Both the position numbers and the translations under genes were made by a program. This document shows, one piece after another, positions 1-64,000 of a stretch of DNA of 64,000 nt; position 1 is the stretch's first letter, and each line of letters starts with the position of its first letter. Below the pieces are notes generated by a model that did not search any database, was not told the origin of the DNA, and was given only the letters and a program-made list of their open reading frames with translations. Origin of the DNA: Myxococcales bacterium (lineage in GTDB: Bacteria > Myxococcota_A > Polyangia > Fen-1088). Location of the stretch: assembly GCA_025350815.1 (NCBI GenBank), contig JANXXE010000113.1:1-64000 (forward strand), read 5' to 3'.

Positions 1-463
1 GCTGTTCTTCGAAGTACCGCTCGCTCAGGAGTGAGCCGCCTCGCTTGAGGCGCTCGTCGTCCATCGCGAAGCCCTTGATGGTGAACTCCTCGACGACGCG
101 CGTCGCCCACTTGCGAAACTGCACGGCGCGCTCGGAGTTGACCTTGTACCCGACGGCGATCGTGGCCGAGAGGTTGTAGTGCTTGGTGTCGTAGGTCTTG
201 CCGTCGGCGGCAGTTATTAGAAAATTTCGAATAACTGAATCCTCCTCCAGCTCGCTGTCCTCGAACACCTTCTTCAGGTGGTAGTTGATGGTCGGGACTT
301 CCACGTCGTAGAGCTGCCCCATCATCTTCTGACTGAGCCACACGTTCTCGTCGGCGTAGACAGCTTCGACGCCGCCCGAGCCGCTGGCCGCCACGAAGGT
401 GAGGTACTCGGCCGCTGAGGAACGGACGAGGGACGCGGTGAGTGATTTCTTTTTGCGCGTCAC
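1..463 (-). CDS. rhuM: RhuM-family protein, partial (3' end outside window)
   Basis: Reading the minus strand from a GTG at 463 gives an open frame to the window edge (about 154 codons, no stop). Early residues read WLSQKMMGQLYDVEVPTINY, followed by VIRNFLITAADGKTYDTKHY and NLSATIAVGYKVNSERAVQF, the hallmark of RhuM (first named as a Salmonella pathogenicity-island protein, often found inside type I restriction loci). Its biochemical role is not established. The GTG overlaps the hsdS stop as GTGA, so it is the next gene of the restriction operon and probably translationally coupled to it. The C-terminal part is missing only because the window ends. Family assignment is firm; function is unknown. 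Confidence 0.85.
   Translation of the reverse strand, partial: MTRKKKSLTASLVRSSAAEYLTFVAASGSGGVEAVYADENVWLSQKMMGQLYDVEVPTINYHLKKVFEDSELEEDSVIRNFLITAADGKTYDTKHYNLSATIAVGYKVNSERAVQFRKWATRVVEEFTIKGFAMDDERLKRGGSLLSERYFEEQ
211..237. repeat. 8-bp inverted repeat inside rhuM
   Basis: CAGTTATT at 211-218 and AATAACTG at 230-237 form a perfect inverted repeat around an 11-base AT-rich centre. It lies inside the rhuM reading frame, over the codons for the conserved VIRNFLIT stretch, and is AT-rich against a GC-rich background. It may be only a product of the conserved peptide; a hairpin or protein-binding role is possible but unproven. Confidence 0.4.
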
Positions 464-1783
464 GCGATCTCCGAGGCAGCGCGCCCGGCGCACGCGACAG
501 AAAGCTCGCCGGAGAGCAACCGTGGGAGGAGTACATCCCGAACTGTCGCCAAACTCCGATTCGCGAGCTGATTGGCGATCGCGCGTTCGAGGAATCCTCC
601 GACCTGCGTCTCGAACGCGCCCGTGATCGGCTCGGGCGGATACACAACTCGGAATCCTGCAACCAGGCCCTGGCTTAGGTTCTGTTGGGCTGACCCTCTG
701 GCCAGGCCGGCGACGCGCGAACTTCCGTCGAGCATCGACAGGTAGATCAGGGATCGGGTTGTTTCGCGAGGAATCAGCCCACAGCAAGCCTGGTTCGTCG
801 AAAGCTTCAAGGCCGTTAGCGTCACCTCGCCAGCGGTGGCTCCGTACATCGCAACAACCGTTGTGCCTCGCGGCCAGATCTTGGCGCTAGAGTTTTCCAA
901 TCCGGCACGAGAAATCTTTGTCACCGTCTCTGTGACGAACCGCTGCCGGACCTCGCCGGAGGTCAGCCACGGGATCTCGCCTGGTTGCCAATACTCAGCG
1001 ACCTCTCGCTTTGGTGTTCCGCCATTTTCAACCGAGGAGCAGAGCTCTCGGATCTCGGCAATCCGCCACCCCTTCGGGATCGGCCCGGGCTCCGAGTCCT
1101 CGAACTCGCTCGGGAAGAGCTTTGCGGTCTCGGCGTCCATGCCGGTTGGCTGGCGGCCTTCGGATTTGGCGCGGACGGGGTCGAAGTCGACGAACCACGA
1201 CTTGAAGAGCGCTCGCGCCATGGCCTCGAGCGTCTCGTTCATCCGGCGGTTCAGCTCGATCTTGTCGTCGAGGGTGCCGAGGATGTGGGCGATGCGGCGT
1301 TGCTGGCTGAGGTTCCACTTTGGAATCGGAAGGGATCCAATATCACCAAGGTTGAAGTTTGGCTGAGCTGACTGAGCGACACTCCGCCCCACGTATTCTC
1401 GAGTCGCTGGCGCACTGAGCGCATAGTGAATGAACCTGGGGTCCGCCTTCGACGGATCAACGCGGATGATTCCCACGGCCTGGTTGGTGTTCGCCGGGAG
1501 AATTGCCTTCGGAACCACAGCCGTCTTGCCCAGGTAGACACCCGCCATTGAGAAGAGCACATCGCCCTCTTCCAGAATCGAGCGAGCAAGAGCCGCGTGG
1601 GTGTCCGCGTCGATCGCCGCGAAGCATGTCGTGTCGATCCGACCGTCAGGCGTTATGGACTCCGACTTAACGAAGTTAATCCCGCACTCGACGAATGCAC
1701 GGCCGAGGGTTGTTGGAGTCGTTCCCTTCGTGATGCGAACACAGAGGTCTCGAAGCGGAATCGCGAGGGCGGCTGGATTTTCG

Positions 1784-1794
<11 letters not shown>
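460..1794 (-). CDS. hsdS: Type I restriction-modification specificity subunit HsdS
   Basis: 444 residues, normal HsdS length. Two target-recognition halves are visible: residues about 10-160 and 245-400. Each is followed by a conserved helical spacer, the first carrying [20 protein letters not shown] and the second ending near [12 protein letters not shown]. HsdS sets the DNA site recognised by the M2S methylase and the R2M2S nuclease. The ATG at 1794 overlaps the end of hsdM by 11 bases and follows a G-rich Shine-Dalgarno-like stretch, so the two are probably coupled. The TGA at 462-460 overlaps the GTG of rhuM. No frameshift is visible, so the methylase should be functional; the hsdR subunit must lie outside the window. 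Confidence 0.93.
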
Positions 1795-3378
<1,584 letters not shown>

Positions 3379-3382
<4 letters not shown>

Positions 3383-3573
3383 GCGCCCCTCCGCTTCTGC
3401 TCGATCTTCTTCTGGCGTTCGATCCACCGATCGATGTCACCGCGCTTGAAGCGCCATGTCCCTGCGACCTTGAAGCCCGGAAGGTCGTCGCGTTGCACGA
3501 GGCGGTAGACGGTCTTCGCGTCGACATTCAGGTAGACCGCGACATCCTGAACGGTCATCGCCGGTGAACCCAT
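3379..3573 (-). CDS. Excisionase/MerR-type helix-turn-helix protein
   Basis: 64 residues with one HTH_17-like DNA-binding domain: [20 protein letters not shown], then the wing-like [18 protein letters not shown], then a basic tail (QKKIEQKRR). Start chosen at ATG 3573 because AGAGGA sits 8-9 bases upstream; ATG 3558 and a start at 3600 are also open. It is the first gene of the restriction operon and overlaps hsdM. Proteins of this type act as phage or integrative-element excisionase factors or as small transcription regulators; here control of the restriction-modification genes is the simplest inference. No integrase is seen in the window. Confidence 0.8.
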
Positions 3574-3816
3574 CGATGGTGTCCTCTCCGCTGGCTGCAT
3601 GGGAAGCCAGGGTAAAGTAGTCCAAACGAGACCTCGGATCTACGGCTGGGGCGCGGTCGGCGCCATGATCTCGCGCCACCGCGTGCGCTGGTCGACCCAG
3701 TCGGGCGTCTAAGCCTGGTCAGTGTGTACGACGCTGTGCTGGGCGCCCCAGTGCGCACGTAACGGGCGGCGCCGCCGGTTGACAGCCGGGGCCGAATTCG
3801 TGTTCTTCTCTTGCGC

Positions 3817-5397
3817 ATGACACGTCAAACGTTCTGGCCCACGGTCGTTCTTGGATTGATGGTTGCCGGTTCGGCCCTGGCGGCCGATGCCGAGCCGGGA
3901 TTCACGCCGATTTTCGGCGGCCAGGATCTGGCTGGCTGGGACGGCGATCCGAAATTCTGGCGCGTCGATGACGGCGTCATCACCGGGCAGACCACCGTCG
4001 AAAACCCGACCAAGGCAAACACCTTCCTGATTTGGCGCGACGGCAGCGTCGTCGACGATTTCGAGCTGCGTCTGGACTACAAGATTTCCGGCGGCAACTC
4101 GGGCGTTCAGTACCGCAGTGTCGATAAGGGACAGTGGGTGGTCACCGGCTACCAGGCCGACATAGACGCCGGCGACACCCTGTCGGGCGCCCTGTACGAC
4201 GAAGGCGGCCGGGCCATCCTGGCGCAGCGGGGCGACAAGGCCACCGTGGACGACAGCCACAAGCCGAAGGTCGTGGGGCACGTGGGCGACGCAGCCAAGT
4301 TGCAGGCGGGGATCAAGAAGGACGACTGGAACAGCTACGAAATCGTCGCCAAGGGCAAGCACCTGGTGCAAAAGATCAACGGCAAGGTGACGGCCGACGT
4401 CGTCGACAACGACGTCAGCGCCCGCGCCGCCAGCGGCGTTCTTGCGTTGCAGCTGCACAGCGGCGCACCCATGAAGGTGCAGTTCCGCAACCTGCGCATC
4501 AAACGCACCAAGCTGGTCGGCGTCAAGAAGGTCGTGTTCGTCGCCGGTGGCCGCAGCCACAACTACGGCGCCCACGATCTGAAGGCGGGCTGTTACCTGC
4601 TGGCCGATCACCTGGCCGCCAGCGGCCTGGGCATCCAGACGGCCATTTATTATCCGGGCTGGCCGAAGGATCCGACGGCGTTCGACAACGCGGACGCCAT
4701 TGTCGTCTACACCGACGGCGGCGCCCGGCATCCGATCGTTCCGCACCTGGCTCAGGTGGCGGCGCTGGCCAAAAAGGGCGTCGGCATCGGCTTCATGCAC
4801 TACGGCGTCGAGGTCGAGGCCGGCAAGCCCGGGGATTCTTTCCTCGACTGGACGGGCGGATTCTTCGAGGCGAACTGGTCTGTCAATCCGTTCTGGACGC
4901 CGACCGACATGACCTTGGCCAAACACCCCATCACGAACGGTGTTCATCCGTTCTCGGTCAACGACGAGTGGTACTACCACATGCGCTTTCGCCCAAAGAT
5001 GCAGGGTGTGACAGCCATTGTGACCGCCCATCCGACGGCCGCCGACACGCTGATCCGCCCCAACGGTCCGCACGAAGGAAATCCCGCCGTGCGCGAGGCG
5101 GTGGCCAAGAATGAACCGCAGCACCTGATGTGGGCGCGGCAACGGCCTGACGGCGGACGTGGCTTCGGCTTCACCGGCGGTCACGGACACTGGAACTGGG
5201 CGCAGCCCGACCAGCGGCGGCTGCTGCTGAACGCCATTGTTTGGCTCACCAAGGTCAACGTCCCCAAAGGCGGCGTGCCGACCCGCGAAGTCACGATGGC
5301 CGACCTTGAGCTGAACGCGGACGAGGTGCCCGACCCGGCCAAGTTCGATCGCGCCAAGACCGTCGAGCTGGTCAACAAGATGGCGCACGGGAACTAA
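3817..5397 (+). CDS. Exported DUF1080 (3-keto-disaccharide hydrolase-like) plus ThuA-like protein
   Basis: 526 residues from ATG 3817 (the frame also opens at TTG 3811). Signal peptide at residues 1-22 ending GSALA. Residues about 27-230 are a DUF1080 concanavalin-like beta sandwich (FTPIFGGQDLAGWDGDPKFW, later FRNLRIKRTK). Residues about 235-470 are a ThuA-like glutamine-amidotransferase fold (VVFVAGGRSHNYGAHDL, GFGFTGGHGHWNW). Both domains are common in secreted carbohydrate-degrading proteins of Planctomycetes and other bacteria, so a periplasmic role in sugar-derivative breakdown is likely, substrate unknown. It stands alone, facing the metallophosphoesterase with only about 23 bases between the stops. 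The domain fusion is not rare but gives no precise activity. Confidence 0.85.
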   Translation: MTRQTFWPTVVLGLMVAGSALAADAEPGFTPIFGGQDLAGWDGDPKFWRVDDGVITGQTTVENPTKANTFLIWRDGSVVDDFELRLDYKISGGNSGVQYRSVDKGQWVVTGYQADIDAGDTLSGALYDEGGRAILAQRGDKATVDDSHKPKVVGHVGDAAKLQAGIKKDDWNSYEIVAKGKHLVQKINGKVTADVVDNDVSARAASGVLALQLHSGAPMKVQFRNLRIKRTKLVGVKKVVFVAGGRSHNYGAHDLKAGCYLLADHLAASGLGIQTAIYYPGWPKDPTAFDNADAIVVYTDGGARHPIVPHLAQVAALAKKGVGIGFMHYGVEVEAGKPGDSFLDWTGGFFEANWSVNPFWTPTDMTLAKHPITNGVHPFSVNDEWYYHMRFRPKMQGVTAIVTAHPTAADTLIRPNGPHEGNPAVREAVAKNEPQHLMWARQRPDGGRGFGFTGGHGHWNWAQPDQRRLLLNAIVWLTKVNVPKGGVPTREVTMADLELNADEVPDPAKFDRAKTVELVNKMAHGN

Positions 5398-5420
5398 GCC
5401 CAGCCCGGGCCCCCCTGCGT

Positions 5421-6479
5421 TCAGTGGCAGGCGTCGCTGCCGGCGGCGAGTACCAGGCCGGCCTTGGACACAAAGCGCCAGGTGTAGCTGTCCGCTGCGA
5501 GGTCGAACTCGATCACGCCAGCGGTGTCGATGATGCGCACCTCTGCGGCGTCGCTGTGGTGTGCGGTGAAAGATCGATAGAAGGCCGCGCCGCCGCCGGT
5601 GCCGACAATGAACGACCGGATGCCCCTTGACCTGTCGACGGCGCCATTCTTGTCGAGCGGCGCGAACTGCTGGTAGTTGTGCTCGTGCGCTTCCAGCACA
5701 ACGTCCGCGTCGGCGTCGTACAGGGCATCCCATAGCCCCGCGACCTGGTCGACGTCGCCGTATTGAACGCCCTGGTTAAAGCGCGGGTGGTGCCAGTAGG
5801 CCAGCGTGCAGCGCGCGGTGTTCTTGGTCAGATCGGCCTTCAGCCACGCCACCTGCGCCGAGGCCGCGTCGCACGCGACGGAGGTACAGGCGGTATTCGA
5901 GTTGAGGGATATGAGGTGCCAGGCGCCGACGTCGAAGCTGTAGTAACCACGGCCGCGCTCGCCCGCCGGGCCCGTGTTCTGGCCGACGCCATTGAAATAG
6001 TCGAAGTAGCCGGTCGCCTCGGGGTAGGAATATTCGTGATTGCCAGGCGCGGGGTGGGTCAGGGCCTTGAGGGCCGGCACGCCCCAGGACGGCTGGTAGA
6101 AGCGCCTGAAATCGTCGAGCGTGGCATAGGGATACGCGTTGTCACCGAGGGTCAGGATGGCGGCAAGGGATCGCGCGCGGACCAGTTGCATCAGCAGATC
6201 TGACGTCAGGCCTTGCTGGCCGCCCTCACCGGCGATATCGCCCGCAGCGGCAATCGCAACCACGGGTCCTGACGGCAGCGGCGCATCAGTTTCGCCTCCG
6301 GCGTCAGGTGAAAAGAAACTGGGCCCCAAACTGCCAGGGCCGAGCGTCGTGCCGCCCAGGACGGACTGACCACCCAGCGGATCCAATCCGTCGTCAGCGC
6401 ACGCGGCACACAGGGCAGCCAGGCCGATGGCCAGCGACCAGAACTGCAGTTGCTGTGGGAACGTCGGCCGAGCGGCCAT
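5421..6479 (-). CDS. Exported calcineurin-like metallophosphoesterase (purple acid phosphatase-like)
   Basis: 352 residues from ATG 6479; the frame continues upstream to 6734, but that part is Arg/Pro-rich with no signal and is not used. The N-terminus has a hydrophobic signal ending LAALCAAC, close to a lipobox, followed by an Asp/Gly-rich linker. Metallophosphoesterase motifs occur in order: AAGDIAG, LGDNAY, PGNHEYSY, YWHHPRF and EAHEHNYQ, giving the usual two-metal site. This pattern fits alkaline or purple acid phosphatase-like enzymes that cleave phosphate monoesters outside the cytoplasm. It is convergent with the DUF1080 gene and divergent from the YeiH fusion. The substrate cannot be read from the sequence. 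Confidence 0.87.
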   Translation of the reverse strand: MAARPTFPQQLQFWSLAIGLAALCAACADDGLDPLGGQSVLGGTTLGPGSLGPSFFSPDAGGETDAPLPSGPVVAIAAAGDIAGEGGQQGLTSDLLMQLVRARSLAAILTLGDNAYPYATLDDFRRFYQPSWGVPALKALTHPAPGNHEYSYPEATGYFDYFNGVGQNTGPAGERGRGYYSFDVGAWHLISLNSNTACTSVACDAASAQVAWLKADLTKNTARCTLAYWHHPRFNQGVQYGDVDQVAGLWDALYDADADVVLEAHEHNYQQFAPLDKNGAVDRSRGIRSFIVGTGGGAAFYRSFTAHHSDAAEVRIIDTAGVIEFDLAADSYTWRFVSKAGLVLAAGSDACH

Positions 6480-6655
6480 TGCGCGATGGTAACAGGTCAG
6501 CGGACCCCTGCCCGACCTGGCGATCCCCGCCCCACCGGTCGCTGCGGGCGCGGTATCCACGTCTTTGCGCTGGGGCGGCGGCACCTTGCTGATTGCCGCC
6601 GCAGTGAAGGCGCTTTCACCCTCCGGCAGAGGCGGCGCACGCCACACTGACCCTC

Positions 6656-8482
6656 GTGCGTACGCCGCAGTGGATCCCGCGAAAGGCAGATGCCTGGGGC
6701 CTGGCGCTGGCAGCCGGCGTGGGATTGCTGGCAATGGCAGCTACGCGAGTTCTGCCGCCGTCTCCTTATCTGTCTGAGGTTCTGGTGGCGCTGCTCGCTG
6801 GCGTGCTGATCATCAACACCGGCCTGCGCGTTCCCCTGGGACTGGCGGCACCCGGTGGCGTGGAAAGGCAGCCCGACCGCCACGCCGAAGGCTTGCGCTT
6901 CGTGGGCAAATGGGTCCTGCGTCTGGGCGTCATTCTCCTGGGTCTGAAGGTGGACGCGCGCATGTTTGGGATGGGTTCACTGGCACAGATCTTCGGCGTG
7001 GTCGCGTTCACGCTGCCCGCGACCTTCTTTGTTGTTCACGCGCTGGCGGTGCCACTCGGCGTGCGCAGGCCGCTGGCGGATCTGATCGCGGGCGGCACGA
7101 TGATCTGTGGTGCCTCCGCCGTCAGCGCCATCGCACCGGTCGTCGAGGCGCGGCGACAGGAACAGGGCATCGCGCTGGCGACTGTTTTCCTGTTCAGCGT
7201 GACCGCGCTGCTGTTGTTTCGACCGATAGCCATCGCACTGGGACTGGACCCGCATCTGGCGGGTTTGTGGAGTGGCCTGGCCGTCAACGACTTGTCGAGC
7301 GCCCTTGCGGTGGGCAGCCAGATGGGGCCGGGCGGCGCCGAGATGGCGGCAGCGTCCAAATCAGCGCGCGTCTTGCTGCTGGCGCCCGCACTGGTCGTGT
7401 TTGCGGTTTTGCGCTCCGACCGGGCCGCGCCCCGCGATCTGGGGCAACAGGTCACGCGGGTGTTGCCTCGCTTCGTGGTGGGTTATGCCGCGCTGGTGGT
7501 GCTGCGGATGCTGGGCGATCGTGCGTTCGGCGCCGCGGCGGCCTGGCATGCGGTGCTGACATTTGATCGCGTGGCGACGACGCTGTGCCTGGTGACCGTG
7601 TCGGCGGGCATCGGGCTGCACATCGATCTGAAGGGCCTGTTGCAGGCAGGGCCGCGGGTGATGGCCCTGGGCGCAGCCGCCAGCACGATGACTGCGGCGC
7701 TGGCCCTTTCGTTGCTGATGCTGATGAATCGCGGCGCGGCCGCAGCGTCGGCGCTACTGGGAAGCGCGGTGTTGCTGGGCACCTTCGGCCTGTACCGCCT
7801 GACCGCCAGTACCGCCCGGCAGGTGCAGGCCATCCTGCGACGCTTCGAACAGGGGGCGCCCCTGTCCTTGCGCGAGGCCGTGCGCCTGTTGTCACTGTGG
7901 GACGCCAGGCAGGCCCCCGACAACGAGCGCCTGCAGCGTCTGATGCGACAGCTGCATCCGTCGATTGGCGAAATGGTGCCGGTGCGCGAAAGCCCCCTTG
8001 GCCATGGCGAGGGCTGCCGATGGGCCACGTACTGGGAAGGGGCATCGGGCTGGGCGTTGGTGGCCGTGTGCCGCGAACCGGGCGCGGTCACGCCGATTCA
8101 TTCACATTCGCACCGACTGCTGGGCAAGACCATTGCCGGGCGCCTGGAGGAAATTCGCTTCGCCCTGCGCGACCGCAGCGAGTTGCAGGTCAAGAGCCGG
8201 CGCATCCTGGACCACGACGAACTGGTCGACACCGCCGCCCTCGAACTGATTCACATTGTCCGGGTCGCCGGGGATGCGCACGCTATCGACCTGCAGCTGC
8301 GCGGCCCGGAAAGCGGCTGGCCCGGCATCCGCTACGCGACGTTGCAATCTGTGGACCTCGCTGGGCTTGTACCGGGAGCCTGCGTGCGCGTCGCCACCGA
8401 AGTGGATGATCGCCCCGGTCAGGCGGGCGAAGGCCCGGCAGCTGGGCTGCTGCCCGTCGACGCCGTCTCCGTGGCGGGCTGA
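6656..8482 (+). CDS. YeiH-family putative sulfate exporter fused to cysteine-dioxygenase-like cupin
   Basis: 608 residues from GTG 6656. Residues about 12-380 form a 10-11 helix membrane domain with the YeiH/TauZ-family signatures IAGGTMICGASAVSAIAPV (near 144-162) and GLAVNDLSSALAVGSQ. Residues about 400-575 are soluble and match the cysteine dioxygenase pattern: PIHSHSHRLLGKTIAGRLEE (480-499) supplies the His-x-His pair and the Gly...Glu of the first cupin motif, and LIHIVRV (His533) the third iron ligand, followed by AIDLQLRGPE. The usual YeiH protein is about 350 residues, so this is a true extension in one unbroken frame. Cysteine dioxygenase makes cysteine sulfinate, whose breakdown yields sulfite, so coupling oxidation to oxyanion export is chemically sensible but inferred. 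Confidence 0.85.
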   Translation: MRTPQWIPRKADAWGLALAAGVGLLAMAATRVLPPSPYLSEVLVALLAGVLIINTGLRVPLGLAAPGGVERQPDRHAEGLRFVGKWVLRLGVILLGLKVDARMFGMGSLAQIFGVVAFTLPATFFVVHALAVPLGVRRPLADLIAGGTMICGASAVSAIAPVVEARRQEQGIALATVFLFSVTALLLFRPIAIALGLDPHLAGLWSGLAVNDLSSALAVGSQMGPGGAEMAAASKSARVLLLAPALVVFAVLRSDRAAPRDLGQQVTRVLPRFVVGYAALVVLRMLGDRAFGAAAAWHAVLTFDRVATTLCLVTVSAGIGLHIDLKGLLQAGPRVMALGAAASTMTAALALSLLMLMNRGAAAASALLGSAVLLGTFGLYRLTASTARQVQAILRRFEQGAPLSLREAVRLLSLWDARQAPDNERLQRLMRQLHPSIGEMVPVRESPLGHGEGCRWATYWEGASGWALVAVCREPGAVTPIHSHSHRLLGKTIAGRLEEIRFALRDRSELQVKSRRILDHDELVDTAALELIHIVRVAGDAHAIDLQLRGPESGWPGIRYATLQSVDLAGLVPGACVRVATEVDDRPGQAGEGPAAGLLPVDAVSVAG

Positions 8483-8497
8483 ACGCCATCCCGCGCG

Positions 8498-10003
8498 TCA
8501 GGCGCCCGGACGCACGCGCAGACCGGGACGCGCTTCCTTCATCGGGTGCGCGCCGTTCCACGCCGTTCGTCCGCCGACGATGACCTCGCGCATGCCCAGC
8601 GATGCCCGCCAGGGCTCCTTGAAATCCGCTTGCTCGACCAGATCATCCAGCGCGAACAACGACAGATTCGCACGCTTGCCCGGCGCAATCTGGCCGCGAT
8701 CGTTGAAACCAAAGAAACGGGCGGCCCCCGAGGTGATCCGGGCCAGCCCCTGCTGCGCAGAAATCTTGCCCGACCGTACATAGTGGGTCAGGAAACGCGT
8801 AAACGCCGCGAACGAGCGCGGGTGGCAGCCTTGCCGAAAGCCCGAGCCGAACAGATATCCGTCCGAGCCAATCAAACACTTCGGATGACAAATGATCTGA
8901 TCGATGACCTCGGAGGTGGACTCGCGATCGTAGATGCACAGACAGGCCGGATCCTCGATATACAGATCCTGGGCGACCCGTCCCGGTTCGACCCCGCGCA
9001 TGCGGGCGACCTGCGCGACGGTGTGGCCCGCCACGCCGGCAGATTGCGACGAGACAATGTGCACGTCCTCCAGTGATCCGATGCAGATCTCGGTCACGCG
9101 CAAGGGCACCTCGTCCACGGGGAACAGGTGGTCGCGCGCGGGCAGGCGTCCGTACAGGTGCTGAAACATCCAGCCCAGCGTCGTGAAGCCGGCCACGTAG
9201 GGATAAAGATCCATCGCCAGGCTGTCGCGCCTTTCGATCCGTTGCAGCAGCGCCGGCAGCAGGTGATCGTTGCGATCAGAAATGGGGCGCAGATGCGAGA
9301 CCAGCACGGGGCAGCCGGTCTCGTCGCCCAGGGACGCCACCTCGTCGACGGCCGACAGGATCCCCGCACCCTGATCCCTGATGTGGCACGTCAGGGGCCG
9401 GCCAAACCGGGCCAGCACCTTCGCCAGCGCCAGCAATTCGTTGCGATCATAGCCGACCGCCTCGGGATAATTGAGACCGACGGACAGCCCGAGGCCACCC
9501 GAGGCAAGAAATTCTTCGAGCAGGCCCGCCATGCGTTCAATCTCGATTGTTCGCGCGGCCCGCGCCTGTCCCAGCACCGCCAGGCGCAGGGTGCTGTGAC
9601 CCAGCAGATCCGAGACATCGAGGGGCAGCCCCGTCGCCAGCCGCCTGTTGTGTTCGGGCAGCGCGACGTTGTGTCCGGCGTGGCCGGGCAACAGCACCAC
9701 ACTTGGCAAGGGTGTGACCGGCGTCGCGGAGAATCCACAATTGCCGACGACGACGGTTGCCACGCCCTGGCTGAGTGCCGACAGTCCGTCGTTGTCCGGG
9801 TTCACGCAATGAAAGTCCGCGTGGGTGTGCGTGTCGATGAAGGACGGCGTCAGCCAGAAACCGGCGGCGTCCGTGCGTTCCCGCGCCGCGGGACAGGCCG
9901 GGCCGAAGTAGGCGATCCGGTCGCCCGTGATGCCGACGTTGTGCCCGTCGATGAACGCGTTGCCGTCGAACACGCGCGCGCCAGTAATCAATCGGTCGAA
10001 CAT
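8498..10003 (-). CDS. N-acyl-D-amino-acid deacylase (D-aminoacylase)-type amidohydrolase
   Basis: 501 residues, typical of the family. The N-terminal strand MFDRLITGARVFDG and the C-terminal IAPGKRANLSLFALDDL form the composite beta domain around a TIM barrel. Metal-site motifs are SFIDTHTHADF (H59, H61) and VVVGNCGFS (C89), the cysteine being characteristic of D-aminoacylases, with later His and Asp ligands in TCHIRDQG, VLVSHL and LIGSDGY. The family removes N-acyl groups from D-amino acids, but related members hydrolyse other amide or cyclic substrates. The gene is divergent from an MFS carrier with a 59-base spacer, suggesting shared control and uptake of the substrate. Confident on family, not on substrate. 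Confidence 0.88.
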   Translation of the reverse strand: MFDRLITGARVFDGNAFIDGHNVGITGDRIAYFGPACPAARERTDAAGFWLTPSFIDTHTHADFHCVNPDNDGLSALSQGVATVVVGNCGFSATPVTPLPSVVLLPGHAGHNVALPEHNRRLATGLPLDVSDLLGHSTLRLAVLGQARAARTIEIERMAGLLEEFLASGGLGLSVGLNYPEAVGYDRNELLALAKVLARFGRPLTCHIRDQGAGILSAVDEVASLGDETGCPVLVSHLRPISDRNDHLLPALLQRIERRDSLAMDLYPYVAGFTTLGWMFQHLYGRLPARDHLFPVDEVPLRVTEICIGSLEDVHIVSSQSAGVAGHTVAQVARMRGVEPGRVAQDLYIEDPACLCIYDRESTSEVIDQIICHPKCLIGSDGYLFGSGFRQGCHPRSFAAFTRFLTHYVRSGKISAQQGLARITSGAARFFGFNDRGQIAPGKRANLSLFALDDLVEQADFKEPWRASLGMREVIVGGRTAWNGAHPMKEARPGLRVRPGA

Positions 10004-10062
10004 GATATGCCTGGCTGCATGCTAACCGAAGGTCGGGGCGGGGCAATTGGGGGAATTGCGCC

Positions 10063-11304
10063 GTGAAGGCGCGGACGAAAATCGTCACCCTGATGATCGC
10101 CCTGAGCGTCATCAGCTACCTGGATCGCCGCGTACTGGTGTCCGCCGCTCCGACATTGATGAAGCAATTCGGCATCTCCGAGCCGCAGATGGGCGACATC
10201 TTTTCGGCGTTCTTGATCGCATACACGCTGTTCATGATTCCGGGTGGCTGGCTGGCGGATCGATTTGGACCACGCCGCGTGCTGACCGTCATGGGCGTGG
10301 CAACCGCGTTGTTCACGGGGCTAAGCGCGGTAGCGGGCCGTCCCGGCCTGGGGACCTACCTGGGCGTGGTGCCGGCGTTCATGTTGATACGGTTTGTCCT
10401 GGGCGCATTCACCGCGCCTTTGTACCCGGCGTGCGCGCGGTTGACGGCGAACTGGATTCCCGCACCCAAAAGAGCCGGCGTTCAGGGTCTGATCATCGCG
10501 GGCGCGCCGCTCGGTAGTGCACTGACGCCGCTGGTGGTGGTGTGGTTGGTGCAGACCTCGGGTTGGCAGGCATCCCTGGTCCTGGCGATGGCGGTAACCG
10601 GGGTTGCGGCGTGGCTGTGGCACCACGTCGTTCGCGACACGCCCGGCGAGCCGCCCCAGACGGCGCAGGCTGACCACGACACGAAGACCGCACAAGCGCC
10701 CGCCGGCTGGCGGCAATTGCTGACGAACCGCCAATTCGTGCTGCTGACGGCCAGTTACTTCGCGTTGAACTACTTCGAATACATCTTCTTCTACTGGATG
10801 GATTATTACTTCGCGACCGTCCGCAAGGTCCCGGCCACCGAGGCCGCTGTTTATACGACGTCGCTGTTCGTGACCATGATGATCATGACTCCGCTGGCGG
10901 GATGGGTGGCGGATCGTCTGGCCGTCAGGTGGGGCAACCACGCCAGCCGCCGCGTCGTCGCGGTCGTGGGTATGGCCACCAGCGCCGTGTTGCTGCTGCT
11001 GGGAACGCGCATGGACAGCCCGGTCGTCGTGGCGGCCTTTTTCGCGTTGGCGCTGGGCTTTGCATCGGGATCCGAAGGACCCTTCTGGGCGTCGGCCATC
11101 GAGGCGGCAGGGCCCAATGCCGGCTCGGCCGGCGGGATCCTCAACGGCTTCGGCAATCTGGGCGGGGCCATCGCCCCGTGGCTGACGCCGCGAATCGCCG
11201 CGCGTTTTGGCTGGACGGCCGCCCTGTGTTTCGCCAGCGCCTTCGTCCTGGTCGGCGCGGCGGCCTGGGTGTTCATGACGCCGGCTAAGCGGCGCCGAAC
11301 CTGA
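10063..11304 (+). CDS. MFS transporter (ACS-like)
   Basis: 413 residues from GTG 10063, about twelve membrane helices. The loop between helices 2 and 3 carries the MFS signature GGWLADRFGPRRVL, repeated in the second half as GWVADRLAVRWG. The N-terminal IALSVISYLDRRVL resembles the anion:cation symporter family, which imports organic anions such as hexuronates. It is divergent from the D-aminoacylase-type gene and may bring in its substrate (inference). Its last 20 bases overlap the 3' end of clpA on the other strand, so no room exists for a separate terminator. Confidence 0.88.
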   Translation: MKARTKIVTLMIALSVISYLDRRVLVSAAPTLMKQFGISEPQMGDIFSAFLIAYTLFMIPGGWLADRFGPRRVLTVMGVATALFTGLSAVAGRPGLGTYLGVVPAFMLIRFVLGAFTAPLYPACARLTANWIPAPKRAGVQGLIIAGAPLGSALTPLVVVWLVQTSGWQASLVLAMAVTGVAAWLWHHVVRDTPGEPPQTAQADHDTKTAQAPAGWRQLLTNRQFVLLTASYFALNYFEYIFFYWMDYYFATVRKVPATEAAVYTTSLFVTMMIMTPLAGWVADRLAVRWGNHASRRVVAVVGMATSAVLLLLGTRMDSPVVVAAFFALALGFASGSEGPFWASAIEAAGPNAGSAGGILNGFGNLGGAIAPWLTPRIAARFGWTAALCFASAFVLVGAAAWVFMTPAKRRRT

Positions 11305-13615
11305 ACGTCAGCTTGTCGGCACCGTCGACGGTTTCCAGGTCGACGGCGACAGTGCCCCCCGAGGCCAGTTTCCCGAACAGTAGTTCGTCGGTCAGCGGGC
11401 GTTTGACCTCGTCCTGAATCAGCCGGCCAAGCGGCCGGGCGCCGTTCATCGGATCGTAGCCCTTCTTCGCCAGGTACGCGCGCGCGGCGGGCGTGATGGT
11501 CACGACGACCTTGCGGTCGGCCAGTTGCTTGTCCAGCTCGCCCACGAATTTGTCGACGATCTGTCCCATGACGTTGGGATCGAGCGGCGCAAAGTCGATC
11601 TTGGCGTCCAGCCGGTTGCGGAATTCAGGCGAAAAGGCGCGCTTGAAGGCCTCGTCCGTGTCACCAAAGCGATCCGCTGAGCCAAAACCGGGCATGCGTT
11701 TCGACAGATCGCGGGCGCCCACATTGCTGGTCATGATCAGCACGACGTGGCGAAAATCCGAGCTTCGGCCGTTGTTGTCGGTCAGCGCGCCGTGGTCCAT
11801 CACCTGCAACAGGATGTTGAAAAGATCCGGGTGTGCCTTTTCGATCTCGTCCAGCAGCAAGACGGCGTGCGGGGTCTTGTGGATGGCATCCGTCAACAAG
11901 CCGCCCTGATCGAAGCCGACGTAGCCGGGTGGCGCGCCGATCAGGCGCGAGACTGTGTGCCGTTCCATGTATTCGGACATATCGAAGCGCAGGAAACCAA
12001 TGCCCAGAATCTCCGCGATTTGCTTGGCGAGTTCGGTCTTGCCGACGCCCGTCGGACCCGCGAAGACGAAGCTACCGATGGGCCGCGTGGGCGCGCCCAG
12101 TCCGGCGCGGTTCATGCGAATGGCCTGCGCCACGCGCGCAACGGCCAGATCCTGCCCGAATATGCGCGCCTTCAGATCGCTTTCAAGACTCTTGAGACGT
12201 TCGCGGTCGTCGGAAGCCACCCGCTTGGGCGGGATGCGGGCCATGGTCGCCAGCACGCGCTCGATGTCGCGCACGCGAACATGCCCCTTGCTGCCTTCCT
12301 TTCCACCTTTGCCACCTTTGCCACCTTCGCCACCTTCGCCACCTTCGCCACCTTCTTTGCGACTCAGCTTCAGCTTGGCGCCCGCCTCGTCCATCAGGTC
12401 GATGGCCTTGTCAGGCAGCCTGCGGTCGGCCATATGCCGCGACGACAGCTCGGCAGCGGCGCGCAGCGATTTGTCCGTATACTTCACGCCGTGAAAATCC
12501 TCGTAGCGTGAACGCAGACCGCGCAACACGGCGATGCTGTCCTCGATGCTGGGCTCGTTGACCTCGATGGGCTGAAAGCGCCGTGCCAGCGCCCGGTCCT
12601 TCTCGATGTAGGAACGGTATTCCTTGTGCGTGGTGGTGCCGATGCAACGCAGCCGCCCCGACGACAGCAGGGGCTTCAGCATGTTGGACGCATCCATTGA
12701 ACCGCCGGATGCGGCGCCGGCACCAACAATCATATGCAGCTCGTCGATGAAGACGACGGCGTTCTCCTGGCTTTCGATCGCCTTTAGCACCGCCTTGAAG
12801 CGCTCCTCGAAATCGCCGCGGTAACGCGTGCCCGCCACCAGGGCGCCCATGTCCAGGGCGTAGATCACCATGCCCTTCAGTGCGGCGGGCGCTTCGCCCA
12901 GCTCGATCCGGCGCGCCAGACCCTCGACGATCGCGGTCTTGCCGACGCCGGCGTCACCCAGGAACAGCGGGCTGTTCTTGCGTCGGCGCGCCAGAACGTG
13001 CAGCGCCCTTTCCACCTCGGCCCGTCGACCAATCAGGGGATCGATGTGCCCCGCCCTCGCGCGCTCGTTCAGGTTCACCGCGAACGCCGTCAACGGATCG
13101 GCGGGCGGCGCATCCTCGGCCCCGGCATCGCCCGCCGGGCCCGCCCCAGGAAATCCCGCGCCCGATCCCTGTTTGGCGGGCAATAACTTGGAAACCCCGT
13201 GCGACAGGTAGCTGACCACGTCCAGACGGCTGATGTCCTCTTCCTGCAGGAACGCCAGGGCGTGCGATTCGGTCTCGCTGAACAGCGCGACCAGGATATT
13301 GGGACCGTAAGCCTCGGTCTTGCCGGCACCCATCACATGGTTGATGGCCCTTTGCACCACGCGCGCAAAACCCAGCGTCGGCTGGGCGCGATCGCGCTCG
13401 CCTTCGGCCAACGGCTTGAGATCGGTGGTAAGGAATTTCTCCAGCTTGTCGCGCAGCCGCGGCAAGGATCCACCGCACTGCTTGATGGTGTCGGCCGTCT
13501 TGTCGTCGTCGAGCAACGCCAGCAGCAGGTGTTCGAGGCCCGAAAATTCGTGACCCCGTCGGGTGGCATCGTCGAGGGCGTTGCGAATGGCCTTTTCCAG
13601 TTCGGCGCTTAGCAT
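11285..13615 (-). CDS. clpA: ATP-dependent Clp protease ATP-binding subunit ClpA
   Basis: 776 residues from ATG 13615 (GAGGAG lies upstream; the frame continues 7 codons further). Clp N-domain residues 1-140; first AAA+ module with GDAGVGKT (220-227) and VVFIDELHM; second module with GPTGVGKTE (near 518) and LLLDEIEKAHPD. It unfolds substrates for ClpP. Between the modules, residues about 420-439 are a Gly/Glu/Lys repeat (GGEGGEGGEGGKGGKGG) that is not part of ordinary ClpA. The ClpP-docking loop, normally IGL or IGF, reads MPGFG. The gene overlaps clpS by 7 bases, the standard adaptor-unfoldase pair. It is convergent with the MFS gene. Identity is very secure; the two deviations are worth checking. 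Confidence 0.96.
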   Translation of the reverse strand: MLSAELEKAIRNALDDATRRGHEFSGLEHLLLALLDDDKTADTIKQCGGSLPRLRDKLEKFLTTDLKPLAEGERDRAQPTLGFARVVQRAINHVMGAGKTEAYGPNILVALFSETESHALAFLQEEDISRLDVVSYLSHGVSKLLPAKQGSGAGFPGAGPAGDAGAEDAPPADPLTAFAVNLNERARAGHIDPLIGRRAEVERALHVLARRRKNSPLFLGDAGVGKTAIVEGLARRIELGEAPAALKGMVIYALDMGALVAGTRYRGDFEERFKAVLKAIESQENAVVFIDELHMIVGAGAASGGSMDASNMLKPLLSSGRLRCIGTTTHKEYRSYIEKDRALARRFQPIEVNEPSIEDSIAVLRGLRSRYEDFHGVKYTDKSLRAAAELSSRHMADRRLPDKAIDLMDEAGAKLKLSRKEGGEGGEGGEGGKGGKGGKEGSKGHVRVRDIERVLATMARIPPKRVASDDRERLKSLESDLKARIFGQDLAVARVAQAIRMNRAGLGAPTRPIGSFVFAGPTGVGKTELAKQIAEILGIGFLRFDMSEYMERHTVSRLIGAPPGYVGFDQGGLLTDAIHKTPHAVLLLDEIEKAHPDLFNILLQVMDHGALTDNNGRSSDFRHVVLIMTSNVGARDLSKRMPGFGSADRFGDTDEAFKRAFSPEFRNRLDAKIDFAPLDPNVMGQIVDKFVGELDKQLADRKVVVTITPAARAYLAKKGYDPMNGARPLGRLIQDEVKRPLTDELLFGKLASGGTVAVDLETVDGADKLTFRFGAA
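12300..12357. repeat. 9-bp tandem repeat inside clpA
   Basis: About six copies of CCACCTTTG or CCACCTTCG in tandem, encoding Gly-Gly-Lys or Gly-Gly-Glu on the minus strand. The unit length keeps the reading frame, so slippage would lengthen or shorten the linker without breaking clpA. Confidence 0.9.
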
Positions 13616-13932
13616 TCTTGTCTCCTCAGCGAGCAACGCAGGGGCATCTCGTGCTCGCGGGCGAATCGGACGACCTGTCCAACCTTGGTTTCGGCCACAT
13701 CGAACGGGTAGACGCCAGCGACCCCGATGCCCTTGGTGTGCACGTGGATCATGATCTGCCGCGCCGAGGTCGGATCCTGGTGGAAGAACTTCATCAGGAC
13801 GTAGACCACGAATTCCTGGGTCGTGTAGTCATCGTTGTGCAACAAGACCTCGTACAAGGCCGGGCGTTCGACCCTGGTCTTGTCGAGGGTCGCCAGGTCA
13901 CGTTCCTTGAGGGGCTCGCGGTGATTGGCCAT
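13609..13932 (-). CDS. clpS: ATP-dependent Clp protease adaptor ClpS
   Basis: 107 residues, normal length. Contains the N-degron-binding fold: YEVLLHNDDYTTQEFVVYVL, the conserved region around MIHVHTKGIGVAGVY, and FAREHEMPLRC near the end. ClpS hands proteins with destabilising N-terminal residues to ClpA. The TAA at 13611-13609 overlaps the start of clpA, whose Shine-Dalgarno lies inside clpS, so the two are coupled. ATG 13932 is the only sensible start. Confidence 0.96.
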   Translation of the reverse strand: MANHREPLKERDLATLDKTRVERPALYEVLLHNDDYTTQEFVVYVLMKFFHQDPTSARQIMIHVHTKGIGVAGVYPFDVAETKVGQVVRFAREHEMPLRCSLRRQEC

Positions 13933-13974
13933 GGGCGCTGTCTTGTCTCTAGCTTGTCACGGCCGCCGGCGCCA

Positions 13975-14478
13975 TCAAGGAACCGTTGTTTCGAACGTGC
14001 CCTCGCTCAGCGTCAGCACCGGCGCACCGGCGCGTTCCAGGCGCACGTCCCGGAAATAGCCCGCCACCCGGCTGTCCCCGGGGATCGGCACGGCGTCGAA
14101 GGTGATGGAAGCAAAGTTCACCTCGGCTTCGATCGACAGCGCGGGAGGCGCGACATCCGAATCCTTGAACCCGTCCTCGGGACGGATACAGTAAAGCTCG
14201 ATGCCGCCCTCGGGCAAAGGGTCGACCGTATAGGTGCCGGGTGCGGCGACACGCGCGGCGTCGTACGACAGTCGAATCCCCATGAATCGATGGGTGCCGA
14301 CGATGACGGCGCGGATATCGACCCGCCCGGTGGCACTGCGCCTGGCCTGCGCTCGCTGGCGGAACTGGATCAGGGCGCCATCCGCCCATGAGCCACGGGC
14401 CGCCATGAATCCGGCGTCACCCGTGCAACCGGCCGATGCCACCGCGGCCAGTCCAAGAAACAATACCGCCCGCACCAC
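13975..14478 (-). CDS. Hypothetical lipoprotein
   Basis: 167 residues from GTG 14478 (GTG 14475 equally possible); the frame stays open further upstream but runs across the start of the divergent gene. A short signal peptide ends ASAGC, a good lipobox. The mature part has alternating hydrophobic strands (VDIRAVIVGTHRFMGIRLSY, GIELYCIRPEDGFKDSD, RVAGYFRDVRLERAGAP) and looks like a beta-rich domain. No family recognised. It lies just downstream of clpS-clpA orientation-wise, but starts divergently from the 869-residue protein with about 55 bases between starts, so that gap should hold both promoters. Confidence 0.65.
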   Translation of the reverse strand: MVRAVLFLGLAAVASAGCTGDAGFMAARGSWADGALIQFRQRAQARRSATGRVDIRAVIVGTHRFMGIRLSYDAARVAAPGTYTVDPLPEGGIELYCIRPEDGFKDSDVAPPALSIEAEVNFASITFDAVPIPGDSRVAGYFRDVRLERAGAPVLTLSEGTFETTVP

Positions 14479-14533
14479 CGGCAGTATGCCCCCATCCTCA
14501 AGCAAGGTGGCGACAAAGCCGATTGGAGTCGAT

Positions 14534-17143
14534 GTGTTGGAGCCATTCCTGCGGCGGCCCGTCCCGCTGATGGTGCTGATTTTCGCGCTGGGCGGCGGCC
14601 TGGCAGAACGGGGCGCGCAGGCCGCCGGTCCGACCGCGCTGCTGGCCGATCTCGCGGCAGCGCCAGCCCTGAGGCAAGAGGCCGCCGTCGTATCCCTGCT
14701 GATCCGATCACTGCTGGGTCCGGCCGAGCGAACCCCGACCACGCGCCGGGAGCTGGTGCTGGCGCTTGAGGCGATCGGCGCCACGGCCGCGCGCGAGGAT
14801 TTGTCGCTGGAGCCTGCGCTGGTTCCCCAGCTGGTTCAGAAATTGGGTGTCGATCGCATCTTCGTCGGGGCACTGAACGCCGAAGGCCGCCACTGGGTGG
14901 TCGAGGGTCAGGTTCTGGGACCGGACGGCAAGCGACTGGCGCGCATCGTGGCGCTGGGCGCCCCCGGCGACGTGTCGATCCTGGCGCGGCAGGTGGCACG
15001 GCGACTGGCCTACCGGATGGGCCTCGCCTTCGCCCTCGGGCCCGAAGTATCCGTCGGTCAGTTGCGCCCGTTCGCCAAGGCGTCGATGGCCTTGCTGGCG
15101 AACGATGCGACGCAGGCGGCGCGCGCACTCGGCTTCGCCGACCGAACGCTTGCGCCGCGGCTGTCCGCTGTGAGGGAGGTCGCCGATGCGATCTGGCTAA
15201 ACGACACCGTTCCCGCCGAACTGCGCATGCGCACGGCTCTTGTCGCCGGTAACAATGCCAGCGCGGCGGCCCTGGCGGACGGTGTCCTCAAGGACCACCC
15301 GGACAGCGCCTTCGCCCGTGCAACGAAGGTGCGGGCCCTGACGGTGTTGAAGAACTTCCGCGACGCGGAAGGCGAGTGGAAGAAGATCTCTGCGCCCGGG
15401 ACCCCGGACGAGTTGCACGGGTGGCTGGCTATTGCGGACAACGGCCTGCAGGCCGCGCAGCTCAAACCGAAGGACGTGGACGACGGCCAGATGATCGCGG
15501 CCGTCGCGGACAAGGACTTCGACGATGGTGCACGCGATGTGCTTGGGTACATGGCGCCGGCCGATCCCCACACATTCGGGTACGAACTGGAGGTGGCGGC
15601 CCTCAAGGCGGCCCAACGAATCGCCGCCCGAGATCCCGGTTTGGCGTCGGCCATCGCGACCCGCGCCCTGTGGGGTGGCACGGGTGTCGACGTGCGCGCG
15701 GCGCTGCCGCTGGTGCTGATCCCAGATCTCACGGGCAGCCAACTGGCCACAGTGAAAGCGCGCGCGGACGGTGCGGCCCTGGGATCGTCGCCCGACGGCC
15801 TGCGCATTGCCAAGGCCTTGCAACAGCGGATCGACATCATCAAGGAGATGCGCCTCGGCGGTCTGTCACCCTCGATCCCCAATCCGGAACCTCTGGTCGC
15901 CGAGTTGCGGGACCTGCTGGCGCGATTCGATGGACTGGTGGCGGGGGGATTTTCGCGCGCGCTGATCCTGGGTCGGACGGACAGCGGGCAGATGTTTCTG
16001 TGGCCGCTGGCGGTCAAACCGTACCGGCTGCACGACGGTCTTCTGATGACGCTTGTCGATGCGCCCTACGAATTGACCGTGGCACGTCCGCCCGCCGGCG
16101 GGGACACCATCGACGAAAGCGGGGCGACCGAAGGACGCCTGGCCGATCTGGCGGACGAAACGGGCGCCGACGTGGTGATTGTGCACCACGTGCGGCCCTG
16201 GGGCTTGAGCGCGGCCGTGGATCTGTTGCTGGTGGACCCGGCGACGAGAAAAAGCTTCACCGCCCAGGCCACCATGGGCGGCGGTTTGGCGGGACCGAAC
16301 GGCGCCCCGCTGGCCACGGCCGGCGTGCTGCTGGTGGTCCTGGCCATCACCCTGGTCATGCGGCGGATGCGCGGGCACATCGTGGTCCGCCTGCAAAGCG
16401 AATCGGAGGTGTCGGAAAGATTTCTATCGCTGTCGATCAGCCGATCACCCGTTTCCCCGGTTGTCAGCGACATCGCGACACACGTCACGGAGGTCAAGAA
16501 GATTGGGCCCCGCAAAACAGAACTCGGCGCGACCTTGATCGGACATCTGACCGAATTCCCGAAGGTCCCGACGGGGACCTGGTACGTGCATCTTTACGGG
16601 GTCTACCGGCGCGGCCGCGCGCAGCGAATCGCGGCAGGCGACACATTCACGCAGATGGTCGTCGTCAAACGGCGCAAGACCCTGTTCGTCGATTTCTCGC
16701 TGGCGGCGGTGAACGCGGAATTTCTGGTCACCGTGGTCGACGACAAGCTGGCGGTCGCGGGCTCGCGCATTTGGCTGGACGACGATGACGCGCACCCGGT
16801 GGTCACAGGCAAGAACGGTTCGGCGGTGATTGACGTTCCGCGGGGCAAACACGTCATCCACATCAGTGCGAAGGGCATGCACATCGAACGACCCTTCGAG
16901 GTGGTCAAGCTGAAGACGCACGAATTGCCGATCAATCTTGTGTGGGAACGCCGCGTGGAGGACGTCTCCCGCGCGCTTGAACAATCGGAGGAATACAAGG
17001 CGGCCCGGCGGGTCGGGGCCGAAGAGGTCGAAGAGGTCGAAGAGGTCAGTGAGGTCGTCGCCGAAGTCGAAGCGGAACTGCCCGAATCCGAAACACTGGT
17101 GGCCGAGGCGGAGGAACTACCCGCCGACGGTGATGCACGCTAA
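14534..17143 (+). CDS. Unrecognised large envelope protein with one internal membrane helix
   Basis: 869 residues from GTG 14534 (TTG 14537 also possible). The open frame extends 100 codons upstream, but that stretch is only the antisense of the lipoprotein gene. Hydrophobic signal at residues 8-30; a helical, Ala-rich region (about 40-480) with repeat-like helices reminiscent of TPR; a beta-rich region to about 590; a membrane helix at 593-611 (GVLLVVLAITLVMRRMR); then a 255-residue domain containing a PEGA or regulatory-domain-like segment (VTGKNGSAVIDVPRGKHVI). The tail repeats the acidic unit EEVEEVEEVSEVV. Probably anchored in the inner membrane with a large periplasmic part. No function can be assigned. 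Confidence 0.75.
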   Translation: MLEPFLRRPVPLMVLIFALGGGLAERGAQAAGPTALLADLAAAPALRQEAAVVSLLIRSLLGPAERTPTTRRELVLALEAIGATAAREDLSLEPALVPQLVQKLGVDRIFVGALNAEGRHWVVEGQVLGPDGKRLARIVALGAPGDVSILARQVARRLAYRMGLAFALGPEVSVGQLRPFAKASMALLANDATQAARALGFADRTLAPRLSAVREVADAIWLNDTVPAELRMRTALVAGNNASAAALADGVLKDHPDSAFARATKVRALTVLKNFRDAEGEWKKISAPGTPDELHGWLAIADNGLQAAQLKPKDVDDGQMIAAVADKDFDDGARDVLGYMAPADPHTFGYELEVAALKAAQRIAARDPGLASAIATRALWGGTGVDVRAALPLVLIPDLTGSQLATVKARADGAALGSSPDGLRIAKALQQRIDIIKEMRLGGLSPSIPNPEPLVAELRDLLARFDGLVAGGFSRALILGRTDSGQMFLWPLAVKPYRLHDGLLMTLVDAPYELTVARPPAGGDTIDESGATEGRLADLADETGADVVIVHHVRPWGLSAAVDLLLVDPATRKSFTAQATMGGGLAGPNGAPLATAGVLLVVLAITLVMRRMRGHIVVRLQSESEVSERFLSLSISRSPVSPVVSDIATHVTEVKKIGPRKTELGATLIGHLTEFPKVPTGTWYVHLYGVYRRGRAQRIAAGDTFTQMVVVKRRKTLFVDFSLAAVNAEFLVTVVDDKLAVAGSRIWLDDDDAHPVVTGKNGSAVIDVPRGKHVIHISAKGMHIERPFEVVKLKTHELPINLVWERRVEDVSRALEQSEEYKAARRVGAEEVEEVEEVSEVVAEVEAELPESETLVAEAEELPADGDAR

Positions 17144-17211
17144 GGACGTCCCTGGCGAACGTCCCGTGTGCCGCGATTGTCCCTCCTGTTCCTCTTGTCC
17201 CTCTTGGCGTC

Positions 17212-18825
17212 TCAGTTTCCAGCTGCGGCGTCCGGTGCAGCCCCGCCGACCGAGCAGATGGCCGCGCCGCCTTGCCCTGCGCAGCTGAGTCCCGCCTGAC
17301 AGGCCGTCACGCCTTGTCCGCCGCAACAAGGTTGTCCCTGACCGCCGCAGGCCGCGCACATCTGCGCCATACAACGCGCGCCGGCCGCACAGGCCATCGC
17401 CCCAAACCCGGCGCAGCAGGCCTGCCCAATGGCACCGCAGGGGCCGCAGGTGCCAGGAACGGCCATGCCTTGCGCCGTGTTGCGACCGGCACAACCAAGT
17501 CCCATGTTGCAAGTTCCACCGCCGCCCGCGCCGCAACAGGGCTGGCCCATGGCGCCGCACGTTGCGCACAGATCCCCGGCTGCCGCCAGGACGCAGCCTA
17601 CGCCAGCGGCCTGGCAAGCCATGGCGCCCCCGCCGCCGCCCGCGCAGCAAGCCTGGCCCGTGGTGCCGCAAGCGCCGCACATACCGGGTGTACCCATGGC
17701 CGCCGCGCGACCGCCGCAACCGAGGCCAGCGCCTGTGCACGATCCCGCGTTGTTGTTACCGCAACACACCTGCCCGCTGGCGCCACAGGTTCCGCACTTG
17801 GCGCCGCCGGCGGCGACGACGCAACCAAGGCCCGTCTGACAGGCCATGCCGCCACCTTGGCAACAATTCTGCCCCGCCTGGCCGCATGCCTGGCAGAGGC
17901 CGGCCATGCCGTTGGCCGCGCCCACGCAGCCCAGGCCGACACGGCAGTTTCCGCCCATGCAGCAAGCCTGATTCTCGGCACCGCAGGTGGACAGGCAGGT
18001 GCCCTGGCTGTTCTGACCACGGGGGTGATCGCAAGCCAACCCCGCGCTGCAAGTGTCATTGGCACAGCAGATCTTGCCGTCGGCGCCGCAGGCGACGCAC
18101 ATCGGGGCCGCCCCAGCGGCTGCGCCCGCCTGACAGGCACCCCCGGCGCTGCAAGAGCCGCCGTTGCAACAAGGCTGACCAACACCGCCGCACGCGCCGC
18201 ACGTGCCCGCCACGTTCTGCATGCCATTTTGCATCGGGGGTGCGATGCAACCCAGGCCCGTCACGCAGCGTTGCGCGTTCGACCCCTGACAGCAGTCCTG
18301 ACCCATGCCGCCGCAGGCGACACACATACCGCCGGCACAATGGAATCCGCTGGCGCTGCAGAACTGGCCGCCGCCGCCGACGCCGCCCATCGCGGCCCCG
18401 CAGCAAACCTGGTTCGCGCCACCGCACGACGCCCCGGCCGCCGTCGCGCAAGATCCCGCCGTGCACATGCCGCCGACGCCGTTGCCGGTGCAGGCCAGGC
18501 CGGCGCCGACGCAAACTCTGTTGCCGCCGCCCCCCGCCGCCGGAAGGCAGCAGCCGCCGGCCTTACAACTGGAACCCGCGCAACAAGGCTCGCCCGCATT
18601 GCCACAGGCCGCCACGCCGCCCGCACCCGCCGTGCCGCCGGCGCCCGTACCCGAGCCCGCCGTGCCGCCCGACCCCGTCGCGCCCGCCGTGCCCCCGCCC
18701 CCGTCGGACGCAGTCTTGGCACCCGAGCCGCAACCGAGGACCAGAACCAAGGCGGCCAGACAGCCAGCGGCGCGGTACCTGTGGGATTCACGAATTTGGC
18801 ACGATATTTTCGACGAAGTATTCAA
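17212..18825 (-). CDS. Cysteine-repeat lipoprotein
   Basis: 537 residues from TTG 18825. A signal peptide ends LVLVLGC, a good lipobox, followed by a Gly/Thr/Ala linker and then about a dozen cysteine-rich units of roughly 35-45 residues with the pattern C-x2-CG-x3-Q-x-CC-x(n)-C-x(4-6)-G-L-x-C, for example CGGVGQPCCNGGSC and CGACGTTGQACCAG. Spacing of the cysteines suggests disulfide-linked small knots displayed at the cell surface. Such repeat lipoproteins are typical of large-genome myxobacteria; function unknown. It is convergent with the 869-residue gene. Long open frames on the opposite strand here are artefacts of the GC-rich repeats. Confidence 0.8.
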   Translation of the reverse strand: MNTSSKISCQIRESHRYRAAGCLAALVLVLGCGSGAKTASDGGGGTAGATGSGGTAGSGTGAGGTAGAGGVAACGNAGEPCCAGSSCKAGGCCLPAAGGGGNRVCVGAGLACTGNGVGGMCTAGSCATAAGASCGGANQVCCGAAMGGVGGGGQFCSASGFHCAGGMCVACGGMGQDCCQGSNAQRCVTGLGCIAPPMQNGMQNVAGTCGACGGVGQPCCNGGSCSAGGACQAGAAAGAAPMCVACGADGKICCANDTCSAGLACDHPRGQNSQGTCLSTCGAENQACCMGGNCRVGLGCVGAANGMAGLCQACGQAGQNCCQGGGMACQTGLGCVVAAGGAKCGTCGASGQVCCGNNNAGSCTGAGLGCGGRAAAMGTPGMCGACGTTGQACCAGGGGGAMACQAAGVGCVLAAAGDLCATCGAMGQPCCGAGGGGTCNMGLGCAGRNTAQGMAVPGTCGPCGAIGQACCAGFGAMACAAGARCMAQMCAACGGQGQPCCGGQGVTACQAGLSCAGQGGAAICSVGGAAPDAAAGN

Positions 18826-18837
18826 AGGAGGCTCCTC
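18823..18837 (-). promoter_or_regulatory. Shine-Dalgarno plus TTG start of the Cys-repeat lipoprotein
   Basis: On the minus strand GAGGAG (18837-18832) precedes TTG (18825-18823) by 6 bases. No ATG or GTG lies between it and the signal peptide, so this pair fixes the start. Confidence 0.8.
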
Positions 18838-18940
18838 ACGCGATGTGCGATGGCCGGTTAGGGAGCCTGCCCCGGTGCGTTCGTCAAAAAAAAATGCAGG
18901 GGAAACCACCCGCGAATCGCGCCTTGTTGGTTGCCCGGCC

Positions 18941-18968
18941 GCGGTCACGCCATTGCGGTCACGCCATT
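18941..18968. repeat. 14-bp tandem duplication
   Basis: GCGGTCACGCCATT occurs twice in direct succession in the 198-base divergent spacer between the Cys-repeat lipoprotein and the Xaa-Pro peptidase gene. It may be a regulatory site or a simple slippage duplication. Apart from this and an A-run near 18888, nothing else is seen in the spacer. Confidence 0.7.
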
Positions 18969-19023
18969 GGTGGTGAGTGACCGCCGCCCGCGGGCGCCCC
19001 GCGCCTCGTCGTATACTGGGCGC

Positions 19024-20397
19024 ATGGATCTGTCGATTGTAAACGCGGCCGGCTGCGCGGCCCGGCGGGCGCGGTTGTCGGGGCGTCTGGGGACGACGGC
19101 GGCGCTGTTTGCATCGGGGGTGTCGCGGCCGCGCAACTACGCGGCGAATACCTTTCCGTTCCGTGCGGTCAGCCATTTTCTATATTTTTTCGGCGCGCCC
19201 CTGCGCGGGGCGTGGGGGCTGTGGGATGGCAACGCGTGGGCGCTGTATGCGCCGACGCCCGAACCAGACGCGCCGCTGTGGCACGGGGCCGAACCGGATT
19301 TCGACGAGTTGGGGCGGCTGATCGGCTGTCCGCTGTTACCGCTGTCATCTCTGCCCGCCGCGCTGGCAGGCCACGACGCGGCCACCTTGCCCGCACCCGA
19401 TCTCGAGACCTGCGCGGCGGCCGCGCGCTTACTGGGACGTCCGGTGGCGTCAGGGCAGTTCAACGAGACCGACGCGGCCCTTGCGGACGCCGTGATCGCG
19501 CTGCGGCTGCAACATGACGATGCCGCCGTCAATGAACTGCGTTCCGCCGCCGCCGCCACCGAAGCCGCCCACCACGCGGGAATGCGGGCCACGCGGCCGG
19601 GGCTGCGCGCATTCGCGGTGCGCGCCGCAATGGAATCCGAATTGATCGCGCGCGGCATGACAGTCGCGTACGGATCGATCGTCACCGTACACGGCGAGGT
19701 GCTGCACAACGAAGATCACCACCATGTGCTGGGCGCAGGCGATCTGCTGCTGGCTGATGTCGGGGCCGAAACGGCGGGCGGGTTTGCCGGTGACGTGACC
19801 CGCACCTGGCCCGTGTCGGGAAAATATTCACCCACGCAGCGCGATCTTTATGACGTCGTCCTGCAGGCGCAACTGCAAACGATCGCGGCGGTGAAGCCCG
19901 GCGTGCGCTATCGAGATTTGCACCTACTGGCGGCGCGGGTGATTGGCGAGGGTCTGGTGGCGCTGGGCATCTTGCGTGGCGATCCGGCCGAACTGGTGGC
20001 GGACGGCGTCGTGCCACTGTTTTTCCCACACGGCGTGGGGCACCTTTTGGGCCTCGACGTCCACGACATGGAAGATCTGGGCGACCGGGCCGGCTACGCA
20101 CCCGGACGCCAGCGCGCCACGCAGTTCGGACTGCGATCGCTACGGCTGGATCGCGATCTGGTGTCCGGCATGGCCGTCACGATTGAACCCGGCATCTACC
20201 AGGTGCCTGCCATCTTGAACGATCCGGTGCTGACGGCGCGCGCGGGCGATCGTCTGCGCCGCGATCGACTGGCCGCCTACGCCGATGTGCGAGGCATCCG
20301 CATCGAGGACGACGTGCTGGTCACAGCCCAGGGACACGACGTTCTGACCGCGGCCATTCCCAAATCCCGCGCCGACATCGAAAGCGTGATGGGGTGA
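19024..20397 (+). CDS. pepP: Xaa-Pro aminopeptidase (M24 family)
   Basis: 457 residues from ATG 19024. The N-terminal half (to about 190) has the creatinase-like fold (NTFPFRAVSHFLYFFG). The C-terminal pita-bread domain carries the dinuclear metal ligands: LLADVGAETAGGFAGDVTRT supplies the two aspartates, FFPHGVGHLLGLDVHDM the histidine, and MAVTIEPGIY plus GIRIEDDVLV the two glutamates. It removes N-terminal residues preceding proline, in the cytoplasm. The stop overlaps the start of the DUF3943 gene, so the two are cotranscribed. An upstream extension in frame to 18931 looks non-coding. Confidence 0.93.
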   Translation: MDLSIVNAAGCAARRARLSGRLGTTAALFASGVSRPRNYAANTFPFRAVSHFLYFFGAPLRGAWGLWDGNAWALYAPTPEPDAPLWHGAEPDFDELGRLIGCPLLPLSSLPAALAGHDAATLPAPDLETCAAAARLLGRPVASGQFNETDAALADAVIALRLQHDDAAVNELRSAAAATEAAHHAGMRATRPGLRAFAVRAAMESELIARGMTVAYGSIVTVHGEVLHNEDHHHVLGAGDLLLADVGAETAGGFAGDVTRTWPVSGKYSPTQRDLYDVVLQAQLQTIAAVKPGVRYRDLHLLAARVIGEGLVALGILRGDPAELVADGVVPLFFPHGVGHLLGLDVHDMEDLGDRAGYAPGRQRATQFGLRSLRLDRDLVSGMAVTIEPGIYQVPAILNDPVLTARAGDRLRRDRLAAYADVRGIRIEDDVLVTAQGHDVLTAAIPKSRADIESVMG

Positions 20398-20981
20398 TGT
20401 CCGCGCTGTTGCTGGCGACGGCAATCACCCTGACGACCCCATCGACAACGCCGCCGCCCACCCCCATCTGGTCGGTACCCCTGGCGCATGCCGCGGGCGT
20501 ACTGGTAGGTATGCGCCTGTCGCTGTCGCTCGCATGGCCCGGCGCCTATGCACTGTCACCGCTGCGCGACCGTGGCACGCAGTTCGCGCGCGCATACACA
20601 TCCGGACCCGAATTTCATTCCGACGCGCCGTTGCTCGAATCCGACGGCGATCCCTGGACCGTCAACATCATCGGCCACGGACTGTTCGGATCGGAGGTTT
20701 ACTCCCGCGCGCGAAACTGCGGCGCTGCGGCCTGGCAGGCGGCGCTGCTGATTGCCGGCGCGTCGACGCTGTGGGAATACGGCATCGAATCGTTCAACAA
20801 ACGCCCGTCGGGAATCGATCTGGTCGCCACCCCCATTCTGGGCGTTGCCCTGGGCGAGGCGCGCATCGCCGCCCACAACTGGTTGCACACGCGCCCGCGC
20901 GGCCTGTGGCGCAGCGTCGCCGAAATCGTCGTCGATCCCTTCGGTGAGGCCGAGCGCGGCTGGCTGCACACCCGCTGCTGA
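20397..20981 (+). CDS. DUF3943-like membrane-associated protein
   Basis: 194 residues from ATG 20397 (GTG 20394 is one codon earlier). The TGA of the peptidase gene overlaps this start. Hydrophobic N-terminus, then WTVNIIGHGLFGSEVYSRAR and WEYGIESFNKRPSGIDLVAT, the conserved core of DUF3943: an NxxGH segment, a hydrophobic helix and a WEYxxE segment. Family members are predicted to be membrane-embedded but have no known activity. Ends 1 base before the convergent ABC ATPase gene. Confidence 0.75.
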   Translation: MSALLLATAITLTTPSTTPPPTPIWSVPLAHAAGVLVGMRLSLSLAWPGAYALSPLRDRGTQFARAYTSGPEFHSDAPLLESDGDPWTVNIIGHGLFGSEVYSRARNCGAAAWQAALLIAGASTLWEYGIESFNKRPSGIDLVATPILGVALGEARIAAHNWLHTRPRGLWRSVAEIVVDPFGEAERGWLHTRC

Positions 20982-20982
20982 C

Positions 20983-21918
20983 TCAGGTCATCTCAAGAAA
21001 TTTCTTTTCCAGGCTGGTGCCCCGGCGCAGGCCCGAGATGCGCGCGCCGGCGTCCAGCAGCACGCGCAGGGCCACGGCGATGACGTCCTCGGCGGCGCGC
21101 GCGACGGCAGCGGCATCGGCGGCCAAGACAATGCGCAGCACGCGGGTCGGTTCATCCCAGGTGACAACGTCGCCGGGCAACGCCGCAGCCACGGCTGCGT
21201 ACGGCGCGGGCCCCGTGGCCAGGTAGATCTCCACCTGCTGGCCCTTTTGCGTCAACGCATCCGTCGCACCGCCCGCCACCACGACGCCGTGGTCGATGAA
21301 GGCCACGTGATCGCACAGGGCCTCCAGTTCTGCCAGGTTGTGCGACGAAATCAGCAGCGTCCTGCCCTGGCGCGATTGCCGCAACAGTTCACGCAGCTCG
21401 TGCGCGTGCCGCGGGTCAAGGCCGCTGGTCGGCTCGTCCAGCATCACCAGTTCAGGACTGCCAAGCAGCGCCTGCGCGATGGCCAGGCGGCGCAACATGC
21501 CGTGCGACAGCGTCTTGGTCTTGTGGTCGCGTCGATCGGATAGGCCGACCTGGTCCAGGACCGCCTCACCCTGCCGCGCGGCCTCGCGCGCGGACAGACC
21601 CTGAAGCTGGCCGAAGAATCGCAGGTGCTCGAGACACCGGGTCTCGCGCCCAAGAGCCGCGTCCTGCGGCATCGCCGACATGCGCCCCTTGAGGCGCACG
21701 GGATCGAAGCCCGACACATCCAGAATCGTCACCTGGCCCCGGTCGGGGCGCAGAAACCCGCAGGCGATGGAGAATGCCGTGGTCTTGCCGGCTCCGTTCG
21801 GGCCGATGAGACCGAAGATCGAACCGGCGGGAACCTCCAGCGCCAATCCACGCAACGCCTGCGTGGAACCAAAGCGTTTCCACACATCGGTCAGCCTCAG
21901 GGCGGGCGACGCACTCAC
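20983..21918 (-). CDS. ABC transporter ATP-binding protein
   Basis: 311 residues from GTG 21918, which overlaps the permease stop as GTGA. Walker A GPNGAGKTT (about 39-47), signature LSHGMLRRLAIAQAL in place of LSGGQ, Walker B LVMLDEPTSGLDP and the switch histidine in LLISSHNLAE. The C-terminal 90 residues form the small regulatory domain seen in CcmA/NatA-type export ATPases. It pairs with the permease directly upstream as an ABC-2 exporter or membrane-remodelling complex; the substrate is unknown. Confidence 0.92.
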   Translation of the reverse strand: MSASPALRLTDVWKRFGSTQALRGLALEVPAGSIFGLIGPNGAGKTTAFSIACGFLRPDRGQVTILDVSGFDPVRLKGRMSAMPQDAALGRETRCLEHLRFFGQLQGLSAREAARQGEAVLDQVGLSDRRDHKTKTLSHGMLRRLAIAQALLGSPELVMLDEPTSGLDPRHAHELRELLRQSRQGRTLLISSHNLAELEALCDHVAFIDHGVVVAGGATDALTQKGQQVEIYLATGPAPYAAVAAALPGDVVTWDEPTRVLRIVLAADAAAVARAAEDVIAVALRVLLDAGARISGLRRGTSLEKKFLEMT

Positions 21919-22877
21919 AGGTCACGCCGCCGCAAGATGGCGAAGCCGGCGGCGAAGTACACCACCGCCAGCGCCAGGCACAACGCCATATCAGTCAGGA
22001 ACGCGCCCCCCGGTGGATAGGCCAGCCCATCGCGATGCCCGAACGGCGTCAGGTAGGTGACCAGATCCCACAGCGCGTTCGACACCACGCCCGTGCCACG
22101 CACCGGTGCGTTCACGGCGAGGCCATTCAGGATGGCCAGGGCGACCGCCCCGCCCAGCGACAGGATGCGCGCCAGATTCGCGCTGGACGTGGCCATCGAC
22201 GCGAACATCGACCAGCCGACGAACGGCAGGCTGTACAGCAACACCCGGGGCCAGTACGAAAGCAACCCCATCGCCGTCGCGCCGTATTCGAAGGTGTCGA
22301 AGCACAGCCACGCGACCACGTAAAATGTCAGCGCCGACAGCGCGCTGACGCCCGCCACGATGACCGTCTGGCCCAGCGCCTTGCCCAGCGCATACGCCAG
22401 GCGCGTGGTCCGCAGGGCGGCATAGCGAATTGCGCGCGAGGCGACCTCGGACGATATCGTGTCGGCCGCCGTGAACAAGATCAGCCAGGGCGTGAACAGC
22501 AGCGCCGCCCAGCCAAAAAACACGACGATGGGCGGCTGGGCCGCGTAGTAGTCGGCCTTCTGTTCGTCGCGTAAGAAGGTGGCCAGCAGATCGTGATAGC
22601 TGCGCGACTGGCGCAGGCGGCGCAGGGCCCCGCCGGGACGACGCGCGGTCGGGGCGCCCGTGACCTGGGCGGCGCGCTGTTCGATGCCTGACACCATTTC
22701 GGCGAAACCCCATGCCCCCAGCGCCCCGGCGCCCACGAACAGAAACATCATCACAACCAGCAAGCGCGTGCGCAGCGCCTCGCCCAGCTCAAAGCGCGCG
22801 ACCAGCGCCGTGTCCCGTACGAACCCGCGGCGCAACGCCTGTGCGTTGGCCGGCGGGGTCGCCACGGAATCAATCAA
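21915..22877 (-). CDS. ABC-2 type permease
   Basis: 320 residues starting at TTG 22877, which overlaps the upstream stop as TTGA. One helix near residues 38-62 (LLVVMMFLFVGAGALGAWGF) is followed by a soluble loop of about 75 residues, then five more helices ending VVYFAAGFAILRRRDL, the usual ABC-2 layout with a large periplasmic loop after helix 1. It lies between an unrecognised anchored protein and the ATPase in one overlapping operon. The substrate cannot be inferred. Confidence 0.85.
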   Translation of the reverse strand: MIDSVATPPANAQALRRGFVRDTALVARFELGEALRTRLLVVMMFLFVGAGALGAWGFAEMVSGIEQRAAQVTGAPTARRPGGALRRLRQSRSYHDLLATFLRDEQKADYYAAQPPIVVFFGWAALLFTPWLILFTAADTISSEVASRAIRYAALRTTRLAYALGKALGQTVIVAGVSALSALTFYVVAWLCFDTFEYGATAMGLLSYWPRVLLYSLPFVGWSMFASMATSSANLARILSLGGAVALAILNGLAVNAPVRGTGVVSNALWDLVTYLTPFGHRDGLAYPPGGAFLTDMALCLALAVVYFAAGFAILRRRDL

Positions 22878-23602
22878 CGCGGCCTCCGGGCGACGTCGGA
22901 CACACCGACCTTGTCCAGTGTCTCGCCGAGCTTGGTGAAGGCGCCCACGTCGACCTGATTGAACAGATCGAAGTTGGTCTTCTCCTTTGCCGCCTTGGCG
23001 TCGGGATCCAGCGACGCCTTCAACTGGTCGTCGCCGCGCCGGTAGACCTCCAGAAGCTTGACGCCGATGTCCGCCATGTCGCGCGGCGAGGCCTTCTGAT
23101 CACCCGTGCGCAGTTTTTCCGCCAGCTCGTCGGCGGCCTTACCCAGTTCATCGTTCATCGTCTTGATAACGCCCTCGACAGCGGCCTGCTTGTCAGGTGG
23201 CAGGCGCGCCTCGTCGAAGAAGGCTGTGCGAAACTGGGCCGCCCGCAGGTCGGCCGCGGCCTTCGCGGCCACCATACCCTCGGCGCTGAATCCGCGGCGC
23301 CGTCCGCCATCGGGCCGATCGGGACCACGCCCCCCCTCGTCTCCCACCGACGGCGATGCGTCCGGCACGATGAAATTCGGCACGCCCGCGCGCTGACCCG
23401 GCGCCCCGCCCTGCCCGCGCGCGGCGGCCAGACTGCCAAGGCCGAGGACAAGCGGCAACGACATCGAGTTTCCGGCACGCGCCGCATCGTCCTTGGCGGC
23501 GGCCAGTTCGTCCTTGGTTTTGCGCAGCTCGGACCGCAGGGGCAGGCTGCCCAGAAACAACCCAACAATCAGCGCAAGGGCGGCAGTGAGGATGGTCTTC
23601 AT
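22874..23602 (-). CDS. Anchored hypothetical protein, first gene of an ABC exporter operon
   Basis: 242 residues. A single N-terminal helix (TILTAALALIVGLFLGSLPL) is followed by a coiled-coil segment (LRKTKDELAAAKDDAA), a Gly/Pro/Arg linker (about 60-108) and a helical domain (about 110-242) with many Lys, Asp and Glu residues, resembling a heavy-metal-sensor-like helical hairpin domain (DEARLPPDKQAAVEGVIKTM). Probably inner-membrane anchored with a periplasmic domain. Its stop overlaps the permease start, so it is likely an accessory subunit. The start is only 17 bases from the leuS start on the other strand. Confidence 0.7.
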   Translation of the reverse strand: MKTILTAALALIVGLFLGSLPLRSELRKTKDELAAAKDDAARAGNSMSLPLVLGLGSLAAARGQGGAPGQRAGVPNFIVPDASPSVGDEGGRGPDRPDGGRRRGFSAEGMVAAKAAADLRAAQFRTAFFDEARLPPDKQAAVEGVIKTMNDELGKAADELAEKLRTGDQKASPRDMADIGVKLLEVYRRGDDQLKASLDPDAKAAKEKTNFDLFNQVDVGAFTKLGETLDKVGVSDVARRPR

Positions 23603-23619
23603 ATAAAGTTGCCCCTTTC

Positions 23620-26136
23620 ATGCCCTACGATCACCGCGTTGTCGAACCCAAGTGGCAGGCCCGTTGGCGGGACGCCCAGTTGCACAAGACCACCTTCGAT
23701 CCGGCCAAGCCCAAGTACTTTGCGCTGGATATGTTCCCCTACCCGTCCGGGGCCGGGCTGCACGTCGGCCACTGCGAGGGCTACACGGCGACTGATCTGG
23801 TCACGCGCTACAAGCGCATGCAGGGGTTCAACGTTCTGCACCCCATGGGCTGGGACGCCTTCGGCCTGCCCGCCGAGAACTACGCCATCAAGACCGGCAT
23901 CCACCCGCGCCAAACAACGGCCAAGGCCATCGCCAATTTTCGCCGGCAGATCGATTCTGTCGGCTTCGCCTACGACTGGGATCGCGAGGTCAACACCACC
24001 GATCCGACCTATTTCAAGTGGACGCAGTGGATCTTCTTGCAGGTCTTCAAGAAGGATCTCGCGTACGAGGGCACCATCCCCATCAACTGGTGCCCGTCGT
24101 GCAAAACCGGCCTGGCCAACGAGGAGGTCAGCCAGGGCCGCTGCGAGCGTTGCGGCACCGCCGTCGAACGCAAGGCCATGCGCCAGTGGATTCTGCGCAT
24201 CACCCGCTACGCGGATCGCCTGCTGGAAGATCTGGCCGAGGTCGACTGGCCTGAATCGACGCTGGCGATGCAACGCAACTGGATTGGCCGGTCGGAAGGG
24301 GCCGAGGTCGTCTTCAAGGTGGCCGACGGCCCGGCGGCCGGCGCCGACATTCGCGTCTTCACCACGCGCCCCGACACCCTGCACGGCGCGACGTACATGG
24401 TGCTGTCGCCCGAGCACGCCCTGGTCGACAAGGTGACGACGCCCGGGCAACGGGACGCCGTGACCGCGTACCAGACGGCCGCGCGCTTCAAAAGCGATCT
24501 CGAACGCACGGATCTGGCCAAGGAAAAAACCGGCGCCTTTACCGGCGGCCACGCCGTCAATCCCGTCAACGGGCAGAAAATCCCCGTGTGGATAGCCGAC
24601 TATGTTCTGGCCAACTACGGCACCGGCGCGATCATGGCGGTGCCCGCCCACGATGAACGCGACTGGGAATTCGCGATCAAGTTCGGACTGGGCATCAAGC
24701 CGGTCGTGCGCCCCGCAGGCGGCCAGGCGGCGCCCGTTGGCAAACCATTCACGGACGAGGGCATCGCCGTGAATTCAGCGGTGCTGGATGGCCTGCCGAC
24801 GGCCGAGGCCAAGAAAACAATCACCGCCGAACTGCAGGCGCGGGGCCTCGGCAAGGGCACGGTCAGCTACCGCCTGCGCGACTGGGTGTTTTCGCGCCAG
24901 CGTTACTGGGGCGAACCCATCCCCATCATCCATTGCCCCAGCCACGGCGCCGTGGCAGTGCCCGAAGCCGACCTGCCGGTCACCCTGCCCGAGGTCGAAC
25001 GTTACGCCCCGACGGGCACGGGCGAATCGCCGCTGGCCAATATCGAATCGTGGGTCAACACGACCTGCCCCACCTGTGGCGGCGCGGCCAAACGCGAAAC
25101 CAACACCATGCCCCAGTGGGCCGGATCCTGCTGGTACTACCTGCGCTACCTGGACCCGCAGAACGACCGCGAGCCGTGGGCGGCCGAGGCTGAACGGCAG
25201 TGGATGAATGTGGATCTGTACGTCGGCGGCGCCGAGCACGCGGTCCTGCACCTGCTGTACGCGCGCTTCTGGCACAAGGTCCTGTACGACCTCGGCCGCG
25301 TCACCACGAAAGAGCCGTTCAAGAAGCTGCGCCACCAGGGGACGGTCCTGGCGCGCACCTACCAGGACACGATGGGTCGCTATCACGAGTTCGCCGAGGT
25401 CGAATTTCGCGGCGACGACGTTCACCTGACGGCCACCGGCGAGAAGCTGAAATCGTCGGTCGAGAAAATGGCCAAATCGATGATGAACGGCGTGAACCCC
25501 GACGACGTGGTGGCGGAATACGGCGCTGACGTCCTGCGCCTGTACGAAATGTTCATGGGCGAATTCGAGCTTCCCAAGCCCTGGGATCCGCGCGCCATCG
25601 AGGGCGTCAACCGCTTCGTCAAGCGGGTGTGGCGTCTGGTCGAGGAATGGGACGCCGCGCGCGCCCCGGCCGACGATCCGCACCTGCGGCTGCGCCACAA
25701 GACCATCAAGCGCGTGACGGCGGACATCGAACGCATGCAGTTCAACACCGCCATCAGCGCGATGATGGAATTCGTCAACGAGCTAATCGCCGGGGGCGCC
25801 TCGCGCGAGGATCTGTTGACGCTGGTTCGGCTGGTCGGCCCCTACGCGCCCCACCTGGCCGACGAGGCGTGGGCGTACCTGGGCGAGAAGGACTTCCTGA
25901 TCCGGGCGGTCTGGCCCGCCTTCGACGAGGCGCTGACCCAGGATGCCGTCGTCACGCTGGGCGTACAGGTGAACGGCAAGCTGCGCGGCAGCCTGGAGAT
26001 AGAACGCGACGCCCCCGAAGACCGCATACGCACGCTGGCCCTGGCGCTGCCGAACGTCGTCAAGCACCTGGAGGGCAAGACCGTCCGCAAGGTCATCGTC
26101 GTGCCCGGCAAGATAGTCAACGTGGTGGTCGCCTGA
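23620..26136 (+). CDS. leuS: Leucyl-tRNA synthetase
   Basis: 838 residues, usual bacterial length. Class I signatures HVGH (48-51) and KMAKS (616-620); zinc-ribbon-like WCPSCKTGLANEEV with CERCG; the editing domain with TTRPDTLHGATYMVLSPEH; tRNA-binding HFNTAIS-like FNTAISAMMEFVNELI and the C-terminal NGKLRGSLEI. It charges tRNA-Leu and proofreads with the CP1 domain. The start MPYDHRVVEPKW matches the family, yet no Shine-Dalgarno is present and only 17 bases separate it from the divergent gene; a TATAAA at 23602-23607 would give a very short leader. Confidence 0.97.
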   Translation: MPYDHRVVEPKWQARWRDAQLHKTTFDPAKPKYFALDMFPYPSGAGLHVGHCEGYTATDLVTRYKRMQGFNVLHPMGWDAFGLPAENYAIKTGIHPRQTTAKAIANFRRQIDSVGFAYDWDREVNTTDPTYFKWTQWIFLQVFKKDLAYEGTIPINWCPSCKTGLANEEVSQGRCERCGTAVERKAMRQWILRITRYADRLLEDLAEVDWPESTLAMQRNWIGRSEGAEVVFKVADGPAAGADIRVFTTRPDTLHGATYMVLSPEHALVDKVTTPGQRDAVTAYQTAARFKSDLERTDLAKEKTGAFTGGHAVNPVNGQKIPVWIADYVLANYGTGAIMAVPAHDERDWEFAIKFGLGIKPVVRPAGGQAAPVGKPFTDEGIAVNSAVLDGLPTAEAKKTITAELQARGLGKGTVSYRLRDWVFSRQRYWGEPIPIIHCPSHGAVAVPEADLPVTLPEVERYAPTGTGESPLANIESWVNTTCPTCGGAAKRETNTMPQWAGSCWYYLRYLDPQNDREPWAAEAERQWMNVDLYVGGAEHAVLHLLYARFWHKVLYDLGRVTTKEPFKKLRHQGTVLARTYQDTMGRYHEFAEVEFRGDDVHLTATGEKLKSSVEKMAKSMMNGVNPDDVVAEYGADVLRLYEMFMGEFELPKPWDPRAIEGVNRFVKRVWRLVEEWDAARAPADDPHLRLRHKTIKRVTADIERMQFNTAISAMMEFVNELIAGGASREDLLTLVRLVGPYAPHLADEAWAYLGEKDFLIRAVWPAFDEALTQDAVVTLGVQVNGKLRGSLEIERDAPEDRIRTLALALPNVVKHLEGKTVRKVIVVPGKIVNVVVA

Positions 26137-26165
26137 GCGCCAGCCTCAATGCGCGCCATGCTTTG

Positions 26166-26237
26166 AGCCGGATGTCGGGATTGAACCGACGACCCTCGCT
26201 TTACGAAAGCGATGCTCTACCACTGAGCTAATCCGGC
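26166..26237 (-). tRNA. tRNA-Thr (anticodon CGU)
   Basis: A full cloverleaf can be drawn on the minus strand: 7-bp acceptor stem GCCGGAT/ATCCGGC, D arm GCTC...GAGC, anticodon stem TCGCT/AGCGA with loop TTCGTAA (anticodon CGT at positions 34-36), 5-base variable loop, and T arm GTCGG TTCAATC CCGAC. The 3' CCA is not encoded and must be added. It lies alone between leuS and pal. Confidence 0.95.
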
Positions 26238-26320
26238 GACCCTGACGCGAACCCGCGAATCCGCATGTATGCCGCGTCGGTGGGCATCAAGTCAAGGCTG
26301 ACGGCTGGGACCGTCGTCGG

Positions 26321-26827
26321 CTACTTCAGGCCGATTTCGGCACGGCGGTTCTTGGCCCACGCCGATTCGTCGTGTCCGTCGGCCTTCGGCCGCTCGGAAC
26401 CGTAGGTGACGATCTCGACCTTGTGGCCCGGGATCCCCATCTTCTGAAGAAAGTCCTTTGCGGCCCGCGCGCGCTCTTCGCCCAGCGCCAGGTTGTACTC
26501 GGTGGTCCCTCGCTCGTCGGTGTTGCCTTCGATGCGAATGGACGCGTTGGTCTTCTTGGCGGTCTCGGCGATCTTCGCCAGCAACGGGCGCGCGTTCTCG
26601 CTCAGCGCGCGCGAATCGTAATCGAAATAGATGACGTTGCCGCTGGCGTCCGTCAGATTGTCCTTGCCGTCACCCTTGTCAGCGGCGGCCGGGGACGAAG
26701 GCGACTTGTCGAGTTCCGCAAGCGATCCCGTGGACCTGCCCTTACCCGCCTCTTGCGGGTGCGAGCACCCGACGTGCAATCCCCCAACCACGAGCGACAA
26801 CGCGAACACGAATCTCGACCTGGCCAT
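26321..26827 (-). CDS. pal: Peptidoglycan-associated lipoprotein (OmpA-like)
   Basis: 168 residues from ATG 26827, which follows AGGAGG; the upstream in-frame extension is not needed. Signal peptide ends GGLHVGC, an imperfect lipobox, then a Ser/Asp/Lys linker and an OmpA-like domain: VIYFDYDSRALSENARPLL, IEGNTDERGTTEYNLALGEE (the peptidoglycan-binding core with TDERG) and KNRRAEIGL. Pal anchors the outer membrane to the cell wall with the Tol complex. No tol genes are adjacent, so it is either the Tol-Pal partner encoded apart or one of several paralogues. Confidence 0.88.
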   Translation of the reverse strand: MARSRFVFALSLVVGGLHVGCSHPQEAGKGRSTGSLAELDKSPSSPAAADKGDGKDNLTDASGNVIYFDYDSRALSENARPLLAKIAETAKKTNASIRIEGNTDERGTTEYNLALGEERARAAKDFLQKMGIPGHKVEIVTYGSERPKADGHDESAWAKNRRAEIGLK

Positions 26828-26955
26828 TAGGACCTCCTGCAACGTGAAGATGTTGTGCCGTCTCTTAGCGCCCGGCCGGCCCGCTGACAACCCATTTTTC
26901 GTGGCCGATTTTTCGCAACCGAACTGGGCTATAAGCAGCAACGAAAGGGGCGCTG

Positions 26956-28011
26956 TTGCGGGCCACCATAACCCATAGCGCCATAGCGGTTCCCGGGCAC
27001 GAATTGCCGCAGGACAAGGTCACACGCGCGTTGGCCGGCCTGTTGCCGTTCGCACCGGAACGCCTTGCCGCCGTGATGGCGGTCTTCGACAACGCTGCCG
27101 TAACGCGTAGGTTCAGCGCGTTGCCCCTCGAACAGTTGTGCGTGCGACGCGGCCTTTCCGAAACGATGGCCATCTACCGCGACGAAGCCGTGCGCCTGGG
27201 CCAACGCGTTGCCGAGGAATGCCTGGCCCGCGCCAGCCTGCCCGCGCATGACGTGGACCTGATCATCGCCGTGTCGTGTACGGGGTTCATGTTGCCGTCG
27301 CTGGATGCGTACCTGGCCAACGCAATGGGCATGCGCCGGGACGTGCGGCGACTGCCCATCACCGAACTTGGCTGCGTCGCCGGGGCCGCGGCGCTGGCGC
27401 GCGCCCACGATTTCCTGACCGGCCACCCGCACGGCAAGGTGCTGATCGTTTCGGTCGAACTGCCGACGCTTAGTTTCCAGCAGACCGACGCCAGCTGGGC
27501 CAACCTCGTGTCCACGGCCCTGTTCGGCGACGGCGCGGCGGCCGTGCTGGTGACCGGCGGTGACGCGCCGATCGGCGCGGGCATCGTCGACGTACAAAGC
27601 CACCTGTTCCCGAACACCCTGGACACCCTGGGATTCGACCTGCGCGACGATGGTTTCCACGTGGTCCTGGCCAAGGAACTGCCCGCCTTGCTGCGGGCCC
27701 AGCTTGCCGACGTCGTCGATGGCTTCCTGGCGCGGACCGGCGTCCGGCGCGATCAGCTTTCGTCGGCGCTGCTGCACCCGGGTGGGCGCAAGATCTTGAA
27801 CGCCGTGGAAGAAGGCCTGGGCATTGAACGCGCGCGCACGCAGCCGTCGTGGGACGTGTTGCGCGACTACGGCAACATGTCCAGCGCGTCGATCTTGTTC
27901 GTCTTGCACAACTGGCTTCACCAGCAACATCCCGCCGCCGGGTCACATGGCCTCGTCGCCGGCCTCGGCCCCGGCCTGACCGCAGAGCTGCTGCTGTTGC
28001 GATGGAACTGA
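26956..28011 (+). CDS. Type III polyketide synthase (chalcone/stilbene synthase-like)
   Basis: 351 residues from a TTG at 26956, preceded by GAAAGGGG. The catalytic triad is intact: C140 (ITELGCVAGAAAL), H274 (LLHPGGRKIL) and N307 (DYGNMSSASILFV), with the family GFGPG-like GLGPGLT loop near the C-terminus. Homologues make alkylresorcinols, alkylpyrones or related polyketides from long acyl-CoA starters and malonyl-CoA. The next gene starts inside this one (10-base overlap) and a third follows by ATGA, so a three-enzyme pathway is encoded: polyketide formation, then methylation, then FAD-dependent oxidation. The product class is inferred from the operon, not from residues. Confidence 0.93.
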   Translation: MRATITHSAIAVPGHELPQDKVTRALAGLLPFAPERLAAVMAVFDNAAVTRRFSALPLEQLCVRRGLSETMAIYRDEAVRLGQRVAEECLARASLPAHDVDLIIAVSCTGFMLPSLDAYLANAMGMRRDVRRLPITELGCVAGAAALARAHDFLTGHPHGKVLIVSVELPTLSFQQTDASWANLVSTALFGDGAAAVLVTGGDAPIGAGIVDVQSHLFPNTLDTLGFDLRDDGFHVVLAKELPALLRAQLADVVDGFLARTGVRRDQLSSALLHPGGRKILNAVEEGLGIERARTQPSWDVLRDYGNMSSASILFVLHNWLHQQHPAAGSHGLVAGLGPGLTAELLLLRWN

Positions 28012-28589
28012 CGCTGCCCCTGCTGCTGTTCTACGCCTTGCTGGTGTCGGTCGGCGTCCTGCGTCTGGTTGAACTGCGAATCTCGCAACACCGACGACGG
28101 ATTCTCGCCACCAGGCACATCGCGGCGGTAACCGAGCCGTATTTTGCCGCGATGGTGATCGTCCACGCCGGCATTCTGGTCGGCGCGGCGGCCGAAGCGG
28201 GATTGGCATCGCGCCCCTTCATCCCTGCCCTGGCTGCGGCCGCGCTGCTGCTAACGATCGCCGCGAATGCCCTGCGCTGGTGGGTGATCGCCACTCTCGG
28301 CGCTCACTGGAACGTGCGCATCATGGCGTCGTTGCCGCTGGGGATCGTCAGCGACGGGCCCTACCGTTTCATCCGCCACCCCAACTACGTGGCGGTGTTC
28401 GTCGAGCTGTGCGCGTTGCCGCTGGTTCACAGCGCGTGGATCACCTCTGCTGCCGGCGCCGTTGCACACGCCTGGGTCTTGCACCACCGCATCCGCACCG
28501 AGGACACGATGTTGCTGGCCAGTCCCGCCTATCGCACGGCGATGGCGGGAAAGCCGCGTTTTGTGCCGCGCCTGCCCCGTCGCATATGA
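28002..28589 (+). CDS. Isoprenylcysteine carboxyl methyltransferase (ICMT)-family protein
   Basis: 195 residues from ATG 28002, inside the PKS gene. Four or five membrane helices and the ICMT core: LGAHWNVRIM, then DGPYRFIRHPNYVAVFVELC (the HPxY motif) and RTEDTMLL. Members next to type III PKS genes, such as BpsB in Bacillus, O-methylate alkylpyrones, and SrsB-type enzymes methylate alkylresorcinols, so that is the likely job here. It acts in the membrane with SAM. Overlap with both neighbours implies coupled translation. Confidence 0.9.
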   Translation: MELTLPLLLFYALLVSVGVLRLVELRISQHRRRILATRHIAAVTEPYFAAMVIVHAGILVGAAAEAGLASRPFIPALAAAALLLTIAANALRWWVIATLGAHWNVRIMASLPLGIVSDGPYRFIRHPNYVAVFVELCALPLVHSAWITSAAGAVAHAWVLHHRIRTEDTMLLASPAYRTAMAGKPRFVPRLPRRI

Positions 28590-29722
28590 CCGACGTTCTG
28601 ATTGCCGGCGGGGGCATCGCGGGTGCGACGGCGGCCATCTTGCTGGGGCGGGCGGGTTTGCGCGTCGCCCTCTTCGAACAGCATTCGTTCCCGCGCGACA
28701 AGCCCTGCGCCGAAGGGATCATGCCCGCGGGTGTCGGCGTCCTGCAGCGCCTGGGCCTTGCCGACCAGATAGGCGGCGCCCCGTTCGTCGGCATCCGTTA
28801 TCACGGCTGGGGTCGCACCGTCGGTGGACACTTCCCCGTCGCATCCGGCGTGCCCACGTTTGGCCTGGGACAGCGACGACTGGTCCTGGACCGCGTGTTG
28901 TTCGAGACCGCGCAGGGCACACCGGGCGTGACGGCCCACCAGGCGGCTCAGGTCGATGGCCCTATGCTGGAAGGCGGGCGTGTCACAGGACTGGTCGTGG
29001 GGGGGCGGATTCATCGGGCTGCGCTGACCGTCGGCGCCGATGGTCCGCGGTCGCGCATTCGAAACGCGGCAGGACTCGACGGGCCCCCGGGGCGGCATCC
29101 GCGCCTGGGCGTACGCGCGCATTTTCGCCTGCCAGCGACGGACAGCACGCGCGATCACGTCGAAATCTTTGTCGGCGACGACCACGAGCTTTACCTGACG
29201 CCTTTGCCCGACAACGAAATCGTCCTCGCGGCCTTGAGCACGCGCGCGGAACTCGAAGGCAACGTGCGCGATGTGTTTCCCCGGTGGGTCGCCCAACACC
29301 CGGCACTGGCCACGCGCCTGCGCGGCGCAGAGTCGTCAAGCAACCTCGCGGGCCGCACGCCGCTTGCCAGCCGGGCGCGCGCGGGTGTGTTCCCGGGGCT
29401 GGTGTTGCTGGGCGATGCTGCGGGGTTCCTGGATCCGGTGACAGGCAGCGGGATCGCGCAGGCGCTGCTATCGGCCGAATTGCTGACACGCGTCTTGGTC
29501 CCAGCGCACGGGTTTCACCCGTCGTTCGATCTTCTGCTGGAATTCGACCGCCACAGACGCGCGTTGTTGCGCGACTACGCGATTTTGACCCGGTTCGTGC
29601 TGGCCATCGTCGGCCGCCCGGCCTGGGGCCGGCGCATGCTGGCGCTGATGGACCGTTCCCCCTTGCTGTTCAGTCACCTGATTGGGGTGGCGGGCGGCAC
29701 GCGGCCTCTTGTGCCTTTGTGA
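28586..29722 (+). CDS. FAD-dependent oxidoreductase (geranylgeranyl reductase/hydroxylase-like)
   Basis: 378 residues from ATG 28586 (ATGA overlap). Rossmann motif GGGIAGATAA near the N-terminus, the characteristic DKPCAEGIMPAG and a second FAD motif GDAAGFLDPVTGSGIAQA around 276-293. This is the group that includes geranylgeranyl reductases and SrsC-like aromatic hydroxylases. In the srs operon an equivalent FAD hydroxylase turns alkylresorcinols into quinols and quinones; the same order (PKS, methyltransferase, flavoprotein) supports a hydroxylating role, but reduction of an isoprenoid chain is an alternative given the prenyltransferase next door. Confidence 0.88.
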   Translation: MTDVLIAGGGIAGATAAILLGRAGLRVALFEQHSFPRDKPCAEGIMPAGVGVLQRLGLADQIGGAPFVGIRYHGWGRTVGGHFPVASGVPTFGLGQRRLVLDRVLFETAQGTPGVTAHQAAQVDGPMLEGGRVTGLVVGGRIHRAALTVGADGPRSRIRNAAGLDGPPGRHPRLGVRAHFRLPATDSTRDHVEIFVGDDHELYLTPLPDNEIVLAALSTRAELEGNVRDVFPRWVAQHPALATRLRGAESSSNLAGRTPLASRARAGVFPGLVLLGDAAGFLDPVTGSGIAQALLSAELLTRVLVPAHGFHPSFDLLLEFDRHRRALLRDYAILTRFVLAIVGRPAWGRRMLALMDRSPLLFSHLIGVAGGTRPLVPL

Positions 29723-29729
29723 ACAGAAC

Positions 29730-30650
29730 TCAGGTCAGAAACGCCAGCAGTTCGGCGACGGAGGTTCCGACCAGCAGGGCCACCGACCAAAACGCCAGAC
29801 CTTCCCACCGCCCCGGCTCGCGCCAGTCGCCTTCGAGCACGCGGACGATGCGCCACACACCCAGCGGCGCGCCCACGGCGACCGCAACCGCCACGACGCC
29901 GGGCAGTCCACGCACCAGAAGCACCGGCAACGCCAAATACGCCGCGACGATCAAAAGCACATACAGAACAGCCCCAAGTCGCGGTCCCAGCCGCACCACC
30001 AACGTGCGCTTACCGACCGCCGCATCCGCGGCCGCGTCCGGAAATTCGATGGCCAGCAGCATGGCCACTTGTAGACAGGCCAGGGGAACGAGCCCCAGCA
30101 ACAGGGGCGCCATGCCCACCAACGTCGGCGACTGCAAATAGAAGCCCGCCACCGGCACCAGCGCCGTGACGACCGCTGCCACGGTCAACTCGCCGAAGCC
30201 CGTTGCGTGCAACCGCAGGGGCGGCGCGCTGTATTCCCACGACAGCAACAGCATGGTGAGAAATGTCGGCGTGGCCAGCGGCCCCGCGCGGCCCGTCGCA
30301 CGCAGCAGCGCCAGGGCGCCCAACCCGACGACCAGCAAAGCCAACGCCGCCAGCAGCGCCGCGCCACGCGGGATCTGCCCCGCCACCAGCACGCGGCTGC
30401 CACCCGACCAGCGCGTCGGCGTCACGTTCAGCCGGTCGCCGTCGAAATCGTAGTAGTCGTTCGCGTAGTGGGTCATCAACTGGAACGCCGTGACCGCCAG
30501 TTGCCCCCACAGGTACAGCCACACATCAATAACCGCGCCCGCGCGCGCGGCCGCTGCGGCGCCCAGGCCATACAACACGAAGCCGCCGACAAGAAACAGG
30601 GGCCGGCCCAGACGAATGAAGGCGACCAGGCGGAAGGAAGAAGGCGACAC
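29730..30650 (-). CDS. UbiA/MenA-type polyprenyltransferase
   Basis: 306 residues from GTG 30650. The frame is open to 30896, but the first 82 codons are Arg/Pro/Gln-rich, overlap the 12-bp repeat block and do not look coding. About eight helices; the two Asp-rich substrate motifs are NDYYDFDGDRLN (first) and EFPDAAADAAVGKRTL (second), the latter resembling MenA. The enzyme attaches a prenyl chain to an aromatic acceptor, in menaquinone synthesis or in a secondary pathway. It is convergent with the PKS operon, 7 bases from its end; no other men genes are here, so a role in the phenolic-lipid pathway is possible. Confidence 0.88.
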   Translation of the reverse strand: MSPSSFRLVAFIRLGRPLFLVGGFVLYGLGAAAAARAGAVIDVWLYLWGQLAVTAFQLMTHYANDYYDFDGDRLNVTPTRWSGGSRVLVAGQIPRGAALLAALALLVVGLGALALLRATGRAGPLATPTFLTMLLLSWEYSAPPLRLHATGFGELTVAAVVTALVPVAGFYLQSPTLVGMAPLLLGLVPLACLQVAMLLAIEFPDAAADAAVGKRTLVVRLGPRLGAVLYVLLIVAAYLALPVLLVRGLPGVVAVAVAVGAPLGVWRIVRVLEGDWREPGRWEGLAFWSVALLVGTSVAELLAFLT

Positions 30651-30705
30651 AGGTCCGTGCCGCGACTGTAACCCGGTGCCGCGCGGTCCGCCTGGTTTCT
30701 GACCT

Positions 30706-30750
30706 GCTTGCCGACATGCTTGCCGACATGGTTGCCGACATGGTTGCGGC
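30706..30750. repeat. 12-bp tandem repeat
   Basis: Three copies of GCTTGCCGACAT or GGTTGCCGACAT plus a partial fourth, between the prenyltransferase start and the small membrane protein gene. It sits in the divergent spacer, so it could bear on expression of either gene. Confidence 0.8.
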
Positions 30751-30798
30751 CCGGCCCCCATGTTAGCGTTCCGGGCAGGTACAACCGTGACGACGCTG

Positions 30799-30981
30799 AT
30801 GGCGCGAGACAAGACCGAAGCCAAGAAGAAGGGCGTGCTGGCACTGGGGGCCTGGGGTGGCTCGGCGGTCCTGATGTCCGTCGGTGCGCCCTTCATCGTC
30901 AGCGGCGCGGCCGTCGGTGGGGCCGCCTATCTGACCTACAAGTGGTTCATGTACCGCGCCAAGCGCGGCATGCGTTTTTAG
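30799..30981 (+). CDS. Small membrane protein
   Basis: 60 residues from ATG 30799. A charged N-terminus (MARDKTEAKKKG) precedes two hydrophobic stretches (VLALGAWGGSAVLMSVGAPF and VSGAAVGGAAYLTYKWFMY) and a basic end (RAKRGMRF), as in a two-helix membrane protein. No family recognised. Its stop is adjacent to the stop of the convergent lipoprotein gene. Composition is plainly protein-like, but the length keeps confidence moderate. Confidence 0.6.
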   Translation: MARDKTEAKKKGVLALGAWGGSAVLMSVGAPFIVSGAAVGGAAYLTYKWFMYRAKRGMRF

Positions 30982-31581
30982 TCAGGGTTTGATGAAAACG
31001 GGCGCGGCGGCCGGCGCGGGCGGGGCGACTGGCGCGGCGATAGGCGCGGCGGCCGGACGGTAAATCGACAGCGGGAACTGCACCGGCACAGCGGCGCCCT
31101 GAAAATCCGGTAGTCGCACCCCCGAGACGATTGAGGACACGCATCTTTCGGTCTCGGCGTTGACGCCCGTGACTTTGACGTTGCGCGCGTGCCCCGACGG
31201 ATCGGCATCGAACGTCAGGCCCGCGCCCGACCCGCTGCCGGCTGCAAAACACGAAGCCAGCGACGGCAGCGTCCCATTGAGGACTTTCTGCAAGTCAACC
31301 TGCTTTAACCCATTGGGATCCCCGTTCAGCGTGGCGATACCCGCATCCTGACGTGCCGGGACTGCGACGGCAGCGGCAGCGGGTACGGGTGCCGCAGCCG
31401 GCCGCGGCGCAGCGGTGGGGCGCGACGGCGACCAGGTGGTGGGACGTGCGACTGCCACCGTCGGCGCAGGGGGCGGGGGCGGCGCCGGCGGAGGTTCTGG
31501 AATGGCCACTTTCGTACAGGCCACCCCGACCAGTAAGCCCACAACCCACAAAGCAGTGCGCGCCGAATCTCGATCTCGCAT
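30982..31581 (-). CDS. Proline-rich lipoprotein with AgmX/PglI (TonB-like) C-terminal domain
   Basis: 199 residues from ATG 31581; an ATG 13 codons further upstream is possible. A signal peptide ends LLVGVAC, followed by a Pro/Ala-rich linker (PPPAPPPPPAPTV and similar). The C-terminal half reads as the small TonB-like domain found in AgmX and GltG: two cysteines in LPSLASCFAAG and ETERCVSSIVSGVRL line up with the pair in the gltG product (YCYEQEL; NCVAQAVRRWEF), then VQFPLSIYRP. A Pro/Ala tail follows. As a lipoprotein without a membrane motor segment it may be an envelope partner or adaptor. Function unknown. Confidence 0.7.
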   Translation of the reverse strand: MRDRDSARTALWVVGLLVGVACTKVAIPEPPPAPPPPPAPTVAVARPTTWSPSRPTAAPRPAAAPVPAAAAVAVPARQDAGIATLNGDPNGLKQVDLQKVLNGTLPSLASCFAAGSGSGAGLTFDADPSGHARNVKVTGVNAETERCVSSIVSGVRLPDFQGAAVPVQFPLSIYRPAAAPIAAPVAPPAPAAAPVFIKP

Positions 31582-31648
31582 GCCGTCATCGTAGCGCGTC
31601 CCGGGCGCCACCGTGTTCATTCAAGATCGCAGGCAAAAAAGGCGATCC

Positions 31649-33004
31649 ATGCTTAGGGAGCCCGTGCTGCATTCAAAGCCACTTTGCGCAGGATTGGCGG
31701 TCACGCTGCTGACCGCGGGCGCGGCCCATGCCGACTCTCTGGCACCGGCCGAAACGATCGACGTGGCGCCCCGGATTTCGCCCAAGCGCCGCGGCGACAA
31801 CGCACCGGCCTTGCTGCGCAGGACGCTGCCGCCGTTGACCTGGGGCGATCTGGCCCAGCCCACCCCACTGTCCGCCGAGGAAGAGTCACTGGCCACCACC
31901 GCCGGTCTGGCGGGCCGCTTCAACCCCGCGATGGCACTTCCCACCCGGGACATCTGGCCGGTCGAGGTTCGGTACGCGTGGAACGACGGATCGGATCTGA
32001 AGGCGCGCGTCGTCGGCAGCGACGGGCGCGTCATGCGCGACTACGTCGCACTGGCCAGGGACAAACTGGCCGGGCACGAATGGGGCGACCTGGCCGAAAC
32101 CGACGCGCAAGGCAACCGCATCGACTATTACGTAGACGCCCCCGGTGACGATCGCGCCGAACAGGGCGTGACGGGCTGGCGTCGTCGCTGGCGTTCCATC
32201 ATGGGCGGCAACGCCGCCACGCACGAGCCGCCGCGCGCCCTCGACTACCCGCCGACACAATATGCCCACCTGTTCTGGTTCAACCGCAGCAAGGGCCTGC
32301 TGGCGATTCAGTACTGGTTCTATTACCCGTACAACGAATGGATCAACCACCACGAGGGCGACTGGGAACGCATCAACGTCATCCTGCGCGGCCCGTCGCG
32401 GCTGACTGACAAGGCGTCCTTTCGGCCCGTCGGCTACCAGTATTTCTTCCACTGCTGGACCTACGAGCCGACGCAGGTCGTGCGCATCCGGGGCGAATCG
32501 GCGCGTGAAGATCACGTGGTGGTGTACGCCGGGGGCTTCAGTCAGTTCCTGTTGTGGAGTGGCTGGAACAGCGGCGGCAGCTACCCTTTGCCGGCGCTGT
32601 TCCCTGCGGTCGGCGGCGGCCTCGGCAAGTGGCGTCCACCCGAGGACACCACGAAACCCGCGCGTTTCATCCGCCCCGAAGACTTCAAAATTATCGTCCT
32701 GCCAGAACCTGAACGGCTGGATGTTGTCGCGAACCCCGACCTTGCCTGGCTGCGATTGTCGTTCTACGCGGGCCAGCCGCAGATGTACCGCAACCCGCTC
32801 AAACTGAACCGCGCTGTCTTTGGCGAGGCCCCGCAGCAACCCGCCCGCCAGTCGGGGTGGAATGCGATCACGAATCCGCCCTACTGGGTTCAGACCCCGC
32901 GGTTTCAGCCCGATCTACTGCGCCTGCCGCGCGGCTGGGGCGCCGTCGTCGATGCGCCCCGCCGGGTTTACGACTTGGCGGCCCGGCGCTCGCCTGTGCG
33001 TTGA
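31649..33004 (+). CDS. Exported Vps62-like protein
   Basis: 451 residues from ATG 31649, with a signal peptide ending AGAAHA. The core YWFYYPYNEWINHHEGDWER matches the signature of Vps62-related proteins, which occur in fungi, plants and actinobacteria; later conserved stretches are GYQYFFHCW and HVVVYAGGFSQFL. No catalytic residues are recognised. It is probably periplasmic or secreted and starts divergently from the proline-rich lipoprotein. The ROK kinase gene follows 33 bases downstream, but a functional link is not evident. Confidence 0.65.
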   Translation: MLREPVLHSKPLCAGLAVTLLTAGAAHADSLAPAETIDVAPRISPKRRGDNAPALLRRTLPPLTWGDLAQPTPLSAEEESLATTAGLAGRFNPAMALPTRDIWPVEVRYAWNDGSDLKARVVGSDGRVMRDYVALARDKLAGHEWGDLAETDAQGNRIDYYVDAPGDDRAEQGVTGWRRRWRSIMGGNAATHEPPRALDYPPTQYAHLFWFNRSKGLLAIQYWFYYPYNEWINHHEGDWERINVILRGPSRLTDKASFRPVGYQYFFHCWTYEPTQVVRIRGESAREDHVVVYAGGFSQFLLWSGWNSGGSYPLPALFPAVGGGLGKWRPPEDTTKPARFIRPEDFKIIVLPEPERLDVVANPDLAWLRLSFYAGQPQMYRNPLKLNRAVFGEAPQQPARQSGWNAITNPPYWVQTPRFQPDLLRLPRGWGAVVDAPRRVYDLAARRSPVR

Positions 33005-33037
33005 TCGCGCCCGATCGCTCGGCTAGGTTCCGCCCAC

Positions 33038-34003
33038 ATGCGCATCGGCATTGACCTCGGCGGCACCAAGACGGAAGGCATCGCCATCGACGACGCGGGT
33101 CGTGAGAGGCTGCGCCTACGCGTAGCAACCCCGCGCGCCGACTACGACGCGATGGTCGCCGCCATTGTCGGACTCGTCAGTGACATCGAGACCCGCCTGG
33201 GCCAGACCGGTACGGTGGGCGTCGGCATCCCAGGCACGGTCTCGCCCGCCACCGGCCTGGTCAAGAACGCCAACACCGTCGCCCTGATCGGTCGCCCCCT
33301 CGACCAGGATCTTGCGCGGGCCCTCGGCCGCCCGGTGCGCATCGCCAACGACGCGAATTGCTTCGCCCTGTCCGAGGCAACCGACGGTGCGGGCGCCCCG
33401 GAGGCGGACGCGGGCGCGCGCGCGACCCACCCACGCGTGGTCTTCGGGGTCATTCTCGGCACCGGCGTGGGCGGTGGGGTGGTGGTCGACGGACAGGTCC
33501 TGGTGGGTCCGAACGGCATCGCCGGTGAATGGGGCCACAACCCCTTGCCCTGGGTTCGCGACGACGAGCGGCCCGGGCCACCCTGCTACTGCGGCAAGCA
33601 CGGCTGCATCGAAACCTTTCTGTCAGGCCCGGGTCTCGCCGCCGATCACCGCCTGCACACGGGCGAAGATGCGGATGTCGCCCAACTCTCCAGGCGCGCC
33701 AGCGGCGGCGACGCACGCGCCGAAGCAACCCTGCGCCGCTATGAAGATCGTCTGGCCCGCGCCCTGGCCACCATCATCAACGCCCTCGATCCTGATACCG
33801 TGGTCCTGGGCGGTGGCGTGTCGAACATCGACCGTCTTTACACCCACGTTCCCACCCAGTGGGGTCGCTACATTCTGTCCGATGTGGTGACGACCCGTCT
33901 GGTGAAGGCACGCAACGGCGATTCGAGCGGGGTGCGTGGGGCCGCGTGGCTGTGGCCGGCGCGCCCGCCCGTTGCCCTCGACCCTGCGGCCCCCGTGGGC
34001 TAA
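33038..34003 (+). CDS. ROK-family sugar kinase
   Basis: 321 residues. ATP-binding phosphate loop IDLGGTKTEG at the N-terminus, second motif GVGIPGTVSP, the catalytic region ANDANCFALSEA, GVGGGVVVDGQVLVGPNGIA and the structural zinc site CYCGKHGCIETFLSGPGL. The family includes fructokinase Mak, N-acetylglucosamine kinase NagK and glucokinase; a fructokinase/NagK-like hexokinase in the cytoplasm is most likely. It is in the same direction as the ABC genes downstream (11-base gap) but this probably reflects compact packing rather than shared function. Confidence 0.9.
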   Translation: MRIGIDLGGTKTEGIAIDDAGRERLRLRVATPRADYDAMVAAIVGLVSDIETRLGQTGTVGVGIPGTVSPATGLVKNANTVALIGRPLDQDLARALGRPVRIANDANCFALSEATDGAGAPEADAGARATHPRVVFGVILGTGVGGGVVVDGQVLVGPNGIAGEWGHNPLPWVRDDERPGPPCYCGKHGCIETFLSGPGLAADHRLHTGEDADVAQLSRRASGGDARAEATLRRYEDRLARALATIINALDPDTVVLGGGVSNIDRLYTHVPTQWGRYILSDVVTTRLVKARNGDSSGVRGAAWLWPARPPVALDPAAPVG

Positions 34004-34014
34004 GTTTCGCGTCG

Positions 34015-35004
34015 GTGATTCACGTCGGCCAGCTCTGCAAGACTTACCGCGTCCACCGCCGCCCACCTGGATTCGCCGCTGCCGTCCGATCGATCTTCCA
34101 TCGTCATTACGAATCGGTGCACGCGCTGGACGGCCTGGCCTTCGACATCGCCGCCGGTCAGCGCGTGGGGTTCCTGGGCCCGAACGGCGCGGGCAAGACA
34201 ACGACCCTGAAGATCCTGTCCGGCTTGTTGCACCCGTCGTCCGGCGAGGTCACGGTCGCCGGCTTCCGTCCGCAGGCGCGGGCCCCCGCGTTTCTCAAAA
34301 CGATCACGCTGGTCATGGGGCAAAAGCAGCAGCTGTTGTGGGACCTGCCGCCCGCCGAGACCTACGCCATGAACCGCGCTCTTTACGATATTCCGCGGAA
34401 AGAGGCCGACGCACGCCTCGGATCACTGGTCGAACTGCTGGACATCGGCGACCTCATCAACAAGCCGACGCGGCAGCTATCGCTGGGCGAACGCATGAAG
34501 TGCGAATTGGTGGCGGCCCTTCTTCATGGGCCCAAAGTGCTGTTTCTCGACGAGCCCACCATCGGCCTCGACATCGCGATGCAGGCGCGCATTCGCCAAT
34601 TCATTCGTGACTACAACGAGGCCCACGGCGCGACGGTGTTGCTGACCAGCCACTACATGGAAGACGTCGCCGCGCTGTGCCCGCGCGTCATCGTCATCGA
34701 CAAGGGCCATTTAATATATGACGGCGAACTCAAAGAGCTGGTGCATCGCATTCGCCCGGACAAACGCATCACCATCCGCGTGTCCACGCCGGCCGACCCC
34801 GAAGTCCTGGCCCGCCTGCCCAATCTCGTCTCGCACACCGACAACCAGTTGGTATTGTCGGTGCCCCTGCCCCGCGTGAACGAGGTCGTGCGCGATGCCC
34901 TGGCGTCGCTGGCGGCCATCGACCTGACCGTCGAGGATCCGCCGCTGGAAGAAGTCATGCGCGAGCTATTCGCCTCGCACCAACAAAAGCGGCAGCCCGC
35001 ATGA
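34015..35004 (+). CDS. ABC transporter ATP-binding protein (ABC-2 exporter)
   Basis: 329 residues from GTG 34015; an upstream frame to 33859 overlaps the ROK gene and is not used. Walker A GPNGAGKTTT, Q-loop MGQKQQLLW, signature LSLGERMKCELVAALL, Walker B VLFLDEPTIGLD and LLTSHYMED. It belongs to the large-ATPase type that works with two DUF990-like permeases, both encoded next with overlapping or adjacent starts. The exporter's substrate is unknown. Confidence 0.92.
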   Translation: MIHVGQLCKTYRVHRRPPGFAAAVRSIFHRHYESVHALDGLAFDIAAGQRVGFLGPNGAGKTTTLKILSGLLHPSSGEVTVAGFRPQARAPAFLKTITLVMGQKQQLLWDLPPAETYAMNRALYDIPRKEADARLGSLVELLDIGDLINKPTRQLSLGERMKCELVAALLHGPKVLFLDEPTIGLDIAMQARIRQFIRDYNEAHGATVLLTSHYMEDVAALCPRVIVIDKGHLIYDGELKELVHRIRPDKRITIRVSTPADPEVLARLPNLVSHTDNQLVLSVPLPRVNEVVRDALASLAAIDLTVEDPPLEEVMRELFASHQQKRQPA

Positions 35005-35801
35005 TGCGCCACCTCATGCGCGCCTATCCGACGCTATTGCGCATTGGCTTTGCCGAAATGGTGGCCTACCGGGCGGAATTTCTCATCTGGGTTCTGACCA
35101 CGAACATGCCGCTGGTCATGATGGGCCTGTGGACGGCGGTGGCCGCCGACGGCCCCGTCGGGCGTTTTGGCCAGCGTGAATTCGTCGCCTACTACCTGGC
35201 CATCCTGGTCATCCGAATCCTGACCAGTTCGTGGATGGTCTGGGAATTGACGATGGACATCCGACAGGGCGCCCTGGCGGCGCGTCTGCTGCGGCCGCTG
35301 CATCCGCTGATTGTGTACAGCGCCGAGCACCTGGCCGCGGTGCCCATGCGCATGTTGGTGATTTCGCCAGTGGCGATCGTCTTGTTCGTCGTGGCTGGGC
35401 CGCAACTGGCCATCGGCGATCCAGTGCGTCTGGCTATCCTGCTGGCCTCCTGCGCCGGCGCCTGGGCGCTGCTGTTCTTCACGCAGGTCTTGATAGGTTC
35501 CTTGGCCCTGTTCATCGACAGCGCGCTGTCCGTGTTCGACATTTGGCTCGGCATTCACTCCCTGCTGTCAGGCTATCTGGTGCCGCTCGAACTTCTTCCC
35601 CCGTGGGTCTCGGCGGTGGCGCACCGACTTCCCTTTCATTACTGCCTCGGCTTGCCGGTCGAGATCTTGATAGGACTGGTAGACACACCGTCGGCGCTGC
35701 GCGGCCTGGGCCTGCAGTGGCTCTACGTCGGCGGATTTTTTGTGGCGTCCAACCTGCTGTGGCGTGCCGGCATGCGGCGCTTCGTCGCTTTCGGGGCCTG
35801 A
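35001..35801 (+). CDS. ABC-2 permease, first subunit (DUF990-like)
   Basis: 266 residues from ATG 35001, overlapping the ATPase stop (ATGA). Six helices; the N-terminal MRAYPTLLRIGFAEMVAYRA is the usual cytoplasmic amphipathic start, and QGALAARLLRPLHPLI and GYLVPLELLPPWV are conserved in DUF990-like permeases. It pairs with the next gene as a heterodimer. Confidence 0.87.
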   Translation: MMRHLMRAYPTLLRIGFAEMVAYRAEFLIWVLTTNMPLVMMGLWTAVAADGPVGRFGQREFVAYYLAILVIRILTSSWMVWELTMDIRQGALAARLLRPLHPLIVYSAEHLAAVPMRMLVISPVAIVLFVVAGPQLAIGDPVRLAILLASCAGAWALLFFTQVLIGSLALFIDSALSVFDIWLGIHSLLSGYLVPLELLPPWVSAVAHRLPFHYCLGLPVEILIGLVDTPSALRGLGLQWLYVGGFFVASNLLWRAGMRRFVAFGA

Positions 35802-35804
35802 CTG

Positions 35805-36605
35805 ATGCCGCCTGTGTTTCTGCGCTATGCCCGGTTGCTGCGGACGCAATTGTCAATCGCGTCGACCTTGGCCATGCAGTACCGCTTCGACTTCGTGCTC
35901 AAGGGGGTGATGGCCCTGTTCTGGATGGCGCTGACGATGGTGCCCTTGCTGGTCGTGTACGCGCAGCGGACGTCCGTCGCCGGGTGGACCTACCCCGAGG
36001 CGCTGGTGGTCCTCGGCTGGTTCGCCTTGCTCAAGTCCATTCTGGACGGTGGCGTGACCCCAAGCCTCAACATGGTGGTCGAGGGCATCCGCACGGGCGC
36101 GCTTGACTTCGTGCTGCTCAAACCCGCCGACGCCCAGTTCCTGGTGTCGACGGCCCGCTTCGAACCCTGGCGCATCTTCGATCTGATTGGCTCGCTGGTG
36201 ATTCTGGTATACGCGTTTCGTCGTCTGGGACACGCGCCCGCGCCCGCACACGTCGCCGCCGCCTTCGTTCTCCTCGCCGTCGCGGTCTTGCTGCTCTACT
36301 CGATCTGGATCCTGGTCGTCAGCGCCTCGTTCTGGGTGGTGCGCGTCGACAACCTCAGCTATCTATTCGGGTCGCTTTTCGATGCGGGTCGCTGGCCCAT
36401 CGACGTGTTCAAGGGCGCCCTGCGCTTCGTGTTCACGTTTGTGTTTCCCCTGGCACTGATGACCACGTACCCGGCGCTGACCTTGCTCGGCAAGCTGACT
36501 TTCGGCAGCGCGGCCCTGGTTGTCGGCGGCGGCCTGGCTTTCACCGCACTGGCCCGCTTGGCCTGGCGCGGCGCCATTGGCTTTTATACCTCTGCGAGTT
36601 CCTGA
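35805..36605 (+). CDS. ABC-2 permease, second subunit (DUF990-like)
   Basis: 266 residues from ATG 35805, 3 bases after the first permease stop. Six helices with the same layout: LRTQLSIASTLAMQYRFDFV at the start, TGALDFVLLKPADAQFLVST in the first loop and a terminal helix ending RGAIGFYTSAS. Together with the ATPase and the first permease it makes a complete three-gene exporter. Equal length and pattern suggest the two permeases arose by duplication. Confidence 0.87.
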   Translation: MPPVFLRYARLLRTQLSIASTLAMQYRFDFVLKGVMALFWMALTMVPLLVVYAQRTSVAGWTYPEALVVLGWFALLKSILDGGVTPSLNMVVEGIRTGALDFVLLKPADAQFLVSTARFEPWRIFDLIGSLVILVYAFRRLGHAPAPAHVAAAFVLLAVAVLLLYSIWILVVSASFWVVRVDNLSYLFGSLFDAGRWPIDVFKGALRFVFTFVFPLALMTTYPALTLLGKLTFGSAALVVGGGLAFTALARLAWRGAIGFYTSASS

Positions 36606-36630
36606 AACAGTATCCTTGCAGGCCTACGCA

Positions 36631-37653
36631 ATGCCCGATTTTCCCATCAAGATACGCGCCTGTGGAAACTTGGGACTGAACTTGCCGGTCCTGGGCCTGG
36701 GCTGCTGGGCCTTCGGCGGCGGCAGCTACTGGGGACCGCAAAGTCAGCGCGACGTCGATGCCGTTGTCCACCACGCTTTGGACGCCGGCTTGAATTACTT
36801 CGACACCGCCGAGGCGTACAACAGCGGCGACAGCGAGACATCCCTGGGCCTGGCGCTCAAGGGGGAAGGTCGCCGGACCCGCGCGATCATCGGGACCAAG
36901 GTCAGTCCCGACAACACCGCGCCGGCCACCCTGCGCGCCCATTGCGAGGCCAGCTTGCAACGCATGCAGATCGACCACATCGATCTGTACATGGTGCACT
37001 GGCCAATCAAAGACACCGGCGCGACCGTCCAGGCCTTTGACACCCTCGCTGACCTGCGTCGCGAGGGAAAAATCCGACACATCGGCGTCAGCAACTTCGG
37101 CGTCCAGCAACTGGATGCGGCGCTCGCCACCGGTGCGACCATCGCCGTCAACCAGCTGCCCTACAGCCTTCTGTCCCGCGGCATCGAACGACACATCCTG
37201 CCCCTGTGCCGCGACCAGCACATCGGCGTCATCGGCTACATGTCTTTGATGCAGGGTCTTCTGTCAGACAAGTTCCAGTCGCTCGACGAGATCCCCACCG
37301 TCCGCACGCGCAGCCGCCACTTCGCGGGCACGCGCCCGGGATCGCGCCATGGCGAAGCGGGGCTCGAGGCCGAGACGTGGGCCACCGTGCAGGCCATCCG
37401 CAAGCTTGCCAGGGCCTCTGGTGCGCCGACGTCCGATCTCGCTGTGGCGTGGTCGGCGGCGAACCCCAGCATCACTTGCACGCTGGTCGGCTGCCGCAAC
37501 AGCATGCAACTCGACGCAAATCTGCGGGCCCTCGACCTGCGCCTGGCGACCGACCTCATGGCGGGCCTGGATCAGGCGACCTGCGATCTGCGCGACAAGC
37601 TAGGCGACGGTATTGACCTGTTCCAGGGCAAAGGCGCGGGCCGGACTTTCTGA
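36631..37653 (+). CDS. Aldo/keto reductase
   Basis: 340 residues from ATG 36631; the frame is open to 36520 but the first codons overlap the permease gene. The catalytic tetrad is complete: D58 and Y63 (FDTAEAYN), K90 (IIGTKVSP) and H123 (MVHWP). The C-terminal half carries the NADPH-binding segment around TLVGCRNSMQLDANL. Reduces carbonyls with NADPH in the cytoplasm; the substrate is unknown. It lies 25 bases after the ABC permease and is the last plus-strand gene before the motility-type cluster. Confidence 0.92.
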   Translation: MPDFPIKIRACGNLGLNLPVLGLGCWAFGGGSYWGPQSQRDVDAVVHHALDAGLNYFDTAEAYNSGDSETSLGLALKGEGRRTRAIIGTKVSPDNTAPATLRAHCEASLQRMQIDHIDLYMVHWPIKDTGATVQAFDTLADLRREGKIRHIGVSNFGVQQLDAALATGATIAVNQLPYSLLSRGIERHILPLCRDQHIGVIGYMSLMQGLLSDKFQSLDEIPTVRTRSRHFAGTRPGSRHGEAGLEAETWATVQAIRKLARASGAPTSDLAVAWSAANPSITCTLVGCRNSMQLDANLRALDLRLATDLMAGLDQATCDLRDKLGDGIDLFQGKGAGRTF

Positions 37654-37665
37654 TCCGGAGATCGC

Positions 37666-37681
37666 GGGCCGCTGGCCCTTT
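37666..37681. terminator. Possible bidirectional terminator hairpin
   Basis: GGGCC-GCT-GGCCC followed by TTTA on the plus strand, between the stops of the aldo/keto reductase (37653) and the small membrane protein (37688) that converge here. The stem is only 5 bp and the T-run short, so it is a weak candidate. Confidence 0.3.
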
Positions 37682-37687
37682 ACGATT

Positions 37688-37921
37688 TCAGCCCAGGCGC
37701 CGCTGCGCGTTCAGGGTCGATACCAGCAAGAACAGGCCCATGATGACCCAGATAATCCCCCACATGATGTGGCGCTTCTGATCGCGCGAGCGTGGCATCA
37801 GTCCCTCGTCGATGTTCTTCTCGCGCTTGCGCCAGCCGAAAAAATAGGCGCGAAGCCCGCCGAATCCGACCAGCATCACGCCAAGGGCATAAAATAGTAT
37901 CGGTGGAATCTCTAGATTCAT
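37688..37921 (-). CDS. Small two-helix membrane protein at the end of the motility-type operon
   Basis: 77 residues. Helix 1 is PPILFYALGVMLVGFGGLRA, followed by a basic cytoplasmic-looking loop (FGWRKREKNIDEGLMPRSRD) and helix 2 (HIMWGIIWVIMGLFLLVST). The start lies 1 base after the RNase Y-like stop, so it is cotranscribed. No family recognised. Confidence 0.7.
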   Translation of the reverse strand: MNLEIPPILFYALGVMLVGFGGLRAYFFGWRKREKNIDEGLMPRSRDQKRHIMWGIIWVIMGLFLLVSTLNAQRRLG

Positions 37922-37922
37922 C

Positions 37923-39515
37923 TCAGTTGGCGTTCTCGACGGCCTTGAATTCGCGAATCACGGTCACACGAATCTGCCCCGGAAAGGTCATCTCGCGCGA
38001 GATGGTGTCGGCGATTTCAGAAGACAGCTTCACCGCCGCCAGATCGTCCATTCTTTCCTGCTTCACGTACACGCGCACCTCGCGCCCGCCCTGCACGGCG
38101 AAAGCCTCGGCCACGCCCTGAAAGCCACGCGTGATGCGCTCGAGATCGCCCAGCTTGGCGGCATAGTTGTCGTCCATCTGCCGCCGCGCCCCCGGCCGGG
38201 CCCCGGACATGGCATCCGCCGCGGCCACCAGATACGCGTACGGACTGGCGAAGGGCTCGTCGGTGTGATGGGCGCCGATGGCATTTGCGACGATCTCAGT
38301 TTCACCGAGGCGCCGCGCATAGTCCGCACCTATGACCGCGTGCGAGCCGTCGAGCTCGTGCGTCAGCGCCTTGCCGATGTCGTGCATCAGCGCAGCCCGG
38401 CGCGCGACTTTCAGATTCAGGCCCAGTTCCTCGGCCATCATCCCGCACAGCAAAGCCGCCTCAATCGCGTGCTTCCACTGATTCTGGGTAAAACTGGTCC
38501 TGTAGTTCAGCCGACCCACCAGCTTCACGATGTCAGGGTGCGCACGCGGAATCTCCAGCACCGAGAAGGCCCTTCGACCGAGATCCGCGACTTCCCGGTC
38601 GAGGCCCCCGGCGATATCGCGCGCCATGCGGGTCACGGCGTCGCCCGTCAGTCCCGGCCGCTTCAGCATGCCAGCCAGGCAGCGCCGCGCCACCTCCTTG
38701 CCAACGCCATCAAGTCCCTCCAACCGAACCGCGTCCTGGGTTTCGGCCAGCGTCAACTTGACGTTGGACACCGCTTCGATCAGTTGCAGATCCTCGACGG
38801 CGATGGCCGGGCGACCGTCGCGGGGCGCGCCGATACCGATGTTCGACAGGTGCCTCTCGGTGAGGTAGTGCCCCGAGAAACGCCCCACAGAAATGCCCAT
38901 CACCCGCACGGCGCGCCGGGATTGCTCGGGATCGTTCGTGGATTGTTCGATCAGCCGCAGCGCATTCGCGGCCTGGCCCCGCACCTCCTCTCGCTCGGCT
39001 TCCAACAGCGTCGGGCGCAGGGCGTCGGCCGTCTGTCCCGCGGCACCTTCCAAAAGGGCGCGTGCCTGCTTCATCGATGACGCCAGGTCCTGACGGCTGG
39101 CCGCCGCCTGGGCGTGGTGGGCCGCCAAGGGATCCGCGGCCCGCGCCAGCCGCACCCGCGCATCCTCGACCTGCCGCAGGCCCGCGTCCGTGGCCGCCTG
39201 CCGCCTCAGCAACGCCGATTCCTTCTGCGACAGGTCCAGCAGCCGCCGAGCCAGCAGCGACTCAGCCTCGGTCCGCAAGGCCATGGCGTCCTCGCGCGCC
39301 CCGATATCCGCCTCGCGCAGCGTTGCCAGGCGTTCGCCATCGGCCTGGGCCCGGATCCGCGCCGCCTCGAATTCGGCCGCGGCCAGCGCCTGGACGTGGG
39401 CGCGGCCGCGACGGCTTAGCCGGGCAACCAGCCATCCCGACAGGCCGCCGACCAGTAGGCCGACGCCCACCGTGAGGGCCCCTAGCGCCAGCCCTGACAT
39501 GGTCCCCAGCGCCAT
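37923..39515 (-). CDS. rny: RNase Y-like membrane endoribonuclease, KH domain divergent
   Basis: 530 residues. N-terminal membrane helix (residues 7-31), coiled coil (about 38-190), a KH-like region (about 205-280) and an HD domain with H349, HD pair H378-D379 (ALMHDIGKALTHELDGSHAV). The segment from YRTSFTQNQWKHAIEAALL to the HD motif matches RNase Y closely. The KH region, however, lacks the usual GREGRN (GxxG) RNA-binding loop and reads instead APRDGRPAIAVEDLQLIEAV. The ATG directly follows the agmK-like stop (39516), so the two are translated together. In other bacteria RNase Y initiates mRNA decay; the operon link to a gliding-type cluster is unusual. Confidence 0.8.
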   Translation of the reverse strand: MALGTMSGLALGALTVGVGLLVGGLSGWLVARLSRRGRAHVQALAAAEFEAARIRAQADGERLATLREADIGAREDAMALRTEAESLLARRLLDLSQKESALLRRQAATDAGLRQVEDARVRLARAADPLAAHHAQAAASRQDLASSMKQARALLEGAAGQTADALRPTLLEAEREEVRGQAANALRLIEQSTNDPEQSRRAVRVMGISVGRFSGHYLTERHLSNIGIGAPRDGRPAIAVEDLQLIEAVSNVKLTLAETQDAVRLEGLDGVGKEVARRCLAGMLKRPGLTGDAVTRMARDIAGGLDREVADLGRRAFSVLEIPRAHPDIVKLVGRLNYRTSFTQNQWKHAIEAALLCGMMAEELGLNLKVARRAALMHDIGKALTHELDGSHAVIGADYARRLGETEIVANAIGAHHTDEPFASPYAYLVAAADAMSGARPGARRQMDDNYAAKLGDLERITRGFQGVAEAFAVQGGREVRVYVKQERMDDLAAVKLSSEIADTISREMTFPGQIRVTVIREFKAVENAN

Positions 39516-42500
39516 CTACGCGATCGTCAGCCCGAGATGCTCGCGCAGGCCGAAGTACTCGTCGGAAACGCCCCACTGGATGAGGTCGCGAATCTTTTCC
39601 TTCGGGTCGACGCTGCCTACGGTAATCGGTTCGGACTGGATGGCCCGCGCGGCGATCTCCAAATCGCCACACATCAGGAACCCAGCCCGCGACGACGTGT
39701 AGTCGACGGCGTTGGCCCATTTGTGCAGATCGGCCTCGGCCTTGGTCGCCAGGAACCGCTGCACCACCACGCCCAGTTGCTCGTGCAGCTGCGGCGGCAC
39801 CAGTTTGCGCAAAAGGTCGGTGTATTGCGCCACCGGCTGCTGCAAGTCAGGCTTGATGGGGATCTGCGGCTGCACCAGCCGCAACGCCGCCAGGAAGACC
39901 ACCTTCAATTCGGCCACCGTTGGAACAACGTGTGGCCAGCGCACGAAGTGCTCGGGGCGCATCAGCGTCAGCTTCTTGCCGATGAAATACGCCAGCTCCT
40001 TCTCTTGCCGACCCTGCAGCAGGTTCGACCCGACCACGAACGAAGGCAATAGCTGCGCCTTTTCACGGGCGTTCGCCATGTCCAGCTCGCCGGGCGACTC
40101 CGGCCTCAAATACAGTTCCGGTTGCGGCACACCCAGCACCTGGCTGACGTAGTTGAAAACCTTGGTGAACAGGAGCTGATCGGTTCCTGGATCCCGGCGG
40201 TCCTTGCGCTTGAGCCCCCAATCCTTGTGCTCACGGGCCCGAACCGCCGCCACCGACTGACTGACTGCCGCGAACACGTGGGAAATGAAGCGATCCTCGT
40301 CGGGGTGGTAAAGGCTCTTCTGCCACAGCTCCTCGGTCAGACGTGCCCGCGCACGTGCGAAGGTCTTGGCCTTCCATTGTTCGTGGAATTTCTGTTCCTC
40401 GGCATCCGCCTGCCGCAGGAACGTCAAGCCCGCCGTGGCACACCAGGCGCGATCGTACTGGTTCAGTTCCAGGTACAGCCGCCGCAACGTCTTGAGATAG
40501 CCACCAATCTGGCCAAAATCTTGTGATTGCTTGATGAGGAAACGGTATTCCTTGACCGCCTTGTCATAGAAATCCGGCCCCGACATCTGGTACAGCTCGG
40601 CCAGGATCTGGTGCCGCGGCAGCGACGCTTCGGGATCCAATTTCACGCACACCTCGAACGCTTCCGTCGCGGCCGGGTAGTTCTTCAGGCGCGATCGGTA
40701 GATCTCACCCAGCGCGTGCCACAGGGCAACCTGCGTCGCGCGCTTCTCCGGGGCAACCTCTTGCCCCATCCGTTTGATCATCCGGCGGTAGCTGCGCTCC
40801 TGGTTCTTCCAGTCCTTCTTCGCAGTCATGATCTTGTCGATCCGCTCGAAGACCTTCAGATTGTCGGGGTCCTGATCCAGGGCCTGGTTGTAGAACTCGA
40901 CCGCTTCATCGGCCGAGTGCAGCTCGTAGTTGGTGATGTTGCCGGCCGCCTCCAGGTACTTGGCGCGCACCTTGCCCTGCTCGACCCCGGCCAGGCGCAG
41001 CAAAATCTCCACCGCCTTCTTCCATTGCTTGGTCTCGGTGAAGAGATCCAGCACGTCGTGCAGCAGATTGTGGGCGGCAGGCTTGATCTCCAGCGCTTCC
41101 AGATAGGCCGCAATCGCCTTCTGCGGATTCTTCAGCTGCTCTTTGTAAATCCGGATGATTTGCTCGTAGACAGCCAGCTTCTCGTCGGCGTCCGCCGTGT
41201 GACCCAGGAACGCCCGCTTCTGGCGAATGACCGCCTCAAAGTCGCCGGCCTGCGTGTAGATCTCCGTCAAGGCATCCAATGTGGGACGGTGCCCGGGCTC
41301 GATCTCCAGAACCTTGTCGAACATGTTGATGGCCTTGGCGCGCTCGCCGACCTTCAGCTTGATCTGCCCAATCCGGTGGAAGATGCCGACGATTTCGCCG
41401 TCGTTCTGGGCCTCCCGGTGGTGCACCAAGATCGTCTGGTACAGCTTGAACGCATCGTCCCACTGCTCGCGTCGGAACAGCAGCGCCGCGCGGTCCAGCA
41501 ACGTCGGCAGATGCGTGGCGTCCAGATCGTAGGCTTGCTTGTAGTACCGCAGCGCCTTGTCGCCATCGCCCAGCTGGTCGGCCGCTTTCGCCAGCCGGTA
41601 ATACATCAGGTTCAGATCGCGATTGACCTTCCGATCGCTCTTCCGAACCAACATCTCCAGCAGTGGCACCAGCCGCGCCCATTCTCCGCGCTGAAAATAG
41701 ATCGCGGACAGCGGCTCGGCCGCCTCGACGTGCTCCGGATCCAGCTGCAGCGTGCGCGCGAACAAATCGGCGGCCCCCGCCTCGTCCCCCAGATCGCCCT
41801 GCATGATCTTCCCTGCCTCGAACAGCAGGCGCGTCTTTTCCAGCGTGTTTTGCGTGTGCGCTTCGGCACGCACCATCAACTGCGCCGCCTTCATCGAATC
41901 GCCGCGCCGCTTGTACAGGTTCAGCAGCGACAGCATGCTGGGCACGTGCGAGGGATCGAGCGCCAGAGCCTCCAGCAGACGCTCCTCGGCCTGCTCGGGC
42001 ACCCGCATCTGTTCGTCGTAGATCTTGCCCATGCGGTAGTGCAGGTCGACCTTTTCGCGCGGCTCGGCCGTGCCCACCAGGCGCTGCATGACATTCACCG
42101 CGCGCTCCCACTGCTCGGTGTGCTCGTATAGCTTGGCAAGGCCCCGCAAGGACGCGACGTGGTCGGCGTCGAAGGTCAGAACGTCGTTGTACGCCTCGAT
42201 GGCGTGCTCCGGATCCTGCAACTCGTCCTCGTAGACCTTGCCCATCCGGTTGTAAAGCTCGGTCCGCTCGGCCGGATCCTCGGCCACGTAGATGTGCTTG
42301 CGATAGTTTTCCGCCAGGGCATCCCAGCGACGCTCTGTCCGATACAGGCGTTCCAGATCGCGGTACGCCTTCTGGTTCGCGTCGTCGATAAGCAGAATCT
42401 TCTGCAGGTAGTCGATGGCCCTGTCGGCCTTGCCGAACTGTTCCTCCCAGACGGTGGCCATCCGTTGGTACAGGCCCACCCGATCCTCGTCCGAGCCTGT

Positions 42501-45500
42501 GACCTCGAGCTGATGCTCGATCGTATCGAGATACAGCTCCATCTTGCCGGTCTTTTCGTAAAGACGCTCCAGCGCCTTCAACGCCTGAAGATTCTGCGGG
42601 TCGACAGTCAACACCTCGCGGAAGGCCTCGATCGCGCGATCGTTGTCGCCCAGACGTTCCTCCCACAGTTCACCGACCTGCAGGCGCATCTTCACGGCGA
42701 TTTCGCCGTCGTCGACGGTGTGCGACTTCTTGCTCAGCACCTCGACCAGGCGATCCCAGGCCTGCGTCCGCCGGTACAGGCGCTCCAGGGCCTCGATGGC
42801 CGGCAGGCATCTGTCGTCGGCGTCCAGCGCCTGCTGGTAGGCGATTGTCGCCTGCGCGCCGTCGCCAATCTGCGACTCGTAGGTCGCTGCCAGCGCCAGC
42901 AGGGTCTCCACCCGCCGTTCACCGTCCGTCTCGACCTCAGCGTGGCGGGTCAGCGCCGACACCAACTCGCGCCAGTGCGAGCCCTTTCGGTAGAAATCCT
43001 CAAGGGCGGACAGCGCGCCGATGTGCCCACCGTCAAGTGCCAGGGCCTGACTGGCGGACGCCACCGCGTACTCCAGATGCCCCAGGGCCGAATCGTACCA
43101 GCGGCCAATCTTCACCCACAGATCGGCGGCCTGCTTGGCGTCCGGGATCCCCTGCACCACCTGCGTGTAGTCCGACAACAGCTCGTTCCACTTGCCCGCC
43201 ACCGTCGCAAGACGTTCCAGCTCCTTCGCCACGGTGTCGTTCGAGTAGTCCTCGCGAAAAGCCGCTTGCAGCGTCACGAACGCACTTTCGCGATCGTCCA
43301 GCTGGGTCTCGTAGGTCTCTGCTACCTGGCACAGAAGGCTGATGCGTTCCTTCGGCTCGGCGACAAATTCGGTCCGCGCCAGCAACAGCTCGATGAGCCG
43401 CATCCAGCTTTTGCGCTGGCGGTACAGTTGTTCGACCTCGGCGGATGCCGTGGCGTTGCCGGGATCGATGGCCAACACGCGCTCGTAAACTTCCGCGGCC
43501 GCGCCACCGTCGCCGATCTTTTCGGACCAGATGCTGGCGACCTGCATCAGAACATCGACCTGTTCGTCGGGCGTGGTCAGCGCCGCCGAACGACGTTCCA
43601 GCACCTCGACGCACTCTTCCCAGCGCGCCTCCTGCGTGAACAGTGTCTCCAGCGCCGCCAGGGCCCGGAAGTCCCGGGAATCCAGCTCCAGCACCATGCG
43701 CCACGCGCGGATCGCGGCATCGGTCCGCATCAGCGTGCCGCCCTCGATCTCGCCGAGCTGCGAATACAGATCCTTCAAACTCTCGGGACCCAGAGCCGCG
43801 CTGCCCAGATCGATCAGGCTCTGGAGGGTCTCGGACAATTCCTCCCACGCGCCGGCGCTGCGGTAGTTCTCGGCAATCGCCCGCAGGGCCTCCACGTCGC
43901 TCGGATCAATCGCCAGCACATGCTGCCAGCATTCAAGGGCATTGCGCTCGCGCGACAGCTTCTCGCCCCAGACACGCCCCAGGCGCTTGTAGACGGGGAT
44001 CTTGACCATCGGCTCGTCGGTCGCACGGATCTGCAGATCCAGCACCTCCGTCAGTTCGCGCCACTCGGACGCCTGCTCGTGCAGATCGGCCAGGGCCGAC
44101 AGCGCCAGCGGATCGGCGCCGCGCAAATCCAGCACCTTCTGCCACAGTTCCACGGCACGCTGGGGTTGGCCGAAGACCTCCGAAGCGATGCGCGCCATCC
44201 GCGCGTAACAGTCCGACATGGCCTGGTCGCCCGGTGCGATGTCCAGCGTCTTCTCGTAGATCCCGAACAGGTCTTCCCAGCGCTCGGCGCGGAAATACAG
44301 TTTCTCCAGCGCCTCCAACGCCTCCGGCGAGCGCGATTCCTGTTCAAGCACAGCCAGGTAGCTGGCGGTCGCACCCGCCGCGTCGTCCAGTACGTCGGCC
44401 TGCAGTCGTCCAAGGCGCAGGTACATGCCGACCAGTTCCTTCGAATCATCCGTTATGGCGATGCGTCGGCGCAGTACCTGGCCAAGCTCGTCGAAGGTCC
44501 CCTGCTTGTCGTAGATGCGATCAAGGAAGGCCAGCGCCAGGGCGTCCTGGGGGTGCTCTTCCAGTACCTGGACGAGGACCTCCTCGGCACGGGCCAAATC
44601 CGCCAGATCCGTTTCGAAGACCGCCGCAAGCCGCAACAGCGCATCCCGACGCGCCGCCGGATCGCGCAGGTTCGCCGCCCCCTCCAGCATGGTGCTCACG
44701 AACCCGTCCCACTGCCGCGTCACCCGCGCCAGCCGCAGCAACTCGTCCAGCGATTGCTCCGACGACGCGTTCTCGACGACGGCCTTGGACCACCAGTCGA
44801 ACGCCGCGACCTGGTCCAGCAGCTTGTTCTCGGCCAGATCGGCCAGGCGTCGCAGCAGATTTTGACGCTCGTCCGGATCCGTCAGGCGCCCCAGCTCCAG
44901 CTGGTAAACGTCGACCAGCTTGTCCCATTCCTCGCCCGTGCGGTACAGGGGCTCCAGCACCTGGGCGATCTCCGCCTGCAGGGATCCGCCCACCAGCATG
45001 CGCTCCAGTGCCGCGCGCGTTTCGCGGTGGTTGGGATCGGCCAGCAGCACTTCCTGGTAGGACTCGACCGCCTTCGGCAAATCACCCACCGCCAACTCTA
45101 GAATCTGCGCCAACCGGAAGGTCAGCTCGATGATTTCCGCCTCGGTGCCGGCCAACCGCGTTTCCCGTCGCAGAACCTCGACCAGCTCGGGCCAGCTCTG
45201 GGTAGACGTGTACAGACGGTCGAGGGCAACCAAACCATCTCGGCGATCGGGCTCCGCGTCCGAGACGCGCCGGTAGGCCGTGACGGCCTTGTCAGGCTCG
45301 CGGGTTTCTTCCTCGTAGATGCGCGCCGTGCGCATCAGCATCTCGACCTGGATGCGGGTGTCCAGTATGTGCCCGATCTCCGCTTCGTAAACCGCCGCCA
45401 AGTCGGCCCAGCGCACGGTGATCTCGGCCAGGCGTTCCAGATGGGCCACAACGTCCGTGTTGGACGGATCCAGATGCAGGGCCCTGCAATAGGCATCGAA

Positions 45501-48500
45501 CGCCGCATCGACGTTGGACAGGCGCCGTTCATTGAGCGCCGCGATCCGGTTCAGCAGGTCAATCTTGCGCGGCACATCGTCCGTGCTCTTGACCATCACC
45601 TCGTAGACCACCACCACCCGATCCCATTCGCCGGCCGTCTCGTAGATGGGCTCCAGCACCTGCGCCGCCAACAGGGCCGCCTCCGGCTCCTGCGTGCCCG
45701 TCATCATGGACTCAAGCGCCGCCAGGGTTGGCTCGTGCGTCGGCTCCATCATCAGGACCTGCCGGTAGGCCTCGGTCGCACGTGCCAGATCCTTCAGTTT
45801 CGTCCGCCACAGCTCGCCGATGCGGAAACGCAGCGACACCACCTCTGCCGAAGACGGCGAAAGCTCGGTCTGCCGTTCCAGCACCGACAGCAGGTCGTAC
45901 CAGCGCTCTGTCTGCAGGTACAGGCGATCCAGGGCTTGAACGGCCGCGGCATCATCGGGATCAATGTCCAGGATCGACGTATAGGTTTCGATGGCGCGTT
46001 CGGGGTTCGAAAGCTCGCGGTCGTACACCTGCCCAAGAACAAACAGCGTTCGCTTCTTGTCGCCCGGATCGCTGGCCAGCTCGGCCTTGCGCGCGTAAAT
46101 GTCCTTCAGATCGCTCCACCGCGATAGACGCACGTACAGGCGTTCGAGGTTATCGAGCGCGACCGCGTCCGAGGAATCGATGTCGAGAATGCGCCGAAAC
46201 ACCTCGATGGCATTCTCGGGCGCCTCCAGGACCTCTTCATAGACCTGTGCTGCCTTGAAGCCCAGCTCCTTGCGCTCGGCAACGTCATCCAGCATCCCCA
46301 TCTTGCGCTGGTACAGCTGCACCAGCTGCGCGTAGTCCCCGCCCCGCGTCCAGATACGTTCAAGCGCGTTGGCCGCGTCCAGATCTCGGGGGGCGACCTG
46401 CAAAGCCGCCAGGTAGGCCTTGGCGGCCTGGTCATCGCGTCCCAGTTCCTGTTCGGCCAGCGCCGCGATCTTGTGGTACAGGCTGCGCCGCAGCTCGTCC
46501 TCGCCCACCGCTTCGACAAGCGAGGTGTAGCGCGCGACAAGATCTTCCAGCCGCCCCAACACGCGGGCCAGCCGCTCGATGCGCCGCTGCGTCTCGGCTT
46601 CGAGCGGATTTTCGACCAGCGCCCGTCCCAGCGCCTCGTAGGCCTTGTCCGGATCGTCACAGCCGTCCTCGTAGCCGACCGCAATCTCCTGCAGAAGTTC
46701 GATCTTGCGGACCCCGTCGGCCGTGTGGCGGACCTCCGTTTCCAGGACCCGGATCAGATTCGCGAAATCGCCGCGACTTCGATAAACGGGCTCCAGCATC
46801 TGCGCGACGGTCAGCTCGTACTTCGCGTTCGGTAGCAGCCGTTCCAGCGCCGCCACGGTCTCCTCGTGCCCCGGGTCGATCTCCAGCAACTGGCGGTAGC
46901 TGTCAATGGCCGACACGACATCGCCCAGCTTCTGTTCGCGCAGAAGCCCCAGTCGGCCCAACAACCCGACGATGTCGTCGGAATTCGTGGCCAGGTCGAG
47001 CTGCCGCTGCAGATTGTCAGCCAGTTCGGCGGACAGGCCCTTTTGCACAAACAAGCGATCGAGCGCGCGCAGCGCCTTCACGGAACCCGCGTTGTCTCCC
47101 AAAACCTCTCGCCACGCGGCGATGGCCTCGTCGGCCGACGACAGCATCTCCTCCCACACGGTGGCGATCCGGCCGTGGATCTCCTCCCGCTCGCCGGATG
47201 TCTGGACCAGTTCGGCTTTCTTCTTCAGCGTCTCGATCAGATCCGGCCACCGTTCGGTGCGCGTGTACAGCCGCTCCAGTGCCTCCAGCGCCGACGGATC
47301 TTGTGGCTGAATCTCCTGCGCCAGGCGAAAGAATTCGACGGCCTTGTCTGATCGGGCCAGCTTCTCGTCATAGGCCACGGCCGTCACCAACAACAGCTCG
47401 CGCTCGAGGGCGGGGGACAACTTGCGCTCGCCCCCCAGTGCCGCGCCGTAAAGCGCGACCAGGGATTCCCACTTGTTTCCGGTCCCCGCCAGATCCTCCA
47501 GCGCCAACCGCGCGTCCTGCGACGTGGGATCTTCGGTGAACGCCTGCCCGAACGCCTCGTACGCAGCATCCGCGCGCCCCGACGCCGACTCCAGTGCGCC
47601 GATGCGCAACAACAACGCCACCCGCGCCGGCGCCTTCTTGGACGCCGACAAACGAATGCGCTGGGTCTGGATCAGCCGTTCCAGATCCTGAACGGCCTCA
47701 TAAATCGGCTCAAGAGCCACCACCGCTGCCATACGCCGTTTCGAATCGTCCAGGTACGCCTCAAGGGCCGCCCGGGCCCCGGCGTGCGCGGGCTCCAGCT
47801 CCAGCGCCTCTTGGTAGGCGTCGACAGCTTCGTCCCGATCGTCGAGGTGCTGCTCGTGCACCTGACCCAGCCTGAATTTCAGCTCGGCGGACGCGGACTT
47901 GTCGTCCCCCGACAAAGACAGTTCGCGCTCGATCGTCTTGGCCAATTCGGCCCACTGCCCGGTCGTCGCGTAAAGCCGGTCCAGCGCCCGCAAGGCCACC
48001 CCCTCGCTGGGATCGGCCGCCAGAAGTGCCTGGTACAGCTCGATGGCCTTCTTGGAATCGCGAATCTCGTTCTCGTACAGGCCCGCCAGGCGCAAACGGA
48101 TCTCGCGCTTGTCGACGTCGGTTTTGGCCATCGCCAGCTTGGTGTCGTAAATGGCCAGCAGTTCCGCGTGGCGGCCGGTCGAGGCATACAGACGCTCAAG
48201 GGCAGCCAGCGCGCCTTCGTCCTTGGGCAAAAGCGCCAAAATCTGCTTGTTCCGCTCGATCGCTGTGTCGGCGTTCGCCAGCTCGCGCTCGTAGGCGCGC
48301 GCCAGCGGGACCAAAATCGGCAACGCCTCTGCCCCCTTGGTCAGGGACAGGCCCGCTTCATACGCGCGCGCCATGTCCGCCCAGTTGCCAACCTCGGGTG
48401 CCAGCCGCTCGGCCCACTGACGTGGCCAAGCCGCCAGCGGGTCCTCGGAAAACGCCTGCAACGCCAGCGCCGCCGCACCCGCCTTGTCGCCCCCAGGTGC

Positions 48501-49982
48501 ATCCAGAATCTCGGCGATGCGCAACATGCGCTCCTGCCGCTCATCCGCACCCTTGGTGTGGCTCAGCTGAACTTGCAGCACGCTGGCCAGGCGTCGCGCG
48601 TCCTTGGCCTTCTCGTACATCGGGATCAGGGCCTGGGCCGCCACGAGGTTAGTGGCGTCGAGGGCAAGGGCCCGCTCGTAGGCCTTTTGCGCCTTGTCGA
48701 CCTTGGCCAGACGCTCGCCATACAGCTGCGCGATCTTGTTCCACAGGCCTATACGGGTGACGTCGTCCTCGGTCTCTGTCTGCCGTTCGAGGACGCGCAC
48801 GAATTCATCCCACTTGCCCTGAGACGCGTAGAAACCTTGCAGCGCGTTCCAGTCCTTCTGCTGGATGTACAGCTTCCGCAGGGCGTCCTGCGCGCGACGG
48901 TTGTCCGGCTCGGCCGCCAGCAGCGCCTGCCACACGCCCACCGCCCGCTCGTTGTCCTGCACTTTCTCCGAGTACAAGATCGCCAGCTTCAGAAGTATCG
49001 GCCCCTGCTTGCCGGCCGGGGCCAGCGCCGCCTGCTTCTCCAGAATCGACCCCAGGTCAGCCCAGGCTTTTTCGCGCTCGTACAGCTTCTCCAGCTCCGT
49101 CAGCGCATCGGGCTCGCTTGCGTCCTCGACCAGTACCTCGCGCCACAGATCGATCGACGTGGCCGGCTTCTTCAGCTTTTCCGAGGCCAGCTTCGCGACC
49201 TCGATCCGCCGCCGCTTGCGCAGGGCCGGATCCGTCAACCGCCCGATCTCTTCGCGGCTCAGCGCCACCAGCTTGTCCCAGTCGCGCCGCTTCTCATACA
49301 TCTGCTTGAGGTACGCCAGCGCCTCCGCGTGCGCCGGATCAAGCTCAAGAATCGCCTCGAATGCTTTGATGGCCTCCGCCTGATTGGAAAACTTTTCGAG
49401 GTACAGGTTCGCGACGCGCAGATGCAGCGCCACCTTGCCCGCAGGCTCGGTCACCACCGCTGCTTTCTTGCGCAGGATGGAAATCAGTTCGGGCCACTTC
49501 CCGGTTCCCTCGTAACGGGCCGCCAATGCGTCGACGGCCTGAGGATTATCGGGCTGGATCGTCAGGATCTGATTGAACGCGCTGACCACCAACTGGTCCT
49601 GCTTCAAGCGGTCGCGATACACCTCGACCATCTCGAACAGCACGGCCACCTTCGCGTCCGGGGAAGGCCAGGTCGCCTTGTCGACCCCTTCCTTCATGAT
49701 CTCGACTGCGGCTTTCCAACGCTCGGCCTTCTTGTAGACCCGGGCCAGCTCGCGCCGGGGTGCCCAGTCGGCGGGCGCGCCGCCCACCATCTTCTTCCAG
49801 GCGTCTATGCCCTTGTCGACCGAAACTTTTTCGGCTTCGATAGCGGCCGCGACCTGCTGGTGAAGCTCTGCGGGAAAGTCGTCCAGGCCGTTCTTCGACT
49901 GTTGCGATTGGTGCCCGGCGGCGCGGCGATCATCGCGCCCACCGTCGTCTCGGTCTCCAGTAGGTTCCTTAGACTCCCCCAC
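39516..49982 (-). CDS. agmK: Giant TPR protein, AgmK/GltI-like
   Basis: 3488 residues from GTG 49982 (GGAGGA just upstream). No signal peptide: a polar N-terminus leads into dozens of TPR-like helical pairs from about residue 25 to 3100, many repeating a WEEL(V/I) or RAIEAYREVLEIDP pattern (for example ALAALERLYASTGRHAELLA). In Myxococcus the TPR giant of comparable length encoded downstream of gltD-H is AgmK/GltI, required for adventurous gliding, so location and size support the name. Residues about 3307-3488 are not TPR; they resemble an M48 metalloprotease lacking its zinc ligands (see findings). It is followed without a gap by rny and has its own candidate promoter upstream. Confidence 0.75.
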   Translation of the reverse strand: MGESKEPTGDRDDGGRDDRRAAGHQSQQSKNGLDDFPAELHQQVAAAIEAEKVSVDKGIDAWKKMVGGAPADWAPRRELARVYKKAERWKAAVEIMKEGVDKATWPSPDAKVAVLFEMVEVYRDRLKQDQLVVSAFNQILTIQPDNPQAVDALAARYEGTGKWPELISILRKKAAVVTEPAGKVALHLRVANLYLEKFSNQAEAIKAFEAILELDPAHAEALAYLKQMYEKRRDWDKLVALSREEIGRLTDPALRKRRRIEVAKLASEKLKKPATSIDLWREVLVEDASEPDALTELEKLYEREKAWADLGSILEKQAALAPAGKQGPILLKLAILYSEKVQDNERAVGVWQALLAAEPDNRRAQDALRKLYIQQKDWNALQGFYASQGKWDEFVRVLERQTETEDDVTRIGLWNKIAQLYGERLAKVDKAQKAYERALALDATNLVAAQALIPMYEKAKDARRLASVLQVQLSHTKGADERQERMLRIAEILDAPGGDKAGAAALALQAFSEDPLAAWPRQWAERLAPEVGNWADMARAYEAGLSLTKGAEALPILVPLARAYERELANADTAIERNKQILALLPKDEGALAALERLYASTGRHAELLAIYDTKLAMAKTDVDKREIRLRLAGLYENEIRDSKKAIELYQALLAADPSEGVALRALDRLYATTGQWAELAKTIERELSLSGDDKSASAELKFRLGQVHEQHLDDRDEAVDAYQEALELEPAHAGARAALEAYLDDSKRRMAAVVALEPIYEAVQDLERLIQTQRIRLSASKKAPARVALLLRIGALESASGRADAAYEAFGQAFTEDPTSQDARLALEDLAGTGNKWESLVALYGAALGGERKLSPALERELLLVTAVAYDEKLARSDKAVEFFRLAQEIQPQDPSALEALERLYTRTERWPDLIETLKKKAELVQTSGEREEIHGRIATVWEEMLSSADEAIAAWREVLGDNAGSVKALRALDRLFVQKGLSAELADNLQRQLDLATNSDDIVGLLGRLGLLREQKLGDVVSAIDSYRQLLEIDPGHEETVAALERLLPNAKYELTVAQMLEPVYRSRGDFANLIRVLETEVRHTADGVRKIELLQEIAVGYEDGCDDPDKAYEALGRALVENPLEAETQRRIERLARVLGRLEDLVARYTSLVEAVGEDELRRSLYHKIAALAEQELGRDDQAAKAYLAALQVAPRDLDAANALERIWTRGGDYAQLVQLYQRKMGMLDDVAERKELGFKAAQVYEEVLEAPENAIEVFRRILDIDSSDAVALDNLERLYVRLSRWSDLKDIYARKAELASDPGDKKRTLFVLGQVYDRELSNPERAIETYTSILDIDPDDAAAVQALDRLYLQTERWYDLLSVLERQTELSPSSAEVVSLRFRIGELWRTKLKDLARATEAYRQVLMMEPTHEPTLAALESMMTGTQEPEAALLAAQVLEPIYETAGEWDRVVVVYEVMVKSTDDVPRKIDLLNRIAALNERRLSNVDAAFDAYCRALHLDPSNTDVVAHLERLAEITVRWADLAAVYEAEIGHILDTRIQVEMLMRTARIYEEETREPDKAVTAYRRVSDAEPDRRDGLVALDRLYTSTQSWPELVEVLRRETRLAGTEAEIIELTFRLAQILELAVGDLPKAVESYQEVLLADPNHRETRAALERMLVGGSLQAEIAQVLEPLYRTGEEWDKLVDVYQLELGRLTDPDERQNLLRRLADLAENKLLDQVAAFDWWSKAVVENASSEQSLDELLRLARVTRQWDGFVSTMLEGAANLRDPAARRDALLRLAAVFETDLADLARAEEVLVQVLEEHPQDALALAFLDRIYDKQGTFDELGQVLRRRIAITDDSKELVGMYLRLGRLQADVLDDAAGATASYLAVLEQESRSPEALEALEKLYFRAERWEDLFGIYEKTLDIAPGDQAMSDCYARMARIASEVFGQPQRAVELWQKVLDLRGADPLALSALADLHEQASEWRELTEVLDLQIRATDEPMVKIPVYKRLGRVWGEKLSRERNALECWQHVLAIDPSDVEALRAIAENYRSAGAWEELSETLQSLIDLGSAALGPESLKDLYSQLGEIEGGTLMRTDAAIRAWRMVLELDSRDFRALAALETLFTQEARWEECVEVLERRSAALTTPDEQVDVLMQVASIWSEKIGDGGAAAEVYERVLAIDPGNATASAEVEQLYRQRKSWMRLIELLLARTEFVAEPKERISLLCQVAETYETQLDDRESAFVTLQAAFREDYSNDTVAKELERLATVAGKWNELLSDYTQVVQGIPDAKQAADLWVKIGRWYDSALGHLEYAVASASQALALDGGHIGALSALEDFYRKGSHWRELVSALTRHAEVETDGERRVETLLALAATYESQIGDGAQATIAYQQALDADDRCLPAIEALERLYRRTQAWDRLVEVLSKKSHTVDDGEIAVKMRLQVGELWEERLGDNDRAIEAFREVLTVDPQNLQALKALERLYEKTGKMELYLDTIEHQLEVTGSDEDRVGLYQRMATVWEEQFGKADRAIDYLQKILLIDDANQKAYRDLERLYRTERRWDALAENYRKHIYVAEDPAERTELYNRMGKVYEDELQDPEHAIEAYNDVLTFDADHVASLRGLAKLYEHTEQWERAVNVMQRLVGTAEPREKVDLHYRMGKIYDEQMRVPEQAEERLLEALALDPSHVPSMLSLLNLYKRRGDSMKAAQLMVRAEAHTQNTLEKTRLLFEAGKIMQGDLGDEAGAADLFARTLQLDPEHVEAAEPLSAIYFQRGEWARLVPLLEMLVRKSDRKVNRDLNLMYYRLAKAADQLGDGDKALRYYKQAYDLDATHLPTLLDRAALLFRREQWDDAFKLYQTILVHHREAQNDGEIVGIFHRIGQIKLKVGERAKAINMFDKVLEIEPGHRPTLDALTEIYTQAGDFEAVIRQKRAFLGHTADADEKLAVYEQIIRIYKEQLKNPQKAIAAYLEALEIKPAAHNLLHDVLDLFTETKQWKKAVEILLRLAGVEQGKVRAKYLEAAGNITNYELHSADEAVEFYNQALDQDPDNLKVFERIDKIMTAKKDWKNQERSYRRMIKRMGQEVAPEKRATQVALWHALGEIYRSRLKNYPAATEAFEVCVKLDPEASLPRHQILAELYQMSGPDFYDKAVKEYRFLIKQSQDFGQIGGYLKTLRRLYLELNQYDRAWCATAGLTFLRQADAEEQKFHEQWKAKTFARARARLTEELWQKSLYHPDEDRFISHVFAAVSQSVAAVRAREHKDWGLKRKDRRDPGTDQLLFTKVFNYVSQVLGVPQPELYLRPESPGELDMANAREKAQLLPSFVVGSNLLQGRQEKELAYFIGKKLTLMRPEHFVRWPHVVPTVAELKVVFLAALRLVQPQIPIKPDLQQPVAQYTDLLRKLVPPQLHEQLGVVVQRFLATKAEADLHKWANAVDYTSSRAGFLMCGDLEIAARAIQSEPITVGSVDPKEKIRDLIQWGVSDEYFGLREHLGLTIA

Positions 49983-50076
49983 GTGTTCCTCCGGCGATTG
50001 AAGCGGTCAGAAGGGCCATTTCTTCCCCCGCACGACGCCCGCTAAATAGGCGAAAAACTGTGGGAAAAGAACGGTT

Positions 50077-50106
50077 TTTATAGCACGCACCCCGGCCGTT
50101 GGACAA
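50077..50106 (-). promoter_or_regulatory. Candidate promoter for the AgmK-like gene
   Basis: On the minus strand TTGTCC (50106-50101) is followed after 18 bases by TATAAA (50082-50077), about 95 bases ahead of the GTG start. A 5-bp inverted repeat (CCGTT-GGAC-AACGG, 50096-50109) overlaps the -35 box and a GC-alternating run follows it. Together with the 163-base gap after the TPR lipoprotein gene, this suggests agmK can be transcribed separately. Confidence 0.4.
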
Positions 50107-50145
50107 CGGGAATCGCGCGCGCGCGCAGGGGGGGCAGACCGGTTC

Positions 50146-51033
50146 CTAGGTGCCGCTCAGCGCGTACAGCTTGTCGTTCGCGGCCTTGACGTAGCCCATG
50201 CCGCCGCCGTCCTTGCTGGCCGACCCGGACACGAACTTTTGCAGGTATTCCTTGGCGCGATCCTTGTGCTCGTTCGAACGGCTCTGGTCGTACCAGTCCG
50301 AATAGGTCATCCCGCAGTTGTAGAGCGCCGTCGTCAACGCCGGCTCCAGTTCAAGGGCTTTCTTGAATTCCGCCGCTGCTGGCTCGAACTGCTTGAGATC
50401 CTTCAGCGCCAGCCCGTGCCCGTTGAAGCACTCGGCGCTGTTCTCGTTCGCGCGCACGCATTCGCTGAACACCTGCGCGGCCTCTTTTGCCCCGTCGTAG
50501 TCGAGATACAGGTGGCCCAGCGCCACGAACGGCTTGTCCAGCCGCGGGTTGGCCTCGATCGCCCTGCGCAGGGACGCGTCCGCCTCCTTGGGTCGTTCCA
50601 GGCTGAGGTACACCAATCCCAGCCTCCAGTGCGCCTTGAACAGCGCGGGATCCAGCTCGGTAGACTTCTTCAGGGCGGACTCGGCCTTGTCTATCTGCTT
50701 GGCCTCAAGATACGACTCGCCCAGATCGTAGAAGAAGTTCGAATTGCCGGGGGCCCGTTGGGTCGCCGCCTCGAAGGCCTCGATGGCTTTGTCCCACTTG
50801 CGCTGCTTCTGGTACACCTTGCCCAGGTTGTAGTGCGCCATCTCGAAGGTCGGATCCGTCTGGATCGATAGCTTCAGATCCCGTTCGGCCGAATCGTACA
50901 GGTTGTTCTTGAACTCGTCGGCGCCCCTGTTCGACAGCTCCATCGCCTTGATCCGCTCGCGGCTGCACACGAAGGCGTCGCAGGCGGGCATGATCACGCT
51001 TATCAGCAGCAGGGCTTTGAGGTAACGGTGCAT
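50146..51033 (-). CDS. TPR lipoprotein in the gliding-type cluster
   Basis: 295 residues from ATG 51033, with AGGAG upstream. The signal peptide ends SVIMPAC, close to a lipobox. Residues about 30-255 are five or six TPR units: YDSAERDLKLSIQTDPTFEM, YQKQRKWDKAIEAFEAATQR and successive copies. It starts 33 bases after the gltG-like stop, so it belongs to the same operon. No counterpart with this position is clear in the Myxococcus cluster as described, where the outer-membrane barrel GltH follows GltG; it may take a related scaffold role. Confidence 0.8.
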   Translation of the reverse strand: MHRYLKALLLISVIMPACDAFVCSRERIKAMELSNRGADEFKNNLYDSAERDLKLSIQTDPTFEMAHYNLGKVYQKQRKWDKAIEAFEAATQRAPGNSNFFYDLGESYLEAKQIDKAESALKKSTELDPALFKAHWRLGLVYLSLERPKEADASLRRAIEANPRLDKPFVALGHLYLDYDGAKEAAQVFSECVRANENSAECFNGHGLALKDLKQFEPAAAEFKKALELEPALTTALYNCGMTYSDWYDQSRSNEHKDRAKEYLQKFVSGSASKDGGGMGYVKAANDKLYALSGT

Positions 51034-51066
51034 CGGTCTCTCCTCGGTGACGGAGGTTCTGGCCAC

Positions 51067-53310
51067 TTACTGCTCGGTCGCCCCGCCAGCCGGGGTGAAA
51101 TTGAACGGGTAGGTCACGATGACGATGCCGCCGCCCAACGGCTTCGGGAACTCCCAGCGGCGGACCGCCTGAGCCACACAATTCTCGACGCGGGCGTTGC
51201 CCATGGTCGAACTTTGCATGACCGACGCAATTACCTGACCCGTCGCCGCAATCGTGAACTGAATCGCGATGCGACCGCCAAGTTCCGCCTTCTTGGTCAG
51301 CTCCTGCTCGTAGCAGTACTTCACCTCGTTGATGTGCCGGCGGATGATGCGACGGATGATCTCCTTGTCCAGCGACCCACGCACGTTGGCCTGGCCGGGG
51401 ATAACGTCCGGTGCCTTGGCCCGCCGTCCGCCGAGACCACCCGCCCCGCGGCCGTAGCCCGAACCATTGCCGCCGCCGCCGCCCTTGCCAATCGTGCCCA
51501 GGTTACCGAGGCCGATGGTGCCTTCGCCCGTGCCGCCGCCGCCCGAACCGGTGCCCACCAGGCCCAGACCGCCGACGCCGTAGGCCTCGCCAATCTGGTT
51601 ACCAATGAGGCCGCCCAGAACGTTTTCAGCGTCGTTACCAAGCGCCGTGTCCCGCCCGAAGATCGAGGCGATGTGCGAGCCGTCTTCCATCTTCAGGACC
51701 CCAAGGATGCCGGCGTTCTTCGCCTCTTCCTCGGCCAACTTCTTCGCCAGATGGGGATCGGGGTTGTCCTTCGGACCCTTCAGACCGTACAGACCTTCCT
51801 TGTTCTTGGAGGTCTTCTTGCCCATCTTCCCCTCTTCGCCCTTGTGGCGCTTGCCCTTACCACCCTGCTCGTCCGGGCCCTTCTGCTTGAGCCAGTCGGG
51901 AAGTTCTTCCTTCTCCTCGGGCGGCTTGATGAGGAAGTTGACGAAGCGATTGTCCGAATTGAAAAGATCCAGCGACAGCGACTTCGGGTCAGGGGGAACC
52001 GAAAAGATCATCAGCAGGAACAGCAGCAACGCCGCGGCCGACCCAACGGTATAGATCTGCTCACCCCAGCGCCAGACCAGGAATGGGATCTCCAGGGCGC
52101 GCGGCTTGGCGGTGGCGGTCAGCAAGAAGGTGCTGTCGCCGCAATCGATTCTGGCACGACCGTGCTCGGGCAAGGGGAAGCTGGGGCCCTTCTGTTGAAC
52201 ATACTGCGCCAGCGAAATGGCCTGGTTGTCGACAAGCACCTCACCGGCCATCCGGGGCGTGACGTTGATCAGGTAATCCGCACCCGAAGCCGCCACCAGC
52301 GCATGCGCCGAACCACCCAAGAATTCCGGATTCACCGGGGCGTCCGCGCCCACGTCGGCGCCAATCAGGTAGTTGGGATTCGTGAAACCACGCCGTTTGA
52401 GACCCATGTACGTCAGCGCAAGCCCCAGCGCAAAGCCGCCGAATACGATCAGATCAGTGGTTGCCGAGCGGTGCTGCCAGTTGAAGGTCTTGGATTCCTT
52501 GCCGCCCGCGACGTAGCGATCGAACTCGTCCTTTTCGCGGCCGACGCTGGAGACCGTCATTAGAAACACGCCGAGGGCAATAGCCAGCACGGCCACGCCG
52601 GCGCCCAGCAGGCTTTTGGCCTGGCTGCTGGTGGTCTTGGCCTGCGGATCGAACAAGTGTCGGGTATTGACCACAACCCCCCGGTACAACGCCTGCACCT
52701 CGATGGCCCGCGTCCCGTCGTGGACCTCCACCTCGGCAGCGACGGGATTCACAGCGCCACCACCACCGCCGAACGCCATCTGCGGCGCAGGTGCGGCGAA
52801 GGGTGACGGCACAGGGCCGCGCGCGAATGGGGCCGGGGCCGCGACTCGGGCGGCAGGCGCGGGGACCGGCGCAGGAACGTAGGGCGCCGGTGCGGCGGAC
52901 TGCACGGCGGGTTCCGGCGCGGCGTAGGCCGCGGGCGCCTGGCGCGTCGGTACGGTGGGCTCGGCGAATGCCGACGGTGCGCCGACGGACGTCGCCTCGT
53001 CTTCGAGGAAGGTCACGACCACGCGCGCATCCCCGAAGGAGATCTCATCCCCCGAGTGCAGCCTGGCCTTGGTGACCTTCTCCCCGTTGACGAGCGTGCC
53101 GCGCGTCGAGCCCAGATCGATAAGTTGAACGTCATCGTACCCGTTGATCTCGATGACCGCGTGCATGCGCGAAACCGATTCGTCCTCGATGCGCAGGTGG
53201 GAGGAAGCCAACTTACCCACCTTGATGACCGCCTCGATCAGGATCTCTTCCTTTACGAGTTCATCCCCTCGGAAAACCTGGAACCGCAGGGGAAGCTTCA
53301 CGTTGGCCAT
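51067..53310 (-). CDS. gltG: GltG-like FHA and TonB-like inner-membrane protein
   Basis: 747 residues. N-terminal FHA domain (about 23-103) with SSHLRIEDESVSRMHAVIEI and GSTRGTLVNGEKV; a Pro/Ala linker (105-180); three membrane helices near 234-255, 286-303 and 421-439; a Lys/Glu stretch; a Gly-rich hinge (566-630); and a C-terminal AgmX/PglI TonB-like domain (645-740) with C666 and C711 (IRRHINEVKYCYEQEL). This FHA-membrane-TonB arrangement is the one reported for GltG and its sporulation paralogue NfsG. FHA domains bind phosphothreonine, so a Ser/Thr kinase link is likely. It sits between the GltF-like and TPR lipoprotein genes. Confidence 0.75.
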   Translation of the reverse strand: MANVKLPLRFQVFRGDELVKEEILIEAVIKVGKLASSHLRIEDESVSRMHAVIEINGYDDVQLIDLGSTRGTLVNGEKVTKARLHSGDEISFGDARVVVTFLEDEATSVGAPSAFAEPTVPTRQAPAAYAAPEPAVQSAAPAPYVPAPVPAPAARVAAPAPFARGPVPSPFAAPAPQMAFGGGGGAVNPVAAEVEVHDGTRAIEVQALYRGVVVNTRHLFDPQAKTTSSQAKSLLGAGVAVLAIALGVFLMTVSSVGREKDEFDRYVAGGKESKTFNWQHRSATTDLIVFGGFALGLALTYMGLKRRGFTNPNYLIGADVGADAPVNPEFLGGSAHALVAASGADYLINVTPRMAGEVLVDNQAISLAQYVQQKGPSFPLPEHGRARIDCGDSTFLLTATAKPRALEIPFLVWRWGEQIYTVGSAAALLLFLLMIFSVPPDPKSLSLDLFNSDNRFVNFLIKPPEEKEELPDWLKQKGPDEQGGKGKRHKGEEGKMGKKTSKNKEGLYGLKGPKDNPDPHLAKKLAEEEAKNAGILGVLKMEDGSHIASIFGRDTALGNDAENVLGGLIGNQIGEAYGVGGLGLVGTGSGGGGTGEGTIGLGNLGTIGKGGGGGNGSGYGRGAGGLGGRRAKAPDVIPGQANVRGSLDKEIIRRIIRRHINEVKYCYEQELTKKAELGGRIAIQFTIAATGQVIASVMQSSTMGNARVENCVAQAVRRWEFPKPLGGGIVIVTYPFNFTPAGGATEQ

Positions 53311-53348
53311 TCGCGTTTCTCCTTACTCGGACGGGGTCGTTCTGTTTG

Positions 53349-53654
53349 CTACACGTCTTCGAGCGACTTGAGCATCTCCGGGATGAAGTCCTTCCGGATC
53401 TCGATCAGGCTCGAATGCTTGGCCTTGCGGTCGACGTCCACCAGTTCCCCGTCAGGGCGCTGCAGATCGCCTTCCACCATGTCGTCCTCGAAATCGAAGA
53501 CCGTCTTGGCCTTGTACTGGACGTTATCACCGCCCGATCCTGAAGCCGGGGCAGCAGCCGCCGCAGGCGCCTTGGCCTTCGCCGCCTGGGCAAACACCAG
53601 ACCGGATGTCGCGGTCAGCGACACGAATGCGAGAGCAACCATGGCCTTCATCAT
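53349..53654 (-). CDS. gltF: GltF-like small exported protein
   Basis: 101 residues from ATG 53654, preceded by AGGAG; the frame stays open to 53720 across the previous stop. A signal peptide ends GLVFAQA, then an Ala/Pro linker and a conserved-looking acidic domain: YKAKTVFDFEDDMVEGDLQR and SSLIEIRKDFIPEMLKSLED. The short size, signal and place between GltE-like and GltG-like genes match GltF/NfsF, a small periplasmic component. No independent functional motif. Confidence 0.6.
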   Translation of the reverse strand: MMKAMVALAFVSLTATSGLVFAQAAKAKAPAAAAAPASGSGGDNVQYKAKTVFDFEDDMVEGDLQRPDGELVDVDRKAKHSSLIEIRKDFIPEMLKSLEDV

Positions 53655-53716
53655 CTGAGCTCCTTTTGTCCTGCGTACTGACAACGCGAACCCGCGATGG
53701 GTTCCCGAAATTCGTC

Positions 53717-55372
53717 TCACTTCGAAAGAGGGGGTGGGGCGAGACCGCCCGCAGGGGCCTTGGGCGCGCCCGCTGCCGCCGCTGGTGGAGGCGTGGTTGC
53801 GGACGCCCCGGCCTTCTTCTCCTGCTCCTGCATCTTCTTCAGCTCTTCTTCGTTTTTTCGCTGTTGTTCTGCATCTTTACGCTGAATCTCGTCGGCCTCT
53901 TTTTGTAGCTTGGCGGCGTCTTCCAGGGCCACGAACAGCTCGTCGATGTCCTTGATCCGCTTGCCCGCGTCCTTGCGCTGCTGGGCGGTCGCCCCGCTGC
54001 TGGCATGGCCCAAAAAGTCCCGGTAGTACTGCTGGGCCTTTTGCAGGGTCGGCTTGTCGCCCCCCTTGTAGTCCTGGTACAGAAGCCCCAGGTTGAAGTA
54101 GCTGGCTGGGTTCTGCGGATCCAGCTTCTGGGCCGACAGGTACTGCGCTTCGGCGTCGTCAACCTTGCGGCCGCCACGCAACGCCACCCCGAGACCGATG
54201 ATGGCCTCGTAGTTCTTGGGCTGGGCCGCCAGGACCGCCCGGAAATTCGCCTCGGCCGTCGGATAGTCGCGGAAATTCAGGGCCAAGGCCGCCAGGTTCA
54301 TGCGCGCTTCGTTCAACTTGGGATCGTTGTCGATGGCCTTCTTGAAGCTGGCGATGGCTTCGCTGACGCTCTTCCGCTTCAGCCAAACCAGGCCCATCGT
54401 ATTGTAGACGATGGCCAGGTGGCGCTTCATCTCGGTCGTGTAGCCAGTCCCCTCGCCGCTTGCGACTTCCTTGGAAACCTTGGTCTCCTCGACGTCCTTC
54501 TTGGCCTTGCCCTTCTTGCCCTTATCGCTGCCCGTGTCGGCGCGTTCTTCCTCGAAGGTTCCCGTCGCAATTTCCCGCGCGCGGTTGACGGCCTGATCGC
54601 CCACCAGGCGTGCCATCTCAAGGTAGCCAAGATCGTAGTACAGGAAGCAGAGATTCGCGTACGCCTGCAGGTTGTTGCCGTCGAGGGCCAACACCGTCCG
54701 CAGGTGCAGAATCGCCTGGTTGGCCAGCGCCATATCAATCTTGCCGGACTTCCGGGCCCGGTCCCGAAGGATCTGCGCCAGGTTGATCCTTGCTGCGACC
54801 GAGCCCAGCTGCTTGTCGGCGTCAATCGCCCGCGTGAAATACGACTCCGCTTGACCAGAATCACCCTTTTGCCACGCGAGAAAACCCAGGCTGGTCAGTG
54901 CCGGCGCATAACGCTGGCCGGCCAGCTTCTCCCAGATCCTGGCTGCCTCTTCGGACTTGCCACATTCAAGGTACACAGACGCTTCGTTGTGCCGCGCCTC
55001 GACCAGCGACGGATTGTCGTCAGCCGCACGACGGAATGCCGATGCCGCTTCGTCACAAGCCGAACCACTGAGGGGCCCCGCCTTGCGCAGCTTCTGGTAG
55101 GTCGCCGTGGCTTTGGTGAAATCCGCCTTCTGATCGTCGCTGATGCTGCGCGCGGGACCCGACGACTTGGCTGTCACCGCCGCCGCCGTGGGTTCGGCCA
55201 CCGTCTCGGCCGCCGCCCCGGCCACCCGGTCATTTTCGACCCCGCCCTGCCCCTGTGTTGACGGGTTCTGTCCGGGCAGTTGGGTCCCAGCGCAGCCAGT
55301 CAGGAACGCAAACGCCGCCGCCGCCATCCAGGAAATTGCCCGGTCCGCACTTTGATTCTGGGTCTTGATCAT
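53717..55372 (-). CDS. gltE: GltE/AglT-like TPR lipoprotein
   Basis: 551 residues. The lipobox is FLTGC at C27. The body (about 90-440) contains TPR units such as FTKATATYQKLRKAGPLSGS, NTMGLVWLKRKSVSEAIASF and LSAQKLDPQNPASYFNLGLL, with a Lys/Gly-rich insert near residues 275-300. The end is a charged coiled coil (about 490-530, KDAEQQRKNEEELKKMQEQE) and a Pro/Ala tail. AglT/GltE is an outer-membrane TPR lipoprotein of the gliding machine; order (D, E, F, G) supports this. Its stop lies 10 bases upstream of the next start region. Confidence 0.65.
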   Translation of the reverse strand: MIKTQNQSADRAISWMAAAAFAFLTGCAGTQLPGQNPSTQGQGGVENDRVAGAAAETVAEPTAAAVTAKSSGPARSISDDQKADFTKATATYQKLRKAGPLSGSACDEAASAFRRAADDNPSLVEARHNEASVYLECGKSEEAARIWEKLAGQRYAPALTSLGFLAWQKGDSGQAESYFTRAIDADKQLGSVAARINLAQILRDRARKSGKIDMALANQAILHLRTVLALDGNNLQAYANLCFLYYDLGYLEMARLVGDQAVNRAREIATGTFEEERADTGSDKGKKGKAKKDVEETKVSKEVASGEGTGYTTEMKRHLAIVYNTMGLVWLKRKSVSEAIASFKKAIDNDPKLNEARMNLAALALNFRDYPTAEANFRAVLAAQPKNYEAIIGLGVALRGGRKVDDAEAQYLSAQKLDPQNPASYFNLGLLYQDYKGGDKPTLQKAQQYYRDFLGHASSGATAQQRKDAGKRIKDIDELFVALEDAAKLQKEADEIQRKDAEQQRKNEEELKKMQEQEKKAGASATTPPPAAAAGAPKAPAGGLAPPPLSK

Positions 55373-55382
55373 CTCGGCGCTC

Positions 55383-58300
55383 CTACTGCTTGGCCGCTGT
55401 TATGGTGGCCGCGGGTGGCAACTCGACCGTGACGGCCGCAGGGGTCATCAGCGTCGACACGTAACCGGCCTCGGGCCGCGCCTCAGACGCTAGGGGATAT
55501 TCGGAGGGCTGCATCTGGTTCAGCTCGACCTCGCACATCCGTGACCATTCGTTGAACCAGGACTTCTCCGTCGCGGCCTTCAGACACAGCTCGTAGCCCT
55601 GAACGGCCTTGGTCTCAATCGGCTCGGCCTTGTCGACCAGGGCATCACAGAAGATTTCGCGCGGTCGGTTGCCCCACTCGTCCTGTTCCTTCAGATCCTT
55701 GGGGATCTCGGCTGTGTATAGCTGGTCGACAAAGTTCGCATAGACCTCGCCAATACGCGCCGACGCCGCGATGGTCCAGTGGGCGGCCTTGTATTCGAGG
55801 ACGCGATCGTAGACGCCCTTCTTGTCGGCGCTGGGACCGGCCAGCTTGAAAGCCAGCTTCTCCTTGTCGTCGAGGTACTTCTTGAACTTCTTCGTCGACT
55901 CCTCAAGCTTCTTCTTCTTGGCAGCCGCCTTCGCCTTGCTGTCGTAGGTCGTCGGCTTCTGAAAATCGAGGCCCTCGGGGAACTTCACCTTCAAGAATTC
56001 CTCGTAGCCGGCCTCACCCTCGTAAAACACCGCACCCGCCGCCGCGTACGTCGCAAGCGCAATACGCTGTTGCTGCTCCGCTGGGCTGGCGCCGGGAACC
56101 TTCTTCGCGCCCTCGCCGTTCGCCCATAGCTTCCGCACCGTCGCGAAGTGATCCTGCGCCTGCTTCGCGCCCGCCTTGTTGCGTTCGAATATCGTTATCT
56201 TGGAGCGCGTAGGCGGGCCGCACTGGGTGCGGATTTCCTTGATGCGCTTCTTGCGGTCCTTGATCTTCTTGTTGATGTCGTAAAGCACCTTCTGCCGGCC
56301 GCTGGCGGTCACGCGCTGGACGTCGATGCACGCGCCGTTGACGCCGTCCTTCGGACACGCCTTCTTCCAGGCCATCTCGCCCAGTTTGAAATGGGCCAGA
56401 ATCAACTTGTCGATGCCACCCTGCGTGCCCCAGCGTTTGATGTACTCATTCAGGTGGCGGGCCAGTTCGTCGTTCTTGTTCTGCTTTTCGTAGACGTCGC
56501 CCATCTGGAAAAACACGTCGGCGGCATCTCGGGGTTTGCGTGCCCCGTAGAACTTGATAAAGGCGTTCATGTCTTCGATCGCCTTGTCGAAATCCCCCAA
56601 ACCAATGCGAAACACGGTCGCGTTTCCCAGCGCCGTCTCGGCGTCCTTCTCGCCCGGGAACTTGGTCGCAAACAGCTCGTAGTACTCGGCCGCCCGCGTG
56701 TAGGACGCCAACTGGTGATAGCCGGACGCAATCTTGTACTGCGCCTTCAAGGCCAGCGGATCCTTCGGATGCGCCTTGATCAGTGACTCGCGGACACGGA
56801 TCGCCTGGCCGATCAGCCGTGCGTTCTGGTAGCACATCCCCGCGTCGTATAGACGCTCGGCGTGGCGGGGATCGTCGGGCAAGGAATCGGCTGCGGCCTC
56901 CATCGAACGGGCGCATTCCTTGAAGTTCTTCTCGGACTCGTAGCGCTTGGCCTCGATGACGTAGCTGTCGGTCTTGATCGTCACCATCTGTTTCTGGAAC
57001 TCGGGATCCTTCATCAGCTGAGGAATCTTCATGAACTTGTCAGCCAGCGCGACCACCTCTTTGGAACGGTGGGTGATGTTCAAAGAATCGAGCAACAGGT
57101 TGGCCGAATAGACCGCCAACTCATGGTCCGGATGGTGGTCGACCACATCCTGGAACAGCTTGATGGCCTCGTCGAAGTGGTTGTAGTCGTAATAGATCCG
57201 GGCCTTGCGGTACTTGATCGTCACCATCTCGGGCGAGTTCGGCACGTATTTAATGTACGTATCGAAGGCCCCGATCATCTTCTGCTGGTACTCGGGGATC
57301 TTCTGCGCCTTGAAGTCCTTTTCGTCGCGCTTCTTGTCATCCGGCCCCGCGCCGCTGTCGTCCAGGTTCAGGGCGTTTTTCCACGAAATGACCGCGGCAT
57401 AGGCCGCCTCCTTTAGCCACTTGGCCTTGGGATCGGGGTTCATCTGCACAACGCGCGTGTAGGCTTCGGCGGCTTCCTTCCACGCCTCGGTCTGGAACAG
57501 GACTTCCGCGTAATAGAAGGCCAACTCGTAGGCCTCCTTGTCGTGCGAGAAGTGATCCAGGTACTCCTTGTAGATGAACTTGACCAACTGGTACGTGTCC
57601 GGGTTCTTCGTCTTGGTCGCTTCCTTGTGCCAGATGAAGGCCAGTTCCTTGGTCGTGTCGCGGTAGGAAACCCGACATTCCTCCAGCACGTCTTTCTTCA
57701 CACCTTGCATCTTCGACACATGTTCGTAGGCCGCGCCCAGCGCCTGGATCTGTTGCACTTGGTCGCGCTTCGTCCCCTGCGACAAGGTGTTGCGCACGAC
57801 TTTGTTCTGCCATTCACAAATGCGCGGCGACGTTTCGTTCAGCGCCATCAGCTTGCGGTAGACCTTGGTGGAATCGGCGAACATTCCCTGTTCCCAATAA
57901 AGCTCCGCCAGCGCTTCCATCATCTTTGGGGCGAAATCACCGCCCCAGCGCAAGAAGAACTCCCACGCCTTGTCCGAATTGCCGACGCGGGCGTACGCCT
58001 TGACGATGTCCTTCTTCGCCTCGCGTTCAAGCGCCATGCGCTGCTGCTTGTTGCCGCCCTTGCCCTCTTGCGAGATGCGGACGACGCTGACGAAGATTTC
58101 AAGCGCCTTGGTGAAATTGCCCAGATTGATCCAGCACCAGCCCTTCTTGTAGACGGCGTAACCGTAGACATCGGACTTGGGGAATTGTTCGACCCGCTCG
58201 TAGAATTTCAGCGCGCTGTCCATCTCGCCCTTGGTGAAATAGAACTCGGCGAAGGACAGATACGCGTACGGAACGTACTTCGAGTTCGGGTAGTCCTTTA

Positions 58301-58910
58301 TCAGGCGGTGATAAAACTCGCGTGCTTGGTCAGTCTTCTTCACCGAATCCAGCATGTACGCCAGCTTGTACAGGACCTCGTCCATGCGTTCGTACTTCTT
58401 GAAGCGCGACGCCGCAACGTAGGACTCGACCGCCTTGAGCAGCCACTGGTTTTGCTGATCTTCGAACCCCTTCTGCTGCTTCTGAAGACCGGACTTGGCG
58501 CCGGGCGCGGCGTCGAAGATCTTTTGGTCGAGAGAACGCGCTCGAAAATTGAAAAATCGCTGTTTTTCGGCATATAGCTCGGCCAGACGGAAATGAAAAT
58601 CCGCCTTCTGGGGATCTTCGTCGCCGGTAATGCGAATCAACCGCTGCATCTGGTTGATCTGCTTGTCGTTCAGCTCCTGAATTTTGTCCTGACGACCCTC
58701 GACGAACTGGTCGATGGTCAGCACGGGACCCGAGGTCTTCTGGTCTTTGGGCGGCGCTGCCGGCTTCGTCAGGTTGGTTTGCGCCACCCCGGGGACCTCC
58801 GCCTCCTGCTTGCCGAACTTCTTCGCCGCCGCGGCGACTGCCAGCGTTGGCGACAGCGACGCCCCCATTGTCGCGACAAGCGACAATGCCAACATTCTTG
58901 TCGTGATCAT
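55383..58910 (-). CDS. gltD: GltD/AgmU-like large exported TPR protein
   Basis: 1175 residues from ATG 58910 with a signal peptide (about 1-27, ending AVAAAA). Long series of TPR units through most of the length (for instance LDSVKKTDQAREFYHRLIKD, YEYAEV-like YELAFYYAEVLFQTEAWKEA, ESAYQ-like YKIASGYHQLASYTRAAEYY), a Lys-rich helical section (about 960-1080) and a C-terminal globular part. Length, export signal and gene order match AgmU/GltD, a large periplasmic TPR scaffold, or NfsD of the sporulation paralogue. It is preceded by another TPR-like gene (54 bases) and followed 10 bases later by gltE. Confidence 0.65.
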   Translation of the reverse strand: MITTRMLALSLVATMGASLSPTLAVAAAAKKFGKQEAEVPGVAQTNLTKPAAPPKDQKTSGPVLTIDQFVEGRQDKIQELNDKQINQMQRLIRITGDEDPQKADFHFRLAELYAEKQRFFNFRARSLDQKIFDAAPGAKSGLQKQQKGFEDQQNQWLLKAVESYVAASRFKKYERMDEVLYKLAYMLDSVKKTDQAREFYHRLIKDYPNSKYVPYAYLSFAEFYFTKGEMDSALKFYERVEQFPKSDVYGYAVYKKGWCWINLGNFTKALEIFVSVVRISQEGKGGNKQQRMALEREAKKDIVKAYARVGNSDKAWEFFLRWGGDFAPKMMEALAELYWEQGMFADSTKVYRKLMALNETSPRICEWQNKVVRNTLSQGTKRDQVQQIQALGAAYEHVSKMQGVKKDVLEECRVSYRDTTKELAFIWHKEATKTKNPDTYQLVKFIYKEYLDHFSHDKEAYELAFYYAEVLFQTEAWKEAAEAYTRVVQMNPDPKAKWLKEAAYAAVISWKNALNLDDSGAGPDDKKRDEKDFKAQKIPEYQQKMIGAFDTYIKYVPNSPEMVTIKYRKARIYYDYNHFDEAIKLFQDVVDHHPDHELAVYSANLLLDSLNITHRSKEVVALADKFMKIPQLMKDPEFQKQMVTIKTDSYVIEAKRYESEKNFKECARSMEAAADSLPDDPRHAERLYDAGMCYQNARLIGQAIRVRESLIKAHPKDPLALKAQYKIASGYHQLASYTRAAEYYELFATKFPGEKDAETALGNATVFRIGLGDFDKAIEDMNAFIKFYGARKPRDAADVFFQMGDVYEKQNKNDELARHLNEYIKRWGTQGGIDKLILAHFKLGEMAWKKACPKDGVNGACIDVQRVTASGRQKVLYDINKKIKDRKKRIKEIRTQCGPPTRSKITIFERNKAGAKQAQDHFATVRKLWANGEGAKKVPGASPAEQQQRIALATYAAAGAVFYEGEAGYEEFLKVKFPEGLDFQKPTTYDSKAKAAAKKKKLEESTKKFKKYLDDKEKLAFKLAGPSADKKGVYDRVLEYKAAHWTIAASARIGEVYANFVDQLYTAEIPKDLKEQDEWGNRPREIFCDALVDKAEPIETKAVQGYELCLKAATEKSWFNEWSRMCEVELNQMQPSEYPLASEARPEAGYVSTLMTPAAVTVELPPAATITAAKQ

Positions 58911-58964
58911 GCTTGGATTCCTACCTTTGCGACGTTCATTCCGACGCCCCGGACCCGGCCCGCG

Positions 58965-60605
58965 CTATTGCGTGGGTCCAGCCGGTGCGCCTTCGGGCGC
59001 GCTCTTCTCGCATTTGTTGGTCAAACGGAATCGGTAATAACCAAGCTCGTCGCGCCAGTACTCGCCCGTGAAGGGCCAGAACTCGTGCTCATCATCGACC
59101 CGCACATTGCCGATTTCCTTGGACTTACCCGACCCTTGAATTTGCTGTTCCTGCACAATCTCCTGCTCCAGCGATCCCTTCTCACCCTGCAGAATTTCGT
59201 ACTCGATCTTGATCACGCGCTTCATCAGTTGCGCCATCTCGCTCAACAACCGCGACACGCGCTGGCGGGCCAGCTCGCCGGCCTCGTTGACGACCAGCGA
59301 GCGCTGCAGGGTCACGTCAGTGTAGACGGCGTTCGCCACCGCGGTCGACTTCCAGGCAACGTCGGCCCGTTCGTGCTGAGCCAGCTCGCGGTCGAGTTCC
59401 TTCACGTAGTCAAACCGTTTGGCCAAGCTGCGATCGGAAATGACCGCCCTGATGGCGCGCTCGGTGGCGCCCGGCAAACCCGACTCGCCCGTGCGGATTT
59501 TTGCCGCCAGCTCAAAGAAGGCGTCGTTCGCGGCGGTACCGTCGTGGACCCGCTTGAGCTCCTGCGCCAGTGGCAGCACGCTGTCGTTGAACTCGGCGAC
59601 GGCCTCATTGGCGCGGTCATAAAGACAGTTGTAGAAGTAGATGGTGGCCTTCACCGTCATCGCCTCGGCGACGGACTCGGGCTTGATGAAGTTCTCGAAG
59701 AACGGCGCCTGCAACGTGTGGATGTTGCCGAGGGCCTTTGAGTAGCCGGCCTGCTTCAGCATGAAGTTCGCCCAGGACGCCTCGAACAGGCTGTTCGGCC
59801 AATCATAGGAATCAGTCGACACACGGTCGAAGTACTTCACCGCCAAGTCGAACTGTCCCGTGGAGTAGAAGGTGCGAGCCAGCGACAGGTTTGCCAGATC
59901 CTCGAATGGTTTGGCTTTCGGATCCTTGGTTTCGGCGGCGGCCCGCAGGACCTCTTTGAAGGCCTCGACGGCCGGCTTGGCCTGGTACTCGCGCACGTGC
60001 GTGGCGCCCTCGAACAGTTTCGCTTGCACGTAAAATTCGCTACTGGGCGGGACCGCATTGAACAGGGTCACAGCCTCTTTGAACTTGCTCTTGTTGTAAT
60101 TGTACTTGCCCAGAAGGAAATACAGCTCGTTGCGTACGCTTTCCATGGCCGGCTGGTCCAGCTCGGATCGATCGTACTTGCCGATCTTCTCAAGAATGCC
60201 TGCGGAATCAGGGACCTCGCGGGACAGGGATGCCAGCCACTTCAGGGTCTCGTTGTAATGGGCATGGGCGGCCCCCTTCTGCACGATGCGGTCGAAAAAC
60301 GTGATGGACGCGGCATAAAACCGCAGCTTGTACAGCGTCTTGCCCATCATGAATTCGGCCTTCTGCTTGTTGGCCACGCTGTCGCCCGATTCGCCTTCCA
60401 CGACTTTGAAAAGCTCGATCGACGCCGAATAGTACTCCTCGGTGTCGTAGAGCTTCGTCGCCCTGTCCAACGCCGGGGACGCCTGGTCGACCGGCGCGGT
60501 GACCTTGGGCTTCTTCTTCTGCGCCTGCGCCATCGCAGGCGGCGCGATGGCCAGCATCAAGCAGGAGATGACTACAAGCAGCGCGGCGTCTCGATCACGG
60601 CTCAT
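58965..60605 (-). CDS. TPR-like exported protein heading the gliding-type cluster
   Basis: 546 residues from ATG 60605; the open frame to 60752 is left out because the signal peptide begins here (MSRDRDAALLVVISCLMLAI, ending PPAMAQA). Helical repeats at about 40-330 resemble TPR (YSASIELFKVVEG, ASITFFDRIVQKG, LARTFYSTGQFDLAVKYFDR), followed by a long coiled-coil region (about 400-480, QRVSRLLSEMAQLMKRVIKI) and a globular end with EFWPFTGEYWRDELGYYRF. Probably periplasmic. First gene of the operon by position; no family name is recognised. Confidence 0.75.
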   Translation of the reverse strand: MSRDRDAALLVVISCLMLAIAPPAMAQAQKKKPKVTAPVDQASPALDRATKLYDTEEYYSASIELFKVVEGESGDSVANKQKAEFMMGKTLYKLRFYAASITFFDRIVQKGAAHAHYNETLKWLASLSREVPDSAGILEKIGKYDRSELDQPAMESVRNELYFLLGKYNYNKSKFKEAVTLFNAVPPSSEFYVQAKLFEGATHVREYQAKPAVEAFKEVLRAAAETKDPKAKPFEDLANLSLARTFYSTGQFDLAVKYFDRVSTDSYDWPNSLFEASWANFMLKQAGYSKALGNIHTLQAPFFENFIKPESVAEAMTVKATIYFYNCLYDRANEAVAEFNDSVLPLAQELKRVHDGTAANDAFFELAAKIRTGESGLPGATERAIRAVISDRSLAKRFDYVKELDRELAQHERADVAWKSTAVANAVYTDVTLQRSLVVNEAGELARQRVSRLLSEMAQLMKRVIKIEYEILQGEKGSLEQEIVQEQQIQGSGKSKEIGNVRVDDEHEFWPFTGEYWRDELGYYRFRLTNKCEKSAPEGAPAGPTQ

Positions 60606-60903
60606 GTCCAGACCTCTGTTGGGTGGCGCCTTCTCGACCAAGAAGACAGAAAAGAAGACAGGAAATGACGACGACTTTGAAGCTAAGTTCTCGGCCCGCG
60701 AGCGGTTTGCTGCCGTCCCCCCCCAAACCCACGCCCTGGCTGCCGCAAACAAAAATAATTTCCATAACTTAGGATGCCCAGCCGGGAGTCGTCCGTCGGG
60801 GAGGGATCACGGAAACCGAGCCATCGTATGCAGGGAGATCTGGGCTGTCAAGGCATAAGGCGCCTCATGTCACCCCGGGCCATGGTATATTTAACTATCT
60901 GTT

Positions 60904-60927
60904 TTTACACGAAAATTTACACGAAAA
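60904..60927. repeat. Perfect 12-bp direct repeat, operator-like
   Basis: TTTACACGAAAA is present twice head to tail within an AT-rich island in the divergent region. The two copies are 12 bases apart centre to centre, close to one helical turn, as expected for tandem binding of a regulator. The protein is unknown. Confidence 0.55.
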
Positions 60928-60993
60928 CATTGTCGACACAGCGCGCTGACGCCTTGTCTCCGCGGGGCCAAATTGGGAGCCAGTGATTCGTTG

Positions 60994-61021
60994 TTGACAC
61001 CCAAGAGGTGGCCGATAAGAT
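60994..61021 (+). promoter_or_regulatory. Candidate promoter for the Cys-rich lipoprotein
   Basis: TTGACA (60994-60999), 16-base spacer, TAAGAT (61016-61021): a good vegetative-sigma match about 30 bases upstream of the ATG at 61053, which has GGAGGAG ahead of it. Confidence 0.55.
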
Positions 61022-61052
61022 GACGCCTCCTTTGCGGACGGGAGGAGCCCAG

Positions 61053-61559
61053 ATGATCCCGAATTCGTGTGTCATCCGCCACAGGCGGCAGTCTTTTATT
61101 GATGGACAGTCGCGCTTTCTGGCGACCGCCGCACTGTTTCTAATCGGTCTTCTGGGTACCGGCTGCGAAGACAAGGCCATCGGCCGCGTCTGCGACGTGC
61201 AGGCAGACGGGGGCGCCTTGCAGGCAATGTTCAACGGCCAGGCCCTCGAGTGCCCGAGCCGTATCTGCCTGCGACCCTCGAAGGACAACACAGTCGCCAA
61301 ATCCGTCACTACGACTGCCCTGTGTTCGGCCGAGTGTTCGAAGGACAGTGACTGCGACGGCGAAACGCGCAACGGCAACGTCGGCAGCGACCGCCGCTGC
61401 ACCTCGGGCTTTGTCTGCGGCGTGGCCTTTGAGGTCGGCCCCCTTTGCTGCAAGAAGCTGTGCATCTGCAAGGATTTCATCAACATCCCCACGGGTGGTC
61501 TACAGCGCCCGGCGTCTTGCGATCCCGCCAAGTCCCAGGGCCAGTGTTCGAACATCTGA
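61053..61559 (+). CDS. Cysteine-rich lipoprotein
   Basis: 168 residues from ATG 61053 (GGAGGAG upstream); the frame also opens at 61008. A long signal region ends FLIGLLGTGC, a clear lipobox. The mature protein has about 15 cysteines in pairs (CPSRICLRP, CSAECSKDSDCDGETRNGNV, CCKKLCICKDF), suggesting disulfide knots at the cell surface. No family recognised. The UPF0102 gene follows in 7 bases and is likely in the same transcript. Confidence 0.7.
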   Translation: MIPNSCVIRHRRQSFIDGQSRFLATAALFLIGLLGTGCEDKAIGRVCDVQADGGALQAMFNGQALECPSRICLRPSKDNTVAKSVTTTALCSAECSKDSDCDGETRNGNVGSDRRCTSGFVCGVAFEVGPLCCKKLCICKDFINIPTGGLQRPASCDPAKSQGQCSNI

Positions 61560-61566
61560 TCGCGGC

Positions 61567-61941
61567 TTGACCGACCGCCGTTCGGCGACTGGCACCCGGG
61601 CCGAGCAGGTCGCGGTGCAACACCTGGAGGATCGGGGTCTGCGCGTCATCACGCGCAACTGGCGCCGTCCGGAAGGCGAGTTGGACGTCATCGCCGAGCA
61701 CGACGGCGCCTGCGTATTCGTGGAGGTGCGGTCGCGAACGGGTTCCGAGCGCGGCCACCCGCTGGAAACGGTGAACCAGCGGAAGCAGGCCCAAATCATC
61801 CGCACAGCCAGGTTGTACCTGGATGCCACACCGGGATCCTGGTCAGCCTACCGCTTCGACGTCGTGGGCGTCGTCTTCACGTCGACAGGCGACGTCCTGG
61901 AATGCGTCCACATCGAGGACGCGTTCCAGGTGGGCGGCTGA
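61567..61941 (+). CDS. UPF0102 (YraN) family protein
   Basis: 124 residues from TTG 61567; no ATG or GTG precedes it in frame outside the lipoprotein gene. The start GTRAEQVAVQHLEDRGLRVI and the nuclease-like core GELDVIAEHDGACVFVEVRSR (an E-x-D...E-V-(K/R) pattern of the restriction-endonuclease-like fold) are diagnostic. The biochemical role is not settled. In many bacteria it lies beside rplS and rnhB; here it faces rplS from the opposite direction. Confidence 0.85.
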   Translation: MTDRRSATGTRAEQVAVQHLEDRGLRVITRNWRRPEGELDVIAEHDGACVFVEVRSRTGSERGHPLETVNQRKQAQIIRTARLYLDATPGSWSAYRFDVVGVVFTSTGDVLECVHIEDAFQVGG

Positions 61942-61961
61942 ACGCGCGGGCGCGGCCCGGG

Positions 61962-62375
61962 CTAGGTCGCGACTGCAGCGGGCGCGGCCACGGCGTCGGG
62001 CTGGGTGGCGCCAGCATCGACGATGGTCTTCTGACCCTTGATGCGGGCGGCGCGGCCCTTGAGGTCGCGCAGGTAGTTCAGGCGCGAGCGACGGACCCGC
62101 CCCTTTTGGACGATTTCGATCTTCTCGATGCGGCTGGTGTGCAGCGGGAAGATACGTTCCACCCCAACGCCGTAGGAGATCTTGCGAACCGTGAACGTCG
62201 CGCGGGCACCGCCTCGGTGCTGGCCGATGACGACACCCTCGAAGATCTGGACGCGCTCTTTGTCGCCTTCCTTGATCAGGGTGTGAACGCGGACGCTGTC
62301 ACCAGAGCGAAACTCAGGGATGTTGTCGCGACGAAATGACTTCTCGATGTCTCGAATAACAGGGTTCTGGCTCAT
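61962..62375 (-). CDS. rplS: 50S ribosomal protein L19
   Basis: 137 residues from ATG 62375. Core [38 protein letters not shown] and [20 protein letters not shown] are typical of L19, a bridge between ribosomal subunits. An Ala/Pro-rich tail of about 18 residues (from [11 protein letters not shown]) exceeds the usual 115-residue length. It closes the khpA-rimM-trmD-rplS operon, 63 bases after trmD. Confidence 0.97.
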
Positions 62376-62438
62376 GGTCCGCTCCGGACGGGTATAACTA
62401 CGTTGAACCTCGGCGGCAGTCAACTCCGAGGGTCGTGT

Positions 62439-63203
62439 TCATCCGCTTTTTCCGCCGCCGGGTACCGATTTTCCCTTGAACAGTCGGCTCTCGACCTCGG
62501 TGACGGGGTGCGCGACCAGCAGATCAGGCCGCCGTTCGTGGGTTCGGCGCAACGCCTCCTGCCGACGCCACCGTTCAATCTCGGCGTGGTCGCCCGACAG
62601 CAGAACGGGCGGCACGGGCAGGCCCCGAAATGCGGGCGGCCGTGTGAACTGCGGGTATTCGAGGCGGCCTGACGAAAACGACTCGTCCTCGATCGACTCG
62701 CTTTGGCCAACGACCCCGGGTACCAGGCGCGTCACGACCTCGATGACGACCGCCGCCGCAACCTCGCCGCCGGAAAGAACATAGTCACCGATGCTGAGAA
62801 TTTCGTCCGCGTACAGGGACGCGACCCTTTCATCCACGCCCTCATAGCGTCCGCAAATCAACATCAGACGCTGGCGCGTGGCCAGTTCCGCCGCCTTGGC
62901 CTGACGCAAGGGCAGTCCCTGGGGCGACAGCAAGATGCGATGGGCGCGACCGCGCTGGGTCTCCACGTGGTCGATAGCCGCCGCCAGGGGCTCGACCCGC
63001 AAGATCATCCCGGGGCCACCGCCGTAGGGCGTGTCGTCCACCGAGCGATGCTTGCCCAGGCCAAAATCGCGGGGATTCGTGCGGTCGACCCGGACGATTC
63101 CGCTAGCAATCGCCTTGCCCAGCAAGCTGGCCGCCAGGAAGGAATCGAACAGCTCGGGGAACAGCGTCACGATCTCGACGTGCAGGCCCGTCGGTTCACT
63201 CAT
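62439..63203 (-). CDS. trmD: tRNA (guanine-N1)-methyltransferase
   Basis: 254 residues from ATG 63203 (overlaps rimM end by 8 bases); upstream frame to 63437 is the shadow of rimM. SPOUT-fold trefoil knot: [12 protein letters not shown] at the start, [30 protein letters not shown] and [13 protein letters not shown] for SAM binding. Methylates G37 of tRNAs with G36, guarding against +1 frameshifts. Ends with a Lys/Gly tail. Confidence 0.97.
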
Positions 63204-63711
63204 GGGTGTCCACCAGCAGGTACCCGGCGCCGAGATCGACCTGCCGGATAAAATCCGGGACCACGGGAACCAGGATTTCAGCCCCCCCCGCGTCCTTGAC
63301 GGTGAGAATGTCGTGAGCACCGTTGAAAAAGGCCTCGGCCACCACGCCACGGTCGCGGCCCTCGACGTCCGTGACCCGGAGGCCCAGGAGATCTTCGACG
63401 TAGCACTCGCCCGAGGCCAGCGGGGGCAGGCTGGCACGCGGCACGTGAAGGTGCCGATGGGTCAGCAGGGCCGCCTGTTCGCGCGTTTCCACCCCGACAA
63501 AGCGCACCAGCAGATCGTTGCCCGCACGCCGGGCACCACGAAGAGTGGCCGGCGCGCGGCGGCTGTCCTCATCGGTCAGTACGACCTGCACCGGAAAGGC
63601 AACCCGCTCAAGCAAACGCCCTTGCGGGTTATAGAGCCTCAACGCCAAGTCGCCACGCAGACCATGAGGCTTGCCCAGCACCCCAAGCGACAGCGTGTGG
63701 GCGTCGGTCAC
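63196..63711 (-). CDS. rimM: Ribosome maturation factor RimM
   Basis: 171 residues from GTG 63711. The N-terminal domain begins [16 protein letters not shown] and the C-terminal PRC barrel includes [20 protein letters not shown] and [20 protein letters not shown]. RimM binds S19 and helps 16S rRNA folding in the 30S head. Overlaps trmD by 8 bases. Confidence 0.95.
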
Positions 63712-63725
63712 GGCGACCCCCGAGA

Positions 63726-63947
63726 CTATTCGAGGATCTCGAGAATGACCCGGCGACGAGTCTTGGCAGACGCGGCCGACAGCACGGTCCGCAACGCCTT
63801 GGCGGTTCGTCCCTGGCGGCCAATCACGCGGCCGAGATCAGATTCAGCCACCTTCAACTCGAAAACCAGGGCGTCTGATTCCTCGATCTCCTCGACCTCG
63901 ACCTGATCCGGGTGTTCGACCAGCGAGCGCGCCAGAAACAGCACCAA
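63726..63947 (-). CDS. khpA: KH-domain RNA-binding protein KhpA
   Basis: 73 residues from TTG 63947 (GTG 63944 next). A single KH domain with the GxxG loop in LGRVIGRQGRTAKALRTVLS, preceded by a short acidic N-terminus (EEIEESDALVFELKV). KhpA, usually encoded between rpsP and rimM, binds RNA with KhpB and influences growth and division in other bacteria. The upstream rpsP is presumably just outside the window. The gap to rimM is 14 bases. Confidence 0.9.
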   Translation of the reverse strand: MVLFLARSLVEHPDQVEVEEIEESDALVFELKVAESDLGRVIGRQGRTAKALRTVLSAASAKTRRRVILEILE

Positions 63948-64000
63948 CTCACGCAGGGGCGGCGCGTTCAGGTCTCCAGCCAGGGGAGAGTCGGAACCCT

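Follow-up and report, generated by a model that had tools for sequence, protein, structure and literature searches.

A type III polyketide synthase operon beside a MenA-related UbiA prenyltransferase in Polyangia may direct the synthesis of a quinone-type lipid

To our knowledge, the shikimate/chorismate route supplies the rings of isoprenoid quinones, and fatty acids supply the tails of polyketide quinones. The pkqABC/srs operons of Actinomycetota, composed of a type III polyketide synthase (PKS), a methyltransferase, and a flavoprotein, yield products classed as methylated quinones used at low O2 (PMC9927152, PMC5916927). A comparable set of PKS, methyltransferase, and oxidoreductase is found in the hierridin genes hidABC and in type III PKS operons of Planctomycetota, which use long-chain fatty-acid starters (PMC8086630, PMC10896814) and lack a prenyltransferase except in one cyanobacterial cluster (PMC8086630). 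Genes for a UbiA-family prenyltransferase, a methyltransferase, a flavin-type enzyme, here an acyl-CoA dehydrogenase, and a type III PKS follow one another in the los locus of Micromonospora endolithica (PMC7587189, Table 1). When losA was activated in Streptomyces albus, unprenylated alkylresorcinols resulted, and the UbiA gene was given no role (PMC7587189). Within the wider bacterial group to which the present locus belongs, a type III PKS also occurs in the myxobacterial alkylpyrone cluster BGC0001831, which is reported to be conserved in Myxococcia, but not in the Polyangiia examined there (PMC12766979).

The window, a 64,000-nucleotide stretch of contig JANXXE010000113.1 (assembly GCA_025350815.1) from a Myxococcales bacterium, carries a gene set with the content of the pkqABC/srs operons, to which a UbiA gene is added (Table 1). 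An ORF check and Pfam matches exceeding gathering cut-offs for all four genes confirm the reading frames and coordinates of the initial annotation: Chal_sti_synt_N (1e-23) and Chal_sti_synt_C (7e-21) in the PKS, ICMT (4.8e-25) in the methyltransferase, FAD_binding_3 (8.8e-23) in the flavoprotein, and UbiA (6.4e-24) in the prenyltransferase, which lies convergent to the flavoprotein with 7 bases between both stops. The PKS and methyltransferase genes overlap by 10 bases, and the methyltransferase and flavoprotein genes are joined by an ATGA overlap; from these overlaps, the three (26956-29722) are predicted to be co-transcribed as one operon. A pal-type lipoprotein gene (ORF 26321-26941) with its probable start near 26827 diverges from the operon on the upstream side, and no match to the sigma-70 consensus was found in the intergenic region.

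Table 1. Features of the PKS-UbiA locus in the window
Feature	Coordinates	Strand	Remarks
Intergenic region expected to hold the operon promoter	26828..26955	.	Between divergent pal-type lipoprotein gene and PKS; layout-based
Type III PKS, 351 aa	26956..28011	+	TTG start 26956, stop 28009-28011, AAAGGGG upstream
ICMT-like membrane methyltransferase, 195 aa	28002..28589	+	ATG 28002, stop 28587-28589
FAD-dependent oxidoreductase, GGR/UbiH/monooxygenase group, 378 aa	28586..29722	+	ATG 28586, stop 29720-29722
UbiA-superfamily prenyltransferase, about 306 aa, MenA-related, not MenA	29730..30650	-	Stop end 29730, probable GTG start 30650

We propose, with a probability of about 0.65, that the four genes form one pathway to an aromatic polyketide lipid that is prenylated, methylated, and hydroxylated and would most plausibly be a membrane quinone besides menaquinone. 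The type III PKS would condense malonyl-CoA on a starter to give an aromatic polyketide, the MenA-related UbiA would C-prenylate the ring, the ICMT-like membrane enzyme would methylate the ring product, and the flavoprotein would hydroxylate the ring with O2 to the hydroquinone/quinone level. We infer these reactions, their order, the nature of the starter, and the redox role. UbiA very probably belongs to the pathway and a prenylated aromatic polyketide is its probable product, which may be an undescribed quinone-type lipid; the chance that it works as a quinone falls slightly short of even. The locus couples polyketide head-group chemistry with a quinone-type prenyltransferase, which relatives fuse to the methyltransferase. 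If correct, the proposal would describe a third way of building a membrane redox lipid, a testable exchange of hydroxylases between oxic and anoxic reactions, a parallel in bacteria to the pairing of type III PKS and UbiA in the plant cannabinoid and daurichromenic-acid pathways, and a search pattern for clusters without assignment in several phyla.

Comparison of 18 family genomes, all draft MAGs related to each other, reveals that these genes travel together. The PKS (>50% identity) is present in 13, all of which also carry the window-type UbiA. This UbiA is convergent and adjacent in five of the 13 and fused to the methyltransferase orthologue in six (G012-G017), forming a single ORF behind the PKS with no in-frame stop. 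Adjacency, fusion included, is found in 11/13 PKS-bearing family genomes versus 0/49 other PKS loci of the phylum, a recurrence that excludes chance placement. In about 30 comparable PKS operons of the phylum, a fatty-acyl-AMP ligase is present and UbiA is uniformly absent. No UbiA is seen next to the three-gene operon in G003 and G008; in G003 it lies on another contig than the operon, and linkage in G008 cannot be judged. Four of the five PKS-less family genomes also lack the window-type UbiA, and the fifth (G006) bears a scar in which the N-terminus of a U32 protein is joined to a truncated methyltransferase-UbiA ORF. PKS and UbiA co-occur with a Fisher p of 0.0016, a value that overstates independence because the genomes are related drafts. 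The initial annotation had suggested that UbiA acts on the product of the PKS operon, and conservation of the gene set in relatives, with PKS and UbiA together in 13/13 and methyltransferase-UbiA fusions in six, supports such a link at the level of genome comparison.

The combination recurs, as UbiA genes of different subfamilies flank PKS-methyltransferase-flavoprotein sets in Streptomyces (L212) and Bacteroidota (L006, L007); a contig scan with a single PKS sequence returned only two distant loci, used as the Bacteroidota examples. UbiA genes beside type III PKSs were already on record (PMC7587189, PMC8086630), and among the open papers found, none says what a UbiA in such a bacterial neighbourhood does.

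The putative ring-hydroxylating gene takes two forms, flavoprotein (7 genomes) and U32 (6 genomes), mutually exclusive among the 13 PKS-bearing family genomes: the six fusion genomes lack the flavoprotein and have a U32 gene placed before the PKS. The flavoprotein scores 122 bits against NCBIfam GG-red-SF, under the cut-off of 158.8, and its homology search leaves hydroxylase, halogenase, and GGR types unseparated; it could be a GGR-like prenyl-chain reductase instead of a hydroxylase. The sister-genus U32 protein matches PF01136 weakly (37.6 bits), has no NCBIfam match at all, and yields only a weak collagenase-family match in a PDB sequence search. Its CX3CX23CX3C motif is invariant in six sequences (g7/g5), so that the U32 domain keeps four cysteines throughout. 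The U32 family includes UbiU/UbiV, which hydroxylate quinones independently of O2, and its known substrates for hydroxylation are quinone rings and RNA (PMC6747719, PMC10470549). The sister-genus protein has the U32 family and the four conserved cysteines in common with UbiU/UbiV, but differs in Cys spacing and stands in an operon that lacks another U32 gene. In the sister genera, this predicted iron-sulphur protein would hydroxylate the ring without O2. Prephenate has been suggested as O donor for U32 proteins (PMC10470549), which the chorismate-mutase-like genes adjoining 36%-identical U32 paralogues fit. In 3/6 loci, all of one genus, the U32 gene has a quinol-type NO reductase gene on its upstream side.

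What the product does in the cell is a matter of two competing readings. A secreted or membrane-protective meroterpenoid, rather than an electron carrier, is a realistic prospect, though held at clearly less than even odds: many type III PKS products are of antibiotic, phenolic lipid, or pigment type, and the patchy presence of the PKS (13/18 genomes) resembles that of secondary metabolite genes, whereas the replacement of the flavoprotein by U32 and the NO reductase neighbours fit a quinone used under scarce O2. A more far-reaching form of the quinone proposal is a respiratory isoprenoid quinone in which a type III PKS head group would replace the chorismate origin, a UbiA-attached prenyl chain would take over from the fatty-acyl tail, and hydroxylation would be O2-dependent (flavoprotein) or O2-independent (U32) in sister genera; in this complete form we consider it tentative and on balance unlikely.

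The window PKS retains an intact catalytic Cys-His-Asn triad and has PKS11 (4jao, 208 bits) and THNS (1u0m, 202 bits) as relatives in the PDB. The tree excludes the family PKSs from the PKS11-like alkylresorcinol/alkylpyrone clade and sets them on the side of THNS, though not in the THNS clade itself. CHS positions 132/194/197/256 read C/P/S/F in 13/13 family PKSs versus V/C/T/W in 30/30 ligase-type operons. All 13 thus bear Phe, and the 30 bear Trp, at a column that we infer, from an alignment without the ArsB sequence, to correspond to W281 of ArsB, the Trp281 reported for ArsB/PkqA. The extra active-site Cys of THNS (C106) is likewise present in 13/13, while THNS Tyr224 is replaced by Phe in 13/13. 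No fatty-acyl-AMP ligase is linked to the family PKSs, and none was found genome-wide in PKS-bearing family genomes at E <= 1e-60. The THNS-like Cys and the Phe, together with ligase absence, suggest that the starter differs and is probably smaller; we favour a small one, in which case the isoprenoid would serve as the lipid tail.

These features bear directly on two further readings of the tail. In one, a fatty-acyl starter is kept and UbiA prenylates a ring of alkylresorcinol type, so that the product is a phenolic lipid with both an alkyl and a prenyl tail instead of a single-tail quinone. Bacterial type III PKSs often accept a range of acyl starters, which THNS too can use (review PMC6274091); the Streptomyces operon with its divergent UbiA has a Trp-type PKS, and heterologous activity of the Micromonospora los PKS, whose gene is three genes away from a UbiA, yielded alkylresorcinols (PMC7587189). 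The active-site residues and the missing ligase argue against such a starter in this family, and a product with both tails is doubtful. In the other, the locus is a plain srs/pkq-type operon that converts a fatty-acyl starter through a long-chain alkylresorcinol to an alkyl polyketide quinone, with UbiA an incidental convergent neighbour. It matches in gene content the operons known for polyketide quinones (PMC9927152) and from Planctomycetota (PMC10896814), and the operons of G003 and G008 would suit it, but the six fusions, the universal pairing of UbiA with the PKS, the Phe for Trp, the position outside the PKS11 clade, and the want of a linked or clearly related fatty-acyl-AMP ligase render it improbable. 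The srs parallel drawn in the initial annotation accordingly stands for gene content and falls for the PKS.

Returning to the prenylation step of the four-gene pathway, the window UbiA retains both Asp-rich Mg-diphosphate motifs (NDYYDFDGD and DAAADAAVGK), the second of which is MenA-like, and shares the UbiA superfamily with MenA and MqnP. A PDB sequence search returned only a marginal UBIAD1 match. Its best NCBIfam models are MenA, yet its best score is 55 bits versus a cut-off of 264, below every MenA cut-off, and in the tree it occupies a clade separate from the MenA beside menD of genus g30. The futalosine cluster of the genome, on contig C155, holds its own MqnP-type prenyltransferase, MqnP is present in 16/18 family genomes, and no MenD over cut-off was found in the host genome. 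That UbiA is the organism's MenA, here by chance, is therefore highly improbable despite its best models and second motif. The initial annotation would have been refuted by a firm grouping with MenA in a genome lacking any other such enzyme, which is not what the data show; UbiA is additional to the menaquinone enzyme. Genus g30 carries window-type UbiA genes (54-59% identical) without a linked type III PKS. These copies were considered as MenA of g30 and rejected, since its true MenA adjoins MenD in G119 and G122, scoring 287. G361 likewise has one related UbiA (51% identical) without a linked type III PKS, and such PKS-free genes indicate that the enzyme can have another substrate.

On contig 40 of the draft genome (4.5 Mb, 98% complete), genes for a type III PKS, a methyltransferase of ICMT-like type and a FAD enzyme (flavoprotein) overlap on the plus strand, and a 7-base gap separates them from a convergent UbiA gene. 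Upstream lie leuS and a gene for a Pal-type lipoprotein, the latter divergent. PKS orthologues with >50% identity are present in 13 of the 18 family genomes, and the window-type UbiA occurs in all 13 and in G006. The PKS-methyltransferase-FAD layout with convergent UbiA is found in G000, G005, G007, G011 and G001, spanning two contigs in the last, each with part of the flavoprotein gene. Six genomes (G012-G017; loci L038-L043) carry a single methyltransferase-UbiA ORF of ~505-510 residues directly 3' of the PKS gene, containing ICMT and UbiA domains and no in-frame stops; the G012 ORF is cut by the contig end. G006 lacks the PKS and retains the U32 gene start followed by a truncated methyltransferase-UbiA ORF, an arrangement that looks like a deletion scar. 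UbiA lies on a contig separate from the PKS operon in G003, and its linkage cannot be judged in G008.

Because the family genomes are related, the p-values for PKS/UbiA co-occurrence (p = 0.0016) and for UbiA adjacency in the family versus other PKS loci (p ~1e-10) are descriptive. The adjacency test used 51 outside loci, 49 from the phylum plus L006 and L007, whose UbiA was found only afterwards. Together these genes form a real, conserved biosynthetic unit. The hybrid polyketide-isoprenoid product proposed in the initial annotation is the best-supported reading of the sequence. The PKS would build a ring, to be prenylated by UbiA, methylated by the ICMT-like enzyme and hydroxylated by the FAD enzyme or a U32 protein. 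The family product may have a redox role, for which the polyketide quinone made by mycobacteria and Streptomyces is the precedent (PMC9927152, PMC5916927).

Seven of the 13 PKS-bearing genomes carry the flavoprotein and the other six a U32 protein, with no operon holding both, a U32 count that leaves out a contig-end fragment in G003 (6% contamination). The U32 gene, which immediately precedes the PKS in the same orientation, encodes an invariant CX3CX23CX3C motif and a C-terminal Cys cluster. UbiU and UbiV, both U32 proteins, are iron-sulphur, O2-independent quinone hydroxylases able to replace flavin hydroxylases (PMC6747719, PMC10470549). Alternatively, the flavoprotein could act as a prenyl reductase and not as a hydroxylase. 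U32 paralogues of ~36% identity adjoin chorismate-mutase-like genes in L115, L116 and L117 (neighbours recognised by eye from sequence), fitting prephenate as oxygen donor, as suggested for RlhA (PMC10470549); these loci are possibly prephenate-dependent hydroxylase units. A GGR-like FAD gene lies 3' of the U32 gene in L116 and L118. In three loci of one genus (g7), a gene for a qNOR-type NO reductase lies on the upstream side of the U32 gene.

Coordinates of genes and loci
Feature	Locus	Position	Remark
Methyltransferase-UbiA fusion ORF	L041	3947-5479	
Methyltransferase-UbiA fusion ORF	L042	7495-9024	
qNOR-type NO reductase gene	L041	284-1717	directly upstream of U32 gene
qNOR-type NO reductase gene	L042	11205-13604	directly upstream of U32 gene
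qNOR-type NO reductase gene	L040	13293-15266	metE-like gene between it and U32 gene
UbiA/PKS locus	L006	6010-10049	Bacteroidota-type MAG
UbiA/PKS locus	L007	6005-9899	Bacteroidota-type MAG
UbiA/PKS locus	L212	970887-983912	Streptomyces sp. NBC_01237 plasmid/megaplasmid
Orphan UbiA	L156	8631-9554	G361
SodC-like gene	L044	2006-2533	genus g2
SodC-like gene	L046	12684-13217	genus g2
TPR-repeat ORF	window	39516-49982	minus strand
463-residue protein	window	31613-33004	plus strand

PKS matches occur in 104 of 379 genomes of the phylum. Of the 49 outside-family loci examined, 30 have a gene for a fatty-acyl-AMP ligase close to the PKS, in most cases accompanied by genes for an ICMT-like methyltransferase and a FAD enzyme. 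No UbiA of any class was found at these 30 loci, whereas family loci carry UbiA and no close ligase (E <= 1e-60) was found in the PKS-bearing family genomes. The residues at CHS positions 132/194/197/256 are V/C/T/W in the ligase-type PKS (30/30) and PKS11, C/P/S/F in the family PKS (13/13) and C/C/C/Y in THNS. Tyr224 of THNS/RppA is important for malonyl priming, Cys106 may aid chain extension, and Trp281 of ArsB is important for resorcinol cyclisation (reviewed in PMC6274091). In the tree, the family PKS groups towards THNS and falls outside the PKS11 clade; it is not descended there from the ligase-type PKS, so the operon looks mosaic. In the weakest inferential step, the lipid tail would come from a fatty-acyl starter in the ligase-type pathway versus prenylation in the family pathway.

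The combination recurs outside the family, which lessens its novelty and strengthens the functional reading. In two Bacteroidota-type MAGs, UbiA is divergent from a type III PKS, behind which come genes for a FAD enzyme and a class I methyltransferase, the latter first. In a Streptomyces locus, the UbiA divergent from the srs-like PKS-ICMT-FAD set belongs to a further subfamily. These UbiA proteins share 12-25% identity with the window UbiA and occupy other tree regions, meaning that different prenyltransferases were recruited independently. The Micromonospora los locus holds UbiA, methyltransferase, acyl-CoA dehydrogenase and PKS consecutively (PMC7587189). The alphaproteobacterial plasmid loci examined have PKS and ICMT, with no UbiA found.

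The window UbiA is not the menaquinone enzyme of this genome. MenA identity is ruled out by its score against the MenA model (55 bits; cut-off 264), an MqnP-type enzyme in the genome and a tree position apart from MenA, MqnP, CtaB, DPPR and EboC types; the case held against the hybrid product, a firm grouping with MenA in a genome with no other menA, does not apply. The other four of the genome's five UbiA-family genes, assigned by gene setting and NCBIfam match, encode a CtaA-CtaB fusion (heme O synthase), the MqnP-type enzyme in a futalosine cluster with UbiE/MenG, polyprenyl synthase and MqnC, a decaprenyl-phosphate phosphoribosyltransferase and, within an ebo-like cluster, an EboC-like protein. 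MqnP is found in 16 of 18 family genomes. Window-type UbiA (54-59% identity) also occurs in g30, a MenD-bearing genus of a different family; true MenA adjoins MenD in its genomes G119 and G122, the latter without window-type UbiA. Close relatives in g30 (L092-L096) and G361 are orphans, with no type III PKS linked to them, indicating that window-type UbiA can occur without one; both genomes checked among them (G119, G361) have a MenA-type gene elsewhere. In genus g2, a SodC-like gene (identified by eye) immediately precedes UbiA in the same orientation. Elsewhere in the window, TPR repeats make up most of a 3488-residue ORF, and a 463-residue protein has no Pfam or NCBIfam match.
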